A stretch of DNA of 60,810 nucleotides from Calothrix sp. HK-06 (GTDB taxonomy: Bacteria > Cyanobacteriota > Cyanobacteriia > Cyanobacteriales > Nostocaceae), in assembly GCF_001904745.1 (NCBI RefSeq), contig NZ_MRCD01000053.1, positions 1 to 60,810 on the forward strand, read 5' to 3'. The position numbers and the translations under genes are program-made. Positions 1 through 60,810 of this stretch are shown here, piece after piece (the stretch's first letter is position 1; each line of letters opens with the position of its first letter). The notes under the pieces are model-generated. The model was given only the letters and a program-made list of their open reading frames with translations. It searched no databases and was not told the DNA's origin.

Positions 1-2364
1 TCAGATTCGGCGGTAACTCATTTTTTCCCTTTCTTACTATCGGTTATTCACAGGCAACCGCAGCTTTATATTATACCTGTAGTAGGGCGGCGCCTGGATG
101 ATATGCCAAACCTACTCTCGTTGTTTCGAGAGGCACCTACTCAAGAAATTGGTTTACTCGATAAAATTAGTGCAGAACGTCTAATTACTAAACCTGCGAG
201 TAGTAGTTTAATTTATGAACCAGATGCGATTAATGGCATTTTAGAATTATCAGCAGGACATCCTTATTTTACTCAGGTGCTATGTTTTGCGCTGTTTAGC
301 CATGCTAGAGAAAAACAACAACCTCATATCACACGTGCGGATGTATATAACATTATTAATCAAGCAATCGAAATTGGCGAAGCTGGATTAACATGGTTTA
401 GAGATGGTCTACCAATACCAGAGCGGGTTATTTTCTCTACGGTTGCAGAAATGCAGCAAGAAAAGTCTTTTTCACCTGTACTTCAAGGTACACCATTAGC
501 ATTATTGCAGAAACATGGAGTTATCGCTAACGAAGCATTACACAAAGCAGAAACTCGCTTACTCGAGTGGAATTTCTTAAAAATTTTTGATGATGCTGGA
601 ATGCTGCAAGCAAGTAGCTATGTAGTAACCGTCGAGTTAGTTCGTCGTTGGCTAATTAAACGTTGTCCATTACGTCGAGAGATATGGGAACTAGAAAAAC
701 TTGATGAGTCACTTGTTGATTCTATATACGAACAAGCCATTAAAGAGCGACAAATTGGAGAATTATTAGCCGCACTTGAATTATTTCAGCAGGTTTTAAC
801 CATAAACCCCAATCACTTTCATGCACTGTTTGAACTAGCAGAGTTGTATTTTGATATTGGAGACTATTCTCAAGCCGTAGAACTTTATACTAGGGCCCAT
901 AAAATTGACCCGGTTCGTAATCATGAAGCTTTAGAGCGTGCGAAACAAAGTTATGCAAATCAAGGTAAACAGTATAATACATTCCGTGGCGCCAGTAGTA
1001 ATATTCTTCACGAATCCAGCACTAGTTATAATATTCCTCGACTTGACCTTGAAAAATTTTACCAAGCTTTCAATCCAAATAGACCTCTGCTGCTAGAAGG
1101 TGCTTTAGAGCAGAAATATTATGTTGATTTTGCGTCGGTACGTGGTGGTAAAATAGCAGAGTCTTTAGCACGCACAATTACGCGCATATCTCCAGAGGCG
1201 CCTACATGTCAGTTACTAACAGGTCATATTGGTTGTGGTAAGTCAACCGAACTGCTGCGTCTCAAAGCTGAGTTAGAACAGCAAAGCTTCCATGTCGTTT
1301 ATTTTGAATCTAGCTATATATTAGATATGGTCGATGTCGATTTAATTGACATCTTGCTTGCCATTGTCGAACAAGTTGCCGAAAGTGTCAAACCTATCAA
1401 CATTCGTTTCGAGTCTAACTACTTTAATAAGCTATTTGGAGAAATCAATAATTTTTTGCAAACACCTCTCGACTTAGAACTAGAAGGATTATCTGCTGGT
1501 GCAGCTAAGATTACCGCGAAAACTAAGGAAAACTCTAATCGAAGACGACAACTGCGTAATTATCTAGAACCTTATACAGATAATATCCTGCGATTGCTGA
1601 ATCAAGAACTTTTAAATATAAATACCCAGTTGAAAGCAAAAGGTAAAAAAGGACTAGTTGTTATTATCGATAATCTTGACCGATTAGACATTCATACTTT
1701 ACCTTCTGGACGTTCGCTACCAGAACATATATTTATCGACCACAGCGAGGAATTACGCCATATTAATTGTCATATTGTATACACTGTACCGATGTCTTTG
1801 GTTTTATCGAATGACAATGCTTTGCTACAGAACCGTTTGGGAGGAGGAGTGGCACCGCGCGTATTGTCTATGATACCAGTACGGCATAGAAATGGAGACA
1901 TTAACAGTGTGGGACTAGCCCTGATGCGGCAAGTAGTACTCGCACGTGCTTTTCCAGATGTAAGTCCAGATATGAGTCCTGTTGAAAGATTAAAGTTAGT
2001 CAAGCAAATATTCGACTCACACTCAACTTTTGACAGGTTATGTTTAATAAGTGGAGGCCACGTTCGAGATTTACTGGGACTTATATTTGAATGCTTACGT
2101 GAACAAGACCCACCCTTTGAGCGAGATACAGTAGAAGCAGTTATTAGACGCTATCGAGACTTTCGGGCAAATCCAATTGATTCTCAAGAATGGGATTTAA
2201 TATTTGAAGTTTTAGAAAAGCAGCATATTAAAGATGATGTTAAATACCACACGCTATTAAATAGTCTGTTTATCTTCGAGTACCGTGACACAGACGGTTC
2301 GTGGTTTGTAATTCATCCCATATTGGCAGAAACAAAGCAATTTCAATCGTGGTTAGCTTCATAA
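1..2364 (+). CDS. Two-NTPase protein with central TPRs, 5' end outside window
   Basis: The frame is open from base 1, so the first in-frame ATG at 103 is internal and the gene starts upstream of the window. The first part looks like the end of a STAND/AAA-type ATPase module (the 'GHPYFTQ' stretch near 261 is typical). Around 750-960 are one or two TPR units. A second P-loop NTPase follows: Walker A GHIGCGKS at 1222-1245 and a Walker B-like strand VVIIDNLDRL near 1655-1680. No membrane segment is visible. Families of this build are signalling or scaffold ATPases in filamentous cyanobacteria, often of unknown target. The molecular job here is unknown. A single polypeptide with two ATPase modules flanking a TPR is my reading of the frame; the first Walker A must lie before base 1. 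Confidence 0.8.
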   Translation, partial: SDSAVTHFFPFLLSVIHRQPQLYIIPVVGRRLDDMPNLLSLFREAPTQEIGLLDKISAERLITKPASSSLIYEPDAINGILELSAGHPYFTQVLCFALFSHAREKQQPHITRADVYNIINQAIEIGEAGLTWFRDGLPIPERVIFSTVAEMQQEKSFSPVLQGTPLALLQKHGVIANEALHKAETRLLEWNFLKIFDDAGMLQASSYVVTVELVRRWLIKRCPLRREIWELEKLDESLVDSIYEQAIKERQIGELLAALELFQQVLTINPNHFHALFELAELYFDIGDYSQAVELYTRAHKIDPVRNHEALERAKQSYANQGKQYNTFRGASSNILHESSTSYNIPRLDLEKFYQAFNPNRPLLLEGALEQKYYVDFASVRGGKIAESLARTITRISPEAPTCQLLTGHIGCGKSTELLRLKAELEQQSFHVVYFESSYILDMVDVDLIDILLAIVEQVAESVKPINIRFESNYFNKLFGEINNFLQTPLDLELEGLSAGAAKITAKTKENSNRRRQLRNYLEPYTDNILRLLNQELLNINTQLKAKGKKGLVVIIDNLDRLDIHTLPSGRSLPEHIFIDHSEELRHINCHIVYTVPMSLVLSNDNALLQNRLGGGVAPRVLSMIPVRHRNGDINSVGLALMRQVVLARAFPDVSPDMSPVERLKLVKQIFDSHSTFDRLCLISGGHVRDLLGLIFECLREQDPPFERDTVEAVIRRYRDFRANPIDSQEWDLIFEVLEKQHIKDDVKYHTLLNSLFIFEYRDTDGSWFVIHPILAETKQFQSWLAS

Positions 2365-2628
2365 ATCTAACTAGCTTTTAATCTTTCCTAGGGCTGATTA
2401 TACCCTTCTATAGACTTATTTAAATTCGTATTGACTTCACTTCTAGAGTTAGAGGTATATATTAGTATGAGTTGTTATTTTATGAGTGTAACGATTAATT
2501 GGTTCGTGTATATAACGCGAGCTAATTAAATGTGTTTAAAATTCGACGAAGAGAAAATTTATTCTCAGCAATTATTAACTTTTAGTTGACATTTGGAATT
2601 GAATTTAGATATTCAGGAGAAGAACCCA

Positions 2629-3654
2629 ATGAGTCTTAAATTTAAATCACGTAATTCTGCTCAATTATTCGGCGCCATCTTTGGTGGAATGTTAATAGGT
2701 TTACCTGCAATTTCAGTAGCACAGCAGGCGCCTGTAACGAGTGCAAGTCCAAAAATTAATCCTTGTCCAAGTATTTTTTACGAAGAACCTCACAATAACC
2801 AAGTGATGGTTCCCCAAGGATGTACACCTAATGCGTATACAACCCGAATGAACGCTCAAGGAATGGGCATGTCTAACTCGTCAGTGGCGCCTACTCCTGA
2901 GCAAACACGCTTAGGTGTTGGTGGTGAAGCACCTGGTAGTAGTTCATATAATACTGAGCAAAACTATAATAATACAAATCAATCAAATACAGGCACCTCT
3001 AGACCACAACCTTTAGACTATCCAAACCGTGGCATCCCCAACAGCCAAATCGATAGTAATACAGGCAACCGCGTAAATGGACCTGCTGGTGGTTATACCA
3101 ATTTAAGACAGTCTCAACAAGACCAAAGCTATAACGATAGAAACACTAACAGAAACTATAACCAATCATCTACAATGCAGTCGCAAGACAGCAGAAATTA
3201 CTCTTCGTCAAACCAAGGTATTCCCAACAGCCAAATAGATAATAATACAGGCAACCGCGTAAATGGGCCTGCTGGTGGTTATACCAACTTAAGACAGTCT
3301 CAAGATGCACAAAGCAATTTAGGTGGTCGATATCAAAATGCTGTTGCAGCAGTGTCTCCTAGTGATGGTCGCGTTACTGTTCGTTTAGTAAACAAAACTA
3401 ACGCTCCAATAACCTTCCAAGCAGTGGGTGATACACAAGTACGTACTTTAGCTGGTCGTTCTGAAATAGCACTGCAAGGTTTACGAGTTCCTACAACAGT
3501 TACTTTTTATCGTCAAGACCGTGGTTTATTGATGGTGACACCTAGAAGTTCTGAGTCTGGAGTGTTGGAAGTGGCTATGCAGGAAACTACTGATTTCGCA
3601 ATGGATAGAACTGCACTGCGAATTGAAAATAACGGTTCTGTTTACCTAAATTAG
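2629..3654 (+). CDS. Secreted low-complexity protein with a duplicated module
   Basis: I do not recognise this protein. I start it at ATG 2629, not at the upstream TTG 2593, because AGGAGAAG at 2615-2622 is a well-placed ribosome site and the protein then opens with a signal peptide (hydrophobic core around GAIFGGMLIGLPAISVA). The middle is rich in Asn, Gln, Ser, Thr and Tyr. Two near-identical modules of about 29 residues (beginning GIPNSQIDxNTGNRVNGPAG) are encoded at about 3031-3120 and 3217-3306, separated by disordered sequence. The last 110 residues look folded (beta-rich). Two Cys lie close together in the mature N-terminus. It is probably periplasmic or outer-surface. It converges on the next gene over a shared hairpin. 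Confidence 0.75.
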   Translation: MSLKFKSRNSAQLFGAIFGGMLIGLPAISVAQQAPVTSASPKINPCPSIFYEEPHNNQVMVPQGCTPNAYTTRMNAQGMGMSNSSVAPTPEQTRLGVGGEAPGSSSYNTEQNYNNTNQSNTGTSRPQPLDYPNRGIPNSQIDSNTGNRVNGPAGGYTNLRQSQQDQSYNDRNTNRNYNQSSTMQSQDSRNYSSSNQGIPNSQIDNNTGNRVNGPAGGYTNLRQSQDAQSNLGGRYQNAVAAVSPSDGRVTVRLVNKTNAPITFQAVGDTQVRTLAGRSEIALQGLRVPTTVTFYRQDRGLLMVTPRSSESGVLEVAMQETTDFAMDRTALRIENNGSVYLN

Positions 3655-3662
3655 TATCCTGT

Positions 3663-3703
3663 CTTGTGGGATGGACGGGGCAAGAGACAGCCCATCCCAC
3701 AAG
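3663..3703. terminator. Bidirectional hairpin between convergent genes
   Basis: CTTGTGGGATGG at 3663-3674 pairs perfectly with CCATCCCACAAG at 3692-3703. On the plus strand it is followed by a T-rich run. It sits between the stop codons of two convergent genes, so it can end transcription both ways. Confidence 0.75.
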
Positions 3704-3709
3704 ATTTTG

Positions 3710-4768
3710 TTATTTTTTCAGTATTCGCGTTAGCCTATCAACTAAATAAATCTCTTTTTTACTGTCTTCGAGGGTGCGTGATATCACTATTGCGCGTTCG
3801 TAGAAGTTGCGTGCGGTTTGATATTTACCTTGTTGTTCATAGAACTGAGCATATGATTCAAATGTTCTAAGTTGCTCTCCTAGGTCTTGCTGCTCTTTCG
3901 CCAGTTCTAAACGTTGTGCTAATAACTCAAACGCGCGTTCGTTACGTCCAACTGAGGTATGCGCTGAAACTAGTCCATCAATAGCACGATATTCGTTTAC
4001 ACGGTCTCTGGTCATTTTCGCTAGTCGTAAAGCATAGCCAAATGTACTAATGGTGTTTTGGTAATCTCCAATCGCTTGGTATGCTTCACCCAAGTTATTA
4101 TATGTATTCGCTTCAGCTATTGGGTCACGGGTTTGGCGCCTATACGTTAAAGCATTTTCATAAAGTTTAATCGCTTTGTTGTAATCACCTAGTCGTGCGG
4201 TTGCTAAACCAAGATTACTCAACGATAAACCCTGCGCTTCAATTTCATTAATACTGTTTGCTATGCTCACAGCTTCTGCAAATGCTTCAAAAGCAGGCGC
4301 CGTGTCTCCTTGTTGTAATAGTAAACTACCTACGTTATTTAAACCGAAAACTTGACCCCGAAGGTCTTTAGTATCACGTGCAACTGCAAGACGGCGCCGT
4401 GCTGCGTCTTGTGCCTCTTTAAAGCGTCCTAGCTGAATATATGCTTGACTAAGTAAGTCAAAAGCTAAACCCTCCGCTTTCAAATCATTTTTGAAGTGAT
4501 AAACCTCTAATGCCTTTAATAATGAGTCAACTGCTTTATCTGGCGCCTGTTGTTGGAGTTGCTGTTCTGCTATACGCAGTAAAGCATCAGCGTCATCACG
4601 CATCTCAGGCATTACCCTTAACTGTCTTGGGTAATGAAGTTGTTGGGTAATATCGGCGGCGTTTGCTACTGCTGGTAAAAACAGAGAAGTTAAAAGAAGA
4701 GTGTAAATATAGGGCTGAATTTTAATTCTTCGCCTGCTTGAAAATAAAGATACTAGTGTTTGACTCAT
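3710..4768 (-). CDS. Exported tetratricopeptide-repeat protein
   Basis: The protein has 352 residues. It opens with a basic N-terminus and a signal peptide ending near PAVANAA, then carries about six consecutive TPR units filling residues 60-350 (for example 'GLSLSNLGLATARLGDYNKA' and 'EANTYNNLGEAYQAIGDYQN'). This is a periplasmic or lumenal protein-interaction scaffold. No enzymatic domain is visible. The gene stands alone: its 3' end converges on the secreted protein, and 82 bases separate its start from the sigma-like gene upstream on the same strand. The partner is unknown. Confidence 0.85.
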   Translation of the reverse strand: MSQTLVSLFSSRRRIKIQPYIYTLLLTSLFLPAVANAADITQQLHYPRQLRVMPEMRDDADALLRIAEQQLQQQAPDKAVDSLLKALEVYHFKNDLKAEGLAFDLLSQAYIQLGRFKEAQDAARRRLAVARDTKDLRGQVFGLNNVGSLLLQQGDTAPAFEAFAEAVSIANSINEIEAQGLSLSNLGLATARLGDYNKAIKLYENALTYRRQTRDPIAEANTYNNLGEAYQAIGDYQNTISTFGYALRLAKMTRDRVNEYRAIDGLVSAHTSVGRNERAFELLAQRLELAKEQQDLGEQLRTFESYAQFYEQQGKYQTARNFYERAIVISRTLEDSKKEIYLVDRLTRILKK

Positions 4769-4850
4769 AAAAAACTTCCCGTGGTCGGGTTTAAGTAAAA
4801 GAATTTACAAACTAATTATTTTTACAAAAAGAACACACTTATCAGTAATG

Positions 4851-5492
4851 CTACTGAGACGCTACTGGAAGGATATTTTCACCTAAATATATAGCTCGTA
4901 TATCCGTTGGCAATTTGTCCTCTAACATACGATAGCCTTCCTGAAGAAAATTTGCTACTTCGTGAGGGGCGATACTCTCACCCTCGGCTTGAAGGTAAGC
5001 AGCAATGCGGGTTTCGCTCCAATGAAATGTTTGTGCCATCAAAACCATTAACCGCAGCACAGGGGGTAACTGCTCCAAAGCTTGTTCGACATAGCACCAT
5101 AATGGTGGTGATGTCGCTTTGAGTGAATAGTGAATTGCTTCTGTAGGTGGTAATTCAATTTCGTTGATACAATAAGCTGTCATGTTAATCAGCCAATTTT
5201 GCAGCGTTAGGTTTTCATTAATCTGCTGATTCACATCAAGACCACTAAGTTCATGGTACACATGTTTCCATGTGAGGGCAAATAAATAATCAGCTTGGAC
5301 TGGTGAACGAGCGGAATGGCGAATCAAGGTGTAAACTATAGGACTATAGCGGCAAAACATCGCCGTGAAGAACTTACCAGCCTCCGGATGCTGCTGGAAT
5401 AAAGTTAACAGTTCACGGTCGCTATGGTGAAATAGTGATTTCACCAGCGGGTGGTTAGCTTCGGGGAAGTGTGGTATTTGCACGGATTGCAA
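4851..5492 (-). CDS. Sigma-70-family-like regulatory protein
   Basis: The protein has 213 residues and starts with TTG at 5492, since an in-frame stop lies just upstream. The pattern fits an extracytoplasmic-type sigma factor: a helical first half resembling region 2 ('LLTLFQQHPEAGKFFTAMFC', 'YSPIVYTLIRHSA'), a linker, and a second half like region 4 in which 'LEQLPPVLRLMVLMA' precedes a helix-turn-helix. I recall similar sigma-like proteins in other cyanobacteria, but no target regulon. The basic residues expected for -10 and -35 recognition are not obvious, so it could be a degenerate sigma or a regulator built on that fold. It is divergent from the next gene, and 208 bases between them hold both promoters. 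Confidence 0.6.
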   Translation of the reverse strand: MQSVQIPHFPEANHPLVKSLFHHSDRELLTLFQQHPEAGKFFTAMFCRYSPIVYTLIRHSARSPVQADYLFALTWKHVYHELSGLDVNQQINENLTLQNWLINMTAYCINEIELPPTEAIHYSLKATSPPLWCYVEQALEQLPPVLRLMVLMAQTFHWSETRIAAYLQAEGESIAPHEVANFLQEGYRMLEDKLPTDIRAIYLGENILPVASQ

Positions 5493-5700
5493 CTCGGATT
5501 AATTGATATTTGTTACTACTGACTAAAATAAGTGAGATTAAGTTTAGTTATTTGCTTGCTTATTTTGAGGACGGTATGATTAAAGCGTCAACCGTTTAGA
5601 ACTGTTTGTAATTGATACACTGGAAACACAGACTTATGATTTAAGTCTTTATTTCCAAACTTTTGTCATTGGCTCCTTTATAAAAAACACTCCGGTTTTC

Positions 5701-6288
5701 ATGTTTATAGCAGTTAGTTTAGCCCCCTTTCCTTACCTGACCCTGGCATCGTTCTTGCCTGCGCTGGATGGTTTAATGTCCACCCAAGGCATTATGGTAA
5801 TGCTGCTGGCAGCTTATGCTGGCGCCATGTGGATGTTTTTGACTAGTGCGCCAAAAGTATACACGGTAATGGTGTCAGATTTAGAAATCGCTCGACAATT
5901 ATACGAAGGTTTGCTCGATTTACCAGCTGCTGAAGTACCTCTGCACTATTACTATAATTACGAACAAACCATTGGCGCCGCAGGAATTGATCCCTTGTAT
6001 ATGTCAGCAACTCCCAGCTATTCGGGAAGTCGTAGTATGAGTAATGCAAGTGAGGGGCTTTGGTATCAACTCAAGAAAAATACCCAACTACACGTCATTA
6101 CAGGCGCCAGTCTAGGCGCCAAAAATCAACAGCGTCACGTTTGTTTCGACAACGATGCACTAGAGTTGATTTTAATGCGTGTGGAAGTACGCGGCTTGAA
6201 ATTTAAAATTCGCAGTCGCAAGCCCATGAACTTTTTGGTTAAAGATTATGATGGGCGCGTTATTGAAATGGCAGAAGTCGCAAATTAA
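5701..6288 (+). CDS. Membrane-anchored VOC/glyoxalase-like protein
   Basis: The protein has 195 residues. It has a hydrophobic N-terminus followed by a domain with the layout of the vicinal-oxygen-chelate fold ('VYTVMVSDLEIARQLYEGLL' is the typical first beta-alpha unit). The start is uncertain. ATG 5701 gives two hydrophobic stretches and no clear ribosome site; ATG 5776 (MSTQGIMVMLL) leaves one membrane helix before the domain and may be the true start. The family is widespread in cyanobacteria without an assigned substrate. The metal-ligand pattern of true glyoxalase I is not obvious, so enzymatic activity is not supported. Five of the GGCGCC motifs discussed elsewhere, or near matches, fall in or close to this gene. 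Confidence 0.65.
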   Translation: MFIAVSLAPFPYLTLASFLPALDGLMSTQGIMVMLLAAYAGAMWMFLTSAPKVYTVMVSDLEIARQLYEGLLDLPAAEVPLHYYYNYEQTIGAAGIDPLYMSATPSYSGSRSMSNASEGLWYQLKKNTQLHVITGASLGAKNQQRHVCFDNDALELILMRVEVRGLKFKIRSRKPMNFLVKDYDGRVIEMAEVAN

Positions 6289-6300
6289 TGAAAAGTGAGA

Positions 6301-6360
6301 AGTGAGGAGTTAGGAGTTAGGAGTTTCAATTTATAACTCATAACTCATAACTCATAACTT
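6301..6360. repeat. Facing heptamer arrays
   Basis: About three copies of a GGAGTTA heptamer are followed by four copies of ATAACTC, nearly its reverse complement. The arrays can fold on each other into an imperfect hairpin. They lie between the convergent ends of the glyoxalase-like gene and a kinase, so a terminator role is possible. Short tandem heptamers of this kind are common in filamentous cyanobacteria. Confidence 0.7.
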
Positions 6361-6365
6361 AAAAA

Positions 6366-8117
6366 TTATCGAGCATCACTAATTAGCCATTGATTAGAAG
6401 CTGCATCCCACACTAAGGTAAAACGCACTCTCGCACTCGATTGTTTACCACTTTTAAGTATGTAATTTAATTTTGCGTCTACTGTAGCAGAAGAGTCATT
6501 TTGTTCTACTAAGTTAATTTGGTTTATTTCAACTTGTGAGACTTGTCCATCCCACCAACCAATGTATGAATCAAAACCTTTAGGATGAAGTCTACGATTG
6601 TTTTGTAAAGCAGGAGTAAATTTGCTCCAAGTTTTTTGTAAGTTTTTATTATTAATACCGTTGTAGTAATTTTCTACAAACTCTGTTGGTGATGATTGTG
6701 CTTGTGGTGGATTTGATGGTGTTTGTGTTGGTATTACTGTAGGAACAACTACATCTGGAGTTTTTGTATTTGGAATTTCAGGTGTTGAAGTTGGAGACGG
6801 TGATGGTAAAGCTTCTGTTGTCTCAATTGGTGTTGGAGTATCGGTTGGAAATTCTGAATCTATAGGAGTTGGGACTACTTCTGGTTCACGTGTTCGGATT
6901 GGTCTACGGGTAATTCGATTTTTAGGTCTTGATATTACAGGTGGTTCAGAGTTGTCTAGTGTTGGGGATGGTGTTGGTGTTCGCTCGTTCAATGTTGCAA
7001 CAGGTGTAGGGTCTGTATCTGCAACTTGTTGACCTTGACGATTTAACATTGAAGCTAGAACTATTGCACCACTAAGTAAACCAGCACCTATTACGGCGCC
7101 TATTACAATACCTCTAGTATTACCCGAACGTGGTATCTGAGGTGCATTGTTTTGATTAATAGGTGGTGTATTTGCCTGATTATTTGGTTGTTGGTATTGT
7201 TGGTTCGCAGGACTGATGGGAACTGTATTCTGTGGTGGTGGATAAAAAGCTTGGTTATAGTTGGGAGTTTGAGAGTAAGGTAGCGTTGGTGTAGAAGCGG
7301 AATTTCCCGATTGTAAAGCATAAAGCATATCTCTAGCACTATTGAAGCGATGCTGAGGCACAAACTGTATTGCTTTATCTAACACCATTGCAAAACCTGG
7401 TGTCAAAGAAGTTGCATACTGGCGCCATAATATTACACCTGTCGCTGGGTCATTTGGTATTTCTTGGGGCAATTTACCTGTTAGTAAAAAAATTGCCGTC
7501 ATTCCCAAACTATAAATATCACTAGCAAACATTGGTCTACCTACCGACTGTTCACTAGGCATAAATCCTGGTGTTCCAATTACTATTGACCTTGTAGAAT
7601 TCCCAGAGGGTGAAACAATTGTACCAATTGTCTCCTTTACGGCGCCAAAGTCTATTAGTACTGGTTTACTATCATAGTGACGAATAATGATATTATCGGG
7701 TTTGATATCACGGTGAACAATACCTCGACCGTGAACATAATCAAGTACAGGTAAAAGACTAATCAGAATATCTTGGACAGCATTTTCACTTATTACACCC
7801 TGAGATTGGACTTTGGTGCTAAGAGTTTGTCCTTCGATATATTCTTGAATTAGGTAAAACTGTCCATTTTCAGAAAAATAAGCATATAAACGGGGAATTT
7901 GATTACTATTATCGCCAAGTTCCTCTAAAATAGCCGCTTCGCGCTGAAACCGTTCCTTAACAAGTTGATAAATTTCAGGATTGTTATTGATTGGTTTTAG
8001 CTGTTTGATGACACAGCGACGCTTGGATGGCATTTGAGTATCTTCAGCAAGGAAGGTTTCTCCAAACCCACCGCTTCCTAGAGTCTGTATCACGCGATAG
8101 CGGGTATTGAGCAGCAT
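6366..8117 (-). CDS. Transmembrane Ser/Thr kinase with extracytoplasmic NTF2-like end
   Basis: The protein has 583 residues. The N-terminal Hanks-type kinase domain (about residues 7-270) has a glycine loop GSGGFG, the catalytic lysine in VIKQLKP, HRDIKPDN, and DFG in LIDFGAV, so it should be active. A Pro/Asn/Gln-rich stretch and one membrane helix (near residue 345, IVIGAVIGAGLLSGAIVLA) follow, then a long Pro/Thr linker of the 'TPTP' kind. The last 105 residues ('FVENYYNGINNKNLQKTW') look like an NTF2/SnoaL-like fold and would sit outside the cytoplasm as a sensor. It is a tandem paralogue of the next kinase gene; the two are 92 bases apart on the same strand. Confidence 0.92.
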   Translation of the reverse strand: MLLNTRYRVIQTLGSGGFGETFLAEDTQMPSKRRCVIKQLKPINNNPEIYQLVKERFQREAAILEELGDNSNQIPRLYAYFSENGQFYLIQEYIEGQTLSTKVQSQGVISENAVQDILISLLPVLDYVHGRGIVHRDIKPDNIIIRHYDSKPVLIDFGAVKETIGTIVSPSGNSTRSIVIGTPGFMPSEQSVGRPMFASDIYSLGMTAIFLLTGKLPQEIPNDPATGVILWRQYATSLTPGFAMVLDKAIQFVPQHRFNSARDMLYALQSGNSASTPTLPYSQTPNYNQAFYPPPQNTVPISPANQQYQQPNNQANTPPINQNNAPQIPRSGNTRGIVIGAVIGAGLLSGAIVLASMLNRQGQQVADTDPTPVATLNERTPTPSPTLDNSEPPVISRPKNRITRRPIRTREPEVVPTPIDSEFPTDTPTPIETTEALPSPSPTSTPEIPNTKTPDVVVPTVIPTQTPSNPPQAQSSPTEFVENYYNGINNKNLQKTWSKFTPALQNNRRLHPKGFDSYIGWWDGQVSQVEINQINLVEQNDSSATVDAKLNYILKSGKQSSARVRFTLVWDAASNQWLISDAR

Positions 8118-8209
8118 TACAGTAATGAGTGAGCATTCAAGACAAGGGTGTTGCCTTAATATTCTACAACTTCTGTTTAAATTGGCTGTATCACTGACCA
8201 GCCAAAAAC

Positions 8210-9952
8210 TTACTTGAAATAATGTAAGTTATTGTCTGTTTGATATTTATCAATATATGTAGCGTTACGCATTTCTAAATTTGATAGAAATTTTGAGGAG
8301 TCAAATTCTTTTGGAGAGTATTGCGGACGATACCAGGACTGTTGATTAAAATGGCTTTGTAATCCTGGAGTGTCAAAACGGCGCCCTAACCGTGCAAAAA
8401 TAGAGTTACGCATTATATCTAACTCCAAAGCACTTTTTCCTTCTAAATCAGCATCGCTTACTGGTCGCTGTGATAACCAAGAATAATTATCATTGATTAT
8501 ACCTTTCAATGTCGTGCTACTGCTTGGTGTTGGGGTTGGTGTTAGGCTAATTGAAAATTGTTTAAAGTAAAATCGGTCGGTTGGTGCAGAAGCATCAAGA
8601 CTTGCAAATGTACAATATGCATCTTCATTTTGTAAACCAAAGTTACGTAACAAATCTACACACTTATCGCGTGTAGTAAATTTGCCTACATGTACGGCGT
8701 ATAATTCTTTGCCAGAGAGATTAGGATAATTAGGTATCCAAAATAATCCTGCTTCTTGATATCCTTTAGCTTTTAATTGTTCAAGTTGCTTATTTGCAGC
8801 TTCTTGTTTTGCATAAGCCGAATCTATAAGAAAATATGAAGAGCTAGGAAGATTTGATATTGATTTATTATTATTGTTAGGTAATACAGCGTTTACTGAT
8901 GGTTTGATTGTAGCAGTATCGGAAGTTACGGGTGTTTTATCTGCAATTCCTAGAGGAGAAAATTTGGTAAGGGAGAATACAAGTGCTGAGGCGCCAAGGA
9001 TTCCTGCCACAATTAAGCTAGCAGTAAAAATACTATTTTGACTTTTACTTGTATTAGTAGCTGGTGGCAGTGGTGTTTGTGACGCTACCTGTACTGTTTT
9101 ATCTACTGTTTCGTGTACGTTAGGATGTATCGTTTGTGCAGTGCTTTTTAAATCATAAAGCATGTCTGACACGCTTAAATAACGTTCACGGGGATGGTAT
9201 CTAATTGCTTTATCTATAATTTGCTTCAATACAGGACTAACATGAGAAGCAAAATTATGCCAAATTATTTCCCCTGTTTGGATATCGGTTTCTAACTCGT
9301 GTGGTTGTTTACCTGTTAGTAAATAAATTGCGGTTATACCCAAACTATATATATCGCTTCCATACATTGCCCTACCAGCTGCTTGTTCAGATGGCATGTA
9401 ACCTGGTGTACCAATAATAATTGAGCTAGTGGGTGTACCTTGGGAGTTTAACACAGTTGCCATCGATTCGCGCACGGCGCCAAAATCAATCAAAACTGGT
9501 TTACTGTCTTGGCGCCGTACAATAATATTATCGGGTTTGATATCGCGGTGAATTATGTGTTTACTGTGAACGTAAGATAAAACTGGTAATAAATTTAACA
9601 GCAATGAGTATACTTGACTCTCATTCCACAATCCTTGATGTAAAAGCTTGCGGGTAAGAGTATCACCTTCTATCCACTCTTGAACTAAGTAAAATTGCCC
9701 ATCTAATTGAAAGTAAGCGTATAAAGTAGGTATTTGTGTATGGGCGCCACCTAATTCTTCTAATATTGCTGCTTCACGTTGAAACCGTTCTTGTACTAAC
9801 TGATAAATTTGAGGCTTATTTTGAATAGGTTTGAGCTGCTTAACAACACAACGACGGAGCGATGGCATTTGGGTATCTTCTGCTAAAAAAGTTTCACCAA
9901 ATCCACCACTTCCTAGAGTTTGTATTACACGGTAGCGGTTGTTAAGAAGCAT
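8210..9952 (-). CDS. Transmembrane Ser/Thr kinase with SPOR-like and YARHG-type ends
   Basis: The protein has 580 residues. Its kinase domain closely matches the neighbouring paralogue (same opening MLLNxRYRVIQTLGSGGFGE; HRDIKPDN and DFG present). A membrane helix lies near residues 303-325. Outside the membrane there is a region around residues 375-460 that resembles a SPOR-like peptidoglycan-binding fold ('ELYAVHVGKFTTRDKC'), then a Pro/Ser/Thr linker, then a C-terminal YARHG-type domain recognised by RNSIFARLGRRF and WYRPQY. YARHG domains are thought to be extracellular and cell-wall linked. The natural inference is a kinase that senses the wall or periplasm. The ligand and substrates are unknown. 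Confidence 0.9.
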   Translation of the reverse strand: MLLNNRYRVIQTLGSGGFGETFLAEDTQMPSLRRCVVKQLKPIQNKPQIYQLVQERFQREAAILEELGGAHTQIPTLYAYFQLDGQFYLVQEWIEGDTLTRKLLHQGLWNESQVYSLLLNLLPVLSYVHSKHIIHRDIKPDNIIVRRQDSKPVLIDFGAVRESMATVLNSQGTPTSSIIIGTPGYMPSEQAAGRAMYGSDIYSLGITAIYLLTGKQPHELETDIQTGEIIWHNFASHVSPVLKQIIDKAIRYHPRERYLSVSDMLYDLKSTAQTIHPNVHETVDKTVQVASQTPLPPATNTSKSQNSIFTASLIVAGILGASALVFSLTKFSPLGIADKTPVTSDTATIKPSVNAVLPNNNNKSISNLPSSSYFLIDSAYAKQEAANKQLEQLKAKGYQEAGLFWIPNYPNLSGKELYAVHVGKFTTRDKCVDLLRNFGLQNEDAYCTFASLDASAPTDRFYFKQFSISLTPTPTPSSSTTLKGIINDNYSWLSQRPVSDADLEGKSALELDIMRNSIFARLGRRFDTPGLQSHFNQQSWYRPQYSPKEFDSSKFLSNLEMRNATYIDKYQTDNNLHYFK

Positions 9953-10001
9953 TTGCAGTGTATAATTTATTTTATACTAGCAACAAATCACCAGTACTGA
10001 G

Positions 10002-10020
10002 GTTACATGTAACGTCTCTA
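10002..10020. repeat. Partial copy of a dispersed palindrome
   Basis: GTTACATGTAAC (10002-10013) is followed by GTCTCTA. The core GTTACATGTAACGTC recurs exactly in the perfect 34-base palindrome at 53240-53273, and the GTCTCTA tail matches the palindromes at 15003 and 21207. It looks like a half copy of a small repeat family. Confidence 0.6.
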
Positions 10021-10024
10021 AAAT

Positions 10025-10453
10025 TTAACCAGGTTTAACAACTAAAACAGAACAGGGTGCATCTTCAACTACTTGGCTACTGACAGAACCTTGAACAATG
10101 CGCGTCATTCCTGTTAAGCCACGACTACCTATGACAATTAAGTCAGCTTTATAAATATTGGCAAGACGGATAATTTCTTCTGCGGGGTCGCCAGCAACTA
10201 GTTCAATATCGCTATCGACTCTTAAATCGCTTTGGTATGATTGTAGCTGTTTTTCAACTTGTTGATATAAAGTAGCCGACGGTTCGGGGTGTGGACGGTC
10301 GGCAGGAAGATCATCTAATGAGTTTGATGTTGGAAAAACATGAGACAAAATAATTTTGCCATCGTTTGGAAGTATCAAACCATGTACCGTTTCAATTACT
10401 CGGTCTGCTATTCCCGAATCGTCCAAAGCCACCAAAATTTTTTTAAGCACCAC
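10025..10453 (-). CDS. Universal stress protein, UspA family
   Basis: This is a single Usp domain of about 142 residues. The ATP-binding signature G-2x-G-9x-G-S is intact near the C-terminus ('GSRGLTGMTRIVQGSVSS'), together with the N-terminal VALDDSG strand, so it belongs to the nucleotide-binding class. The longest frame begins with TTG at 10459, but a GGAGG ribosome site then lies almost against the start. GTG at 10453 has the right spacing of six bases and gives the usual opening VLKKILVALD, so I prefer it. The protein is cytoplasmic and its exact role is unknown. Confidence 0.88.
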   Translation of the reverse strand: MVLKKILVALDDSGIADRVIETVHGLILPNDGKIILSHVFPTSNSLDDLPADRPHPEPSATLYQQVEKQLQSYQSDLRVDSDIELVAGDPAEEIIRLANIYKADLIVIGSRGLTGMTRIVQGSVSSQVVEDAPCSVLVVKPG

Positions 10454-10619
10454 TGTCAACCTCCGAGGAGCGCTCCTGGACTACAAGTACCAATAAAAGG
10501 TTTGTATTAACCTAAAATTTCAGTTTGCAGCCTAATGGGCATTTTTGCCAAAAGTAAGCAGGAAAAATTAACAATTGGGGAAACGAAAGTAGGGGTGTGG
10601 CTCCCCTATAATGGCGCCC

Positions 10620-11945
10620 CTAATCTGGGTTATAAGGCTCAGAATCTGATTCTTTCTGTACTCGGCGCCTTACAGAGTCAGCGTGAGAAGGTAAACCCTC
10701 AGCTTTTGCAAGAGAATCAATGGCGCCTGCGACTTTAGCGAGTGCTATTTGTGAGTACTGAATAATGCTTGAGTGCTTTAGAAAAGTCTCGACGCCGAGC
10801 GCAGAAGCATATCTAGCAGCACCTGAAGTTGGAAGCGTATGGTTAGGACCTGCTAAGTAGTCACCAACGGCTTCGGGAGTGGAATGTCCTAAGAAAATCG
10901 CACCTGCGTGACGTATGTCAGTTAACAACGCCCAAGGGTCTTCGACTTCTAACTCCAAATGTTCGGGTGCAAATTCATTCGATAGTTCAGCTGCGGCTAG
11001 TAGCGATTCGACGACTACAATTAAACCATAGTGAGCAATCGATTTCTCAGTATCTAATTGTCGCGGATGGTCTACTAGCTGTCTTTCTACTGCCACTTGG
11101 ACATTTTTGGCTAGTTTTGCATCGGTTGTTAGTAATATGGCTGCTGCCATTGGGTCATGTTCGGCTTGCGCCAACAAGTCAGCAGCAATATGTACAGGGT
11201 TTGCCGTTTCGTCAGCGATAATTAGTACTTCGCTAGGTCCTGCGAGTGAGTCAATGCCAACAGTACCGTATACTAGCTTTTTGGCTAGGGTAACGTAAAT
11301 ATTACCTGGACCTGTAATTACATCAACTTTTGGTATTGTTTCAGTACCATAGGCTAACGCACCAATAGCTTGGGCGCCACCGATTCTGTATATTTCGCTG
11401 ACACCGGCTTCGCGTGCAGCTACTAATACTGCTGGGCTAATACCTTTTCCTGTACCTGGAGGCGTCACCATAACAACGCGAGGGACACCAGCGACTTTTG
11501 CTGGGATGGCGTTCATGATTACCGTACTTGGGTACGATGCGCGACCACCAGGTACATATAGCCCTGCACGATCTACAGGAGTGTAACGTTTGCCAAGAAC
11601 AATATCATCATCACCAAAGTGTACCCAGCTTTTAGGGACACGCTGACGATGAAAAGCCTCGATTTGCCGACACGCGAGCCGGATTGATTCAAGTAGTTCT
11701 TTTGACACCGCTTCGTAAGCTGCGTCGATTTCTGAGGCAGAAACGCGCAGTTCTGGTGCTTTTAAAACTTGATTGTCAAATTCCGCAGTGTAATGCAATA
11801 CAGCTTTATCGCCTTGGCGTTGGACTGCTTGCAACACTTCGCGTACTGTTGCTTCTTTGTGAACAACTTGTTCTGAGTGAGTGCGATCGCAGATGCGTTG
11901 TAGTTCTGCTCGAACGTCTGCCTGCTGAGTGATGATTCGCAGCAT
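10620..11945 (-). CDS. hisD: Histidinol dehydrogenase
   Basis: The protein has 441 residues, the normal length for the family. It catalyses the last two steps of histidine synthesis, oxidising L-histidinol to histidine with NAD+ and a zinc ion. Visible signatures are PGGRASYPSTVIMNAIPAKV, ITGPGNIYV, GPSEVLI, the metal and catalytic region AQAEHDP, EFAPEHLE, and the AGPNHTLPT loop. The start ATG at 11945 gives the usual opening. There are no other his genes nearby, as is normal in cyanobacteria, where the pathway is scattered. A very short acidic tail follows the conserved end. Confidence 0.97.
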   Translation of the reverse strand: MLRIITQQADVRAELQRICDRTHSEQVVHKEATVREVLQAVQRQGDKAVLHYTAEFDNQVLKAPELRVSASEIDAAYEAVSKELLESIRLACRQIEAFHRQRVPKSWVHFGDDDIVLGKRYTPVDRAGLYVPGGRASYPSTVIMNAIPAKVAGVPRVVMVTPPGTGKGISPAVLVAAREAGVSEIYRIGGAQAIGALAYGTETIPKVDVITGPGNIYVTLAKKLVYGTVGIDSLAGPSEVLIIADETANPVHIAADLLAQAEHDPMAAAILLTTDAKLAKNVQVAVERQLVDHPRQLDTEKSIAHYGLIVVVESLLAAAELSNEFAPEHLELEVEDPWALLTDIRHAGAIFLGHSTPEAVGDYLAGPNHTLPTSGAARYASALGVETFLKHSSIIQYSQIALAKVAGAIDSLAKAEGLPSHADSVRRRVQKESDSEPYNPD

Positions 11946-13350
11946 GGAGTAAGGACAATGCCAACTTTAAGAATATACCCGGTGTGAGAATGAGTTTTAC
12001 TTAAAACCACCGGAAGGTGGAAGCTTAACTCAAACTTTCTTTTCTAGCTTAACCTGGATTTTTTTTTGACACTACAAGTGCAAGTTGACTTGCCGCACAT
12101 AGTTATCATTATTTCATTTTCGGTTGGCTAGTAGTCAATGGTATGATACCGATAGATATCACCCATAATACTCGTGCAAATTACATAGTTAGAATAAGAT
12201 TAAGCCGCATGGGTAATTGGGGATAAGTAAATGATAACAAAAATGCTTGTTTTGCTGGCTTTTTAGCTAGTATTTGGTCTTGAGCCAAAACTAAGGATGC
12301 TTGACTGTGTTACTTAATAATTCTACAACGTTCTAACCACCCTCCCTTACCTGACTACTATGCTTTAGCATCTTGATTATGGAAATTAATCACTTCGTAC
12401 CTCGATAAATAGCACGCCTGCGCTTCAGGTCAAAGTCACGATTAGTGACTTAATGTGCTTATTATTTAATTATAACCTATTTTTAGGTTATATCACACTT
12501 TTAATTTTACAACTTAATAATTACATAGCTTAACGGGGCACCACAACCGAAGACGCACATAAATCGTTAATCATGAAGTTTCGTCTAACTTCCTTTCATG
12601 ACATTATTTTGTTTTACAAGTATTACTATAAATTTAATTATCTCTACGTTTATTGAGCTTTTGCCATAAACATTTTCTTCAATTAAGTATAATTACTTTT
12701 AGAATGCGATTTAGTATTTAATAAAAACAAATTAATATATTTAAATAATTTGCGATTAAATTATCAGAAAAATATATATAATTAAATAATTGGAATATTT
12801 CGTAATAGCCGGGAACATTTTTAAGAAAGCCGCATCGAGATATATATAGCTCAAAAAGCACATAGTTAAAATTATGGGAGTTATACATACCCCATATGTA
12901 TATATTTTACAGAAGGGTAAATAAATGAGTGGTTATAATAAAAAAACATCATGAAAATACACTAGGTAAACTTTTAAAAATGAAAAAAGTACTTAGATTT
13001 TAGTAATAAAGTAATGCTTACAACCTGATTGAAAATCTCATATTTAAATCAATTGGCGAGTAAAATAGGGTTTCAATAATTGATTATGAATTGTTGAAAA
13101 ATTTGATAACTGTATTTGCTTCTAACACAATAAAAATTGACTTAGGTAAAGACAATGTGAAGTATATGTGAAGTAATTATAGAAATATTGTTCGACTAAT
13201 ATTAAGAGTGCTAACTAAAATTAGTTTGTAGGGTGGACGAACAATGGCGCCGTGCATATGATGGGAATCATATGTATAGCTGATTGGTAGAGCGCGAACT
13301 TTGTGACAGGAAAATATCCAAGTGGCAAAGGAAATCTTGGTACACATACA
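11946..13350. other. 1.4 kb AT-rich gap with several hairpins
   Basis: I see no convincing gene on either strand. Three hairpins lie in a row: CCTG-CGCTT-CAGG at 12417-12429, AAGTCAC-GATTA-GTGACTT at 12433-12451, and TATAACCTA-TTTT-TAGGTTATA at 12471-12492. A further palindrome, CATATGAT-GGGA-ATCATATG, is at 13255-13274, close to the cellulase start. The region must hold the hisD promoter and the cellulase promoter. The hairpin cluster could be an untranslated RNA, but I cannot name it. Confidence 0.5.
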
Positions 13351-14982
13351 ATGCTATATACCCCCAATATGAAAAGGCGAAGAATTCAGTTTTACCAACA
13401 ATTGTTTGTATTTACTGTTGCATTAGTTGTGTTGTTGAGTGGGTTATTGAGTCAATTACCTAACAGCACAATGGGCAATACTGCTTTTGCTGCAATGAAT
13501 GTTGAGTTACCACTATCTACAAGTGGAGCAAGAATTATTGACGCGAAAGGAAAGACTGTTTTACTCCAAGGTGTAAACTGGTTTGGGATGGAAACTGAAA
13601 CTCATGTACCGCATGGATTATGGTCACGTGACTATAAAGAAATGCTTTCTCAAATTAAAAGTTTAGGTTATAACACCATTCGCTTACCATATTCAGTGGA
13701 AGCACTGCGGAGTGATAGTATTTCTGCTGTTAATTATACAATAGGCAGTAATAAAGAACTTGAGGGTAAAACACCCCTTGAAGTGATGGATATTATTGTT
13801 AAAGAAGCCGAACGTCAAGGGTTAATGATTGTTCTTGATAGTCACCGTCTTAATAGCAAACGTATTCCAGAACTGTGGTATGGCGATGGCTTTACCGAAG
13901 CTGACTGGATTGATACCTGGCGTCTATTAGCGCAACGCTACAAAAATCAAGCTAATATCATTGGCGCCGACTTGAAAAACGAACCACATGGTCGAGCAAG
14001 TTGGGGTACAAACGACCTAAGTACAGACTGGCGCCTAGCTGCCGAGCGTGCAGGGAATGCGATTTTGAGCATAAATCCCAACTGGTTAATTATTGTTGAG
14101 GGAGTAGAGTTGAACGTACCAGGACAAAAGTTAACTAACCATTGGTGGGGAGGTAACTTAGAAGGTGTCAGACGTTTTAAAGTGCGATTAAAACAACGCA
14201 ACAAAATAGTTTATTCGCCACACGAATACGGATCAGGTGTATTTAACAAGCCTTATTTTTCTGATAAAAGCTTTCCCAAAAATATGCTTCAGCGCTGGGA
14301 AACAGGTTTTTATTACATTGCACGTCAGAAAATAGCACCAATTTGGATTGGTGAATTTGGTGGTAAGCAAGTAGATAAAAATTCAATTGAGGGTATTTGG
14401 CAAAATAAATTAGTTGATTTTATCCGCGATAAAAACTTAAGTTACGCTTACTGGAGTTGGAATCCGAATAGTTCCGATACTGCTGGAATTTTGCTCTCAG
14501 ATTGGCAAACAATCGACGCTCCCAAGCAAGTAATGCTTTCGAGAATATTGCCAGTTAAATACAACCCACCAGTATCAGTTGCACTCAGAACAAATGAACC
14601 AGTAAAACAACTACCTTTGGTGCCTGTTTCATCACCTACATCTCCTTCTCCCTTATCTTCTTCCTCTGGGCAACTTCAAGTAACAACTAAAATAGACTCT
14701 GATTGGCAATCAGGCTTTTGTATGAGCTTTAAAGTTGGGAATTCCAACTCAAGAAGGGTTAAAAATTGGCAACTCACATTCAATATGGATAAAGCTGCTA
14801 TTAACAACTCTTGGAATGGCACCTTCAAACAGAAAGGCAGTGAGTACATAGTTACGCCATTAGACTGGGGACGGGTACTTGAGCCAAACCAAGTTCGTGA
14901 TCTTGGTTTTTGTGCCAATAAATTAAATATTGGTGGCGCCGATTATCAACCACGAAACGTCAAAGTCACAATAGCATCCTAA
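13351..14982 (+). CDS. Secreted GH5 endoglucanase with CBM2-like domain
   Basis: A basic N-terminus and hydrophobic segment (FVFTVALVVLLSGLL) form a signal peptide or anchor. The GH5 catalytic domain runs over about residues 35-385. The acid/base glutamate is in DLKNEPHG and the nucleophile in WIGEFGG; LQGVNWFG and IRLPYS are also typical. After a Pro/Ser linker, the last 100 residues look like a family 2 cellulose-binding module (one Cys near each end, W-rich: 'NSWNGTFKQ'). It should cut beta-1,4-glucan outside the cell. The start is uncertain: GTG 13303 gives the longest frame, while ATG 13351 or 13369 fits the signal peptide better. The cellulose synthase operon lies 14 kb away, so it may trim or remodel the cell's own cellulose. 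Confidence 0.88.
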   Translation: MLYTPNMKRRRIQFYQQLFVFTVALVVLLSGLLSQLPNSTMGNTAFAAMNVELPLSTSGARIIDAKGKTVLLQGVNWFGMETETHVPHGLWSRDYKEMLSQIKSLGYNTIRLPYSVEALRSDSISAVNYTIGSNKELEGKTPLEVMDIIVKEAERQGLMIVLDSHRLNSKRIPELWYGDGFTEADWIDTWRLLAQRYKNQANIIGADLKNEPHGRASWGTNDLSTDWRLAAERAGNAILSINPNWLIIVEGVELNVPGQKLTNHWWGGNLEGVRRFKVRLKQRNKIVYSPHEYGSGVFNKPYFSDKSFPKNMLQRWETGFYYIARQKIAPIWIGEFGGKQVDKNSIEGIWQNKLVDFIRDKNLSYAYWSWNPNSSDTAGILLSDWQTIDAPKQVMLSRILPVKYNPPVSVALRTNEPVKQLPLVPVSSPTSPSPLSSSSGQLQVTTKIDSDWQSGFCMSFKVGNSNSRRVKNWQLTFNMDKAAINNSWNGTFKQKGSEYIVTPLDWGRVLEPNQVRDLGFCANKLNIGGADYQPRNVKVTIAS

Positions 14983-15002
14983 AACCGTAGACATGTATAC
15001 AC

Positions 15003-15030
15003 GTAGAGACCGTAAATTTACGGTCTCTAC
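15003..15030. terminator. Perfect 28-base palindrome between convergent genes
   Basis: GTAGAGACCGTAAA is followed directly by its exact reverse complement. It lies between the cellulase stop (14982) and the rpoC2 stop (15081), where it could terminate both transcripts. Its outer arms GTAGAGAC/GTCTCTAC match the hairpin at 21207-21235, so it belongs to a dispersed family. Confidence 0.65.
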
Positions 15031-15080
15031 AATTAGGGGGGTTCTACAAAGATATTTTGAAAGAGAAAGACAAATTGTCT

Positions 15081-18000
15081 TTATTCCTCAAAATCATCTT
15101 CTTCTGCATCATCAACTTCATCTTCTTCATAGTCGTCCTCGTCAGCAAGGTCGCTAACTTCTGACACCATGAAGTCCTCATCATCAAGGATGGAGTTATT
15201 ACGACGAGTTGAGCCACCGTAGCTACCATCAACAAGACCTGGAGTATCTAAATTGTAGTTACGTGCGGTACGGTCATCAAGAACCATGTCGAGAGAGTCT
15301 TCGACCTCATCTAAAACACCAGTACCCATATCAGTTGAGTAGTCATCAACGATACCAGGTTCCTCGTAAGTATTGAAGCCTGTACCTGCGGGAATTAAAC
15401 GTCCAATAATTACGTTTTCTTTCAAACCGCGCAACCAGTCGGATTTTCCTTCGATTGCAGCTTCCGTTAATACCCGTGTTGTTTCTTGGAATGATGCGGC
15501 AGAAATAAAGCTATCGGTATTCAAAGATGCTTTAGTGATACCTAAAAGCATTGGTGTGTACTGGGCACGGGCGCCACCTGTAATTGCCATCGCTTCGTTG
15601 ACCTGCTCAATTTGGCGCAATTCAACCAACTCACCAGGTAGCATTGTTGTATCACCACCATCATCGACGCGCACTTTCGAGGTCATCTGACGAACGATAA
15701 CTTCGATATGTTTGTCGGCGATATCAATACCTTGAGATTGATATACTGATTGCACTTGGTCAACGAGGAAGTTTTGGACTTTTTGGAGTGCGACGCTAGC
15801 ACAGGCATAAATACCGTCTTCATGACCAAGGTTGAAGAACAAATCCAAGATTTCGTGGGGGTTAGCAAGACCGTCGGTTAGTTGTTGTCCAGCATCTACT
15901 TGTTGACCATCGGAGATTATTAAGTTTTGTCCAGGTCCAAGATTGTAATCTGTAACAACGCCGTTTGACTCAATGACTTTAAGTCCAATTGCTTCATCGC
16001 CATCGCCATAAACGACTTTAACTTCGCCACTACGTTTTGCCAATATACAAGCTTCTTTGGGTTTGCGCGCTTCGAGCAATTCCTCAATTCTAGGTAGACC
16101 TTGGATAATGTCCCCAGTTTTGGCACGTTCAAATACTAGTAGTACTAAATTATCACCACGTTGTACTAAGCCACCATCTTCGACTTGGAGTACAGCACCG
16201 GGACTAACGCGATAAGGGCGCCCGATACGTATTTTGATGGTTGAACCAGAAGTCGCTAACGCCGGAACAGAGCTTCCGGAACCAGATTCGGCATCTTTAG
16301 ATACGCTTATTACTTGTCCAGATTCGGGAGCAAATACTCCAGGTGCTATGGCAGAACCTTCAACAACTAAGTCGCCTTTATTAACTAGAGGTGCCCCAGT
16401 TGCGGTCAAGTTTAGAACATCGCTGTTACGTAAGACTAGACAACGACGAACAGCTTCGGCGCCTTTCTGGACACCGCGTACAACACCACCTTCTTTACAC
16501 AGAATTTGGGTGCGGGCAACTACAGCATTCGGAGCAATTGTTTGTCCATCTTCAACTTCAAGATTAGTTTGTGTACTACCTTGAGTTGCATCTGCGGAAA
16601 TATCGCGACGAATTACTAATGATTCAAGGATTACTAATTGTAAACGCTGAATATCAGGGTCTTCGCTATCTGGCACTAGTTCGATATCCGCTGCCAATGG
16701 CGAAGCATTATGGTCTTGGTCTCCTACGGAGTCGTCAATTTCTAATACTAATTGTGTACGTAAAAGTTCTACACCTTCTACTGATTTTACGCGCTCAGAG
16801 TCTTTGTATGGAAGGCGTTGTACAGCTCGTAGTTGAATCGAACGTCCCGTGTGCTGACTTACAGATGTTGTTGATGGCACATCTGGGTCACTAGGTACAG
16901 CAAATTCCACAACTGGACGTGATATTAATGCGGGACCTTCGGGTGATTCGACGTACTCAATATAACGTAGTTCTGTGGCAACTTGCCCCATCAGCTCTTC
17001 ACCAGGCTGTACAAATGTTCCATCGCGTCCCATTACCGCTTCTGGGTCATCGACCATTAGTAGTTCACCTGGTTTGACTACGACTTCGCGGAGAATGTCG
17101 TTTTTCTGGGTGACTTCGATAACACCGCTATTTTGGCAGAAGATGTCTTTAACAATTTCATCGCCAGCGTTGACAAATTGACCATCTTCGACAAGCAACA
17201 ATGAAATATCTTTGTTAACTTCGTGTGTTTCTTCGGGTATCCATAATAGGCTACCGCCAACAGTGACTTCGTAACCAAGTTTGGCTTTGCCTTTTTTCTG
17301 GACTTCCACACCTGCGAACTTGAGTAAACCACCTGTGGTAGTACGGTAGCGGTCGTCAATAAGTTCTGCAACGACTTGACCGTTTTGAACTTTTGTACCC
17401 GGAGTTGCACGTAGGTTAAATACTTGGTTATTTCCAGTTGTTACCAAGTAGTTATTGCGACCTTGAGTACTTTCTTTAGTTACGGTTGCAGAGTCGAGAA
17501 CTACCGAAGCGGTAATAATTTCGATTTCTCTAGTATTTTTACCTGGCTCTATAGAAGGCAAACGTACTACACCACCATGAACTGTGGTAAGTTGGGTTTC
17601 TGCGAGTACCCCGTTTGTTTCTATACTCGAACCGTTATTTACAACTAACTCGGCGCCTGGTGGTAAGTTGTATACATCACCCGACAAAATCCATATCAAA
17701 CCACCGCGTGATGCTGTGGTAGTTGTGTTGCCTTGACGGTCGGTCTTTTGCTCGGCAACAACTTCAGAGAATTTAACTTCACCTGCGAGGTCGGTAGCTA
17801 CATCTTTTACAGCTTTTTCGGTGTTACCACGTCCACGTCCAGGTAATAAAACTTCTGCAACGAGTTGCCCGACTTTAACTTTTTGACCACTGTTGACATA
17901 AAGTGTCGAACCTTGGGTAATAGCAACTTCAGTAACGGTGCCCGCGCTATCTTCAATTGTGATATTACCGTTGGTTTCTACATATAAAGCATCTTCACCG

Positions 18001-19130
18001 TGACGAGTACGGTAAGGGCGTGTTCTTAATTTTTTGGTAAACTTAACGGCGCCTTCATGTTCCGAGCGTACTTGTTTAGCAACTTCACCAGTGAATACAC
18101 CCCCTGTGTGGAAAGTACGCATGGTTAACTGGGTACCAGGTTCCCCGATACTTTGAGCAGCAATGATTCCCACGGCTTCGCCCAAGTCTACCATTTTGGC
18201 ATGTGCCAAACTCCAACCGTAACAATGTTGACAAACACTTCGCGCAGCTTCGCAAGTTAGAGGAGAACGTACTACTACCCATTGCACACCAGATTTTTCA
18301 ATACGTTTACCTAATTCCTCGGTAACGGGTGTGTTGCGCTCGGCAATAATTTCTTTAGTTTTGGGATGACGAACTTGTTCACCAATTACTCGTCCCATCA
18401 AACGAGTTGCCAAAGGTATTAAGGTTTTATCACCTTCGGTCATAGCAGTAATTGGAATACCACGGTCTGTACCGCAGTCAATTTCTCGAATAATTACGTC
18501 TTGAGATACGTCCACCAAACGACGGGTAAGATAACCAGAGTCCGCTGTACGTAACGCTGTATCAACTAACCCTTTACGGGCGCCGTAAGAAGAAATAATA
18601 TACTCAGTAACAGTTAAGCCTTCACGGAAGTTAGTTTTAATCGGTAAGTCAATAATTTCACCTTGAGGATTTGCCATCAATCCCCGCATTCCAACCAACT
18701 GACGTACCTGGGAAATATTACCACGCGCTCCAGAGAACGCCATCATATATACAGAGTTAAGGGGGTTAGTACTCTTAAAGTAGCGAACAACTTCGTCTTT
18801 AAGTGCTTCGGAGGTACCGTTCCAAGTATCAATTACCTTTTGGAAACGTTCAACTTCAGTAATTTCCCCACGAGTGTAACGTTCGGTTGTAGCACTAATT
18901 TCTTCTTCAGCAGCTTCAAGCAAACTACGTTTGGTTGGAGGAACCATCAAATCATCAACACTGATGGAGACCCCTGCTTTTGTCGCATAGCGAAAACCCA
19001 AATCCTTGAGTTTATCTGCCATTACTGCTGTACGCGCTGTTCCGTAATTAATAAAAGACCAAGAAATTAAATTACGTAATTGACCTTTATCAACTACACG
19101 ATTACGAAAAACATAATTCTCGTTAGCCAT
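15081..19130 (-). CDS. rpoC2: RNA polymerase beta' subunit, C-terminal half (beta'')
   Basis: The protein has 1349 residues. It is the cyanobacterial/plastid RpoC2, which pairs with RpoC1 to make beta'. The N-terminal quarter carries the conserved core: a zinc-binding Cys set ([20 protein letters not shown]) and the trigger-loop region [20 protein letters not shown]. The middle is the long cyanobacterial insertion (SI3) of repeated small beta domains, roughly residues 345-980. Conserved core resumes at '[19 protein letters not shown]'. The tail is very acidic. The start ATG 19130 gives the usual opening [18 protein letters not shown]. It is the last gene of the rpoB-rpoC1-rpoC2 operon. Confidence 0.98.
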
Positions 19131-19140
19131 AAATTCTTAT

Positions 19141-19240
19141 AAATGGGAGAGTGGGAGTGTGGGGAAGTGGGAGAGTGGGAGAGTGGGAGAGTGGGAGTAT
19201 ATATTTCACACACTCTCACCCTCTCACCCTCTCACCATCT
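19141..19240. repeat. Octamer tandem array in the rpoC1-rpoC2 spacer
   Basis: The spacer holds several copies of an octamer GTGGGAGA (three exact copies in a row, with degenerate ones beside them) and then an opposing array of CTCTCACC. The two arrays are roughly complementary and could fold as an RNA hairpin between the rpoC1 stop and the rpoC2 start. This is a short tandem repeat inside an essential operon. Confidence 0.8.
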
Positions 19241-19241
19241 C

Positions 19242-21119
19242 TTAGCTTGCTAGTGCTTCTTGAATCGCTTTATTGTAAATAACGCGACCTGGTGTAGTAC
19301 GTACATACTGAGAGAGTACATTTCCATCAGCATCTTCACGAACACGGCGGAATTTGTACATTTTTGTAACAGTTCCGTCTGAGTTCTTGTTTTCTTCGAT
19401 AGGCACTGTATCTGCTTCGGGAGATTCTACTTCTCCATCGAATCTGACATATATATAAGCGTGGATATCGACTTGCGCTGACTCAAATGCCATGATTACG
19501 TCATCAAGTGAGGCAAAATATTTTCCTGCACCTAAAGTTGCACCAGGATTTTCTGCGGTTAAATAATATGCTCCCAAAACCATGTCTTGGCTAGGCGTAA
19601 TAATTGGTCTACCTGTAGCAGGTGACAAAATGTTATTTGAGGCTAGCATTAACAATCGCGCTTCTGCCTGCGATTCTAAGGAAAGTGGGACGTGTACCGC
19701 CATTTGGTCACCGTCAAAGTCAGCGTTAAATGCTGGACAGACGAGCGGGTGGAGTTGAATTGCCCGACCTTCTACTAATATTGGTTCAAAGGCTTGAATA
19801 CCCAAACGGTGTAACGTTGGCGCCCGGTTTAGCATGACTGGGTGTCCTTCGATAACTTCTTCGAGAACATCCCAAACTTGCGGGTCGTTACGTGAAATTA
19901 GTTTTTTAGCTGCTTTGATGTTATTAACCATACCGCTACGAATTAAGCGGTTAATAACAAACGGTTGGAACAATTCGATTGCCATTTCTCGTGGCAACCC
20001 ACATTGGTGGATATGTAATTTTGGTCCAACTACAATAACAGAACGACCTGAGTAGTCAACCCGTTTACCAAGTAAGTTTTGACGGAATCGTCCTTGTTTA
20101 CCTTCGATAATGTCAGATAATGACTTTAATGGACGATTATTGGCGCCGACTACGGTGCGTCCACGACGACCGTTATCAATGAGCGCGTCTACTGCTTCTT
20201 GTAACATCCGTTTTTCATTACGGACAATTATTTCTGGCGCCAAAATTTCTTGTAAACGTGCTAGTCGGTTGTTACGGTTAATTACGCGACGGTACAAATC
20301 GTTTAAGTCAGAAGTGGCAAATCGTCCACCGTCGAGTTGCACCATTGGGCGTAAATCTGGTGGAATTACGGGAATAACCGTCATTACCATCCACTCAGGT
20401 TTGCTTCCAGTCGCGATAAAGTTATCAATAACCCGCAGACGCTTAATTAATTTGGCTCGTTTTTGACCTTTGGCTGTGTTAATTTCTTCGCGAAGGTTTT
20501 CTGCTTCTTGTTCTAAGTTAATATCCGCAAGCAATCTTAATAAAGCTTCGGCGCCAATACCAACTTCAACACCAACAAGTTGAGAATCTTCGGCGTAGAT
20601 TTGGTCTTCAATTTCTAACCATTGGTCTTCTGAAAGTAACTGCTTGTAGGTTAAAGTTTCAGCGTTACCTTGATTTAATACAACGTAAGAGTTGAAATAT
20701 ACGATTTGTTCTACATCCCGCAACGGCATATCGAGCAGGATTGAGATGTAAGAAGGAATACCTTTTAGATACCAAACGTGAGCTACTGGTGCAGCCAACT
20801 TGATGTATCCCATCCGATGGCGCCGGACTCGCGACTCAGTAACTTCCACACCGCAACGTTCACAAACAATACCACGGTGACGGACGCGCTTGTATTTACC
20901 ACAGTGACATTCCCAATCCTTTGCTGGACCAAAGATGCGCTCACAAAAAAGCCCATCCATCTCTGGTTTCAAAGTTCTATAGTTGATCGTTTCCGGTTTG
21001 GTTACTTCTCCGACGACCTGACCGTTGGGTAACGTTCTTTCACCCCATACACGAATTCGTTCGGGTGAAGCCAAGCCGATTTTAACGTAATCGAACTGAT
21101 TGTTTTGACCTGGTCTCAT
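19242..21119 (-). CDS. rpoC1: RNA polymerase gamma subunit (beta' N-terminal half)
   Basis: The protein has 625 residues, as is normal for cyanobacterial RpoC1. The catalytic magnesium loop [12 protein letters not shown] is intact. The zinc ribbon (CHCG ... CERCG, residues about 71-90) and the clamp start '[20 protein letters not shown]' are present. It forms the active site together with RpoB and RpoC2. It lies 122 bases downstream of rpoB and 111 bases upstream of rpoC2. The spacer to rpoB holds a hairpin and the spacer to rpoC2 holds tandem repeats, so transcript processing between subunits is possible. Confidence 0.98.
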
Positions 21120-21206
21120 TTTAATCTCTTAAGACGGAATTAAACTTAACAAGTTGTTTAAACACACAGCTATTCACTGTGATGTGAGGAGTATTCAATT
21201 TTTAAA

Positions 21207-21235
21207 GTAGAGACACGGTTTAAGCGTGTCTCTAC
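21207..21235. repeat. Hairpin in the rpoB-rpoC1 spacer
   Basis: GTAGAGACACG (21207-21217) and CGTGTCTCTAC (21225-21235) form a perfect 11-base stem with a seven-base loop. It shares its outer GTAGAGAC/GTCTCTAC arms with the palindrome at 15003. No T-run follows on the operon strand, so a processing or stability role seems likelier than termination. Confidence 0.65.
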
Positions 21236-21241
21236 AACTAT

Positions 21242-24200
21242 TTACTCTTCTTCGTCTGCGTCGCGAGAAGATAGAGACTCATAGGTGGGTCGTGGTGGAG
21301 TACGACGATTACCAACATCTGCCATCAAATCGACTTCAACGTCGAGTGAGCTTCCATCGGTTTGGGTTTCCACTTTGTGAACTGCAATATCTAAGCCTAG
21401 TGATTGCAACTCGCGCATCAGTACCTTGAATGATTCAGGTGTACCAGGTCGAGGAATCGCTTTGCCTTTGACTATTGCGTTCAAAGCTTCGTTACGTCCT
21501 TGCATGTCGTCAGATTTGACGGTTAGCAATTCTTGCAGGGTATACGCGGCGCCGAATGCTTCAAGTGCCCATACTTCCATTTCTCCGAAACGCTGTCCAC
21601 CTTGTTGTGCTTTACCACCCAAGGGTTGTTGCGTAACAAGTGAGTAAGGACCTGTTGAGCGGGCGTGAATTTTATCGTCTACTAAGTGTACAAGCTTGAG
21701 CATATAGGCAACACCCACTGTTATTGGACGGTCAAATGGTTCGCCTGTACGACCGTCGTAAACCATGATTTTTCCTGGTTCATCCGGGTTGTATACCCAA
21801 TCTTTTCCTGTTTCGTCACGCGCTTCTTGTAATTTGCCGTGAACAATGGCTCGCGAAGATTCTTCTCCGTACATTTCATCAAATGGGGTAATTTTGAAGC
21901 GTACTCCTAAGTTGTGACCTGCCCAACCTAGTAAACACTCAAATACCTGTCCTACGTTCATCCGCGAAGGTACGCCTAAAGGATTTAGCACGATATCAAC
22001 TGTGCTGCCATCTGCCAAGTAGGGCATATCTTCTAGTGGACATATCTTGGAAATAATTCCTTTATTTCCGTGGCGCCCAGCCATTTTGTCGCCAACCTGA
22101 ATTTTACGTTTTTGTGCTACATACACACGTACTACCATGTTAGCACCTGGAGGCAATTCATCGCCTTGTTCGCGAGTGAACAGGCGGACATCAACGACCC
22201 GTCCTTTTTCTCCGTTTGGTACACGCAGCGAGTTATCACGCACATCACGAGCTTTTTCACCAAATATTGCTCGTAATAATTTTTCTTCAGGTGGCTGGTC
22301 AGATTCACCTTTGGGTGTTACCTTACCGACGAGAATATCTCCAGATTCTACCCAGGCGCCAATACGGATGATACCTTGTTCGTCGAGTTGACGTAATGCG
22401 TCTTCCCCAACGTTAGGAATTTCTCGTGTAATTTCTTCTGGACCTAGTTTGGTTTGGCGTGCCTCAATTTCATATTTTTCAATGTGAATTGAGGTGTATA
22501 TGTCGTCTTGTACTAATCGCTCGCTAATTAAAATCGCGTCTTCGTAGTTGTAACCTTCCCAAGGCATGTACGCAACGACAATATTTTGTCCTAGCGCTAA
22601 TTCCCCACCTTCGGTAGAAGAACCATCAGCTAGTACTTGCCCAGCTACTACTTTTTCACCCATCCGCACCAAGGGTTTCTGATTCAAACAGGTATCTTGG
22701 TTTGAACGTTGGTATTTAGAAAGGTAATATTTTATTTCTCTGGTATCTGATGCTTTTGTGGAAATCTCACCATCCGCGTTTTTGATTCGTGGGCGAACGC
22801 GAATCTCAGTAGCATCTACGTATGATACATCACCATCTGTTCGAGATACTATTACCATTCCAGAGTCACGGGCGCCTTGTGCTTCTAGACCAGTACCGAC
22901 TAATGGACGTTCTGGTTTTAACAGTGGCACCGCTTGACGTTGCATGTTGGAACCCATCAGCGCTCGGTTCGCGTCATCATGCTCCAAAAATGGAATCATA
23001 CTTGTAGCAACTGAGACTATCTGTACGGGTGAAACCGCTACACAGTCTACTTGTTCGGGAGTTGTGGTCGAAAATTCCTGACGATAACGGATAGGAACTT
23101 GTCCTTTTAAATAACCGTTTTCGTCGGTCATCGCGTCACCTGCTGCTACCCGCAAATCATCTTCTTCGTCTGCGGTCATGTAAACAACGGGCAAGTCTAA
23201 CCGAACTTTGGCGTTTTCAACTTGACGGTAAGGTGTTTCTAAGAAGCCATATTGATTGACGCGCGCGTGGGTTGCCAAAGAACCTATCAAACCCGCGTTA
23301 GGACCTTCTGGCGTTTCAATTGGGCAAATTCGTCCGTAGTGTGAGGGGTGAATATCTCGCACCGCAAAACCTGCACGCTCACGAGTTAAACCACCAGGAC
23401 CAAGGGCACTTAGGCGCCGTTTGTGAGTTAATTCTGCTAAAGGATTGGTTTGGTCCATGAACTGCGACAACTGCGAAGAACCAAAGAATTCTTTAATCGC
23501 AGCAACCAACGGTTTTGGGTTAACCAACGAAGCAGGAGTTAATACTTCTGCGTCCGATACAGTCATCCGTTCGCGAATTATTCTCTCTAAACGGTTGAGT
23601 CCTACTCGAACCTGGTTTTGTAATAATTCTCCTACGCTTCGGACTCGACGATTACCTAAATGGTCAATGTCGTCTGTGTTACCGATATCAAATTCAAGGT
23701 TGATCAGGTAATCGACTGCTGCTAATATGTCGGTAGGAGTCAAAACGCGCGTTGGTTCGGGAACCGAAAGACGCAGTTTCTTATTGAGCTTATATCTACC
23801 TACTCTTCCTAAGTCGTAGCGTTTAGGATCGAAGAACCGCGAGTCGAGCAGTTGTTGTCCTCCCAATACCGTTGGAGGTTCACCTGGTCTGAGTTTACGG
23901 TACAGTTCCATCAACGCTTCTTCTTCAGAAAACTGCCCTTCTTTTTCAATTGTTTTTTGAAAATACTCAGGGTGACGCAGAGCATCGAAAATTTCGTTGT
24001 CTGATAAGCCAAGCGCTTTCAAAAGCACTTGAGCGCTCAATTTACGAGTTTTATCGATACGTACCCATACCAAATCGTTACGGTCGGTTTCAAATTTCAG
24101 CCAAGCTCCTCGGTTTGGTATTAACGAAGCTGAATAAGTACGGCGCCCGTTTTTATCGATTTCTGACTTATAGTAAACGCCAGGAGAACGAACAATTTGG

Positions 24201-24574
24201 TTGACGATAACCCGTTCTGCACCATTGATAATAAACGTACCTCGGTCAGTCATCAAAGGCAAATCACCAATAAATACGTCTTGCTCTTTGATTTCCCCCG
24301 TTTCTTTATTAATTAAGCGAGTCGGTACGTACATTTGTACAGCGTAAGTACTATCACGTCTCTTCGCTTCCTCAACGCTGTACTTGGGTTCCTTCATTTT
24401 GTAGTTTTGACCCAAGAAGTGCAGTTCGAGCTTACCCGTATAATCAGTGATGGGACTAAAGGAATTTAATTCTTCTATTAACCCTTCTTCCAAAAACCAG
24501 CGAAAACTGGAACGCTGAATTGCGATTAAATCGGGTAATAGAAAGGCGGGTTCCATTATTGAGTCGTTAGTCAT
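21242..24574 (-). CDS. rpoB: RNA polymerase beta subunit
   Basis: The protein has 1110 residues, the usual cyanobacterial length. Signatures include the opening '[20 protein letters not shown]', the rifampicin-pocket region '[20 protein letters not shown]' and '[15 protein letters not shown]', the catalytic core '[15 protein letters not shown]', and '[12 protein letters not shown]'. It ends in an acidic tail. It is first of the three polymerase genes. About 750 bases separate it from tatD upstream, so it probably has its own promoter or a long leader, although the rpsT-tatD-rpoBC1C2 gene order is a conserved cyanobacterial arrangement. Confidence 0.98.
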
Positions 24575-25321
24575 GCCTCTACCTTTATCATCAATATGAT
24601 TAAACTGAAGAATTAATACAACAAAAGCGAACTGTATACCAGCATTTACAAGTTTGCCACGCTGCTAAAATAGCTCCACTAAATTTATGAAGCGATTGTC
24701 TAATTTGTTCATGGTAATTTTAGCAAGGGTAATTACCCTTACCTTCTGGTATATTTGCCAAGAATTCGCTATTAGCGCAATTACTTTAAGATGAAAGCGC
24801 TGATTGTGTATTTTTACTTTGCTCACTTCCCCTCCAAAAGCGCGGTCTTAGTGATAGTAGGCACTATCGAACCAAGTTGGTAATGTTTAATTGGCTGGAT
24901 AGGCGCCGTGTCTGCTACAACTGTCTAAATATTTATGACTTGTAGGAAATAAGATTTTTATATAGTTAGCTTATCGTACTGTGTAAAGTTGACAATTTCT
25001 AATTAAGACGCGGGACTACCTTGGGTAAGCAGAGAATAGTCTGTATAGACTAATATCCTTTGTGCTGGCGCGAAGGTGCTGCGGGTTTAAGTGAGCGCAT
25101 AATGCTTGTACAAACAACTAAAAAACAAATTGGTTTGGCGGTATACTGTCCATTAGTAAAGTTTGTAAATATTTGTGTAGACAGGCAGTATACAGGCTTA
25201 ATTTGCCATACTTACCATTATGACGCAAGCCAGCAGTTTTTGGAGGAAATAATTTTAGCACACTTTGTCCCCCATCTTAATTACTTGTGAAGTCAGACTA
25301 ATTATATAGTATAAATTGACT
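24575..25321. other. Gap upstream of rpoB
   Basis: This 747-base stretch separates tatD and rpoB, which lie on the same strand. I see no supported gene. A small hairpin GATAGT-AGGC-ACTATC lies at 24853-24868 and another, AGTCT-GTAT-AGACT, near 25037-25050. One GGCGCC motif is near 24902. It probably contains the rpoB promoter and a leader. Confidence 0.5.
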
Positions 25322-26107
25322 TTATAGTGCTAATCCAAAAAGTTGACAAGCATTTTGGGTGGTCTGAGCCGCTATTGTTTCAAGTGGTTCACCTCGCAGT
25401 GTGGCAACATGTTCAGCTACATAGCGGACATATGACGGTTCATTTCGTCTTGTTCCACGTTTCGGATGTGGCGCCAAGAAGGGACAGTCTGTCTCAATTA
25501 AAAGTCTTTCTGGACTAACAATTTTGCAGCTGGCTTGAATTTCTTTGGCATTTTTGAACGTGACGGTACCACTAAAACTAATGTAAAACCCCAAATCCAT
25601 AAACAATTGAGTTTCTTCGGGTGTTCCACCCCAGCAATGCATTACACCTCGCAGTCGCTCACCCTTAAGATTTTTCCAACGTTGAAGAACTTCTTTGAGT
25701 TGTAAAGCCGCATCACGACAGTGAATGATTACTGGTTTATTTAAATCAGTTGCGATTTCTAACTGCGCTTCAAACACGAGTAATTGTTGCTCGTAGTTAT
25801 CTGCTTTGTAAAAATCTAGTCCCATTTCACCAATTGCCACAACTCTCGAATCTGACGACGCTAAGGAACTTATTACGGACTGAGTTTCCATCGTCCATTT
25901 AGAAGCATCAAGAGGATGTAAACCGACTGCAAAGCTCAGTTCAGGCACGCGCGCTGCAATGGCTTGAATACTAGAAAACTCTGATGGCTCGACGCATGAG
26001 TGTACTAAATGTACGACACCTGCTTCTTGCCATCGTGAGCGTACAGAAGCAAAATCTTCTTGGAAAACCTCAAAATTGAGGTGTACATGGGTATCAATCA
26101 GTTGCAT
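25322..26107 (-). CDS. TatD-family metal-dependent hydrolase
   Basis: The protein has 261 residues and is the usual length. The TatD pattern is complete: metal ligands in IDTHVHLNF, the glutamate in IGEMGLDF, the histidine in VIIHCRDA, the histidine in GVMHCWGG, and the aspartate in [17 protein letters not shown]. Members are DNases with roles in DNA repair or turnover. The gene lies 79 bases downstream of rpsT on the same strand, the order found in other cyanobacteria before rpoB. Confidence 0.94.
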
Positions 26108-26186
26108 TTTTAACGTTCATGAATTACCTGGCTCCTCAATTAGCTTCCTATCTTAACGGCGCCCTGAATATAAAGTTATGCGCTAC

Positions 26187-26486
26187 TTAAGCGGTTGCTA
26201 CTTGGGTTACGGACTTAAGACGCTTTGCAAGTCGAGACTTTTTCCGGGCGCCGTTATTTGAGTGAAGTACACCGCGTTTAACCGATTTATCGATTTTGCT
26301 ATAAGCCTCAGACATACGAGCCATTACTTCTGTTTTTGACTCTTCAGTGGGGCTTGCGGCATAAGCATCTAAAGCCACGAAGTACTTTTTCATCAGGGTT
26401 TTAACCGCCGACTTATACGACTTATTACGCATCCGGTTGCGTTCTGCGATTTTGGCACGTTTGAGAGCTGACTTATTATTCGCCAC
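26187..26486 (-). CDS. rpsT: 30S ribosomal protein S20
   Basis: The protein has 99 residues, highly basic and helical, with the family opening '[20 protein letters not shown]' and the conserved '[19 protein letters not shown]' near the end. It binds 16S rRNA in the small subunit. It leads the tatD-rpoB cluster. The 840 bases upstream are AT-rich and carry no gene, so the promoter is there. Confidence 0.97.
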
Positions 26487-27325
26487 TGGTAAGTTCCAAA
26501 AAATTAATATCTATAAGATGTACACACACTACTAGATTTACTAATATAGCATTCTTCTTGACAATGTAAAGATTTCAAGAAAAATTTTTTCTCGACCAAT
26601 ACTTGCTTGACTTGTCTTCAATATTACTATATAGTCATCTAGTTTATTTAGCCACTTCAACAAAATTAAATTATCTATATTTTTTTATGATTATAACTAT
26701 TTAATATTCTTTTGGTTTTGTCATCAGTACAAAGCTACCGAGTGGCGAATCTATGTAATAACAGATACATAATTGTTAAAAGCCTAAATTAATGGAAAAT
26801 TAACAATATCGAGAGTAATAATACGCAAATTTAGAATCTATTCGTTTAGAATTATAGCGATTTGTGTAATTTTATAAAAATAAATATACTATTAATCAAC
26901 CATAGAATTACTTATATTTATTATTTGGTTTTGTACTAATTTAAGTCTCAAATCATTATAAATCATCAAACTTGGAATATTTTGAATATTGTTTAGCCAG
27001 ATAAATGTTTTAACTATAACTATCAAGGTTGCGGAAATACCGTAATAGTACATAAAGGCTGCCCACAGTATAAACGCACAATTGATACATTATCTATAAA
27101 TTAAAATTTATCAAAAATTTAATTAAGATACACGTCCCTTCATGAGCAATATATTGAAAATGTTAGATAAACAGACTAAATTGGATACTAAAGCAGTAAT
27201 CTTATACACTTAGTGCGCGGTAAAAATTTGATATAGTCTTATATATTTTTTACAGGGTGATTGCTGTTACTGCCCTAGCGCAGATGTATATTAACTTTGA
27301 CAAGTAATTGAAGCATAAATAAGAC
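26487..27325. other. AT-rich divergent promoter region
   Basis: No gene is supported in these 839 bases. They separate the divergently transcribed rpsT and the 292-residue membrane protein and must hold both promoters. No GGCGCC occurs here, in contrast to the coding parts of the window. Confidence 0.5.
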
Positions 27326-28204
27326 ATGAGCCTCTCAGCATTAGGAAAATTTATTTTACCACCAGTCATTGCCGCAGCAGGGGTATTTTCTGCAATGAAC
27401 CTGCCTCTAGCTATGATGGGTGACAAGCCAGTTGGCATTAGATACGAAGAGGAACCTGTTTTTGATGGCAGAATCAGAGATATTGCTCCTCCATATGTAG
27501 TATTTGTAACGGCTTTAAGTTTTGGAGTTGGGATTGGGGTTGCTGCAATAGGTGGGTGGCGAAGTTCTGCTCGTAAATCATCACAGTTTCAACATCAGTT
27601 GACTACCCTAGAAGACGATTTACAACAGAAAGATAAACTACTCAAAGAATTGAAGCTTTCAGAGTCAAGGTTACAAGTATCTGGACTGGCTAGCTTTTTA
27701 GATGATGAAGTGCCTTTCGACCAACCTGCACTTAAGGCTTTACCCGGAGTTGTGACTCAACCTGTTGTACAAGAGCCAGTAGTTGCACAAACTCCAGCCC
27801 AAAAGTATCAGCAATACTCTCCAAGTCCCGTGCCAACTATGGCGCCAAAACCAATGGCAGCTCCAAAAGTAACAACTGCTGTAATACCTTCTCAACCCAC
27901 AACTGTTACAAGCGTGGCATCATCGTTTGCGTCTGCGGCATCGGCTCAAGCTTTCTTAAATTACGATAAGTCAAATCAAGTTGCGGATAAAGCAGTTGTA
28001 AATAGTACCCAGATTCAACCCGTAACTTCTGATGGAAGCTTTGAAGCTATACAGCAACAGCTTCGAGAAATGATGGAGCAGATGCGAGCTATGCAGAACA
28101 GTATGCAGCAAACACCCCAAGCGGCAAGCGTTCAAACAAGTCCACCCAGTAAATTTCAAGTTTATTACGAGGTGCCAAATTCAAGCGAGACACGGTTTCA
28201 ATAA
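27326..28204 (+). CDS. Uncharacterised two-helix membrane protein with coiled coils
   Basis: I do not recognise a functional family. The protein has 292 residues. Two membrane segments lie near residues 8-30 ('FILPPVIAAAGVFSAMNLPL') and 54-75 ('VVFVTALSFGVGIGVAAIGGW'). A short coiled coil follows (residues 85-115, 'LEDDLQQKDKLLKELKLSES'), then a Pro/Val/Gln-rich disordered linker and a second helical, Met/Gln-rich stretch ('IQQQLREMMEQMRAMQNSMQ'). Topology suggests a small loop between the helices and a long cytoplasmic tail. It ends at a good terminator shared with the convergent lipoprotein-like gene. It could be a scaffold, but nothing here shows a partner. Confidence 0.7.
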   Translation: MSLSALGKFILPPVIAAAGVFSAMNLPLAMMGDKPVGIRYEEEPVFDGRIRDIAPPYVVFVTALSFGVGIGVAAIGGWRSSARKSSQFQHQLTTLEDDLQQKDKLLKELKLSESRLQVSGLASFLDDEVPFDQPALKALPGVVTQPVVQEPVVAQTPAQKYQQYSPSPVPTMAPKPMAAPKVTTAVIPSQPTTVTSVASSFASAASAQAFLNYDKSNQVADKAVVNSTQIQPVTSDGSFEAIQQQLREMMEQMRAMQNSMQQTPQAASVQTSPPSKFQVYYEVPNSSETRFQ

Positions 28205-28227
28205 ATTTAATAAAAAGGTTATTAAAT

Positions 28228-28260
28228 TTGGGCAAGTTGTTTACCAACTCGCCCAATGTT
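28228..28260. terminator. Bidirectional terminator
   Basis: GGGCAAGTTG and CAACTCGCCC form a ten-base stem with one A/C mismatch, followed on the plus strand by a T-rich run. It lies between two convergent genes. Confidence 0.75.
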
Positions 28261-28283
28261 TTTTCATGGATGCTTATTGTTGG

Positions 28284-29069
28284 TTAACGTAAAAATTCTC
28301 TTGCTGAGAGCGGGGCAGTAGTTTGCCTGGATTTGCCTATCTGAGGTGGAGTGAATGTAGAAGCAATAGCTTCAGGTTGAATAATATATCTATTTCCCCA
28401 ACCATCATTAATGTCTTCTGCGAGTTGCTGTGGTGGCACAGTTTTGAGTGCGGGTAATGGAATTTCTTGAGATAAGCTGGCTTGAACATATCTATCTCCT
28501 TGATTGGTAAAGCGCAATGACTTACCTTCAAGCAACTGAACTTGTGGTGCTGACTCTACTGATGTTTGATTTTCTTGGTTTTGAATTCTTGGAGTTTGAC
28601 TTTGTGGGTCAAAGGTAGCTGTGAACGTTACATCGCTTTGTGGAGTTTGTTTTGAGCTAAGTTGATTCTTCTGCCAAATCTCCTTGTAGCTGCCGTCTGG
28701 TGCGACTTGCCAAATATTTAAATTTGCTTCCCATTTGCCCTGTTTTACTTCCACTATTTTGCGGTCAAGGATGGAACGGTCGGCATCCAAATCTGCACCT
28801 ACAGTTTGTGGTTCGCTGGAACTAAGGTAACGAACCGCAGTAATTGCAACTTGACTCGATTCAGGTAAGTTTGTTTCACCTGTAATTGTATATACACCGT
28901 TACCGCCTGCTGCTTGTACGTTTTTTATTTCTAATTTAACTTCGTCTTGTGCTTTTTGTGTACATCCGTAGTTTGTAGCAACTAATACCAATGAAGTTAG
29001 TGTTAGTAGAGCTTTGGTAGTGTATTTTCGGAAACGATAGCGATTGAGAGCTAAATAAGGATTGTACAT
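28284..29069 (-). CDS. Predicted lipoprotein or anchored periplasmic protein
   Basis: The function is not recognised. The frame is open to TTG 29135, with ATGs at 29099 and 29069. I choose 29069 because it gives a normal signal-sequence n-region (basic, then ALLTLTSLVLVATNYGC). The Cys after NYG could be a lipidation site, though the box is not ideal. The mature part has a beta-sandwich-like start ('VYTITGETNLPESSQVAI'), as in proteins of the FixH/transport-accessory kind, and a long polar tail. It is divergent from the cellulose operon, and its promoter shares the 29070-29288 region with that operon. A link to cellulose synthesis is possible from position only. Confidence 0.7.
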   Translation of the reverse strand: MYNPYLALNRYRFRKYTTKALLTLTSLVLVATNYGCTQKAQDEVKLEIKNVQAAGGNGVYTITGETNLPESSQVAITAVRYLSSSEPQTVGADLDADRSILDRKIVEVKQGKWEANLNIWQVAPDGSYKEIWQKNQLSSKQTPQSDVTFTATFDPQSQTPRIQNQENQTSVESAPQVQLLEGKSLRFTNQGDRYVQASLSQEIPLPALKTVPPQQLAEDINDGWGNRYIIQPEAIASTFTPPQIGKSRQTTAPLSAREFLR

Positions 29070-29288
29070 AGAATATTTACTTAGATGGTGCAATCTCATG
29101 GATGTATTGGCTTTATTTTGCCCGATTTTTGTCAAAAAAGTGGTATTAAATAAAAAGATTTATGTGTTCTTGATGTAGTTGATTATCCTCGACAAAATAT
29201 GTACACTGTCCTCGAATATACTCGGATTATTTGCTAAAGTGGCGACATCTACCAACCACAAAATTTACAAATCATAAAAATAGGCGAC

Positions 29289-31379
29289 ATGTTGCCCACT
29301 GTATTTGATCGTCATAAATTTACTTCCACAAGACCGACATACAAGCTTTACCTGTTGATGTGCGCTGCTTCCACCTCTTTTCTCTGGGTGTTTGCGACGA
29401 TTCAACCCATTAAAGCTCAAGTCAATCCTCAATCTGTTGGGGAGTTGTTGCCGGTTCCAAAGTCACCTCCTACAAAGTCTCAGGCGCCACAGTCTGTTCC
29501 ACCACCACCTGGTGAGCAAACAAGTACTGTATTGCCCAACAGCACAGGTTTTGCGAATGTCAATAATTTGGTGCTTTCAAACGAGGCAACTCAATCACTT
29601 GGTCAGTTAGAAAACTCGTTTATTCAGGAAAGTAAGAATACACGCCAAAGCGTTTCTCGACGTTCTAAGAATTCCACACCAGTTGCTCCTTTGAAGACAC
29701 AACAGTTTTCAGCTATTGGTGGAGATACTTCAGATTCAATCGGACTACAACAAAGTAGTTCATTGGTATCGCAAAGTTTAGGGCAATTGAATAGTCAATC
29801 GGGTAATACAAATACCCAAGAGTTTACAGCACCTGGAATGGCGCCTGGGACTGGACCGACATTTAATCAACTATTAAATTCCCAACCAAGTAACGGTGCA
29901 GTTGCTCCTTTACCTCCACTGGTTGGTGAAAGTCAGTCATCACAGTTCGGCACAAACTTAGTTACTAACACAACTCCGACTTTTAACCAGCTATTAAATA
30001 GTTCGACCACATCTAGAGGGAACCAAGCAAATTTAACTGGCACAGCACCAACTTTTAATCAATTACTTAATGGTCAAAAAGTTGTAAATCAATCTTTTGT
30101 TAATAGCAACGCTCCTCTAACATTCGAGCAAATTCTCAATGCTCAACCACCAGGTGCTTCTGAGGCGCCGACTCCAAGCGCACCGCTCTCATACGAGCAA
30201 ATTCTTAATGCTCCTGTTGGCAACCCGAACCAATCTATGGCTACATCGGTTGCCCCCACATTTAACCAAATTTTGAATTCGCAAGGTGGAACTTTTCCAA
30301 CACCAGGTGAGGCAATAAGACAAGAGCGACTCCAAAGTCAGGCTCTACCGGAAAGAACAACACGACCATCAACAGAAGTGCGACCTTTACTCAACAGTAC
30401 TGCGTTAACAGAACCGACGTTGAGAGTGGAAGGCGTATACGTTACCCAAAAAGAAACATCGGCACGGGCACGAGTTGCAGGAATTTATCCACTGACTCCA
30501 AATGTATTATTTGGCGCAACGCTTGACTTGGTTAGTAATGGTAGTACTTTTACTGACTCACGCAACGAAGGTTTGAACATTAACGAACTATATTTTGCTA
30601 CTTCGCTAAATGGTCTACCGAATTTACGCTTCGTTGTTGGTCAGTTAGATTTAACTTCGTACTTTGACCGTAATAGCTTTGCGAAAGATGGCGCCAGTCA
30701 GTTTTTCAATCCAGTGTTTCAAACTAACCCGGCTTTAGCAGCAACAGGTATTGCTTCGCGTCCTAGTTTACTTGTAAACTGGAGCGTTACAGATAATATA
30801 GATGCAAAAGCTGCTGTATTTTCTTCTTCAAATAGCCTAAGTAATTTTACTTTAGATGGATTTGCTGGAGAAGTCGGTGTTCGTTATGGTAACGCGATTA
30901 TTCGTGGTACATATGCTACCGACCGAGATGGAGGCAACCGTGACTCGTTCCCAGAAATATTCAGTATTTCTAGAGGTTCGGGGCAGTTTGGAATACTTCG
31001 CGATGACCGTGAAGAAGCATACGGTTTGAACGCCGAAGTTTTTATTCCTAATCTTAAATTGGGATTATTCGGTCGCTACGGTCGCTACGAAAACCGCGAT
31101 GCCAACAGGAGCGCAGATACTTACGTTCTGGGCGCCAGTTTGTTAGATTTATTTACTCCAGATGACCGACTGGGAATAGCTTATGGGCAAGCTTTAACAA
31201 GTGACTCACTTCGCCGTGGAGACCGTCCCGACGTAATAGAAATGTACTACGATTTTCCATTTTTATCTAATTTAAGACTTGGTTTTACGGTGCAGGGACG
31301 CGATAGTTTTGAGGAAACTGTCCTGGGAGTCAGGGTGAAATCAGATTTTGATATAACCCCAAGGGGGAGAGGACGGTAA
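29289..31379 (+). CDS. Outer-membrane channel of the cellulose operon
   Basis: The protein has 696 residues, with a signal peptide ending near PIKAQ. Residues about 35-365 are low in complexity and carry six copies of a seven-residue motif [TS][FY][NE]Q[LI]LN (for example GPTFNQLLNSQ, PLTFEQILNAQ, PLSYEQILNAP). Residues about 375-696 look like an outer-membrane beta barrel: alternating strands, many Arg/Asp/Tyr turns, and a final 'GVRVKSDFDI'. This barrel resembles carbohydrate porins and probably replaces the barrel of BcsC in exporting cellulose. The next gene begins on the last base of this stop codon, so the two are translationally coupled. Confidence 0.75.
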   Translation: MLPTVFDRHKFTSTRPTYKLYLLMCAASTSFLWVFATIQPIKAQVNPQSVGELLPVPKSPPTKSQAPQSVPPPPGEQTSTVLPNSTGFANVNNLVLSNEATQSLGQLENSFIQESKNTRQSVSRRSKNSTPVAPLKTQQFSAIGGDTSDSIGLQQSSSLVSQSLGQLNSQSGNTNTQEFTAPGMAPGTGPTFNQLLNSQPSNGAVAPLPPLVGESQSSQFGTNLVTNTTPTFNQLLNSSTTSRGNQANLTGTAPTFNQLLNGQKVVNQSFVNSNAPLTFEQILNAQPPGASEAPTPSAPLSYEQILNAPVGNPNQSMATSVAPTFNQILNSQGGTFPTPGEAIRQERLQSQALPERTTRPSTEVRPLLNSTALTEPTLRVEGVYVTQKETSARARVAGIYPLTPNVLFGATLDLVSNGSTFTDSRNEGLNINELYFATSLNGLPNLRFVVGQLDLTSYFDRNSFAKDGASQFFNPVFQTNPALAATGIASRPSLLVNWSVTDNIDAKAAVFSSSNSLSNFTLDGFAGEVGVRYGNAIIRGTYATDRDGGNRDSFPEIFSISRGSGQFGILRDDREEAYGLNAEVFIPNLKLGLFGRYGRYENRDANRSADTYVLGASLLDLFTPDDRLGIAYGQALTSDSLRRGDRPDVIEMYYDFPFLSNLRLGFTVQGRDSFEETVLGVRVKSDFDITPRGRGR

Positions 31380-33733
31380 TGAGTATCGAGCAAAAAGGTA
31401 AAAGTTCCTTTTGGGTACAAGCGGCAATTAAAACCCTTTCCTTTTTTCCTTTGTACTTATTCGTTTTTAGTATTGTTGCCGCATCACCTATAGGTATGAT
31501 TGCTCCTGCTGTTGCTCAAAAAGCAAGTAGCTCTGAGCAACGAGGGTTTAACCTTCTGAAAAAAGGTTGGGTGAATGATGCGATTAAAGCTTTTCAACAA
31601 GCTTTAAAAAGCAACCCGCAATCGTTACAAGCCAAGCTGGGACTAGCTATTGGTTATAAACGGGCAGGAAAAATTGATGATGCATGGAATGCTTATCAAC
31701 GGGTATTAGCACAAGACCCAAATAACCAATTAGCCCTGAAAACAATTGGATTGTTTGGTACATATAAACCACAGTGGCAACAAGGAGGTATTCAAGCACT
31801 TTCTAGAGTCTTGCAGCAAAATCCGAATGACTTAGAAGCGCGTAATCTGCGGGCTATTCTTTATTTTTATCAAGGTAGACAGGCTGAAGCAGTTGCTGAC
31901 TTTGAAATTGTGCTGGCAAACAATCCAGCACCAGAAACCATAATAAACGCAGCACAAGCATACACTTACAACGGCGCCTCTGCTAAAGCTGTGGAATTAT
32001 TTAACCGTTATCGCAGCACAGGTAAGCCAATTGTTGGTGATGCTGCTGTTGCCTACGGTAAAGCACTACGTGAAAGTGGTAACGCTACTGCTGCTGTCCA
32101 GGTTTTAGAAGCACAACTACAGCGTTCTTCTGGTCTCGACCGAACTGGTATTGAAACACGCAAAGAGTTAGCTGTTGCGTATCTTGCGAACCAACAGCCA
32201 AATCAAGCTGTGGCAACACTACAGCCGTTGCAAGGTAGACCCGATGCCGTATTACCTTTAGCTCGCGCGCTTAATGATATCCGCAGACGGTCGAATAATC
32301 CGGCTACTTCACAGCAAGTTGCAACGCTTTACCGTCAAGCTTTGTCTGCAACCCCGAACCCATCAACATCACTTGTACGTGAAGTTGCGGATGTATTTAG
32401 TGGTTTGCCTAATGGTGAGCAAGTAGCAGTTCAACTTTATCGTCAGTTAGTTTCGCAGCAACCAAATGATAGAAGTTTGTTAGTGCGGCAACTTGCATTA
32501 GAAAATAAGCTTGGCTTTATTTCTCGTGATGATTTACGGCAACGCTTAAGTTCTGCGCTGCAACCACTACCTTCTGACTCTGTACAGCAACAACAATTAG
32601 CTGTTGCTTTAGCAGAAATTAGCACACCAGATTCAGAGTTTTTACCTATATATCAAAGTTTGGCGGCTAGTCGTAGTGATGTACCAATGTTATATTTCCG
32701 AATTGCACAAATGTACTTGCAACTCGGTGATACAGCAGGTGCCAGACAGGCTTTGGCTTCTTATACAGCGACTCCCGCAGGCACTAGAGATTTAGCACAC
32801 CAGTTATTAGCAGCAGAAATCGAGCGTCGCGAAGGTAGTTTGGATGCAAGTCTGAGACGTTACCAGGCTTTACTGAAGAGTAAACCCGACCGTACCGATA
32901 TTTATGATGCTGGATTACGAGGATTTGCTGGTATTTTGCGGCAGCAGAAACGTTTCGACGAAGCGTTGGTTGTATATGACGAATTAATGAGTCGTAATCC
33001 GCAAAGCCAGGAAATGCAGTTAGGACGAGCAGCGATAGCTTATCAAGCTCGTCGCATATCTGAAGCTGAAGCTAAAGGCGTTTTAGAAAATTGGTTATCA
33101 ACACAGCCAGCAACGAATACACCACCTGAGTTATATAGTTTGGTGGAAATATTACCGCTTTATCCTGAACGCGAAGCGCTTTATAACTACTTAGCTGAAA
33201 TAGACCCGAATAATATTGCCATGCAATTGCGGGTAGTTGAAGCTATTTCCGACCGCAGTCCAGCACAAGCACGCGCTCGTGTCAGACAGTTAATAGCAAG
33301 ATTGCCTCAAAATGCCAATACTTTTGAATTACAAGCCCAGCTAGCAAGAGCAGCAGGTGACTTGAATCAAGCAGGCAAAATTTATGAAAGTGTTCTAGCG
33401 CAACAGCCAGATAATCTTGCTGCTTTATCTGCATTGGGTGGTATTCGATTTGAGCAACAGCGATTTGCGACAGCAGAAGGTATTTACTCAAAAATCATAG
33501 AAGAAAAGCCGGAAGATTTAGATGCACGTCGTGCTGCCGCCGATTTGACGGCAATTTTAGACAAGCCATTGAGCGCGCTCGCGCAAATGGAAAATTTACA
33601 GGTCGAGAAAATGCGTCAAGGTTCAATAGACCCTGAGTTGTCACAACGAATGCAGCAAGTCCAAGAGGAATTTTTACAACGTCGAGGATTTCAGCCACCT
33701 TGGGAAGATTATTTGAGACGGGGAGGCAAATAG
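31379..33733 (+). CDS. Periplasmic TPR protein, BcsC-like scaffold
   Basis: The protein has 784 residues. After a signal peptide (cleavage near PAVAQK) almost the whole length consists of TPR units, beginning 'GFNLLKKGWVNDAIKAFQQA'. It matches the periplasmic TPR portion of BcsC but has no barrel; that role is probably taken by the upstream gene. The start overlaps the previous stop as TAATG, with a GAGAGGA ribosome site before it. It should bridge the inner-membrane synthase (BcsA/BcsB) and the outer-membrane channel. Confidence 0.82.
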   Translation: MSIEQKGKSSFWVQAAIKTLSFFPLYLFVFSIVAASPIGMIAPAVAQKASSSEQRGFNLLKKGWVNDAIKAFQQALKSNPQSLQAKLGLAIGYKRAGKIDDAWNAYQRVLAQDPNNQLALKTIGLFGTYKPQWQQGGIQALSRVLQQNPNDLEARNLRAILYFYQGRQAEAVADFEIVLANNPAPETIINAAQAYTYNGASAKAVELFNRYRSTGKPIVGDAAVAYGKALRESGNATAAVQVLEAQLQRSSGLDRTGIETRKELAVAYLANQQPNQAVATLQPLQGRPDAVLPLARALNDIRRRSNNPATSQQVATLYRQALSATPNPSTSLVREVADVFSGLPNGEQVAVQLYRQLVSQQPNDRSLLVRQLALENKLGFISRDDLRQRLSSALQPLPSDSVQQQQLAVALAEISTPDSEFLPIYQSLAASRSDVPMLYFRIAQMYLQLGDTAGARQALASYTATPAGTRDLAHQLLAAEIERREGSLDASLRRYQALLKSKPDRTDIYDAGLRGFAGILRQQKRFDEALVVYDELMSRNPQSQEMQLGRAAIAYQARRISEAEAKGVLENWLSTQPATNTPPELYSLVEILPLYPEREALYNYLAEIDPNNIAMQLRVVEAISDRSPAQARARVRQLIARLPQNANTFELQAQLARAAGDLNQAGKIYESVLAQQPDNLAALSALGGIRFEQQRFATAEGIYSKIIEEKPEDLDARRAAADLTAILDKPLSALAQMENLQVEKMRQGSIDPELSQRMQQVQEEFLQRRGFQPPWEDYLRRGGK

Positions 33734-33914
33734 TAATTAATAGTGGCGCCAAAACTAGAAAAAGGAAACTTGCAGCCCTAAGTTAATAGTCGAACATAAT
33801 TCGGGAATAATAAGCACAAGGATAAATTTTAATAAATTTCTTTTTATCCTTTTATCCTTTTGCCTTTTACTTCTTGTTTTAAGTTTCGACTTTGGCCAAT
33901 GTTTTTCAAATCCA

Positions 33915-35192
33915 ATGGTTCTTAGGATGCGGCAACTTCCCTTATTATTGGCAATTGTTATACCGATTGGTCTTTGTGGTTGTTTCTCAGGTTATTCGTT
34001 TGTTAAACAGCCTACAGACAAATCAGTAGATACACCGTTAAGTTCTACCCAACCATCTGTTGGTGTTATTGTTTCAACCTTTCTTACGGCAATACCCCCA
34101 TCTACTCCGAATAGGGAGTTGCTAGCGCAAAGCTGGGATGTCTATCGCCGTCGATTTATTCAAAGTGATGGACGGGTGATTGATTACGAAGCCAGCGACC
34201 GTTCTACTAGTGAAGGTCAAGCATATGCCATGCTACGAGCTGTATTAATTGATGATGCTGAGACATTCGCTTTAACTCTGAAATGGGGTGAGAATAATCT
34301 TCAGCGACAAGATAAAGGACAAAAAACTGATAGTTTGTGGGCTTGGAAATGGGGCAAGCGCGCTGATGGAAGTTGGGGTTCTATCGATAAAAATTTTGCC
34401 AGTGATGGTGATATTGATGCGATTACCGCTTTAATTTTTGCTGCGCGTCGTTGGAATCGTCCTGAATATTTAGAATTGGCACGTGCAAAACTCAAAGATT
34501 TGTGGCGCCTATCTGTAGCTCCTGGTCCTCTAAATAAACCGTATTTATTACCAGGCCCATATGCTGCTTTTGTTCCAAATCCATCAACACTGCATCTGAA
34601 TCCTTCGTACTTGGCGCCGTATGCATTTCGTATCTTCGCTACCGTTGACCGCGAACACGATTGGTTGGGATTGGTTGAAACTAGCTACCAAATACTCGAA
34701 AAATCTACCCAGGTTTCAAGAGTCGGTTTGCCTAGCGACTGGGTATCTTTAGATATCAAAACAGGTCAATATCAAGCGTTGCCCTCTGATAGTCCAATCC
34801 AAACTTTATATAGCTTTGATGCTTATAGGGTTTGGTGGCGAGTAGGTTTAGATGCTGCCTGGTTTAATTCGAGTCAGGCAAAACAGTACTTAAAGAACTC
34901 AACGCAACATTTAAAGCAAATGTGGCGTACACAAAGCAAACTGCCCGCGCGCGTTGATTTACAAGGTAACAAACTAGTTGATTACGAAGCGACATCGCAG
35001 TATGCAATGCTATTTTCTGCTTGGGCAATCATTGAACCAGAACTTGGGCAAGAAATATTGGCGAAAAAATTGTTACCTAGATATCGAGAAGGTATATGGG
35101 ATGACTATTCATCATATTATACTCAAAACCTTGCTTGGTTAGGCTTAGTGAGTCCTTCGGTACTACCGAAGCAACTATTATTCGCTAAGTGA
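33915..35192 (+). CDS. GH8 beta-1,4-glucanase of the cellulose operon (BcsZ-like)
   Basis: The protein has 425 residues. It starts with a lipoprotein-type signal (LPLLLAIVIPIGLCGC), so it is likely an anchored periplasmic enzyme. The GH8 catalytic signatures are clear: 'RSTSEGQAYAMLRAVLIDD' with the acid glutamate, and 'FASDGDIDAITALI' with the base aspartate. BcsZ in proteobacterial cellulose operons cuts nascent glucan and is needed for correct fibre assembly; the position between the TPR gene and bcsB supports the same role. About 180 bases separate it from the TPR gene. Confidence 0.88.
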   Translation: MVLRMRQLPLLLAIVIPIGLCGCFSGYSFVKQPTDKSVDTPLSSTQPSVGVIVSTFLTAIPPSTPNRELLAQSWDVYRRRFIQSDGRVIDYEASDRSTSEGQAYAMLRAVLIDDAETFALTLKWGENNLQRQDKGQKTDSLWAWKWGKRADGSWGSIDKNFASDGDIDAITALIFAARRWNRPEYLELARAKLKDLWRLSVAPGPLNKPYLLPGPYAAFVPNPSTLHLNPSYLAPYAFRIFATVDREHDWLGLVETSYQILEKSTQVSRVGLPSDWVSLDIKTGQYQALPSDSPIQTLYSFDAYRVWWRVGLDAAWFNSSQAKQYLKNSTQHLKQMWRTQSKLPARVDLQGNKLVDYEATSQYAMLFSAWAIIEPELGQEILAKKLLPRYREGIWDDYSSYYTQNLAWLGLVSPSVLPKQLLFAK

Positions 35193-35350
35193 TATATATC
35201 TTCTTCTTAATGTCTTTAATAAAGTATCAAGATTGAAGAGCCAATTATAGGTTATAAAAAGAACAAAATTCTTTTTGGTAATTATAACGAAGACAAGACA
35301 GGCTTAATTATCACCAATATCCTAGTTATCCTTTTATTGTGTAATGTCTC

Positions 35351-37753
35351 ATGAAACAGTTGTTTCTTCTTTCCCAAATCAGTAAGAAAGCGTTTGTTGT
35401 CACTTTCTGCTTGCTGCTATTCCCAAATGCACTGCCAAGCGCACGTGCAACGAGCAGCGAAGACGTTAATGGTGTAGCTTCGCTTGGACTAATACTCGCA
35501 CAAGCGACACCGACAACTCAAACTCCCAAAAAGACCGATAGTGCAAAGAGTGAAGAAACAGCTGATGAAAGTAACGCATCTACCGCAGCGAATGTAAAAG
35601 GTTTAATTACTCACAATCTAGAGTTTAATCGTAGTCCGATTGTTGGTAATCGAATGCGGTTACGCGGTATTTACTCTGAAGCTCGTTTAGGTTTTACCCG
35701 TCCTCGTGGCTGGAAAATTGATAGCGGTACGGGAACAGTACAAGCGTTAATTCGCTTTCAGCATTCACCATCGCTTTATGCTAGCCGCTCTAATTTAACA
35801 GTGCTTGTCAATGGTAGAAGTGTTGGTAGTACACCTTTGAACCGCAAGCAGTCTCAAGTTGGTCAGCTACTAGTAAACATTCCACCCAGCATACTTCAAG
35901 ACTATAACGAGCTAACAGTAGTAGGTCAGCAAAATAATTCGCCAGAATGTAGTGACCCAAACAGTCCTGATTTGTGGACAGAGATTCTGCCTGACTCTAA
36001 AATTACTTTCAAATACCAAAAACAACCACTTGCGCTTAACTTTAGCCGTTATCCATTTCCTATCTTTGATGATTTGGGACTGGAAACAAACAAGATTGTT
36101 TACTTACAACCAAGTCAAGCTTCTGCATCATGGTTAACTGCCGCAGGTCGTTTCCAAGCTGCATTAGGACGGTTAGCTGATTTCCGTCCGATTGAAACTA
36201 GCATGGTATCTAGCGTTACATCTGTTAAAGATTCGGAGCGCTTAGTTATTATTGGAACTCCTAGCGAACAACCAGCACTATCAGAACTAAAAGATTTACC
36301 GTTAAAAATTGCAGGTGGGCAAGTTCTGGATAGTAGTAATAATCCAGTGCCCAACGAACGAGGAGTGCTGATTTTAGCTAGCTCTAAAAAAGAGGGTGGG
36401 GCGCCAGTTATTATCGTTACGGGTAATAGTGCTAAAGCAGTTGAAAAAGCTTCCAGATTTTTATCACAGCCCGATTTAAGAAAAATGGGCACAGGTCAAG
36501 TAGTTTATGTTGACCAAATTAAAGAAACAACTACTCCAGGTGTCCGTCAATGGCCGCGTTATTTGCCAGAAGCAAATTCATTCCAACTCAGCGACCTTAA
36601 AACCGCAGTTAATAACGAGCCGTTTAAAGATGTAACTGTACAAGGTGCAGGGGCGCCAGCAGTAGATATTGACTTCCGCGCTTTACCTGATGACAGGTTT
36701 GTTCGTGGTAGCTCAATGAATTTGGTATATAGCTATGGCCCACAAGTTAACCCACGTACTTCTGCGGTTCAGGTTTTTTTAGACGGTAACTTTATCGGTG
36801 GTGCGCGCTTAACAAACGAGTCAGGAGAATCTAGAAAATCATTAAAAGTCGATTTACCTGCAAACCTTGTAAAACCTGATTCAAGGCTACAAGTCTTTTT
36901 CCGGATGAATGCGCGCGAAGCATTTGATAAACAAAAATGTCAGTTTGCTCCAGACCAGCAGCTAACAGGTACTGTTCATGCGGATACAAGCTTTGATTTG
37001 AAACGCGAAACTTCCGTTCAGCTACCAGATTTAAATTTACTCAAATTTGGTTATCCATTTGCGGCGCCTCAAGATTTGTCTAGAACAGCTATCGTCATGC
37101 CGCAAAATCCATCTGCTACAGATATGCTGACGATGTTGGAGTTTACCGAACGTTTAGGAAGATTAAGCAAAGCTGATTCAGTTAAACTTGACGTTTATAC
37201 ACAGGAAAATATACCGGAAACCGTTCGCAAAGAAGATAATTTAGTTGCGATTGGTACACGTGATAAATTCCCGCTACCAGATGCGTTGAAAACATCTGGA
37301 TTTAATTTGAGTCAGCAGTTTAGCAGGGGTACAGCGCAAGCAAGTGTGGTGACTCCGCAAGACGCACAAGGAATGATTAAGCAGGTTATTTCTCCTTGGA
37401 ATAATCAGCGTGTTGTTTTGGCTTTAACTGCTCAGACTGAAACAGGGTTAGAGCGAGTTCGACAAGTTCTTAATCAAGACCCTTGGTTTTTCCAACTTAA
37501 GGAGGATACAGTGCTAATTAGCAGTGACAAAAAAGACCCTGCACTATATGACCCAGACGCTTTTCAACTTGCTTTCTTTGAAGATTCTCCCAGTGTGAGC
37601 CGCGTTGAAAATACATCTCCACTCAGCAAAATATCACGATTAATTCAAGATAATTGGTTGCTATTGATTGTTGGAATTTTGGGTTCATCGCTCTTGCTGT
37701 TTGGAATTGTTCAGTTATATCTAAAGCGTTTAAACACACAGGAAAAAGGGTAG
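35351..37753 (+). CDS. bcsB: Cellulose synthase regulatory subunit BcsB
   Basis: The protein has 800 residues. A signal sequence leads, then a polar stretch, then the two repeated jelly-roll plus alpha/beta units of BcsB ('LTVLVNGRSVGSTPL' and later 'AVQVFLDGNFIGGARL', each followed by 'YPF' and a flavodoxin-like part). One membrane helix near the end (LLLIVGILGSSLLLFGIVQLYL) anchors it beside BcsA. It guides the new glucan chain across the periplasm. The gene lies 159 bases after the GH8 gene and 128 bases before bcsA. Confidence 0.92.
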   Translation: MKQLFLLSQISKKAFVVTFCLLLFPNALPSARATSSEDVNGVASLGLILAQATPTTQTPKKTDSAKSEETADESNASTAANVKGLITHNLEFNRSPIVGNRMRLRGIYSEARLGFTRPRGWKIDSGTGTVQALIRFQHSPSLYASRSNLTVLVNGRSVGSTPLNRKQSQVGQLLVNIPPSILQDYNELTVVGQQNNSPECSDPNSPDLWTEILPDSKITFKYQKQPLALNFSRYPFPIFDDLGLETNKIVYLQPSQASASWLTAAGRFQAALGRLADFRPIETSMVSSVTSVKDSERLVIIGTPSEQPALSELKDLPLKIAGGQVLDSSNNPVPNERGVLILASSKKEGGAPVIIVTGNSAKAVEKASRFLSQPDLRKMGTGQVVYVDQIKETTTPGVRQWPRYLPEANSFQLSDLKTAVNNEPFKDVTVQGAGAPAVDIDFRALPDDRFVRGSSMNLVYSYGPQVNPRTSAVQVFLDGNFIGGARLTNESGESRKSLKVDLPANLVKPDSRLQVFFRMNAREAFDKQKCQFAPDQQLTGTVHADTSFDLKRETSVQLPDLNLLKFGYPFAAPQDLSRTAIVMPQNPSATDMLTMLEFTERLGRLSKADSVKLDVYTQENIPETVRKEDNLVAIGTRDKFPLPDALKTSGFNLSQQFSRGTAQASVVTPQDAQGMIKQVISPWNNQRVVLALTAQTETGLERVRQVLNQDPWFFQLKEDTVLISSDKKDPALYDPDAFQLAFFEDSPSVSRVENTSPLSKISRLIQDNWLLLIVGILGSSLLLFGIVQLYLKRLNTQEKG

Positions 37754-37757
37754 TGTA

Positions 37758-37776
37758 AGGTGGGCACTGCCCACCT
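37758..37776. repeat. Palindromic repeat between bcsB and bcsA
   Basis: AGGTGGGCA-C-TGCCCACCT is a perfect 19-base hairpin. Nearly the same sequence, GTGGGCA-A-TGCCCAC, recurs at 41418-41432. Because it lies within the operon, it may modulate readthrough or mRNA stability. Confidence 0.6.
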
Positions 37777-37880
37777 ACTAGTAAGGGCAGATTTACGAAA
37801 ATTTTAATTCAATTTTAGGTTATTCGTTAACCCTGCCCATACGGTAATCAAAAATCCATAACCAAAAACGCAAAATAAAA

Positions 37881-40484
37881 ATGTCTTCTTCCTCATTTAG
37901 AACACCTCCAACACCAAAAGCGCATAATTTTCTTACTAAATTTATCGCTGAGATTGCGCCTAGATTTTTTGATCGCGCACTTGAAAAAGTAGGAATTAAG
38001 CAGTTTAAGTGGTTAGTACTACTATCTTTAATAATTTCAATTCCACTCATTATTACGCCGTTAGAAGTTTGGCAGCAAGGTGTAATTTCAGTCTTTTTAG
38101 TAGTGCTGGGTCAAATAATTGTTCGTGCAGAAGAACAAGAATCATCGATAGATATTAGCCAGTACTATCACTTATTCATGGTGTGGTTAAGTATAGTAAC
38201 AACAATCCGCTATTTATATTATCGCGTTAGCTATACTCTTAACTTTGATACTTGGGTAAACGGTATTGCGTGCGGGTTACTGTTTGCCGCAGAGCTATAC
38301 GCGATTTTGACATTGGTTTTGGCGTATTTTCAAACCTTAAAAATTAAAGAACGTCAACCAATTAGTCTTAATGCTATTCCTGAAGAAGAATGGTATTCGG
38401 TAGATATTTATATTCCTACTTACAACGAGGATGTTGAGCTTGTTCGCAAAACTGCGCTAGCTGCACAAGCTTGTGAATATGCACCTGGAAAGAAAACAGT
38501 TTATGTTCTTGATGACGGTCGTCCTGAGCGTTATAAAGAGGATGACCCGCGTCGCGAGAAGTTTCGTGGGCGCCGTGAGCAACTTCGACAGATGTGCGAA
38601 GAACTTGGCTGCATTCACATGACGCGCGATAATAACGACCATGCCAAAGCAGGAAACATTAATACTGCGTTCCGTAAAACACACGGCGATTTGGTAATGA
38701 TTCTTGACTGCGACCACATCCCGTCCCGTCAATTTTTGCTGCACACAGTTGGTTTCTTTTACGACCCTAAAGTTTCGTTTGTACAAACACCGCACTGGTT
38801 TTATAATCCTGACCCCTTTGAGAGAAATTTAGTTACCAGTGGTCGAATTCCAGTTGGTAACGAATTATTTTATAAAGTCTTACAGAAAGGAAACGATTTT
38901 TGGAACGCAGCATTTTTCTGTGGTTCGGCAGCGATAATTCGTAAAGACCATGCTCTTGAAGTTGGAGGAATTGCAGTAGAAACAGTAACCGAAGATTGTC
39001 ACACTGCATTACGTTTACACGGACGTGGTTATAAGTCGGTTTATTACGACAAAATTATGGTGGCTGGTTTGGCGCCTGACACCTTCAACGCTTATGTAGG
39101 TCAGCAGGTTCGTTGGGCACGAGGAATGGCGCAAATTCTTCGTCTCGAAAACCCGTTGTTTAATACCAAACATAAGTTAACTTTAGGACAACGGATTTGT
39201 TACTTAAGTGCAACATCACACTTTTTGTATGGATATCCGCGACTAGTGTATGCTGTGGCGCCGACTTTGTTTTTGCTGTTTGGTATCAACTCTGTACAGG
39301 GTCTTGGTATTGAAACCCTAGCTTACGCAGTTCCCCACATTTTGCTATCGCTGTTTACCAACCACATTATTTATAAGCACGTCCGTTTTTCCTTCTGGAA
39401 CGAAATATTTGAGTTTGTGATGTCGTTCCAAGCTGGATGGGTAACACTACTAGCGCTAATTAATCCTAAACTCGGTTCTTTTAACGTAACTGATAAAGGG
39501 GTTAATATTAGCAAACGTACTTTTGACTGGCAGTCAATGCGCGGTCTAGTTATAGTTACCGCTTTAGTTGTTTGCTCATTGCTCGCTGTTCCATATTGGT
39601 TGTTGCTACGTCCTGAAGATTGGCAAGCAGTAATGGTGAACACAATATGGTCAGGGTTTAACATAATTTTGCTATCAAGTGCTTTGCTAGTAGGTTTTGA
39701 ACAACCCCAAATTCGTACAGCCCATAGATTACAGCGCCGTTTAGCTGTAATGATTTCCGTCGATAATCAAACCTTGATGGGTGAAACGATAAATATTTCT
39801 GAAACTGGGGCATTAGTTAAGCTTGAATCTTGGCCTAATTTACCTGATGAAGTTGAAATTGAAGTTCATGGTGACTTTACCGCGCGCGTAATACTTACCG
39901 CAAGGGTTATACGTCTATCACCAGTAAACGACACAGAAACTCATCTCGCAATTGACTTTATAAATATTACTGATGACCAAAAAGACGCTTTGACTTTGGT
40001 TATTTATTCAGATGTTCGCGAGTGGTACTCTCAAAACCGCGAGTACGCAGACCAACCTTTTGCTTCGCTTGGTTTCTTAGCTACTAGTTTAACTCGTTCG
40101 CTACGTGACATGAAATCAACACAAAGCAAAAAAGTTCGTAAGCAAGTGCAAGCACACGGTCAAATTTATTGGGATGGTCATTTCTTCCCAGGTGTGGCTA
40201 CAGAACTTGGGGTTACAGGTTTACGTTTAGAGTTAAATAGTAAGCGTGCTGTTTCTTCCGATAGAACACTAACGCAGCAAGATTTGCAATCAATGCAAAA
40301 GAGTAAACCACTCGTTGGTTTATTATTAAGTCAAAAAGCGGCGCCTGCTTCTCCTAATCGCTTTGTTGCAGAAATTACCTCTATTCAAGAAACCGCTAAT
40401 GGTCTTGCGATTGAAATGAATTTCCCTGAGAAATTTAAAGAGCGTCAATCAACAAAAATCAAACAACTGTTACAAGCGCTTTAG
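37881..40484 (+). CDS. bcsA: Cellulose synthase catalytic subunit BcsA
   Basis: The protein has 867 residues. Four membrane helices lie before the cytosolic GT2 domain. All catalytic motifs are present: DDGRPERY, the DxD in LDCDHIPS, TED in TVTEDCHTALRLH, and QQVRW. More helices follow, then a PilZ domain with RLQRR and NISETG (the RxxxR and [DN]xSxxG motifs), so it should be switched on by cyclic di-GMP. After PilZ comes an extra C-terminal domain of about 160 residues ('VQAHGQIYWDGHFFPGVATE') that looks like a second, degenerate PilZ-like barrel. It makes beta-1,4-glucan from UDP-glucose and passes it to BcsB. Confidence 0.96.
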   Translation: MSSSSFRTPPTPKAHNFLTKFIAEIAPRFFDRALEKVGIKQFKWLVLLSLIISIPLIITPLEVWQQGVISVFLVVLGQIIVRAEEQESSIDISQYYHLFMVWLSIVTTIRYLYYRVSYTLNFDTWVNGIACGLLFAAELYAILTLVLAYFQTLKIKERQPISLNAIPEEEWYSVDIYIPTYNEDVELVRKTALAAQACEYAPGKKTVYVLDDGRPERYKEDDPRREKFRGRREQLRQMCEELGCIHMTRDNNDHAKAGNINTAFRKTHGDLVMILDCDHIPSRQFLLHTVGFFYDPKVSFVQTPHWFYNPDPFERNLVTSGRIPVGNELFYKVLQKGNDFWNAAFFCGSAAIIRKDHALEVGGIAVETVTEDCHTALRLHGRGYKSVYYDKIMVAGLAPDTFNAYVGQQVRWARGMAQILRLENPLFNTKHKLTLGQRICYLSATSHFLYGYPRLVYAVAPTLFLLFGINSVQGLGIETLAYAVPHILLSLFTNHIIYKHVRFSFWNEIFEFVMSFQAGWVTLLALINPKLGSFNVTDKGVNISKRTFDWQSMRGLVIVTALVVCSLLAVPYWLLLRPEDWQAVMVNTIWSGFNIILLSSALLVGFEQPQIRTAHRLQRRLAVMISVDNQTLMGETINISETGALVKLESWPNLPDEVEIEVHGDFTARVILTARVIRLSPVNDTETHLAIDFINITDDQKDALTLVIYSDVREWYSQNREYADQPFASLGFLATSLTRSLRDMKSTQSKKVRKQVQAHGQIYWDGHFFPGVATELGVTGLRLELNSKRAVSSDRTLTQQDLQSMQKSKPLVGLLLSQKAAPASPNRFVAEITSIQETANGLAIEMNFPEKFKERQSTKIKQLLQAL

Positions 40485-40520
40485 TACTACTGATGTAATT
40501 AAAATAACAATATTTTCATT

Positions 40521-40547
40521 ATCCCGGTTTCTCTGTGATGCCGGGAT
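40521..40547 (+). terminator. Terminator after bcsA
   Basis: ATCCCGG (40521-40527) pairs with CCGGGAT (40541-40547), followed by a T-rich tract. It closes the cellulose operon. Confidence 0.75.
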
Positions 40548-40791
40548 TTGTTTATTTGTAAGTTTTTTGTTTGACCTGTTTTTTATCGGTCATGCATTTG
40601 TATGTTAAAAAGTATACAGATAATGCTCAAGAATTACAAACTGTGTCACAGTCTTCAACAGCAAGCTTTGATGATAATGTTTTTGTGATAGTCGTCGTAG
40701 CTTTAGATTTTATCTTAGGTACCCTTTCTGCTGTACAATTATGTTTATTGTATGTGTAGAAATGCAATTAAGATAAAATTTATACTTTGTT

Positions 40792-41334
40792 ATGACAACA
40801 GAAAGTTATGCTACGTTATCGGATTTGGAATACATTTGTTATATTGACGAAAATGGTCAATTACCTGAACAGTTTCAAGGTAAAATTGGAGTGTATGCAA
40901 TTTTTGATACCGATAAAAATTTACAATTTATTGGGTATTCGCGTGATGTTTATTTAAGTCTAAGGCAGCATTTGGTTCGATTACCTGATAAATGCTATTG
41001 GGTTAAGGTTCAAACGATTGAGCGTCCTAGCCGTGCGACTTTAGAAAATATTGAAAAAGCTTGGGTTGAAGAAAATGGCGCCGTTCCTGTTGGAAATGGT
41101 GAAAATAAAGATGTTTGGACTCAACCTGTAAATGTTAACAATTTGATGACTGAGGAGGAGAAAGTTAATTATAACAGTCCTAATAATGACGAAATGGCGC
41201 AAATTAAAATTATTAAGAATGTCGCTCGCCGAGTTGAGGGAGAAATTTTAAAAGTTTTAGAAGCGCGCGGGTTACAAGCACAAATTCGATTTAATCCAAA
41301 ATTAAAAGAAGAAGGTTTATTGGATTTGAAGTAG
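40792..41334 (+). CDS. GIY-YIG domain protein
   Basis: The protein has 180 residues. The N-terminal half is a GIY-YIG nuclease-like fold: 'IGVYAIFD' and 'LQFIGYSRDVYLSLRQHL' correspond to the two name-giving strands, with GVY and FIG in place of GIY and YIG. A catalytic-type Arg/Glu arrangement follows ('SRDVYLSLRQH', 'IEKAWVEENG'). The C-terminal half is conserved helical sequence. Close relatives occur across cyanobacteria, but I know no defined role. It follows the bcsA terminator, so it has its own promoter. Confidence 0.8.
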   Translation: MTTESYATLSDLEYICYIDENGQLPEQFQGKIGVYAIFDTDKNLQFIGYSRDVYLSLRQHLVRLPDKCYWVKVQTIERPSRATLENIEKAWVEENGAVPVGNGENKDVWTQPVNVNNLMTEEEKVNYNSPNNDEMAQIKIIKNVARRVEGEILKVLEARGLQAQIRFNPKLKEEGLLDLK

Positions 41335-41417
41335 TTAATATTTGATTGAACTAAAAACAACTCAAACTTACAATATCGGGTTGCTATTTTATTTTTTAAA
41401 TGCGCGCTTTATGTATA

Positions 41418-41432
41418 GTGGGCAATGCCCAC
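41418..41432. repeat. Second copy of the GTGGGCA/TGCCCAC hairpin
   Basis: GTGGGCA-A-TGCCCAC matches the core of the repeat at 37758-37776. It lies after the GIY-YIG gene and may act as its terminator. Confidence 0.6.
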
Positions 41433-41587
41433 CTTACTGATACTACTGTATATTGTTTTACATTTGATGAGTATAAATAAGTATTATTTGGCGCCATGAG
41501 TTAAAATGTTTGGTTGACTGTTTTACCAATGACTTGAGGAATATAGAGTTGATGAGTTAATTTCAAGAGCGTAATATTAACGCTGCA

Positions 41588-44005
41588 ATGGTAATGACAC
41601 AATTTAAGAATGGAATCCCTGCTTGTGCTTGGAGTCGCCCTATTGGTTTGGGTTGGAGTCAGCCTTATACTGTTCGCTATGCGAGTAATATAGATGATGG
41701 GCCTTGGCATGGTATGCCTTTGGGTGGTTTCGGCGCCGGTTGCATTGGACGTTCTTCGCGTGGTGATTTTAATTTTTGGCATATTGATGGTGGGGAGCAT
41801 GTTTTCCAAAATATCCCCGCTTGTCAATTTAGTGTTTTTGAGTCTTCTCAAAATACAAAGACCGCTTATGCTTTGTCTACTGAGGCGCCGCAAGATGGTA
41901 GTCTCAAAAGTTGGAAGTGGTACCCATCAGATACGAATGGTACTTATCACGCTTTATATCCGCGCAGTTGGTTTGTATACGAACATCAAACAAAGGCACA
42001 ATTGAGTTGCACGCAGTTTTCACCGATTTGGGCAAATAATTATAAAGAGAGTAGTTATCCTGTAGCTGTATTTGTTTGGAAAGCTACTAATCCAACTGAT
42101 GCACCTGTTACTATCAGCATTATGCTTACCTGGCAAAATATGGTGGGCTGGTTTACTAATGCTTCAAAATCACCAGAAATTGTACTTCGCGATGATGGTA
42201 GTCCAGTATACGAATATCAGCCACGTTTGAATGAGAGTAAAGATAATTATAATTTTATAGTTGAAAATACTGAGAAAATTGGCTGCGTTTTAGCTCGCTC
42301 TGGAATTGTTACACCAACCGAAGAAGGCGAAGGTGAGTGGTGTATTGCTACTAATAAGCAACCAGGTGTTGAGGTGTTCTATCATACTCGTTTTAATCCT
42401 GTTGGTACTGGGGATGATGTATGGAACAGCTTTGAATCTGATGGTTCGTTACCTAATATATTAGATGCAGCACCTGCCGACCACACTGAACAAATCGGCG
42501 CCGCGTTAGCTGTAAGAATAACATTACAACCTGGGCAAACATTAGAAATTCCATTTACACTAACTTGGAATTTTCCTGTTACTGAATTTGCTGAGGGTGT
42601 TAAATATTATCGTCGCTACACTGACTTTTTTGGACGTAGTGGTAAAAGTGCTTGGGCTATTGCATCTACTGCATTAGATGAATATCAACAATGGTGGCGC
42701 CAAATCGAAGCATGGCAACAACCAATTCTTGACCGTCAGGATTTACCCGACTGGTTTAAAATGGCTTTATTTAACGAGCTTTATGATTTGACAGCTGGTG
42801 GAACACTGTGGAGTGCCGCTACTGATATTGACCGTTACGGACAGTTTGCAGTGTTGGAATGTTTAGATTATCGCTGGTACGAAAGTTTAGATGTGCGTCT
42901 TTATGGTTCGTTTGGACTGTTGATGCTATTCCCTGAATTGGAAAAAGCTGTAATACGTGCTTTTGCACGCGCTATTCCTAACAGTGACGACCGCACCCGC
43001 GTTATTGGGTATTACTATGTTATCGGCGCCGAAAGTCCATTAGCTATTCGCAAAGCTAAAAATGCAACTCCTCACGATTTAGGGGCGCCGAATGAACATG
43101 TTTGGGAAAAAACTAATTACACTGCTTACCAAGATTGTAATTTGTGGAAAGATTTAGGCAGTGATTTTGTACTACAGGTGTATCGTGATTTTATTCTGAC
43201 GGGTGGTAGTGACTTTAAGTTTTTGCAAGAATGTTGGGATTCTGTAGTTTGTACCCTTCATTATCTTAAAGGATTTGATTTGGATAATGATGGTATTCCT
43301 GAAAACTCTGGGGCGCCTGACCAAACTTTTGATGATTGGCGTTTACAAGGAGTAAGTGCTTACTGCGGTGGTTTATGGTTATCAGCGTTGCAAGCTGCAA
43401 TTTCTATGGGGACAATTTTGAAAATTGCTTCCGTTGCACTTGATACACCAAAACTTGATGAGAGTATCAATACGTTTCAATTATGGTTAGAACAATCGTT
43501 ACCTGTTTATCAAGCAAAACTTTGGAATGGACAGTATTATCGTCTTGATAGCGGTAGCGGTTCCGATGTGGTAATGGCTGACCAATTATGTGGTCAATTT
43601 TACGCACGATTGTTAGGATTACCTGATATTGTTCCTATTGAATGCGCTCACTCTGCCCTGAAAACAGTTTACGAAGCTTGCTTCCTTAAGTTTAATGACG
43701 GTAAATTTGGCGCCGCAAATGGGTTAAAAGCAGATGGTTCTCCCGAAAACCCCAAAGCTACCCACCCACTAGAAGTTTGGACGGGTATTAATTTTGGGTT
43801 AGCTGCTTTTTTGGTGCAAATGGGCATGAAAGACGAAGCTTTTAAGCTAACCGAAGCCGTTGTTCAACAAGTTTACTCTAACGGTCTGCAATTCCGTACT
43901 CCCGAAGCGATTACTGCCTCTGGGACTTTCCGTGCCTGCGTTTATTTACGGGCAATGGCTATTTGGGGAATTTATCTAACCATGAATCAATCTATCAGCA
44001 TTTGA
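41588..44005 (+). CDS. GH116 beta-glucosidase / glucosylceramidase-like enzyme
   Basis: The protein has 805 residues and matches the GBA2-like GH116 architecture. The N-terminal beta-sandwich domain begins with the conserved 'GMPLGGFGAGCIGRSSRGDF' stretch. The C-terminal (alpha/alpha)6 barrel contains 'ELYDLTAGGTLW', the catalytic-nucleophile region around 'FAVLECLDYRWYESLDV', and the acid/base region 'GIPENSGAPDQTFDDW'. There is no signal peptide, so it acts in the cytoplasm. Substrates in bacteria include beta-glucosides and short beta-glucans. The position next to the cellulose operon suggests it recycles glucan oligomers, but this is inference only. Confidence 0.85.
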   Translation: MVMTQFKNGIPACAWSRPIGLGWSQPYTVRYASNIDDGPWHGMPLGGFGAGCIGRSSRGDFNFWHIDGGEHVFQNIPACQFSVFESSQNTKTAYALSTEAPQDGSLKSWKWYPSDTNGTYHALYPRSWFVYEHQTKAQLSCTQFSPIWANNYKESSYPVAVFVWKATNPTDAPVTISIMLTWQNMVGWFTNASKSPEIVLRDDGSPVYEYQPRLNESKDNYNFIVENTEKIGCVLARSGIVTPTEEGEGEWCIATNKQPGVEVFYHTRFNPVGTGDDVWNSFESDGSLPNILDAAPADHTEQIGAALAVRITLQPGQTLEIPFTLTWNFPVTEFAEGVKYYRRYTDFFGRSGKSAWAIASTALDEYQQWWRQIEAWQQPILDRQDLPDWFKMALFNELYDLTAGGTLWSAATDIDRYGQFAVLECLDYRWYESLDVRLYGSFGLLMLFPELEKAVIRAFARAIPNSDDRTRVIGYYYVIGAESPLAIRKAKNATPHDLGAPNEHVWEKTNYTAYQDCNLWKDLGSDFVLQVYRDFILTGGSDFKFLQECWDSVVCTLHYLKGFDLDNDGIPENSGAPDQTFDDWRLQGVSAYCGGLWLSALQAAISMGTILKIASVALDTPKLDESINTFQLWLEQSLPVYQAKLWNGQYYRLDSGSGSDVVMADQLCGQFYARLLGLPDIVPIECAHSALKTVYEACFLKFNDGKFGAANGLKADGSPENPKATHPLEVWTGINFGLAAFLVQMGMKDEAFKLTEAVVQQVYSNGLQFRTPEAITASGTFRACVYLRAMAIWGIYLTMNQSISI

Positions 44006-44680
44006 TGACATTTTTGACATCCCTCTCCGGATTGATGACTAGGTTAGTAGAAAAGTAGTGTGAGTTTATTAGTCAAATATCTTTGAAGAAGCAAGATACT
44101 TGGCTAAACTCACCTTGCTACCTTCATTACAAATCTTCAAATGTTTCTCAGTAACAAAATGCCTGTAAATAATTTTATTCAAGCAGAGAATAATACCATA
44201 AGTGTCAACATTTTTTACATTACAGTTTTTAATTTAATCAGAAAATCCTTGTTTTAACAACTTTAAAAGCATCATGATTAGTTCTTAAATATACATAGCA
44301 CTAATGTAAGTAAGAATGAAAATCAATTTAGCCTTCAGTGAAATTTTGATAAAGCACGAGAAGTTTTTTAAAGAAATAAGTCAAAATATTATAAAAATGT
44401 ATTACAAATTAATTAGGTACTTTAGTAGCTCAAGTAGTATGTCGAAAATGTGGTTTCAGTACATGCCTATGTTTGATGTAATCCCAGAACACAGTCTGGT
44501 AAACAAATATAAGGTGTTAATGTTGTAACTAAAAGCACATTTTAACCTGTTTTAGAACGGTAGTAAAGGATTTTACTTCGGGTGTCTAAAAATAAATTGA
44601 AAACTAAGTTAACAGAAAGTTTGTTGCTTGATATTGACAGCTTGTATCTAATTTCATAAGCGTACTTAAATAAAATCCCC
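44006..44680. other. hetC upstream region
   Basis: No firm gene lies in these 675 AT-rich bases. A 70-codon open frame at 44316-44528 has no good ribosome site and I do not call it. The region holds the hetC promoter, including a perfect NtcA-type box described separately. A long leader ahead of hetC is known in Anabaena, so the size of the gap is not surprising. Confidence 0.5.
44563..44576 (+). promoter_or_regulatory. Candidate NtcA box upstream of hetC
   Basis: GTA-AAGGATTT-TAC fits the consensus GTA-N8-TAC exactly, 104 bases before the hetC ATG. hetC is NtcA-dependent in Anabaena. The -10 element is not ideally placed: TAAATT at 44593-44598 is a little too close and TAAGTT at 44606 is too far. 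It could be an activator site, a second promoter, or chance. Confidence 0.5.
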
Positions 44681-47600
44681 ATGAACTTTTCTCCGTTGTT
44701 ACGAGTTCAGGGAGAGCATTTAAATCATCTACATGTTGATAATGTGCTTGCTCCCGCTCCTGAAGCAACTATTAACCGATTATTTAGGTTAGTTGCAACG
44801 GATACGAGTCTCAGTTTTACAGCGGAGTTTTATGAAGCTTGGAGGATTAAAGAGTTTTCGCTTGGTGATGAATTGATGGACTATCAAAGTCCAAAAGATA
44901 CCCTTTATGTGGTTTGCAGCGGGCGTGTAAGGTTATTGGGGTATGAACAAGAGTCTGCACGTAATGTATCAGCGCAGTTGCTTGATGTTGGAGAAAGTTT
45001 TGGTGCAGATGAGTTATTTTACAGGAGTTTATTACCGTATCGTGCTGTTGCTGCTACCAATGTTGCTGTAGCGGAACTAGGAAAAGCTAATTTAAAAATT
45101 TGGTTACAACGTGCTGAGAATTTTGAATCATATCTTGTTGATTCTGTTGAAACGCGGCAAAAGTTAATTTTCTGGAAAACCTGCACTTCTTTGCGCTCTT
45201 TAACAAGTCAAACTTTGCAGTATCTATCACCGTACTTTGCGCTTCGTACAGTTAACACAGGTGAATTATTAGCATCAGCGACTCCAGTTTCGGAGGGACG
45301 TTATTGGTTAATGTCTGGTCACACTGAGCAGCAAGATGCTCAAGTTGGTTATAGCTGGGGGTATCCGGATGTTGCATCACCTGCATTCAAAGCAGAAACT
45401 GAATTAGTAGTATGTCATCTACCTGTTGAAAATTGGGAACTGGTCAAACCGTTTCTTCCATCACAGAACTTTCAGGAAGAAAATCGTCAAGTTGAATTAT
45501 ATGAAGTTGAGTTACATCAAGTTGAGTTAAATCAAGTTGAGTTAAATCAAGTTGAATCAAATAATATACAAACAGTAACTAGCTTTGAATTAGGTAATAG
45601 TACTTATCAAAATAGTCAAAAATATAACAAACAAAAATACAACAAAAAATATCCGTTTATTGCACAGCAAAGTTCATCAGATTGCGGCGCCGCGTGTTTG
45701 GCGATGATATGTAAATACTGGGGCAAAAAAGTTAGTTTAAATACATTACGTCGTTCGTGCCAAACAAATCGTATTGGCGCCACGCTTTCATCTTTAGCTG
45801 ATGCAGCAGTTAATCTCGGTTATTCTTCAGTGGCAGTACAAGCTAATTTGACCGCTCTTGCTTGGCGCCATTCTCCGTGGATTGCTCACTGGCAGGGTAA
45901 TCATTATGTTGTTGTTTGGGGAGTTCGTTCTAATTATGTAGTCATCTCTGACCCAGCAGTCGGCAAGCTAAAGTTACCTATATCGGAATTTGAAGCTAAC
46001 TGGACTGGTTATGCTTTGATGCTGGAACCAACCGAACGATTACAACAACTACTAGACGAAAAAACATCACTTGTTTATTTTTGGCAGTCACTGTGGAAGT
46101 ACCAATCTCTAGTTCTACAAATTGTGATTGCATCATTAGTAATGCAAGTTTTTGGGCTAGTTATGCCAGTAATCGCTCAGATTGTTATCGATAAGGTAAT
46201 ACCTGCACGCATGTCTGTAGCGCTAAATATTTTTGCTTTGGGCTTTTTGGTCTTTGGTATCTGGCGCTATGGGATCAAAACAGCACGTCAATACCTGCTC
46301 GACTATTTCTCAAATCATATGGATATTAGCTTGATGAGCGATTTTATCCGTCATGTTTTGGAATTACCATTGCAGTTTTTTGAGCAACGACAGGCAGGAG
46401 ACATTATCAGCCGTGTTGAGGAAAACCACAAAATTCAAACATTTTTGACTCGTCGTGCGTTCGGTATCACTCTAGATGCGCTATGTGCATTTTTGTGTTT
46501 AGCATTAATCGCTTACTACAATTCACACCTAGCTCTACTTGTTCTTGCGTTAACTGTACCTGTTGCTGTGTTCACGATAAATACAAGTCAGAAGTTAAAA
46601 CGCATATCGCGAGAACTAGCTATTGATACAGCAGTGCAAAATCATACTGTAAATGAAATGATAACTGGTATCACTACAATCAAAAGCTTCGGTGCCTCTA
46701 GATGGATGCGTTGGCACTGGGAAGAACGGTTTGTAAACACTATCAAAACACGGCTCTGCTATCAAAGACTCTCAAATAACTTACAACTTACTAATAATTT
46801 GATAAATCACGCTAGTAGTACTTTAGTTTTATGGTACGCAGCGAGCTTGATGATACATGACCAGTTATCGTTCGGTAAGTTTATAGCTTTTACTATGCTC
46901 GTTAGTAGCATTATCAATCCAGTTTTGGCGTTGGTTGAGTTGAAGAACGATATTCATTCTGTGGTTGTTTCTATCGAACGACTCAACGATGTTTTGCTTT
47001 CCTCTCCTGAAATCAGGGATGAAGAGTTAGAGTTGCCGCCAATTCAGGGTGAAGTCCGTTTTGAGAATGTTAGCTTTCACTATCAAGGTGAGGAGCGTAA
47101 CGCACTGCAAAACATCTCGTTTGTAATTAAACCTGGGCAAACAGTTGGCATTGTTGGCGCTAGTGGTGCAGGTAAAACTACGCTGTTAAATTTGGTGTGT
47201 GGTTTATATAAACCTGATTCTGGCAGGATTTTGATTGATGGGCATGATATTTGCACGGTGTCATCTCAAACGCTCTTGACGCAGTTAGGAGTTGTGCCAG
47301 CTTCTATATTTATATTTTCAGGAACCGTTTTGGAAAATATAACCTTATTCAGCCCATTTACGTTTGAGGAAGTCAAAAATGCGGCTCGAACTGCTGGAGC
47401 CCACGATTTTATTGAGTCACTACCCTCTGGTTACGACACTTTGATTGGCGCCAGTGCGAAAACACTATCTAAAAAGCAGCATTACTTGATTGCCATAGCT
47501 CGGGCTTTGATTCGCAAACCGAGAATGTTGATTTTGGATGAACCAACGAGCGCACTTGATGTTCAAACCGAAAACTTACTCAAGCAGAACCTTTCACGTG

Positions 47601-47761
47601 GCGCCCTTGGTTGTACAACATTTATCGTTAGTCACCGTTTAAATCACCTTTCTAGCACTGACCGTATTTTAGTGCTGGATAGAGGTATCATTGTTGAAAT
47701 TGGCAGACATCACGAATTATTCGCAAAAAGCCAGTTGTATTCACACCTAGTAGTGCAGTGA
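44681..47761 (+). CDS. hetC: ABC exporter with C39 peptidase domain, HetC
   Basis: The protein has 1026 residues. Its parts in order are: a cyclic-nucleotide-binding-like beta barrel (about 45-145); a linker with a 15-base minisatellite encoding five VELNQ-like units (270-295); a C39 peptidase domain (about 325-450) with Cys in SSDCGAACLAMI, His in GNHYVVV and Asp in ISDPAVG all present; an exporter-type membrane domain (about 470-760); and an ABC domain with Walker A GASGAGKTT, Walker B MLILDEPTSALD and H-loop VSHR. The ABC signature reads LSKKQ, not LSGGQ. The layout and the hetP gene downstream identify HetC, which is needed for the commitment of heterocysts. The substrate is unknown. Confidence 0.9.
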   Translation: MNFSPLLRVQGEHLNHLHVDNVLAPAPEATINRLFRLVATDTSLSFTAEFYEAWRIKEFSLGDELMDYQSPKDTLYVVCSGRVRLLGYEQESARNVSAQLLDVGESFGADELFYRSLLPYRAVAATNVAVAELGKANLKIWLQRAENFESYLVDSVETRQKLIFWKTCTSLRSLTSQTLQYLSPYFALRTVNTGELLASATPVSEGRYWLMSGHTEQQDAQVGYSWGYPDVASPAFKAETELVVCHLPVENWELVKPFLPSQNFQEENRQVELYEVELHQVELNQVELNQVESNNIQTVTSFELGNSTYQNSQKYNKQKYNKKYPFIAQQSSSDCGAACLAMICKYWGKKVSLNTLRRSCQTNRIGATLSSLADAAVNLGYSSVAVQANLTALAWRHSPWIAHWQGNHYVVVWGVRSNYVVISDPAVGKLKLPISEFEANWTGYALMLEPTERLQQLLDEKTSLVYFWQSLWKYQSLVLQIVIASLVMQVFGLVMPVIAQIVIDKVIPARMSVALNIFALGFLVFGIWRYGIKTARQYLLDYFSNHMDISLMSDFIRHVLELPLQFFEQRQAGDIISRVEENHKIQTFLTRRAFGITLDALCAFLCLALIAYYNSHLALLVLALTVPVAVFTINTSQKLKRISRELAIDTAVQNHTVNEMITGITTIKSFGASRWMRWHWEERFVNTIKTRLCYQRLSNNLQLTNNLINHASSTLVLWYAASLMIHDQLSFGKFIAFTMLVSSIINPVLALVELKNDIHSVVVSIERLNDVLLSSPEIRDEELELPPIQGEVRFENVSFHYQGEERNALQNISFVIKPGQTVGIVGASGAGKTTLLNLVCGLYKPDSGRILIDGHDICTVSSQTLLTQLGVVPASIFIFSGTVLENITLFSPFTFEEVKNAARTAGAHDFIESLPSGYDTLIGASAKTLSKKQHYLIAIARALIRKPRMLILDEPTSALDVQTENLLKQNLSRGALGCTTFIVSHRLNHLSSTDRILVLDRGIIVEIGRHHELFAKSQLYSHLVVQ
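45488..45562 (+). repeat. 15-base minisatellite inside hetC
   Basis: Five tandem 15-base units related to CAAGTTGAGTTAAAT, two of them identical, encode a VELNQ-like repeat. They lie in the linker between the cyclic-nucleotide-like and peptidase domains. The copy number may vary between strains without breaking the frame. Confidence 0.85.
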
Positions 47762-48287
47762 ACCTAACTTTAATTAATTATTTATGCTTAAGTAATTGCA
47801 AATAATTATCGAATACTAGTTAGGAAATTATTTTTAATGCTAGATTACCTAAAATTTTTACGTATCGCATCACTTAACTATCCTGTAGTTACAACAATCA
47901 GCTTGTTATAAAGCATATATTGAGTGTTTTTACCACTTCCTGGTTTGCTACGTCTTATGATTTACATCCCTTAGTTACTACCTTGAAAGCAGTACTGAAT
48001 TAAAAGTCACCCGGATGAAAACCTACTTTAATACAAAAATTACAATTAGTTCACTCAAAATTTGCATTTATTTGTTAGAGGTAAAAGCTTATGTAGCAAG
48101 AACTTTAACAAAAAAACTTACTTTCTTAACAAACTGTAAAAAAATTATTGATATGCAATTGCACTACCACCAATTTTGTCAGTATTACCTACAAATTATT
48201 TCTTCATCGTTGGTTCACAAACCTCAGTTAGTGCTACAATTTTCTGGGGGCAATTCGCTAGAACAAAAAAATAAAACTCAGTCACAG

Positions 48288-48306
48288 TGAGGGGTGCGAC
48301 CCCTCA
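48288..48306. promoter_or_regulatory. HetR-type operator
   Basis: TGAGGGGTGCGACCCCTCA is an eight-base inverted repeat with a three-base spacer. As I recall it, the HetR site upstream of hetP in Anabaena is GAGGGGT-CTA-ACCCCTC; this one is identical except for the central triplet. It lies about 930 bases before the hetP start and about 480 bases before the small membrane protein gene. A long hetP leader is also reported in Anabaena. Confidence 0.85.
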
Positions 48307-48392
48307 GTTATTAATAACAAGGGGACAAAACGTGAAGTTGCACATCACCTAAGTAAATTTGAAAAATGATTGAGTAAATTTGACTAAGAAAA

Positions 48393-48405
48393 TGCCAGAT
48401 TGGCA
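48393..48405. promoter_or_regulatory. Inverted repeat TGCCA-GAT-TGGCA
   Basis: This is a perfect five-base inverted repeat with a three-base spacer, 87 bases downstream of the HetR-type site. The same arms and spacing recur at 49819-49831 on the other side of hetP. It may be an operator for an unknown regulator. Confidence 0.4.
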
Positions 48406-48768
48406 GATGACATCCATAGGAAAAAATAGTGAAAGTACGAATGTTGTTATTTCAAGCTAAAGCTAAACATTTTCCTGTGTGGAGTTAATGGCATATGTAT
48501 AAGTACTTAATCAAGGAGACAAAAACGTAGCGAGTAATACTATTTATCTCGAAGTTAGTTAAATCGATAAGATGATGGCGCCAACTATTGAGAGGATAAA
48601 ACTGCATCTACCAACAGCCAGCAAACTCTACTGTCACCTTGAGCATGGCTTCGAGCAAACAGTATTGATGATAAACAGTTAGATTTCCACATGGGTCAAC
48701 TAATGAAAAGAATCATCAGGTCAAATGCAGTCAAAACCTCAAACGAGCTTACTTCTTTTCTACCAACT

Positions 48769-48776
48769 AAGGAGGT
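48769..48776 (+). promoter_or_regulatory. Strong ribosome site deciding the small-gene start
   Basis: AAGGAGGT is a full Shine-Dalgarno sequence. It lies 13 bases before ATG 48790, which is a longer gap than usual. It favours that start over ATGs at 48691 and 48703, which have no ribosome site, but it could also be coding sequence of a longer protein. Confidence 0.5.
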
Positions 48777-48789
48777 AAGTACATCAGTT

Positions 48790-49137
48790 ATGGAAGATAG
48801 GGTGAATTCGGTATCTTTGCAGACGATATTGAATCAGCAACCCTTGGTTGTTCCTTACCTAGTAGTTTTAAGCGGCATTGCTTTTTTAGCAATGAGCTTA
48901 ATTTGGGCAATGAATACCAGAGTTGAAGAAGCTAGCTTGCATTTTGAATTGGCGCCATCAATTGGCAGAGAAAAAGCGCTTAAAACAGCAAATTCAGAAA
49001 ATTATCATACTGCCATAAAAATTATACCAAAACAATTTAAAACCACTGAGACGCATATCAAGTATCAAGCAAAGCAGCCTACACAAGTTAGATTTGTCCA
49101 CACTTATCGAGTAGTCGATATGTTTTTTGAGGAATAA
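48790..49137 (+). CDS. Small single-pass membrane protein, HlyD-like N-terminus
   Basis: The protein has 115 residues from ATG 48790 (148 from ATG 48691). It has a short polar head, one strong membrane helix (VVPYLVVLSGIAFLAMSLIWA), then a basic extracytoplasmic tail. The pattern 'helix, then N-T-R-V-E-E-A-S' resembles the first part of HlyD-type membrane-fusion proteins, which normally pair with C39-type ABC exporters. Here the long coiled-coil and lipoyl parts are missing. The gene lies between hetC and hetP, downstream of the HetR-type operator and 81 bases before hetP, so it is likely co-transcribed with hetP. It could be an accessory subunit of HetC or a relic. Confidence 0.6.
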   Translation: MEDRVNSVSLQTILNQQPLVVPYLVVLSGIAFLAMSLIWAMNTRVEEASLHFELAPSIGREKALKTANSENYHTAIKIIPKQFKTTETHIKYQAKQPTQVRFVHTYRVVDMFFEE

Positions 49138-49218
49138 CTAATCGTAAGTATCTCTTAAGATCGTTCGTCGTTGATATTCAATAGAGTCTTTTAGTTCGAT
49201 TCAATTTTATTTTATTTA

Positions 49219-49689
49219 ATGAGTGAAACCATGAGTCAAGATAATCCTGGTATAAGCAGCAATTTTAAGAAACCTGTTCACCCTGAACAGTTTGACCAAG
49301 TAGTTGAAGCAATTTTAGCTGGCAAATATTCTTGGGCTTGTGTATTAATGTTGCGCTTTGCTGGGTATAACCCTCTGCATTATATCCCTTATCGGACTTA
49401 CAACCGACTGCTCAAAGACAACTCACAAGAAAAGGCAAACAGCCAGAAAGATAAGAATGGTGCGGCGCCAGCATCTGAGAAGTCTTCTCACAATAGCATT
49501 CCATCAAGTTGCCTAAGCAAAATTAAAGACTTGGCATACATGGAAGTAGTAGGCAAGCAAAAAAGAGAAATCAGAGGAGGTAATTTAGACGAATGGTTAT
49601 CAGCGCAAATGGACGAAAATCTATCCAAAGAATCACAGTTACAGCCAGACAAACAAAATAATTGCCTAAAAATGTGTGAATTCAACTAA
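49219..49689 (+). CDS. hetP: Heterocyst differentiation protein HetP
   Basis: The protein has 156 residues. The HetP core is very well conserved: '[20 protein letters not shown]', '[20 protein letters not shown]', '[19 protein letters not shown]' and 'GGNLDEWLS'. HetP acts in the commitment step of heterocyst formation and is directly activated by HetR. The variable N- and C-terminal ends fit known divergence. ATG 49219 and ATG 49231 are both possible starts. The HetR-type site about 930 bases upstream and the preceding small gene suggest a common transcript. Confidence 0.95.
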
Positions 49690-49818
49690 ACCCAAAATAT
49701 TCCTTTGTGGGGTGGGCGCCCATATTGCCCGCCCAATAATTCAACACACTACCCATGTAATACTTCATACAGTACTTAAACATACCGAAGATCAATTTAC
49801 AGTTTCTTTGTAATAATC

Positions 49819-49831
49819 TGCCAAAATGGCA
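49819..49831. promoter_or_regulatory. Inverted repeat TGCCA-AAA-TGGCA
   Basis: It has the same arms and spacing as the site at 48393-48405. It lies 130 bases after the hetP stop and about 440 bases before the isomerase gene. Confidence 0.4.
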
Positions 49832-50132
49832 AATAACTTACAAAATTATTTTATACATTATATATAGCAGAAAACGAGTTATGACGGGTTATGAAGGGTG
49901 AAATTTTACTCCATTAATATATTATGAATAAGGAGATGATGAACGGCAAACAAACTAGGTACGTTAATTTATGTGGATAGTGCTATTGTTACAGTTGGTG
50001 GCTATTTCTTACAAAAGACCATATAAAGTCGTGAGTAAGAATATGTAACGATACGTGAGTTTGATTGTTCCATCTGTTTTAACATCTAAATAATCCGAAT
50101 CCTCCCAATTAGGATTATTTCATCACAAATCA

Positions 50133-50166
50133 TGGAAGCTATAAAGTATAGCTTCCAATTTTTTAT
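50133..50166 (+). terminator. Strong intrinsic terminator
   Basis: An 11-base perfect stem (TGGAAGCTATA, loop AAG, then its complement) is followed directly by a run of T residues. It probably ends the hetP transcript. Confidence 0.85.
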
Positions 50167-50270
50167 TAAGCGTTATGATTTTTAAAGTTTGAATAAAAAT
50201 CAGTAGCAAAGGCTACTCAATATGCAGCTAAATAATATACGCTGAAAGCTAGTAAGATACAAATAATACA

Positions 50271-50993
50271 ATGAGCGATTTTAAGACAAATGTTGAGGCA
50301 GAAGAAATAGTAGACTATCTCAAACAGGAAATGAGCTTAAAAGAAACGCGCCAAAATATTTTGTATCAAAGAGTAATCGCGCGTGTCGCCCAACAACGAG
50401 GAATAAGCGTTAGTAGTTTAGAGATAGAAAAAGAAGCTACAGAGCAGCGTCGGGAACTGCGGTTAGAAAAAGCTGCGGATACGGTAGCTTGGCTAACGAA
50501 CAATATGATTACTCCTCACGACTGGGAAGTTGGTATTCGGAACCGACTGTTAGCGCACAAGTTAGCGCAGGAAATGTTTGGATATGAAGTCGAAAAGTTT
50601 TTTATGCAGAACCGTGCGGAGTTTGAGCAAATTATTTTATACCGTCTAGTAGTAGCAGACGATAAGCTTGCTCAAGAACTTTATTATCAAATTGAGGAAA
50701 GAGAAATTAGCTTTTACACGGCTGCACATAATTATGACATCGATTTGAACCGCAGGCGCCTGTGTGGATATGAAGGGCAAGTTTATCGTTGGGAAATCGA
50801 GCCAGAAATAGTAAATGTAGTTTTTAATACATCACCTCAGCAATTAATTGGTCCGATAAAAATAGAACGATGCTATCATTTGCTTTGGGTTGAAGAACTT
50901 ATACCAGCCGAGTTAACGGAATCACGGTATAAAGAGTTACTAAATCATATGTTTAAACAATGGTTAAACTCGGAAGCTCAACAACATATTTGA
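50271..50993 (+). CDS. Parvulin/SurA-like peptidylprolyl isomerase
   Basis: The protein has 240 residues and no signal peptide. The first half is a helical SurA-N-like chaperone domain. The second half has the parvulin outline: 'EQIILYRLVVADDKLAQELY' and 'VVFNTSPQQLIGPIKIERCYHLLWVEEL'. The central part is short, so catalytic activity is uncertain. Proteins of this type often sit beside C39-type ABC exporters and HlyD genes in cyanobacteria, where they probably help handle the secreted peptide. That fits hetC and the HlyD-like gene 2.5 kb upstream. It ends 22 bases before the next gene, so the two are probably one transcript. Confidence 0.72.
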   Translation: MSDFKTNVEAEEIVDYLKQEMSLKETRQNILYQRVIARVAQQRGISVSSLEIEKEATEQRRELRLEKAADTVAWLTNNMITPHDWEVGIRNRLLAHKLAQEMFGYEVEKFFMQNRAEFEQIILYRLVVADDKLAQELYYQIEEREISFYTAAHNYDIDLNRRRLCGYEGQVYRWEIEPEIVNVVFNTSPQQLIGPIKIERCYHLLWVEELIPAELTESRYKELLNHMFKQWLNSEAQQHI

Positions 50994-51015
50994 AATTAGA
51001 TTAATTAAATTATTC

Positions 51016-51915
51016 ATGCAGTCCCAAATTGTTACTCCACCACCATTACAACCAGGAGATTTACTACGAGTAATTGCTCCCAGTGGTACTTTGCGTTCTT
51101 TGGAACCATTTGTGCAAGGTGTCGAGGTATGGCGAAGTCGTGGTTATCGTGTGGATATTATTTCTGATATTAATGACCGATGGGGCTATTTAGCCGGATT
51201 AGATGATCAAAGGCGCCATCATCTTAAGGATGCTTGGTTTGACCCAGAGTGTAAAGCGATATTATGTGCTAGGGGTGGTTTTGGCTGTACTCGTCTTTTA
51301 GAAAATTGGAATTGGGCCCCTGCTACAAATCCAAAGTGGTTAATTGGTTTCTCTGATATTACAGCTTTACTATGGAGTTTATATAAAGTAGGGATTTCTG
51401 GGGTTCATGCACCCGTATTAACAACGCTTGAAAAGGAACCCGAATGGTCAAAACAACGGTTATTTGATTGGGTGGAAGGTCGTGGTATTGAAGCTATTAA
51501 GGGTAGCGGTTGGGGTTCTGGTGTGGTAAGTGGTGTATTATTACCAGCAAATTTAACGGTTGCAACTCATCTTCTTGGTACTCCCTATCAACCGGAATTT
51601 GATAATGTGATTTTGGCAATTGAAGATGTAGGAGAGGCACCGTATCGTATCGATAGAATGTTGACACAATGGCGGATGAGTGGCGCCTTAAAAAAAGTAC
51701 GCGGTATTGCTGTTGGCAGGTTTAGTCAATGTGAGCCACCTGTAAATATACCAAGTTTTAAAGTTGAGGAGGTGTTAAAAGAGCGTTTGGGAGATTTGGG
51801 TATTCCTGTTGTTTCTGAGCTTCCTTTTGGACATGATGGCTGTAATGCTGCATTGCCTGTAGGCGCCAATGCAACATTAGATGGAGATAATGGGATTTTA
51901 ACGATTAATTCGTAA
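51016..51915 (+). CDS. S66-family LD-carboxypeptidase
   Basis: The protein has 299 residues and normal length. It cleaves the terminal D-amino acid from tetrapeptides during murein recycling. The Ser-Glu-His triad is visible: serine in IGFSDITALL, glutamate in LAIEDVGEAPYRID, histidine in LPFGHDG. The opening 'LQPGDLLRVIAPSG' is typical. It is cytoplasmic and sits right behind the isomerase gene on the same strand. Confidence 0.93.
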   Translation: MQSQIVTPPPLQPGDLLRVIAPSGTLRSLEPFVQGVEVWRSRGYRVDIISDINDRWGYLAGLDDQRRHHLKDAWFDPECKAILCARGGFGCTRLLENWNWAPATNPKWLIGFSDITALLWSLYKVGISGVHAPVLTTLEKEPEWSKQRLFDWVEGRGIEAIKGSGWGSGVVSGVLLPANLTVATHLLGTPYQPEFDNVILAIEDVGEAPYRIDRMLTQWRMSGALKKVRGIAVGRFSQCEPPVNIPSFKVEEVLKERLGDLGIPVVSELPFGHDGCNAALPVGANATLDGDNGILTINS

Positions 51916-52012
51916 TTTTTGTGGCGGGCGTAGTAGGGGCAAGTTTAGATGTATTGTGGGAGTATTTGAAGATTTTGGGTTAACCCGCCCGTACAATCAA
52001 TGTCGTATTGCG

Positions 52013-52816
52013 TTAACGTAATTTTCGCCAGGGTGTAATTTGTAATGAACCGTCACGTTTGAAGACGACGCGAAAATGCGCTAGCGGTTCTTTATCTTTG
52101 GGAGCTGCGATGTTAGAACCGTGAAGTTCTTGGAATATCATGGGTAAAGGTGTTTCGCGGAAATGGTCGTATGCCACTTGGTTTATTGGTTCGTAGTCAG
52201 CGACTACACCATTTTTGTTTACAGCGACACGATACTTTAAATCTTGCTTTGCTGTAGTTTTACCTTCCCAATTTTGACGTAACGTACTTGTTAGTTGTCG
52301 TTGTAGTCTTCTTAGCTGTCTAGGATTCGTAATTTTATCACCGACAACATCGGGAGTCGCGCGAAACCCTCTCCACGGACTAATTTCTAGTACTCCTGAT
52401 TTACGAAACACAACACGGAAACTTCCAAAGGGTTGCTTTGTCTCTGAAACAGAGTCTAAAGGGTCGGAAATTAATTTGGGTAAAGGAGTTTTGCTAATTT
52501 GATTACGTGCTATTTGATTTATTGGTTCGTAAGCAATTATTTCTCCATTAGTGTCCATTGAGACTTTATATACTAAGTCGTAAGTAAGTGTTTTTCGTTC
52601 TGCCCAAGATGCGTTAACTTGATTGAAAAGTTGTCTCTTTAACGATTGTAGCTGCGCGTCATCAATTATTTCTCGACTCTGTGATGTTCTATTAGTCGCT
52701 GGTTTCTGTGTAATATTTTGTACTTTTATAGATGAAGATTTTTCTGTATTGACTAAAACTAGCGTATGTGTAGCATTAAAGTCTGGCAGTGCTGAGTATG
52801 TATTAAATATAAACAT
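52013..52816 (-). CDS. Uncharacterised protein with a duplicated ~95-residue module
   Basis: The function is not recognised. The protein has two tandem modules of about 95 residues with the same order of features: a basic helix ('LKRQLFNQVNASW' / 'LQRQLTSTLRQNW'), a strand pair with 'YEPINQ', the 'TPLP' turn, then 'FRVVFRKSGVLEISPW' / 'FRVVFKRDGSLQITPW'. It must have arisen by internal duplication. I prefer ATG 52816 over TTG 52843. The N-terminus has a hydrophobic stretch but no clear signal peptide. The strand pattern loosely recalls TonB-C-like folds. It converges on the S66 gene. Confidence 0.7.
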   Translation of the reverse strand: MFIFNTYSALPDFNATHTLVLVNTEKSSSIKVQNITQKPATNRTSQSREIIDDAQLQSLKRQLFNQVNASWAERKTLTYDLVYKVSMDTNGEIIAYEPINQIARNQISKTPLPKLISDPLDSVSETKQPFGSFRVVFRKSGVLEISPWRGFRATPDVVGDKITNPRQLRRLQRQLTSTLRQNWEGKTTAKQDLKYRVAVNKNGVVADYEPINQVAYDHFRETPLPMIFQELHGSNIAAPKDKEPLAHFRVVFKRDGSLQITPWRKLR

Positions 52817-53278
52817 ATGTATAGTCCCAAATATGTGAATCAATTTTCATTATTGTTTTTTATTTAAACAATTTAGTTATTAGAGTTTTTTAATCACTAT
52901 AAGGTTCCAACTTAGCTATTTAATACTTTAACGCCTGTCGGGAATTTCTTAGAATAGTTTTGTTACAGTTAATTTTTTTGAACTTTGCAATTATTTGTGA
53001 TTAATATATAACTTTTTATGCATTAGGCAAGATATTCAGGTAACAAACCTTGAAGCACAGAGCGAAAGAGGAGATGAATCGAATTTTTACAAGACTACAT
53101 GTAGCAAAGTCAGAAATATGATTTAATTTCAGCAATATCCACAGTAGATATAAAAAATCAGTATCATGAAATACAAAATGATTGTGATTTAATGGCAAGG
53201 CAAATTTACGCGCCATTACAACGAATGTTTCAATATTGACTTGTCTCGACGTTACATGTAACGTCGAGACAAGGGTTT
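52817..53278. other. Gap with a perfect palindrome
   Basis: There is no supported gene. The region contains the 34-base palindrome at 53240-53273 next to the oligopeptidase stop. The rest is AT-rich. Confidence 0.5.
53240..53273. terminator. Perfect 34-base palindrome
   Basis: CTTGTCTCGACGTTACA is followed directly by its exact reverse complement. It ends six bases before the oligopeptidase stop codon and can act as its terminator. Its centre GTTACATGTAACGTC is shared with the partial repeat at 10002. Confidence 0.7.
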
Positions 53279-55342
53279 CTAATTTTTTAGCCAGGTGAGA
53301 ACAAAAGCATATTCAAACGCTAGCTCTTTTAAACTTTCATAACGTCCAGAGGCGCCACCATGTCCGGCGCCCATATTTGTTTTGAGCAGAAGAATATTAT
53401 TGTCGGTTTTGAGTTCTCGAAGTTTTGCCGTCCATTTTGCTGGTTCCCAATATTTAACGCGCGGGTCGTTTAAACCTGCTGTAATAAGTAAGTGGGGATA
53501 GTTTTTTGCTTCTACGTTGTCGTAAGGGGAGTAAGATTTCATGTAATCGTAGTAAACTTTTTCGTTAGGGTTGCCCCATTCATCCCATTCGATAGCTGAT
53601 AAAGGCAGTGATGTGTCGGCGATTGTTGTTACTACGTCTACGAACGGTACATCAGCAACGACTACTTTGAAAAGGTCAGGACGCATGTTAATGACGGCGC
53701 CCATTAGTAGTCCACCTGCACTACCACCAGAAATAGCTAGGTGTTGCTCGGATGTCCATTTTTGTTCAATTAAATATTCAGCGCAGGTGATAAAGTCAGT
53801 AAAGGTATTTTTCTTGTTTAGGAACTTACCGCTTTCGTACCATTTACGTCCAAATTCTCCACCACCACGAATGTGAGCAATTGCAAAAACAAAGCCACGC
53901 TCTAATAAGGGTAAGCGGCTTGATGAAAATGTTGCTGGATATGGATAACCATAGGAACCATACCCTGTTAAGAATAATGGATTTTGCCCCGAAATTGCTA
54001 TACCTTTTTTATAAACAATGGAAATTGGTATTTTTGTGCCGTCTAATGCAGTTGCTATAAGCATTTCGCTTTCGTATTGGGTTTTATCGTATCCACCCAA
54101 AACCTCAGTTTCTTTTTTCAATTCCCGCGCGTTTGTCTCCATGTCATAGTCAAATACAGATGGAGGTGTAATTAGTGAGGTGTAAGTAAAGCGTAGAATA
54201 TTGGTATTGAATTCTGGATTGCTACCTTCAAAGAATCCGTATGTCGGTTCGGGAAAAGTGATATTTTGGGATTTATTCGTTTCTAAGTTTTGAACGGTTG
54301 CACATGGTAAGCCATTAACACGCTCATAAATTACCAAGTGTTTAGCAAACAAGCTGACACCCGACAGCATGATATCTTCACGATGGGGTATTACAGTTTC
54401 CCAGTTTTGCTGTGATGGTGAAGCAACCGGAGCTTTCATTAATTTAAAGTTGATTGCCTTATCGTTGGTAACAATGTAAAAGTAATCACCATGATGCTCG
54501 ATTTCGTATTCTACACCTTGAACGCGCGGGTTTACTATTTGAAAGGCGCCTGTTGGGTTATTTGCATCGACAAAATGAGCTTCGGAGGTAACTTGACTGC
54601 CCAAACTCATAATGATGTAAGCTTCGCTACGAGTTTTACCTACAGATAAAAAGTAGGAATCATCCGGTTCATAGTGTATTAAAACGTCTTCTTCTTGTGG
54701 TTTTCCTAATTGGTGACGGAAAAGTTTAAAAGGACGGTTGGCTTCATCAACTTGTGTATAAAAAACTGTTTGATTATCATTTGCCCATGCAAAAGAATAA
54801 TATGTGTCAGATATAGTTTCTGGATATAACTTGAATGTTTTTAAATCTAAGAAGTAAATTGTGTATCTTTCCGAACCATTGTTGTCAACAGCATACGCAA
54901 GTATTTCGTGATTAGGACTGATTTGAAAAACTCCTACATTAAAATACTCTTGCCCTTCTGCGAGTTCATTTTCATCGAGTAAAATTTGTTCAGGCGCCTC
55001 TAAGTTACCTTCTTTTCGACAATGAATAGCGTAGGCTTTACCTTCTTTGGTACGGGAGTAATAATAATAATTATCCTTACGAACTGGTACAGATAAATCA
55101 GTTTCTTTGATACGAGAAAGAATTTCGTCATATAACTGCTGCTGTAAATCAGTAGTTGACTTCATTGCCTCCTCAGTGTATTTATTTTCAGCTTCGAGGT
55201 AAGCAGTTACTTGAGGGTTCTCGATATCGCGCATCCAAAAATAGTTGTCGATGCGACGGTCGCCATGTAACTCTAGAACAATAGGCTGTTTTTGAGCAAC
55301 AGGTGGAGTCGATTGATTTTGCGTCATATTATCTTGCAGCAT
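53279..55342 (-). CDS. Prolyl oligopeptidase family protease (oligopeptidase B-like)
   Basis: The protein has 687 residues from ATG 55342. I choose this start because AGGA lies five bases upstream; the longer frame to 55426 would overlap the neighbouring gene. The N-terminal seven-bladed propeller begins 'HGDRRIDNYFWMRD', which is typical of S9A. The C-terminal hydrolase has serine in SGGSAGG, aspartate in AGLNDPRVKYWEPAKW, and histidine in MGAGHGG. It cuts short peptides, probably after basic residues, in the cytoplasm. The start is 10 bases behind the membrane-protein stop, so the two are co-transcribed. Confidence 0.93.
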   Translation of the reverse strand: MLQDNMTQNQSTPPVAQKQPIVLELHGDRRIDNYFWMRDIENPQVTAYLEAENKYTEEAMKSTTDLQQQLYDEILSRIKETDLSVPVRKDNYYYYSRTKEGKAYAIHCRKEGNLEAPEQILLDENELAEGQEYFNVGVFQISPNHEILAYAVDNNGSERYTIYFLDLKTFKLYPETISDTYYSFAWANDNQTVFYTQVDEANRPFKLFRHQLGKPQEEDVLIHYEPDDSYFLSVGKTRSEAYIIMSLGSQVTSEAHFVDANNPTGAFQIVNPRVQGVEYEIEHHGDYFYIVTNDKAINFKLMKAPVASPSQQNWETVIPHREDIMLSGVSLFAKHLVIYERVNGLPCATVQNLETNKSQNITFPEPTYGFFEGSNPEFNTNILRFTYTSLITPPSVFDYDMETNARELKKETEVLGGYDKTQYESEMLIATALDGTKIPISIVYKKGIAISGQNPLFLTGYGSYGYPYPATFSSSRLPLLERGFVFAIAHIRGGGEFGRKWYESGKFLNKKNTFTDFITCAEYLIEQKWTSEQHLAISGGSAGGLLMGAVINMRPDLFKVVVADVPFVDVVTTIADTSLPLSAIEWDEWGNPNEKVYYDYMKSYSPYDNVEAKNYPHLLITAGLNDPRVKYWEPAKWTAKLRELKTDNNILLLKTNMGAGHGGASGRYESLKELAFEYAFVLTWLKN

Positions 55343-55352
55343 AACTTTCCTA

Positions 55353-56111
55353 CTAACTCTGTTCTTTAACCGCTTGTGTTCCACGTGCAAATAGACGACA
55401 AAAGCCAATTGCAGGAATAATTCCAATAATTAGCGCTGTGAGTCCTTGTTCGCACAAATACAATACTAAATCGCGGTAAACCTCTGGGATAGAATCTTGC
55501 GCTAGAGATAATAACCATACCAAAAAACTGATTAACGCAAATGCCAAAGAGTTAATAAAGTTCCACCACCAAGATTGTTTGGTGTAACGTCGCAGTACTA
55601 CCCATTGGAAAAAACTTATCCAAATTGCTGAGAAAATGAAGGCAGCCGTAGAGGCTATAGTTAGAATAATAATTTCTTCGGGTGTTAATTCACGGTTTAG
55701 AGAGGCTCCGAATGTTTCGATGTACTCTCGCCAGACGTTAGAAACTTTAATTGCAGTTAACCAGCCAAAGCTTGTAGCTAGTAACCACCACCATCCAGAA
55801 ATGTAACGCCGTACTACAAGTGCTTGGTCGGCGCCAAAAATGAGGGCAAAGACAGTTAAGCTGACAAAAGTTCCCCAGGTGAACCAAAGTGTTTGAACTT
55901 CGGGAGTCGCTTTAACTATAAATTGTTCGTTTATGACTCTTTCAATAGCGATGCTAGCAATGCCACCGACAACCCACCCGACTATGGTCATGAGTACATA
56001 CGTCCAGAAAAATTTACGGCACCTGTTGCGTGGTATCAAAAATTGTTGTTGTGAGTGAGTGTCAGGTGGTGTTAAATCGGGCTGTGGTAAGTTATTGGGG
56101 TCAGTTTGCAT
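55353..56111 (-). CDS. Uncharacterised polytopic membrane protein
   Basis: The protein has 252 residues, with a Pro-rich cytoplasmic head and about six membrane helices. 'WWLLATSFGWLTA' and 'FFQWVVLRRYTKQSWWW' are signatures of a cyanobacterial membrane family of unknown function, marked by a Q-x-x-V-L-R-R-Y motif at a helix end. The 239-residue protein at 59139 has a loosely similar Q-x-F-V-L helix. It is the upstream partner of the oligopeptidase. Confidence 0.72.
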   Translation of the reverse strand: MQTDPNNLPQPDLTPPDTHSQQQFLIPRNRCRKFFWTYVLMTIVGWVVGGIASIAIERVINEQFIVKATPEVQTLWFTWGTFVSLTVFALIFGADQALVVRRYISGWWWLLATSFGWLTAIKVSNVWREYIETFGASLNRELTPEEIIILTIASTAAFIFSAIWISFFQWVVLRRYTKQSWWWNFINSLAFALISFLVWLLSLAQDSIPEVYRDLVLYLCEQGLTALIIGIIPAIGFCRLFARGTQAVKEQS

Positions 56112-56289
56112 AAAAATTTAAGTAAGCATTTAGTGTAATCGCTGACAAATTTAAGCATAAAATCTTGACAAATGAAATTTTTGATTTTTATTGAGCGGGA
56201 ATTACTACAATTACAAGTGATGCTGGATAATGTATTAGCTTTAAGTCAACGAATCATTCTCTAGTAAAAGAAATTAAGAAAAGTAACCT

Positions 56290-58074
56290 ATGCGAACTCA
56301 TTATTGCGGCGAACTCCGTTCCGAACATATTGGAAAAACTGTCACCCTATATGGATGGATAGATAGGCGCCGCGACCACGGAGGAGTAATATTTTTAGAT
56401 TTACGCGACCGCGATGGCATCGTGCAGATAGTCAGCGACCCGCAGCGCACCCCAGATTCATATGATGCCGCGAATGCTCTCCGTAGTGAGTACGTAGTAG
56501 AAATAGTCGGTAGAGTCACCCAACGTCCTGATGAATCATTAAACGAGCGTATTCCGACAGGAGAAGTGGAGATTTACGCCGACAAAATAACACTTCTTAA
56601 CGGCGTTCGTAAACAATTACCGTTTCAGGTATCGAGTGCGGACACAGACCCAGTACGCGAAGAAGTGCGGTTGAGATATAGATATTTAGACTTACGACGC
56701 GAGAGAATGGCAAAAAACATCCAATTACGCCATCAAGTTGTAAAAGCGATGCGTCGCTATCTAGAAGACTACGAAGGGTTTATTGAGGTGGAAACTCCAA
56801 TTTTAACTCGTTCGACACCTGAAGGCGCCCGTGATTATATTTTACCAAGTCGTGTAAATGCTGGAGAATGGTTTGCACTGCCACAGTCACCACAGTTGTT
56901 CAAACAAATCTTAATGGTGTCGGGATGCGATAGATATTATCAAATTGCGCGCTGTTTCCGTGACGAGGACTTACGCGCAGATAGGCAACCCGAATTTACT
57001 CAATTAGACATGGAAATGAGTTTCATGTCGCAACCGGAAATTATTGAGTTGAACGAAAAACTTGTTGGTCACATCTTCAAAACCGTAAAAGGTATTGAGT
57101 TACAGCATCCCTTCCCTCAAATTACTTATGCCGAGGCAATGGACAAGTATGGCAGTGATAAACCCGATACTCGGTATGACTTAGAACTTGTTAACGTTTC
57201 TGATATTCTCAAAGACAGTGGCTTTAAAGTCTTTAACGAAGCCATCAAAAACGGTGGCATAGTTAAAATATTGCCTATCCCCAACGGGAACGATGCTATT
57301 TCTAATGTTCGCATCAAACCAGGTGGAGATATATTTAGGGAAGCGAGTGAAGCAGGCGCCAAGGGTTTAGCGTATATTCGTGTGCGTGACAACGGTGAAA
57401 TTGATACAATTGGCGCCATTAAAGATAATTTGACGGAGGAGCAGAAAAAAGAAATTCTGACTCGTACAGGCGCCAAACCAGGTCACTTATTACTCTTCGG
57501 TGCAGGTGATGCTCCTACTGTAAATAAAACATTAGACAGGTTGCGTCAATTTGTCGCCAGAGAATTTAACTTAATCGACCCAGAGAAAATTAACTTACTA
57601 TGGGTAGTTGATTTCCCGATGTTTGAGTGGAACGCTGATGAGAAACGACTCGAAGCATTACACCACCCATTCACGGCGCCGCACCCTGATGATATTAACG
57701 ACTTGAAGACCGCGCGCGCGCAAGCTTACGACTTGGTGTTAAACGGCTTTGAAATTGGAGGTGGCAGCCTTCGTATATATCAACGCGACATTCAAGAGCA
57801 AGTATTTGAAGCCATAGGACTTTCACCCGAAGAAGCACAGGGTAAATTTGGTTTCTTATTAGAAGCATTTGAATATGGCACACCTCCGCATGGTGGTATT
57901 GCTTTTGGTTTAGACCGAATAGTGATGTTACTTGCTGGCGAAGAATCAATACGTGATGTTATTGCTTTTCCAAAGACTCAGCAAGCACGATGTGTGTTGA
58001 CAGAGGCGCCTTCTAGTGTGGATGCGAAGCAGCTTAAGGAGTTGCATGTAGCATCGACTTATAAACCTAAGTAA
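56290..58074 (+). CDS. aspS: Aspartyl-tRNA synthetase
   Basis: The protein has 594 residues, the full length of the bacterial-type enzyme. The anticodon-binding domain comes first ('[20 protein letters not shown]'), then the class II core with motif 2 '[20 protein letters not shown]', the bacterial GAD insertion in the middle, and motif 3 '[15 protein letters not shown]'. It is bacterial-type, so it may be discriminating or not; cyanobacteria often charge tRNA-Asn indirectly. It has its own promoter, divergent from the membrane-protein gene. Confidence 0.97.
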
Positions 58075-58088
58075 TAAAATCCCCCCAA

Positions 58089-58107
58089 CCCCCCTTAATA
58101 AGGGGGG
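58089..58107 (+). terminator. Terminator after aspS
   Basis: CCCCCCTT-AAT-AAGGGGGG forms an eight-base stem, 15 bases after the aspS stop codon. It lacks a T-run. Similar sequences are repeated just downstream, so it may also be part of a repeat. Confidence 0.55.
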
Positions 58108-58468
58108 CTAAGAATTACCTCTTGTCCCCCCCTTATTAAGCTCACAAGGGTAGGCTTTTTTTCTAAAATACGTGAAAAGCTAAGGTGGACAAGGGTGGAA
58201 GGTAGACAAGGTAGAAAAACCCCCCCTTGTCTACTTGTCTTCCTGTCTGCCGTGTCTGGGGTTTGGGGCAGAAAAAACCTACCCTTGTCAGCCCTTATTA
58301 AGGGGGGCTAGGGGGGATCAATTATGGTATGAAAACTTTAACCAAGCAGTATTGACTTCACTCCAATTCACTAGCGCGTCCCTGCTCGTCCCAAATGTAA
58401 GAATATTCCAAATGTAGAGGTTTTTCCTTTAGAGGATGTTTTAAAAGCCAAAGAAGGTATATATTTAC

Positions 58469-58498
58469 CACAGAGACACAGAGTTCACAGAGAGAGGA
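58469..58498. repeat. CACAGAGACACAGAG-type intergenic repeat
   Basis: The element is rich in CACAGAG units and resembles a widely scattered cyanobacterial repeat. It lies within a reading frame that is otherwise open from 58375 and carries coding-like sequence ('NVEVFPLEDVLKAKEGIYLP'), so it may have been inserted into an older gene. Confidence 0.55.
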
Positions 58499-58560
58499 GT
58501 GTGAGAGCTTTAGAATTGGTGCCTACTCCCAAAAGTAATTACTGTAGAGTGCATAACAAT

Positions 58561-58743
58561 ATGGTAAGTCCTGACACAAAAATGAAAATTATCTATTACA
58601 TTGCTACCTTAATTGGTTTTAAATCAAAAGAAGACTTATTTGATTATTGATTAGAAAATGACCCACGCTTTTTAGCGCGCATAGTCAAAGCGCGGCAAAG
58701 CTTACGCGAGGGAAAAGGTGTTAGGCTGGAAGACTTAGACTAA
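58561..58743 (+). pseudogene. Broken small gene, antitoxin-like
   Basis: The frame runs ATG 58561 to TAA 58743 but is broken by TGA at 58648-58650. The stop stands where a Trp codon would suit ('SKEDLFDY-stop-LENDPRF'). The second half, 'FLARIVKARQSLREGKGVRL' plus EDLD, resembles the tail of small antitoxin-like proteins of toxin-antitoxin pairs. I am not sure of the family. The same frame is open upstream to 58375. Its stop overlaps the next start as TAATG. Confidence 0.55.
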
Positions 58744-58922
58744 TGGAAAGAATAGAACATTATCGCCAATGTATCCGTAAGCTATTAACAGAACGAGCAG
58801 CACTTGAAACAAATAATTCTGATATTGAGTGTCAATTAATTTTTGACACAGAACACGACCATTATCAGTTACAAGATGTTGGCTAGGAAGGACTAAAGCG
58901 TATATATAGCTGCTTTATCCAT
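58743..58922 (+). pseudogene. xisI-like pseudogene
   Basis: It starts 'MERIEHYRQCIRKLLTERAA' and runs to 'DHYQLQDVG', the normal first half of XisI (controlling factor for excision of the fdxN element; XisI-like genes are also scattered across cyanobacterial genomes). TAG at 58884-58886 replaces the conserved Trp codon. The family sequence continues after it as 'EGLKRIYSCFIH' and then stops matching, so the 3' half is gone. No partner xisH is seen; the broken gene before it takes that place. Confidence 0.75.
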
Positions 58923-59138
58923 AAGAAAAGAAAGGAGAGAGGTTGTTATAATTTTGCACAAATTGTTATATGACAATTTTCTTTCTGTCACAAGTGGTAA
59001 TTTGATTATTCATCTATTAACAAGCTTTTCATAACTCAATAAGAAAGTAAACTACTTAGTCAATTTAGAAACTGTCCCAACCAAAGTTGCAAAATAATGC
59101 GGTTGGAGTAAAGGATTGAGTAGTTATATATAAGTAAC

Positions 59139-59858
59139 ATGTTAAATAATAAGTTATCGACTAGCAAGTTTTGGTTGTGGTTTGGCTGGGTAGTTGTAAA
59201 TGCACTTGGTGGCGCCATAGGTGTACTTGCATGTGCAGCCACTGGGATTGAAAATCTAACAGATTATCCTCAAATTACAATATTTGCTTTAACGACAGCA
59301 ATCACTGTTAGTACCTGCCAAGCGATATTTGTACAAAAGCAATATATTCCTAAACAAAGAACCGCTATTGTAACTGTATGGATTTTTATAAGTAGCTTCT
59401 GCTCGGCTTTAATGATTATAGCGGCGCCTATTATCATGTTTTTGGTAGCTTTACTATTAATATCAATTCCATCTTCAGGTACTTCTGGACAGGGTGTCCA
59501 GTATTTATTTTTCGGTTTAATGTTTATTATCTTCGGTTTAATCAGCGGAGTTGTAACAGGTTTTGCTCAACATTTTGTACTGAGTGGCGCCGCAGGTAAA
59601 TCAAAAAGACGATGGATTATTTATAGTGGAATTGGTGGTGCTTTAGGGTTAGGTATAGCCGCTATCATTGTTTCTGTTTTCTTTAAAGAACCGATATTTA
59701 TTATGGACGGATACTCTAAAGCTAAATCGCTAAGTATGTATGGGATGACGGTATTTAATACGATAGGTGGAATTATAAATGGCGCCGTTACTGGCATTGA
59801 AATAGTTCGCTTATTCGGAGAACTGCATCCAAGATTTTCATCTGTACACGAAGAATAA
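59139..59858 (+). CDS. Uncharacterised polytopic membrane protein, parent of a deletion copy
   Basis: The protein has 239 residues with about six membrane helices and no catalytic motif. The N-terminus 'KFWLWFGWVVVNALGGAIGV' and the C-terminus 'NGAVTGIEIVRLFGE' are recognisable in the shortened copy that follows. A Q-x-x-F-V-L motif at a helix end ('FAQHFVL') resembles cyanobacterial membrane proteins of unknown function. Four GGCGCC motifs lie inside; the first and last (59211 and 59781) are in the same codon phase. The gene stands alone, 44 bases before the shortened copy. Confidence 0.7.
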   Translation: MLNNKLSTSKFWLWFGWVVVNALGGAIGVLACAATGIENLTDYPQITIFALTTAITVSTCQAIFVQKQYIPKQRTAIVTVWIFISSFCSALMIIAAPIIMFLVALLLISIPSSGTSGQGVQYLFFGLMFIIFGLISGVVTGFAQHFVLSGAAGKSKRRWIIYSGIGGALGLGIAAIIVSVFFKEPIFIMDGYSKAKSLSMYGMTVFNTIGGIINGAVTGIEIVRLFGELHPRFSSVHEE

Positions 59859-59902
59859 CTAATCTTATACCCGCATTGTTCCAGCAGCTATATGTAATTA
59901 GT

Positions 59903-60052
59903 ATGTTTAATAATAAATTATTAACTAGAAAGTTTTGGCTTTGGTTTGGCTGGGTAGTAGTCAATGCACTTGGTGTTGCCATTACTGGAGTTGAAAGAGT
60001 TCGCTTGTTTGGAGAACGGCAAGCGAAGTTTTCATCTCTATACAAAGAATAA
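59903..60052 (+). CDS. 49-residue internal-deletion copy of the upstream gene
   Basis: It encodes 49 residues. The first 24 match the start of the upstream protein at 21 positions. The last 23 match its end at about 13. The 190 residues between are missing. The junction, GTTGCC at 59975-59980, aligns with the two in-phase GGCGCC sites of the parent at 59211 and 59781, which are 570 bases apart. The parent with that piece removed would also have 49 residues. It might make a one-helix membrane peptide or be a decaying pseudogene. It has no clear ribosome site. Confidence 0.65.
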   Translation: MFNNKLLTRKFWLWFGWVVVNALGVAITGVERVRLFGERQAKFSSLYKE

Positions 60053-60678
60053 ATAATTTTATAATTACTTGGTTGAGTCATTTCTCTTTTACAATAAACA
60101 GGCGCCGTTTTAGTTAGCGAAGTATTTTTTTGCATTTACATATTTTTAATGAAATGGATATGTAGTATTGAAAATTGTTATCTGAATTTATTTGTATATG
60201 AGTGTGTAATTATATAACTTATTTACGCTGCTTGTGAGGCAGAGTGAAGCGCGCATGTTTTAAGCGAGAATACTTAAGTTTACGAGAATACCGTTAGTCG
60301 GAGCATTACAAATATCATATAATCTGAATGGTGCCGCTTGATTTGTAGGGTTTTTTCGTGCCATTCGGTTTTTACTTAATAAGAAATGGCGCCTATGCCA
60401 CCAACGGTCTGTACAATTGTTACATTAACCTAGACAAAAGCAACATCTCGTCTTATTATTAAGCAATCAGCTTGATGTTTCGTAAACCGAAGCGAGGTCA
60501 AAAACCCCCATAGGTTCACGAAAATGCCCAGAACCTAGACAACATAATAATTACAGCATCTGCATATTTGCAATAGTTGCAAATGGCTCTCAACAAGTGC
60601 GGCTGAAATCGACTCGATTTTGACCTTCACGAAAACCTTGTCTAGAATCCTTACTTTGTAAGGGTCGTAGCGCGCGGA
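60053..60678. other. CRISPR leader region
   Basis: No gene is visible. The stretch next to the array (about 60480-60678) is probably the leader. It contains two related segments, around CACGAAAATGCCCAGAACC and CACGAAAACCTTGTCTAG, about 120 bases apart. No cas gene is seen in the window. Confidence 0.5.
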
Positions 60679-60810
60679 CTTTCAAATTTACGAATCCCGT
60701 CTTCGGGACTGAAACATGATTTGGGCAATTGTATAAATTTATTTCTGTAAGCTTTCAAATTTACGAATCCCGTCTTCGGGACTGAAACCATTTTCACGTT
60801 CTTTGTATGT
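60679..60810 (+). CRISPR. Start of a CRISPR array, continuing beyond the window
   Basis: Two identical 37-base repeats lie at 60679-60715 and 60752-60788, with a 36-base spacer between them and the start of a second spacer to the edge. The repeat contains the stem CCCG-TCTT-CGGG and ends in ACTGAAAC, like cyanobacterial repeats that leave an 8-base 5' handle, so transcription is probably rightward with the leader at left. No further repeat is seen to the left. The type cannot be assigned without cas genes. Confidence 0.92.

Follow-up and report, generated by a model that had tools for sequence, protein, structure and literature searches.

A 570-bp in-frame deletion ending at short direct repeats containing the iterated palindrome GGCGCC in a tandem gene copy of Calothrix sp. 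HK-06

The role of highly iterated palindromes (HIPs) in cyanobacteria is an open question. A small gene of Calothrix sp. HK-06 had been offered as direct evidence on it, appearing to be its larger neighbour with a stretch cut out between two GGCGCC motifs. The locus raises the question of whether the palindrome acted here as a special site or supplied a short repeat like any other. The window, that is, the whole stretch of DNA analysed (60,810 nucleotides), is an entire contig of a 9.99-Mb genome. GGCGCC, the six-letter palindrome that this genome over-uses most, occurs in it 110 times against 5.7 expected, while its sister words are nearly absent (GACGTC 0, GACGCC 1, GGCGTC 2) and the HIP1 octamer GCGATCGC is found once, the pattern of a GGCGCC-HIP genome in which GGCGCC is over-used and HIP1, like the remaining GRCGYC words, is rare. 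Within ORFs of at least 120 aa, 51 of the 98 sites lie in codon phase 0; with 110 sites, and about half of those inside ORFs in that phase, it is nothing unusual here for a gene to contain an in-phase pair. In each of the five relatives compared, GGCGCC sites are kept at a higher rate than other hexamers made up of G and C alone (in G003, 72 of 100 against 133 of 232). In the open-licence literature the only treatment found of GGCGCC as a HIP, or in Calothrix PCC 7103, is that of Elhai, whose relevant passages describe it as the over-represented alternative HIP of that strain (Elhai, 2015; PMC4390886).

The gene pair lies between aspS, upstream, and a CRISPR-type repeat array, downstream. From about 58125 to 60060 the syntenic stretches of the related genomes G005, G002 and G001 hold no match longer than ~65 bp; G003 matches the window at 58408–58552 and 58572–58741, and G004 at 58742–58923. 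Synteny resumes at 60061 in G005 and at 60389 in G003. A truncated XisI fragment (58743–58886; PF08869, E 1.1e-12, the first 47 of 110 profile positions) is situated between aspS and the gene pair, and it is DNA related to this fragment that is present in G004. The CRISPR-type repeats (60679–60788), with 37-bp copies at 60679 and 60752, 73 bp apart, are close to the contig end, and the DNA ahead of them is conserved in G005 and G003. Rfam gave no match at the gathering threshold over 58000–60810. Elsewhere in the window, at 6366–9952, two adjoining protein-kinase genes match each other at ~70% DNA identity over 650 bp, and there seems to be a third copy of this kind in G001 at that place.

The features of the gene pair, and the one remnant of its family used for comparison, are as follows.

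59119–59138, plus strand: 5' leader of the parent, duplicated (70% identity to 59883–59902)
59139–59858, plus strand: parent ORF, 239 aa, hydrophobic protein
59210–59216, plus strand: left TGGCGCC repeat, GGC GCC in phase 0, Gly-Ala
59211–59780, plus strand: segment absent from the copy, 570 bp or 190 codons, its exact ends ambiguous within the repeat
59423–59428, plus strand: third GGCGCC of the parent, phase 2
59586–59591, plus strand: fourth GGCGCC of the parent, phase 0
59780–59786, plus strand: right TGGCGCC repeat, GGC GCC in phase 0, Gly-Ala
59883–60063, plus strand: diverged tandem copy with internal deletion, homologous from ~20 bp before the ATG to ~11 bp past the stop
59903–60052, plus strand: 49-aa ORF of the copy, starting at the inner ATG
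59975–59980, plus strand: junction GTTGCC in the copy, two mismatches against GGCGCC
G129:C5:26169-26411, in another genus of the family: decayed C-terminal piece of the parent's gene family

Both ORFs, of 239 aa (59139–59858) and 49 aa (59903–60052), are present as first noted, the smaller being also listed as a product of 58 aa that starts, in an unchanged frame, with the TTG at 59876. Hydropathy predicts about five membrane segments in the parent protein and one in the 49-aa product; no Pfam match of the parent protein comes near the cut-off (best E 0.15) and NCBIfam gave no match. The copy begins 764 bp downstream of the parent and has the same layout minus 570 bp. Its left arm (59883–59993 against 59119–59229) shows 80% identity at an offset of 764, its right arm (59978–60063 against 59784–59869) likewise 80% at an offset of 194, and the change of offset between the arms, 764 minus 194, is 570. 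Judged from these alignments, the downstream gene is a duplicate that has suffered an internal deletion, lacking residues 25–214 of the parent protein. The proposed loss of 190 codons thereby stands, although the small gene does not equal its neighbour minus these codons, since the arms have diverged by 12–21% (87.5% identity over 72 bp on the left, 79% over 72 bp on the right). With copies so diverged, an assembly error is not favoured as the source of the copy. An independent origin of the small gene, named beforehand as a possible refutation, is rejected because both arms match the parent. A terminator-like hairpin of 10 pairs, 4 of them G-C, is located inside the 3' end of the copy (60000–60027); the scanned region holds two such hairpins against 0.8 in shuffles.

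The direction of the change is indicated by relatives of the gene within the family. Among 217 family genomes searched, 29 match at E 0.01, the window's own included, and the only strong match elsewhere is the G129 remnant, with 54% identity over residues 158–237 and an internal stop. Of the 80 residues that it matches, 57 fall inside the deleted residues 25–214, and a remnant reaching into the deleted part argues that the long form is older; on this comparison the long form is ancestral and the short copy derived. An insertion into a short ancestral gene is disfavoured by the same remnant. At the right breakpoint Gly-Ala is written GGAGCA in G129, and the protein reads Ala-Ile-Thr-Gly-Val in both the copy and G129, against Ala-Val-Thr-Gly-Ile in the parent; given this agreement, the older residues may have been retained in the right arm of the copy. 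A match in G088 (38% over residues 128–227, E 1.5e-4), within an open frame of 227 aa, may represent a distant full-length relative. A further 26 family matches are weak (E 0.0024–0.0095), 24 of them over about residues 40–144 in long frames of 735–1047 aa. Beyond the family, a phylum sample of 292 genomes returned the window's own genome only at E 0.001, and no further relatives of the gene were found in genome contigs (close relatives only), viral contigs or plasmids.

Within the genus, the other six genomes hold no match to the gene at E 0.001 and only weak ones at E 10 (best E 0.06). Intact second copies, which had been expected to be informative in related genomes, were found in none of the seven genus genomes searched, own included; with the gene absent from the other six, none is left for comparison. 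Between the arms, the NG86 method gives dS ~0.43 and dN ~0.14, with ~10 synonymous differences. The median dS over up to ten window genes is 0.18–0.19 to G005, G002 and G004, and 0.52 to G003; with 0.43 between the arms against medians of 0.18–0.19, a recent duplication is not favoured. For aspS alone dS is 0.19 (G005), 0.35 (G002), 0.34 (G004) and 0.42 (G003), and the values to G002 and G004 mean that the age of the pair is only loosely set. Probably, though not surely, the duplication is older than the nearest species splits and was then lost in the siblings, or the pair arrived together. The preliminary description saw here a rare direct view of what such repeats do to genes, an expectation that could not be sustained for a junction without the motif, in a pair that looks old, belonging to a gene that the other genus genomes lack.

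At the deletion ends, the parent carries GGCGCC at 59211 and 59781, both in phase 0 and 570 bp apart, and the copy carries GTTGCC at the junction, just as initially reported. Two additional parental sites had been missed, at 59423 (phase 2) and 59586 (phase 0), and three of the four are in phase 0. In the intact parent the lost segment is thus bounded on either side by an exact short repeat, TGGCGCC, the sole exact run of at least 5 bp when the parent is compared with itself at offset 570. Outside this run the two sites agree at just 4 of the 29 upstream bases and 9 of the 30 downstream bases; the flanks are barely alike, limiting pairing to ~7 bp. When the crossover is slid through the copy, mismatches reach a flat minimum of 9–10 per 60 bp at 59974–59984 and rise on both sides, placing the crossover on or beside the motif, and the aligned segments do not put the deletion ends away from it. 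The junction hexamer agrees with GGCGCC at four of six positions. Random relocation of 81 real indels produced a terminal repeat of at least 6 bp in 0.16% of placements, a chance rate at which the repeat at the deletion ends is more than coincidence.

Deletions between short direct repeats occur by replication slippage or single-strand annealing. The likely account of the locus is that a tandem copy lost 570 bp between such repeats, with GGCGCC taking part passively. A gene for a small membrane protein would have been duplicated in tandem, as a unit of about 59119–59869, and the downstream copy would then have lost 570 bp through misalignment or annealing between the exact 7-bp TGGCGCC repeats. 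The reading frame would have stayed open, since each repeat is read in phase 0 as Gly-Ala. GGCGCC would be one of many short direct repeats, supplied in this instance by the clade's over-abundant hexamer, and the junction hexamer would have drifted afterwards to GTTGCC. The molecular route (slippage or annealing), the order of duplication before deletion and the existence of both repeats at that time are steps that we infer. Other short-repeat indels in the clade, 17 of ~137 events and none with GGCGCC, count in favour of this passive deletion. Counting against it, the junction is not GGCGCC today and two substitutions must be assumed, and the motif may postdate the deletion, the right site in G129 being GGAGCA. 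In addition, the share of GGCGCC among short direct repeats (1.2–1.7%, see below) makes a GGCGCC end unlikely unless the gene's four sites are considered. When the in-frame direct repeats of the parent gene are counted, with copies separated by 30 bp or more, GGCGCC pairs account for 3 of 43 (at least 6 bp) and 3 of 19 (at least 7 bp). A frame-keeping short-repeat deletion here would therefore hit a GGCGCC pair by chance in 7–16% of cases, and its passive use comes as no surprise.

An unlikely alternative is that selection set the ends, only Gly-Ala joins of membrane segments leaving a foldable small protein and Gly-Ala often being written GGCGCC here. Both sites are indeed Gly-Ala in phase 0, and G129 keeps the right Gly-Ala without the motif. 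The NG86 dN/dS of the arms is ~0.32 (left 0.14, right 0.58), and synonymous changes are in excess when both arms are taken together (P=0.02; left 0.016, right 0.29). This excess hints at constraint, possibly in the parent alone; the ratio could equally arise if only the parent had been constrained, or if the constraint had preceded the deletion, the comparison covers 47 codons only, and YN00 gives ~0.42 overall. The 4 promoter-like hits do not exceed the level of shuffled sequence (5.2).

It is quite unlikely that GGCGCC is an active recombination or breakage site, for example via methylation or a nicking enzyme, with the deletion as one of its products. The deletion does end in register at two GGCGCC sites, the word is hugely over-represented, and some indication of HIP1-linked site-specific recombination is cited in passages of Elhai (2015; PMC4390886). 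Against this stands a survey of clean indels of at least 12 bp in the window and stretches of four relatives (G005 and G002 with 880 kb apiece, G003 with 480 kb, G004 with 71 kb), compared in ten pairs of which the collinear part only was aligned (e.g., 287 kb for G005–G002); G001 was used for site conservation and dS and left out of this survey. GGCGCC stood in register at both ends in none of the 165 pairwise indel calls, a count of limited power since 16 of 26 simulated GGCGCC deletions were recovered in a control. As pairs share events, the calls were de-duplicated to ~137, including 41 of at least 100 bp; 29 events carry a terminal direct repeat of at least 6 bp, 17 of these non-tandem, and GGCGCC lies inside the repeat in none of the 29, the 17 included. 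Near at least one indel end the word occurs in 6 of 137 events against 7.3 expected, which is chance level. The enrichment of indel ends at the HIP word across the clade that would mark HIP-driven recombination was thus not found, within the limited power of the survey. In a sample of G005, GGCGCC makes up 129 of 10357 short direct-repeat pairs of at least 6 bp and 56 of 3364 of at least 7 bp, or 1.2–1.7%, a share at which passive use predicts well under one GGCGCC case in 17. Hence 0 in 17 events argues against a strong preference, a weak one being compatible with the survey.

Among the paralogues one result points the other way. Fifty candidates came out of a scan for shortened paralogues that took in the window and 2.4 Mb of relatives' sequence. 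One of them, in G005 (joined coordinates 100730–100808 for the short copy), shows two GGCGCC in register close to its junction, a point for an active site. It also counts against a passive deletion, GGCGCC standing in register at both ends, though within ~30 bp of further similarity: next to the word, the source places of this mosaic are also alike for ~30 bp, and the repeat occurs again close by, so that longer homology accounts for the mosaic as well and GGCGCC need not be invoked. At G005:C7, about 3721684–3725850, a short diverged repeat ending in GGCGCC occupies about four places within 4 kb, and one copy looks like a mosaic of two others. An earlier, narrower self-scan gave 9 candidates, all in G005 and G002, with GGCGCC near one gap end in 2 of the 9; both scans missed the window's own case, for which BLAST reported the left arm only, and they constitute a weak test. 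The suggestion that other genes might be shortened between two GGCGCC sites is thus matched by one candidate in 50, and that within a longer repeat. As for the palindrome as a recombination or slippage site, the deletion ends do lie at GGCGCC-containing direct repeats, where slippage or another short-repeat event would put them, while a special role is not borne out by 0 of 165 calls or by 6 of 137 events against 7.3. That GGCGCC actively promotes deletions between its copies, tending toward in-frame shortened genes (as would follow because 51 of 98 ORF sites are in codon phase as Gly-Ala), is very unlikely, and the relatives checked give no clear sign that it causes deletions more than other words, which favours passive involvement.

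A junction that predates the GGCGCC sites, with the deletion arising by another route and the parent's sites turning into GGCGCC later, is highly improbable: GTTGCC in the copy, GGAGCA on the right in G129 and the turnover of GGCGCC sites (42 of 90 window sites kept in G001, at 81% identity) would fit, but for both sites to have acquired the word by chance, precisely in register with the junction, would be improbable.

The passive deletion between TGGCGCC repeats is accordingly preferred. The case is a real, neat but ordinary short-direct-repeat deletion in which the palindrome supplied the repeat, and nothing shows more. It illustrates cleanly that the short repeats of a deletion can come from an iterated word, and shows how the role of such a palindrome can be tested on whole genomes.

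HIP-associated deletion is a kind already known, in print since 1993. According to the account in PMC6331805, a HIP1-associated deletion in a cyanobacterial locus was published in that year, smtB carries four HIP1 copies inside its coding region, and work of 1997 concerns E. coli and Synechococcus (Robinson, 1997). Like the present case, the smtB case is, in that account, a cyanobacterial deletion associated by its authors with a highly iterated palindrome; it involves the octamer GCGATCGC and a strain called cadmium-tolerant, whereas here the word is GGCGCC and the copy is old, with no known advantage. The GGCGCC HIP of Calothrix PCC 7103 comes from the same clade and is the same word, with sister words nearly absent here; the passages of Elhai (2015; PMC4390886) on it do not discuss deletions between GGCGCC sites. 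With short-direct-repeat deletions in general, the locus shares a 7-bp repeat that is exact and, in the intact copy, stands at either end without extended homology, and it differs from them in that the repeat contains the genome's iterated palindrome.
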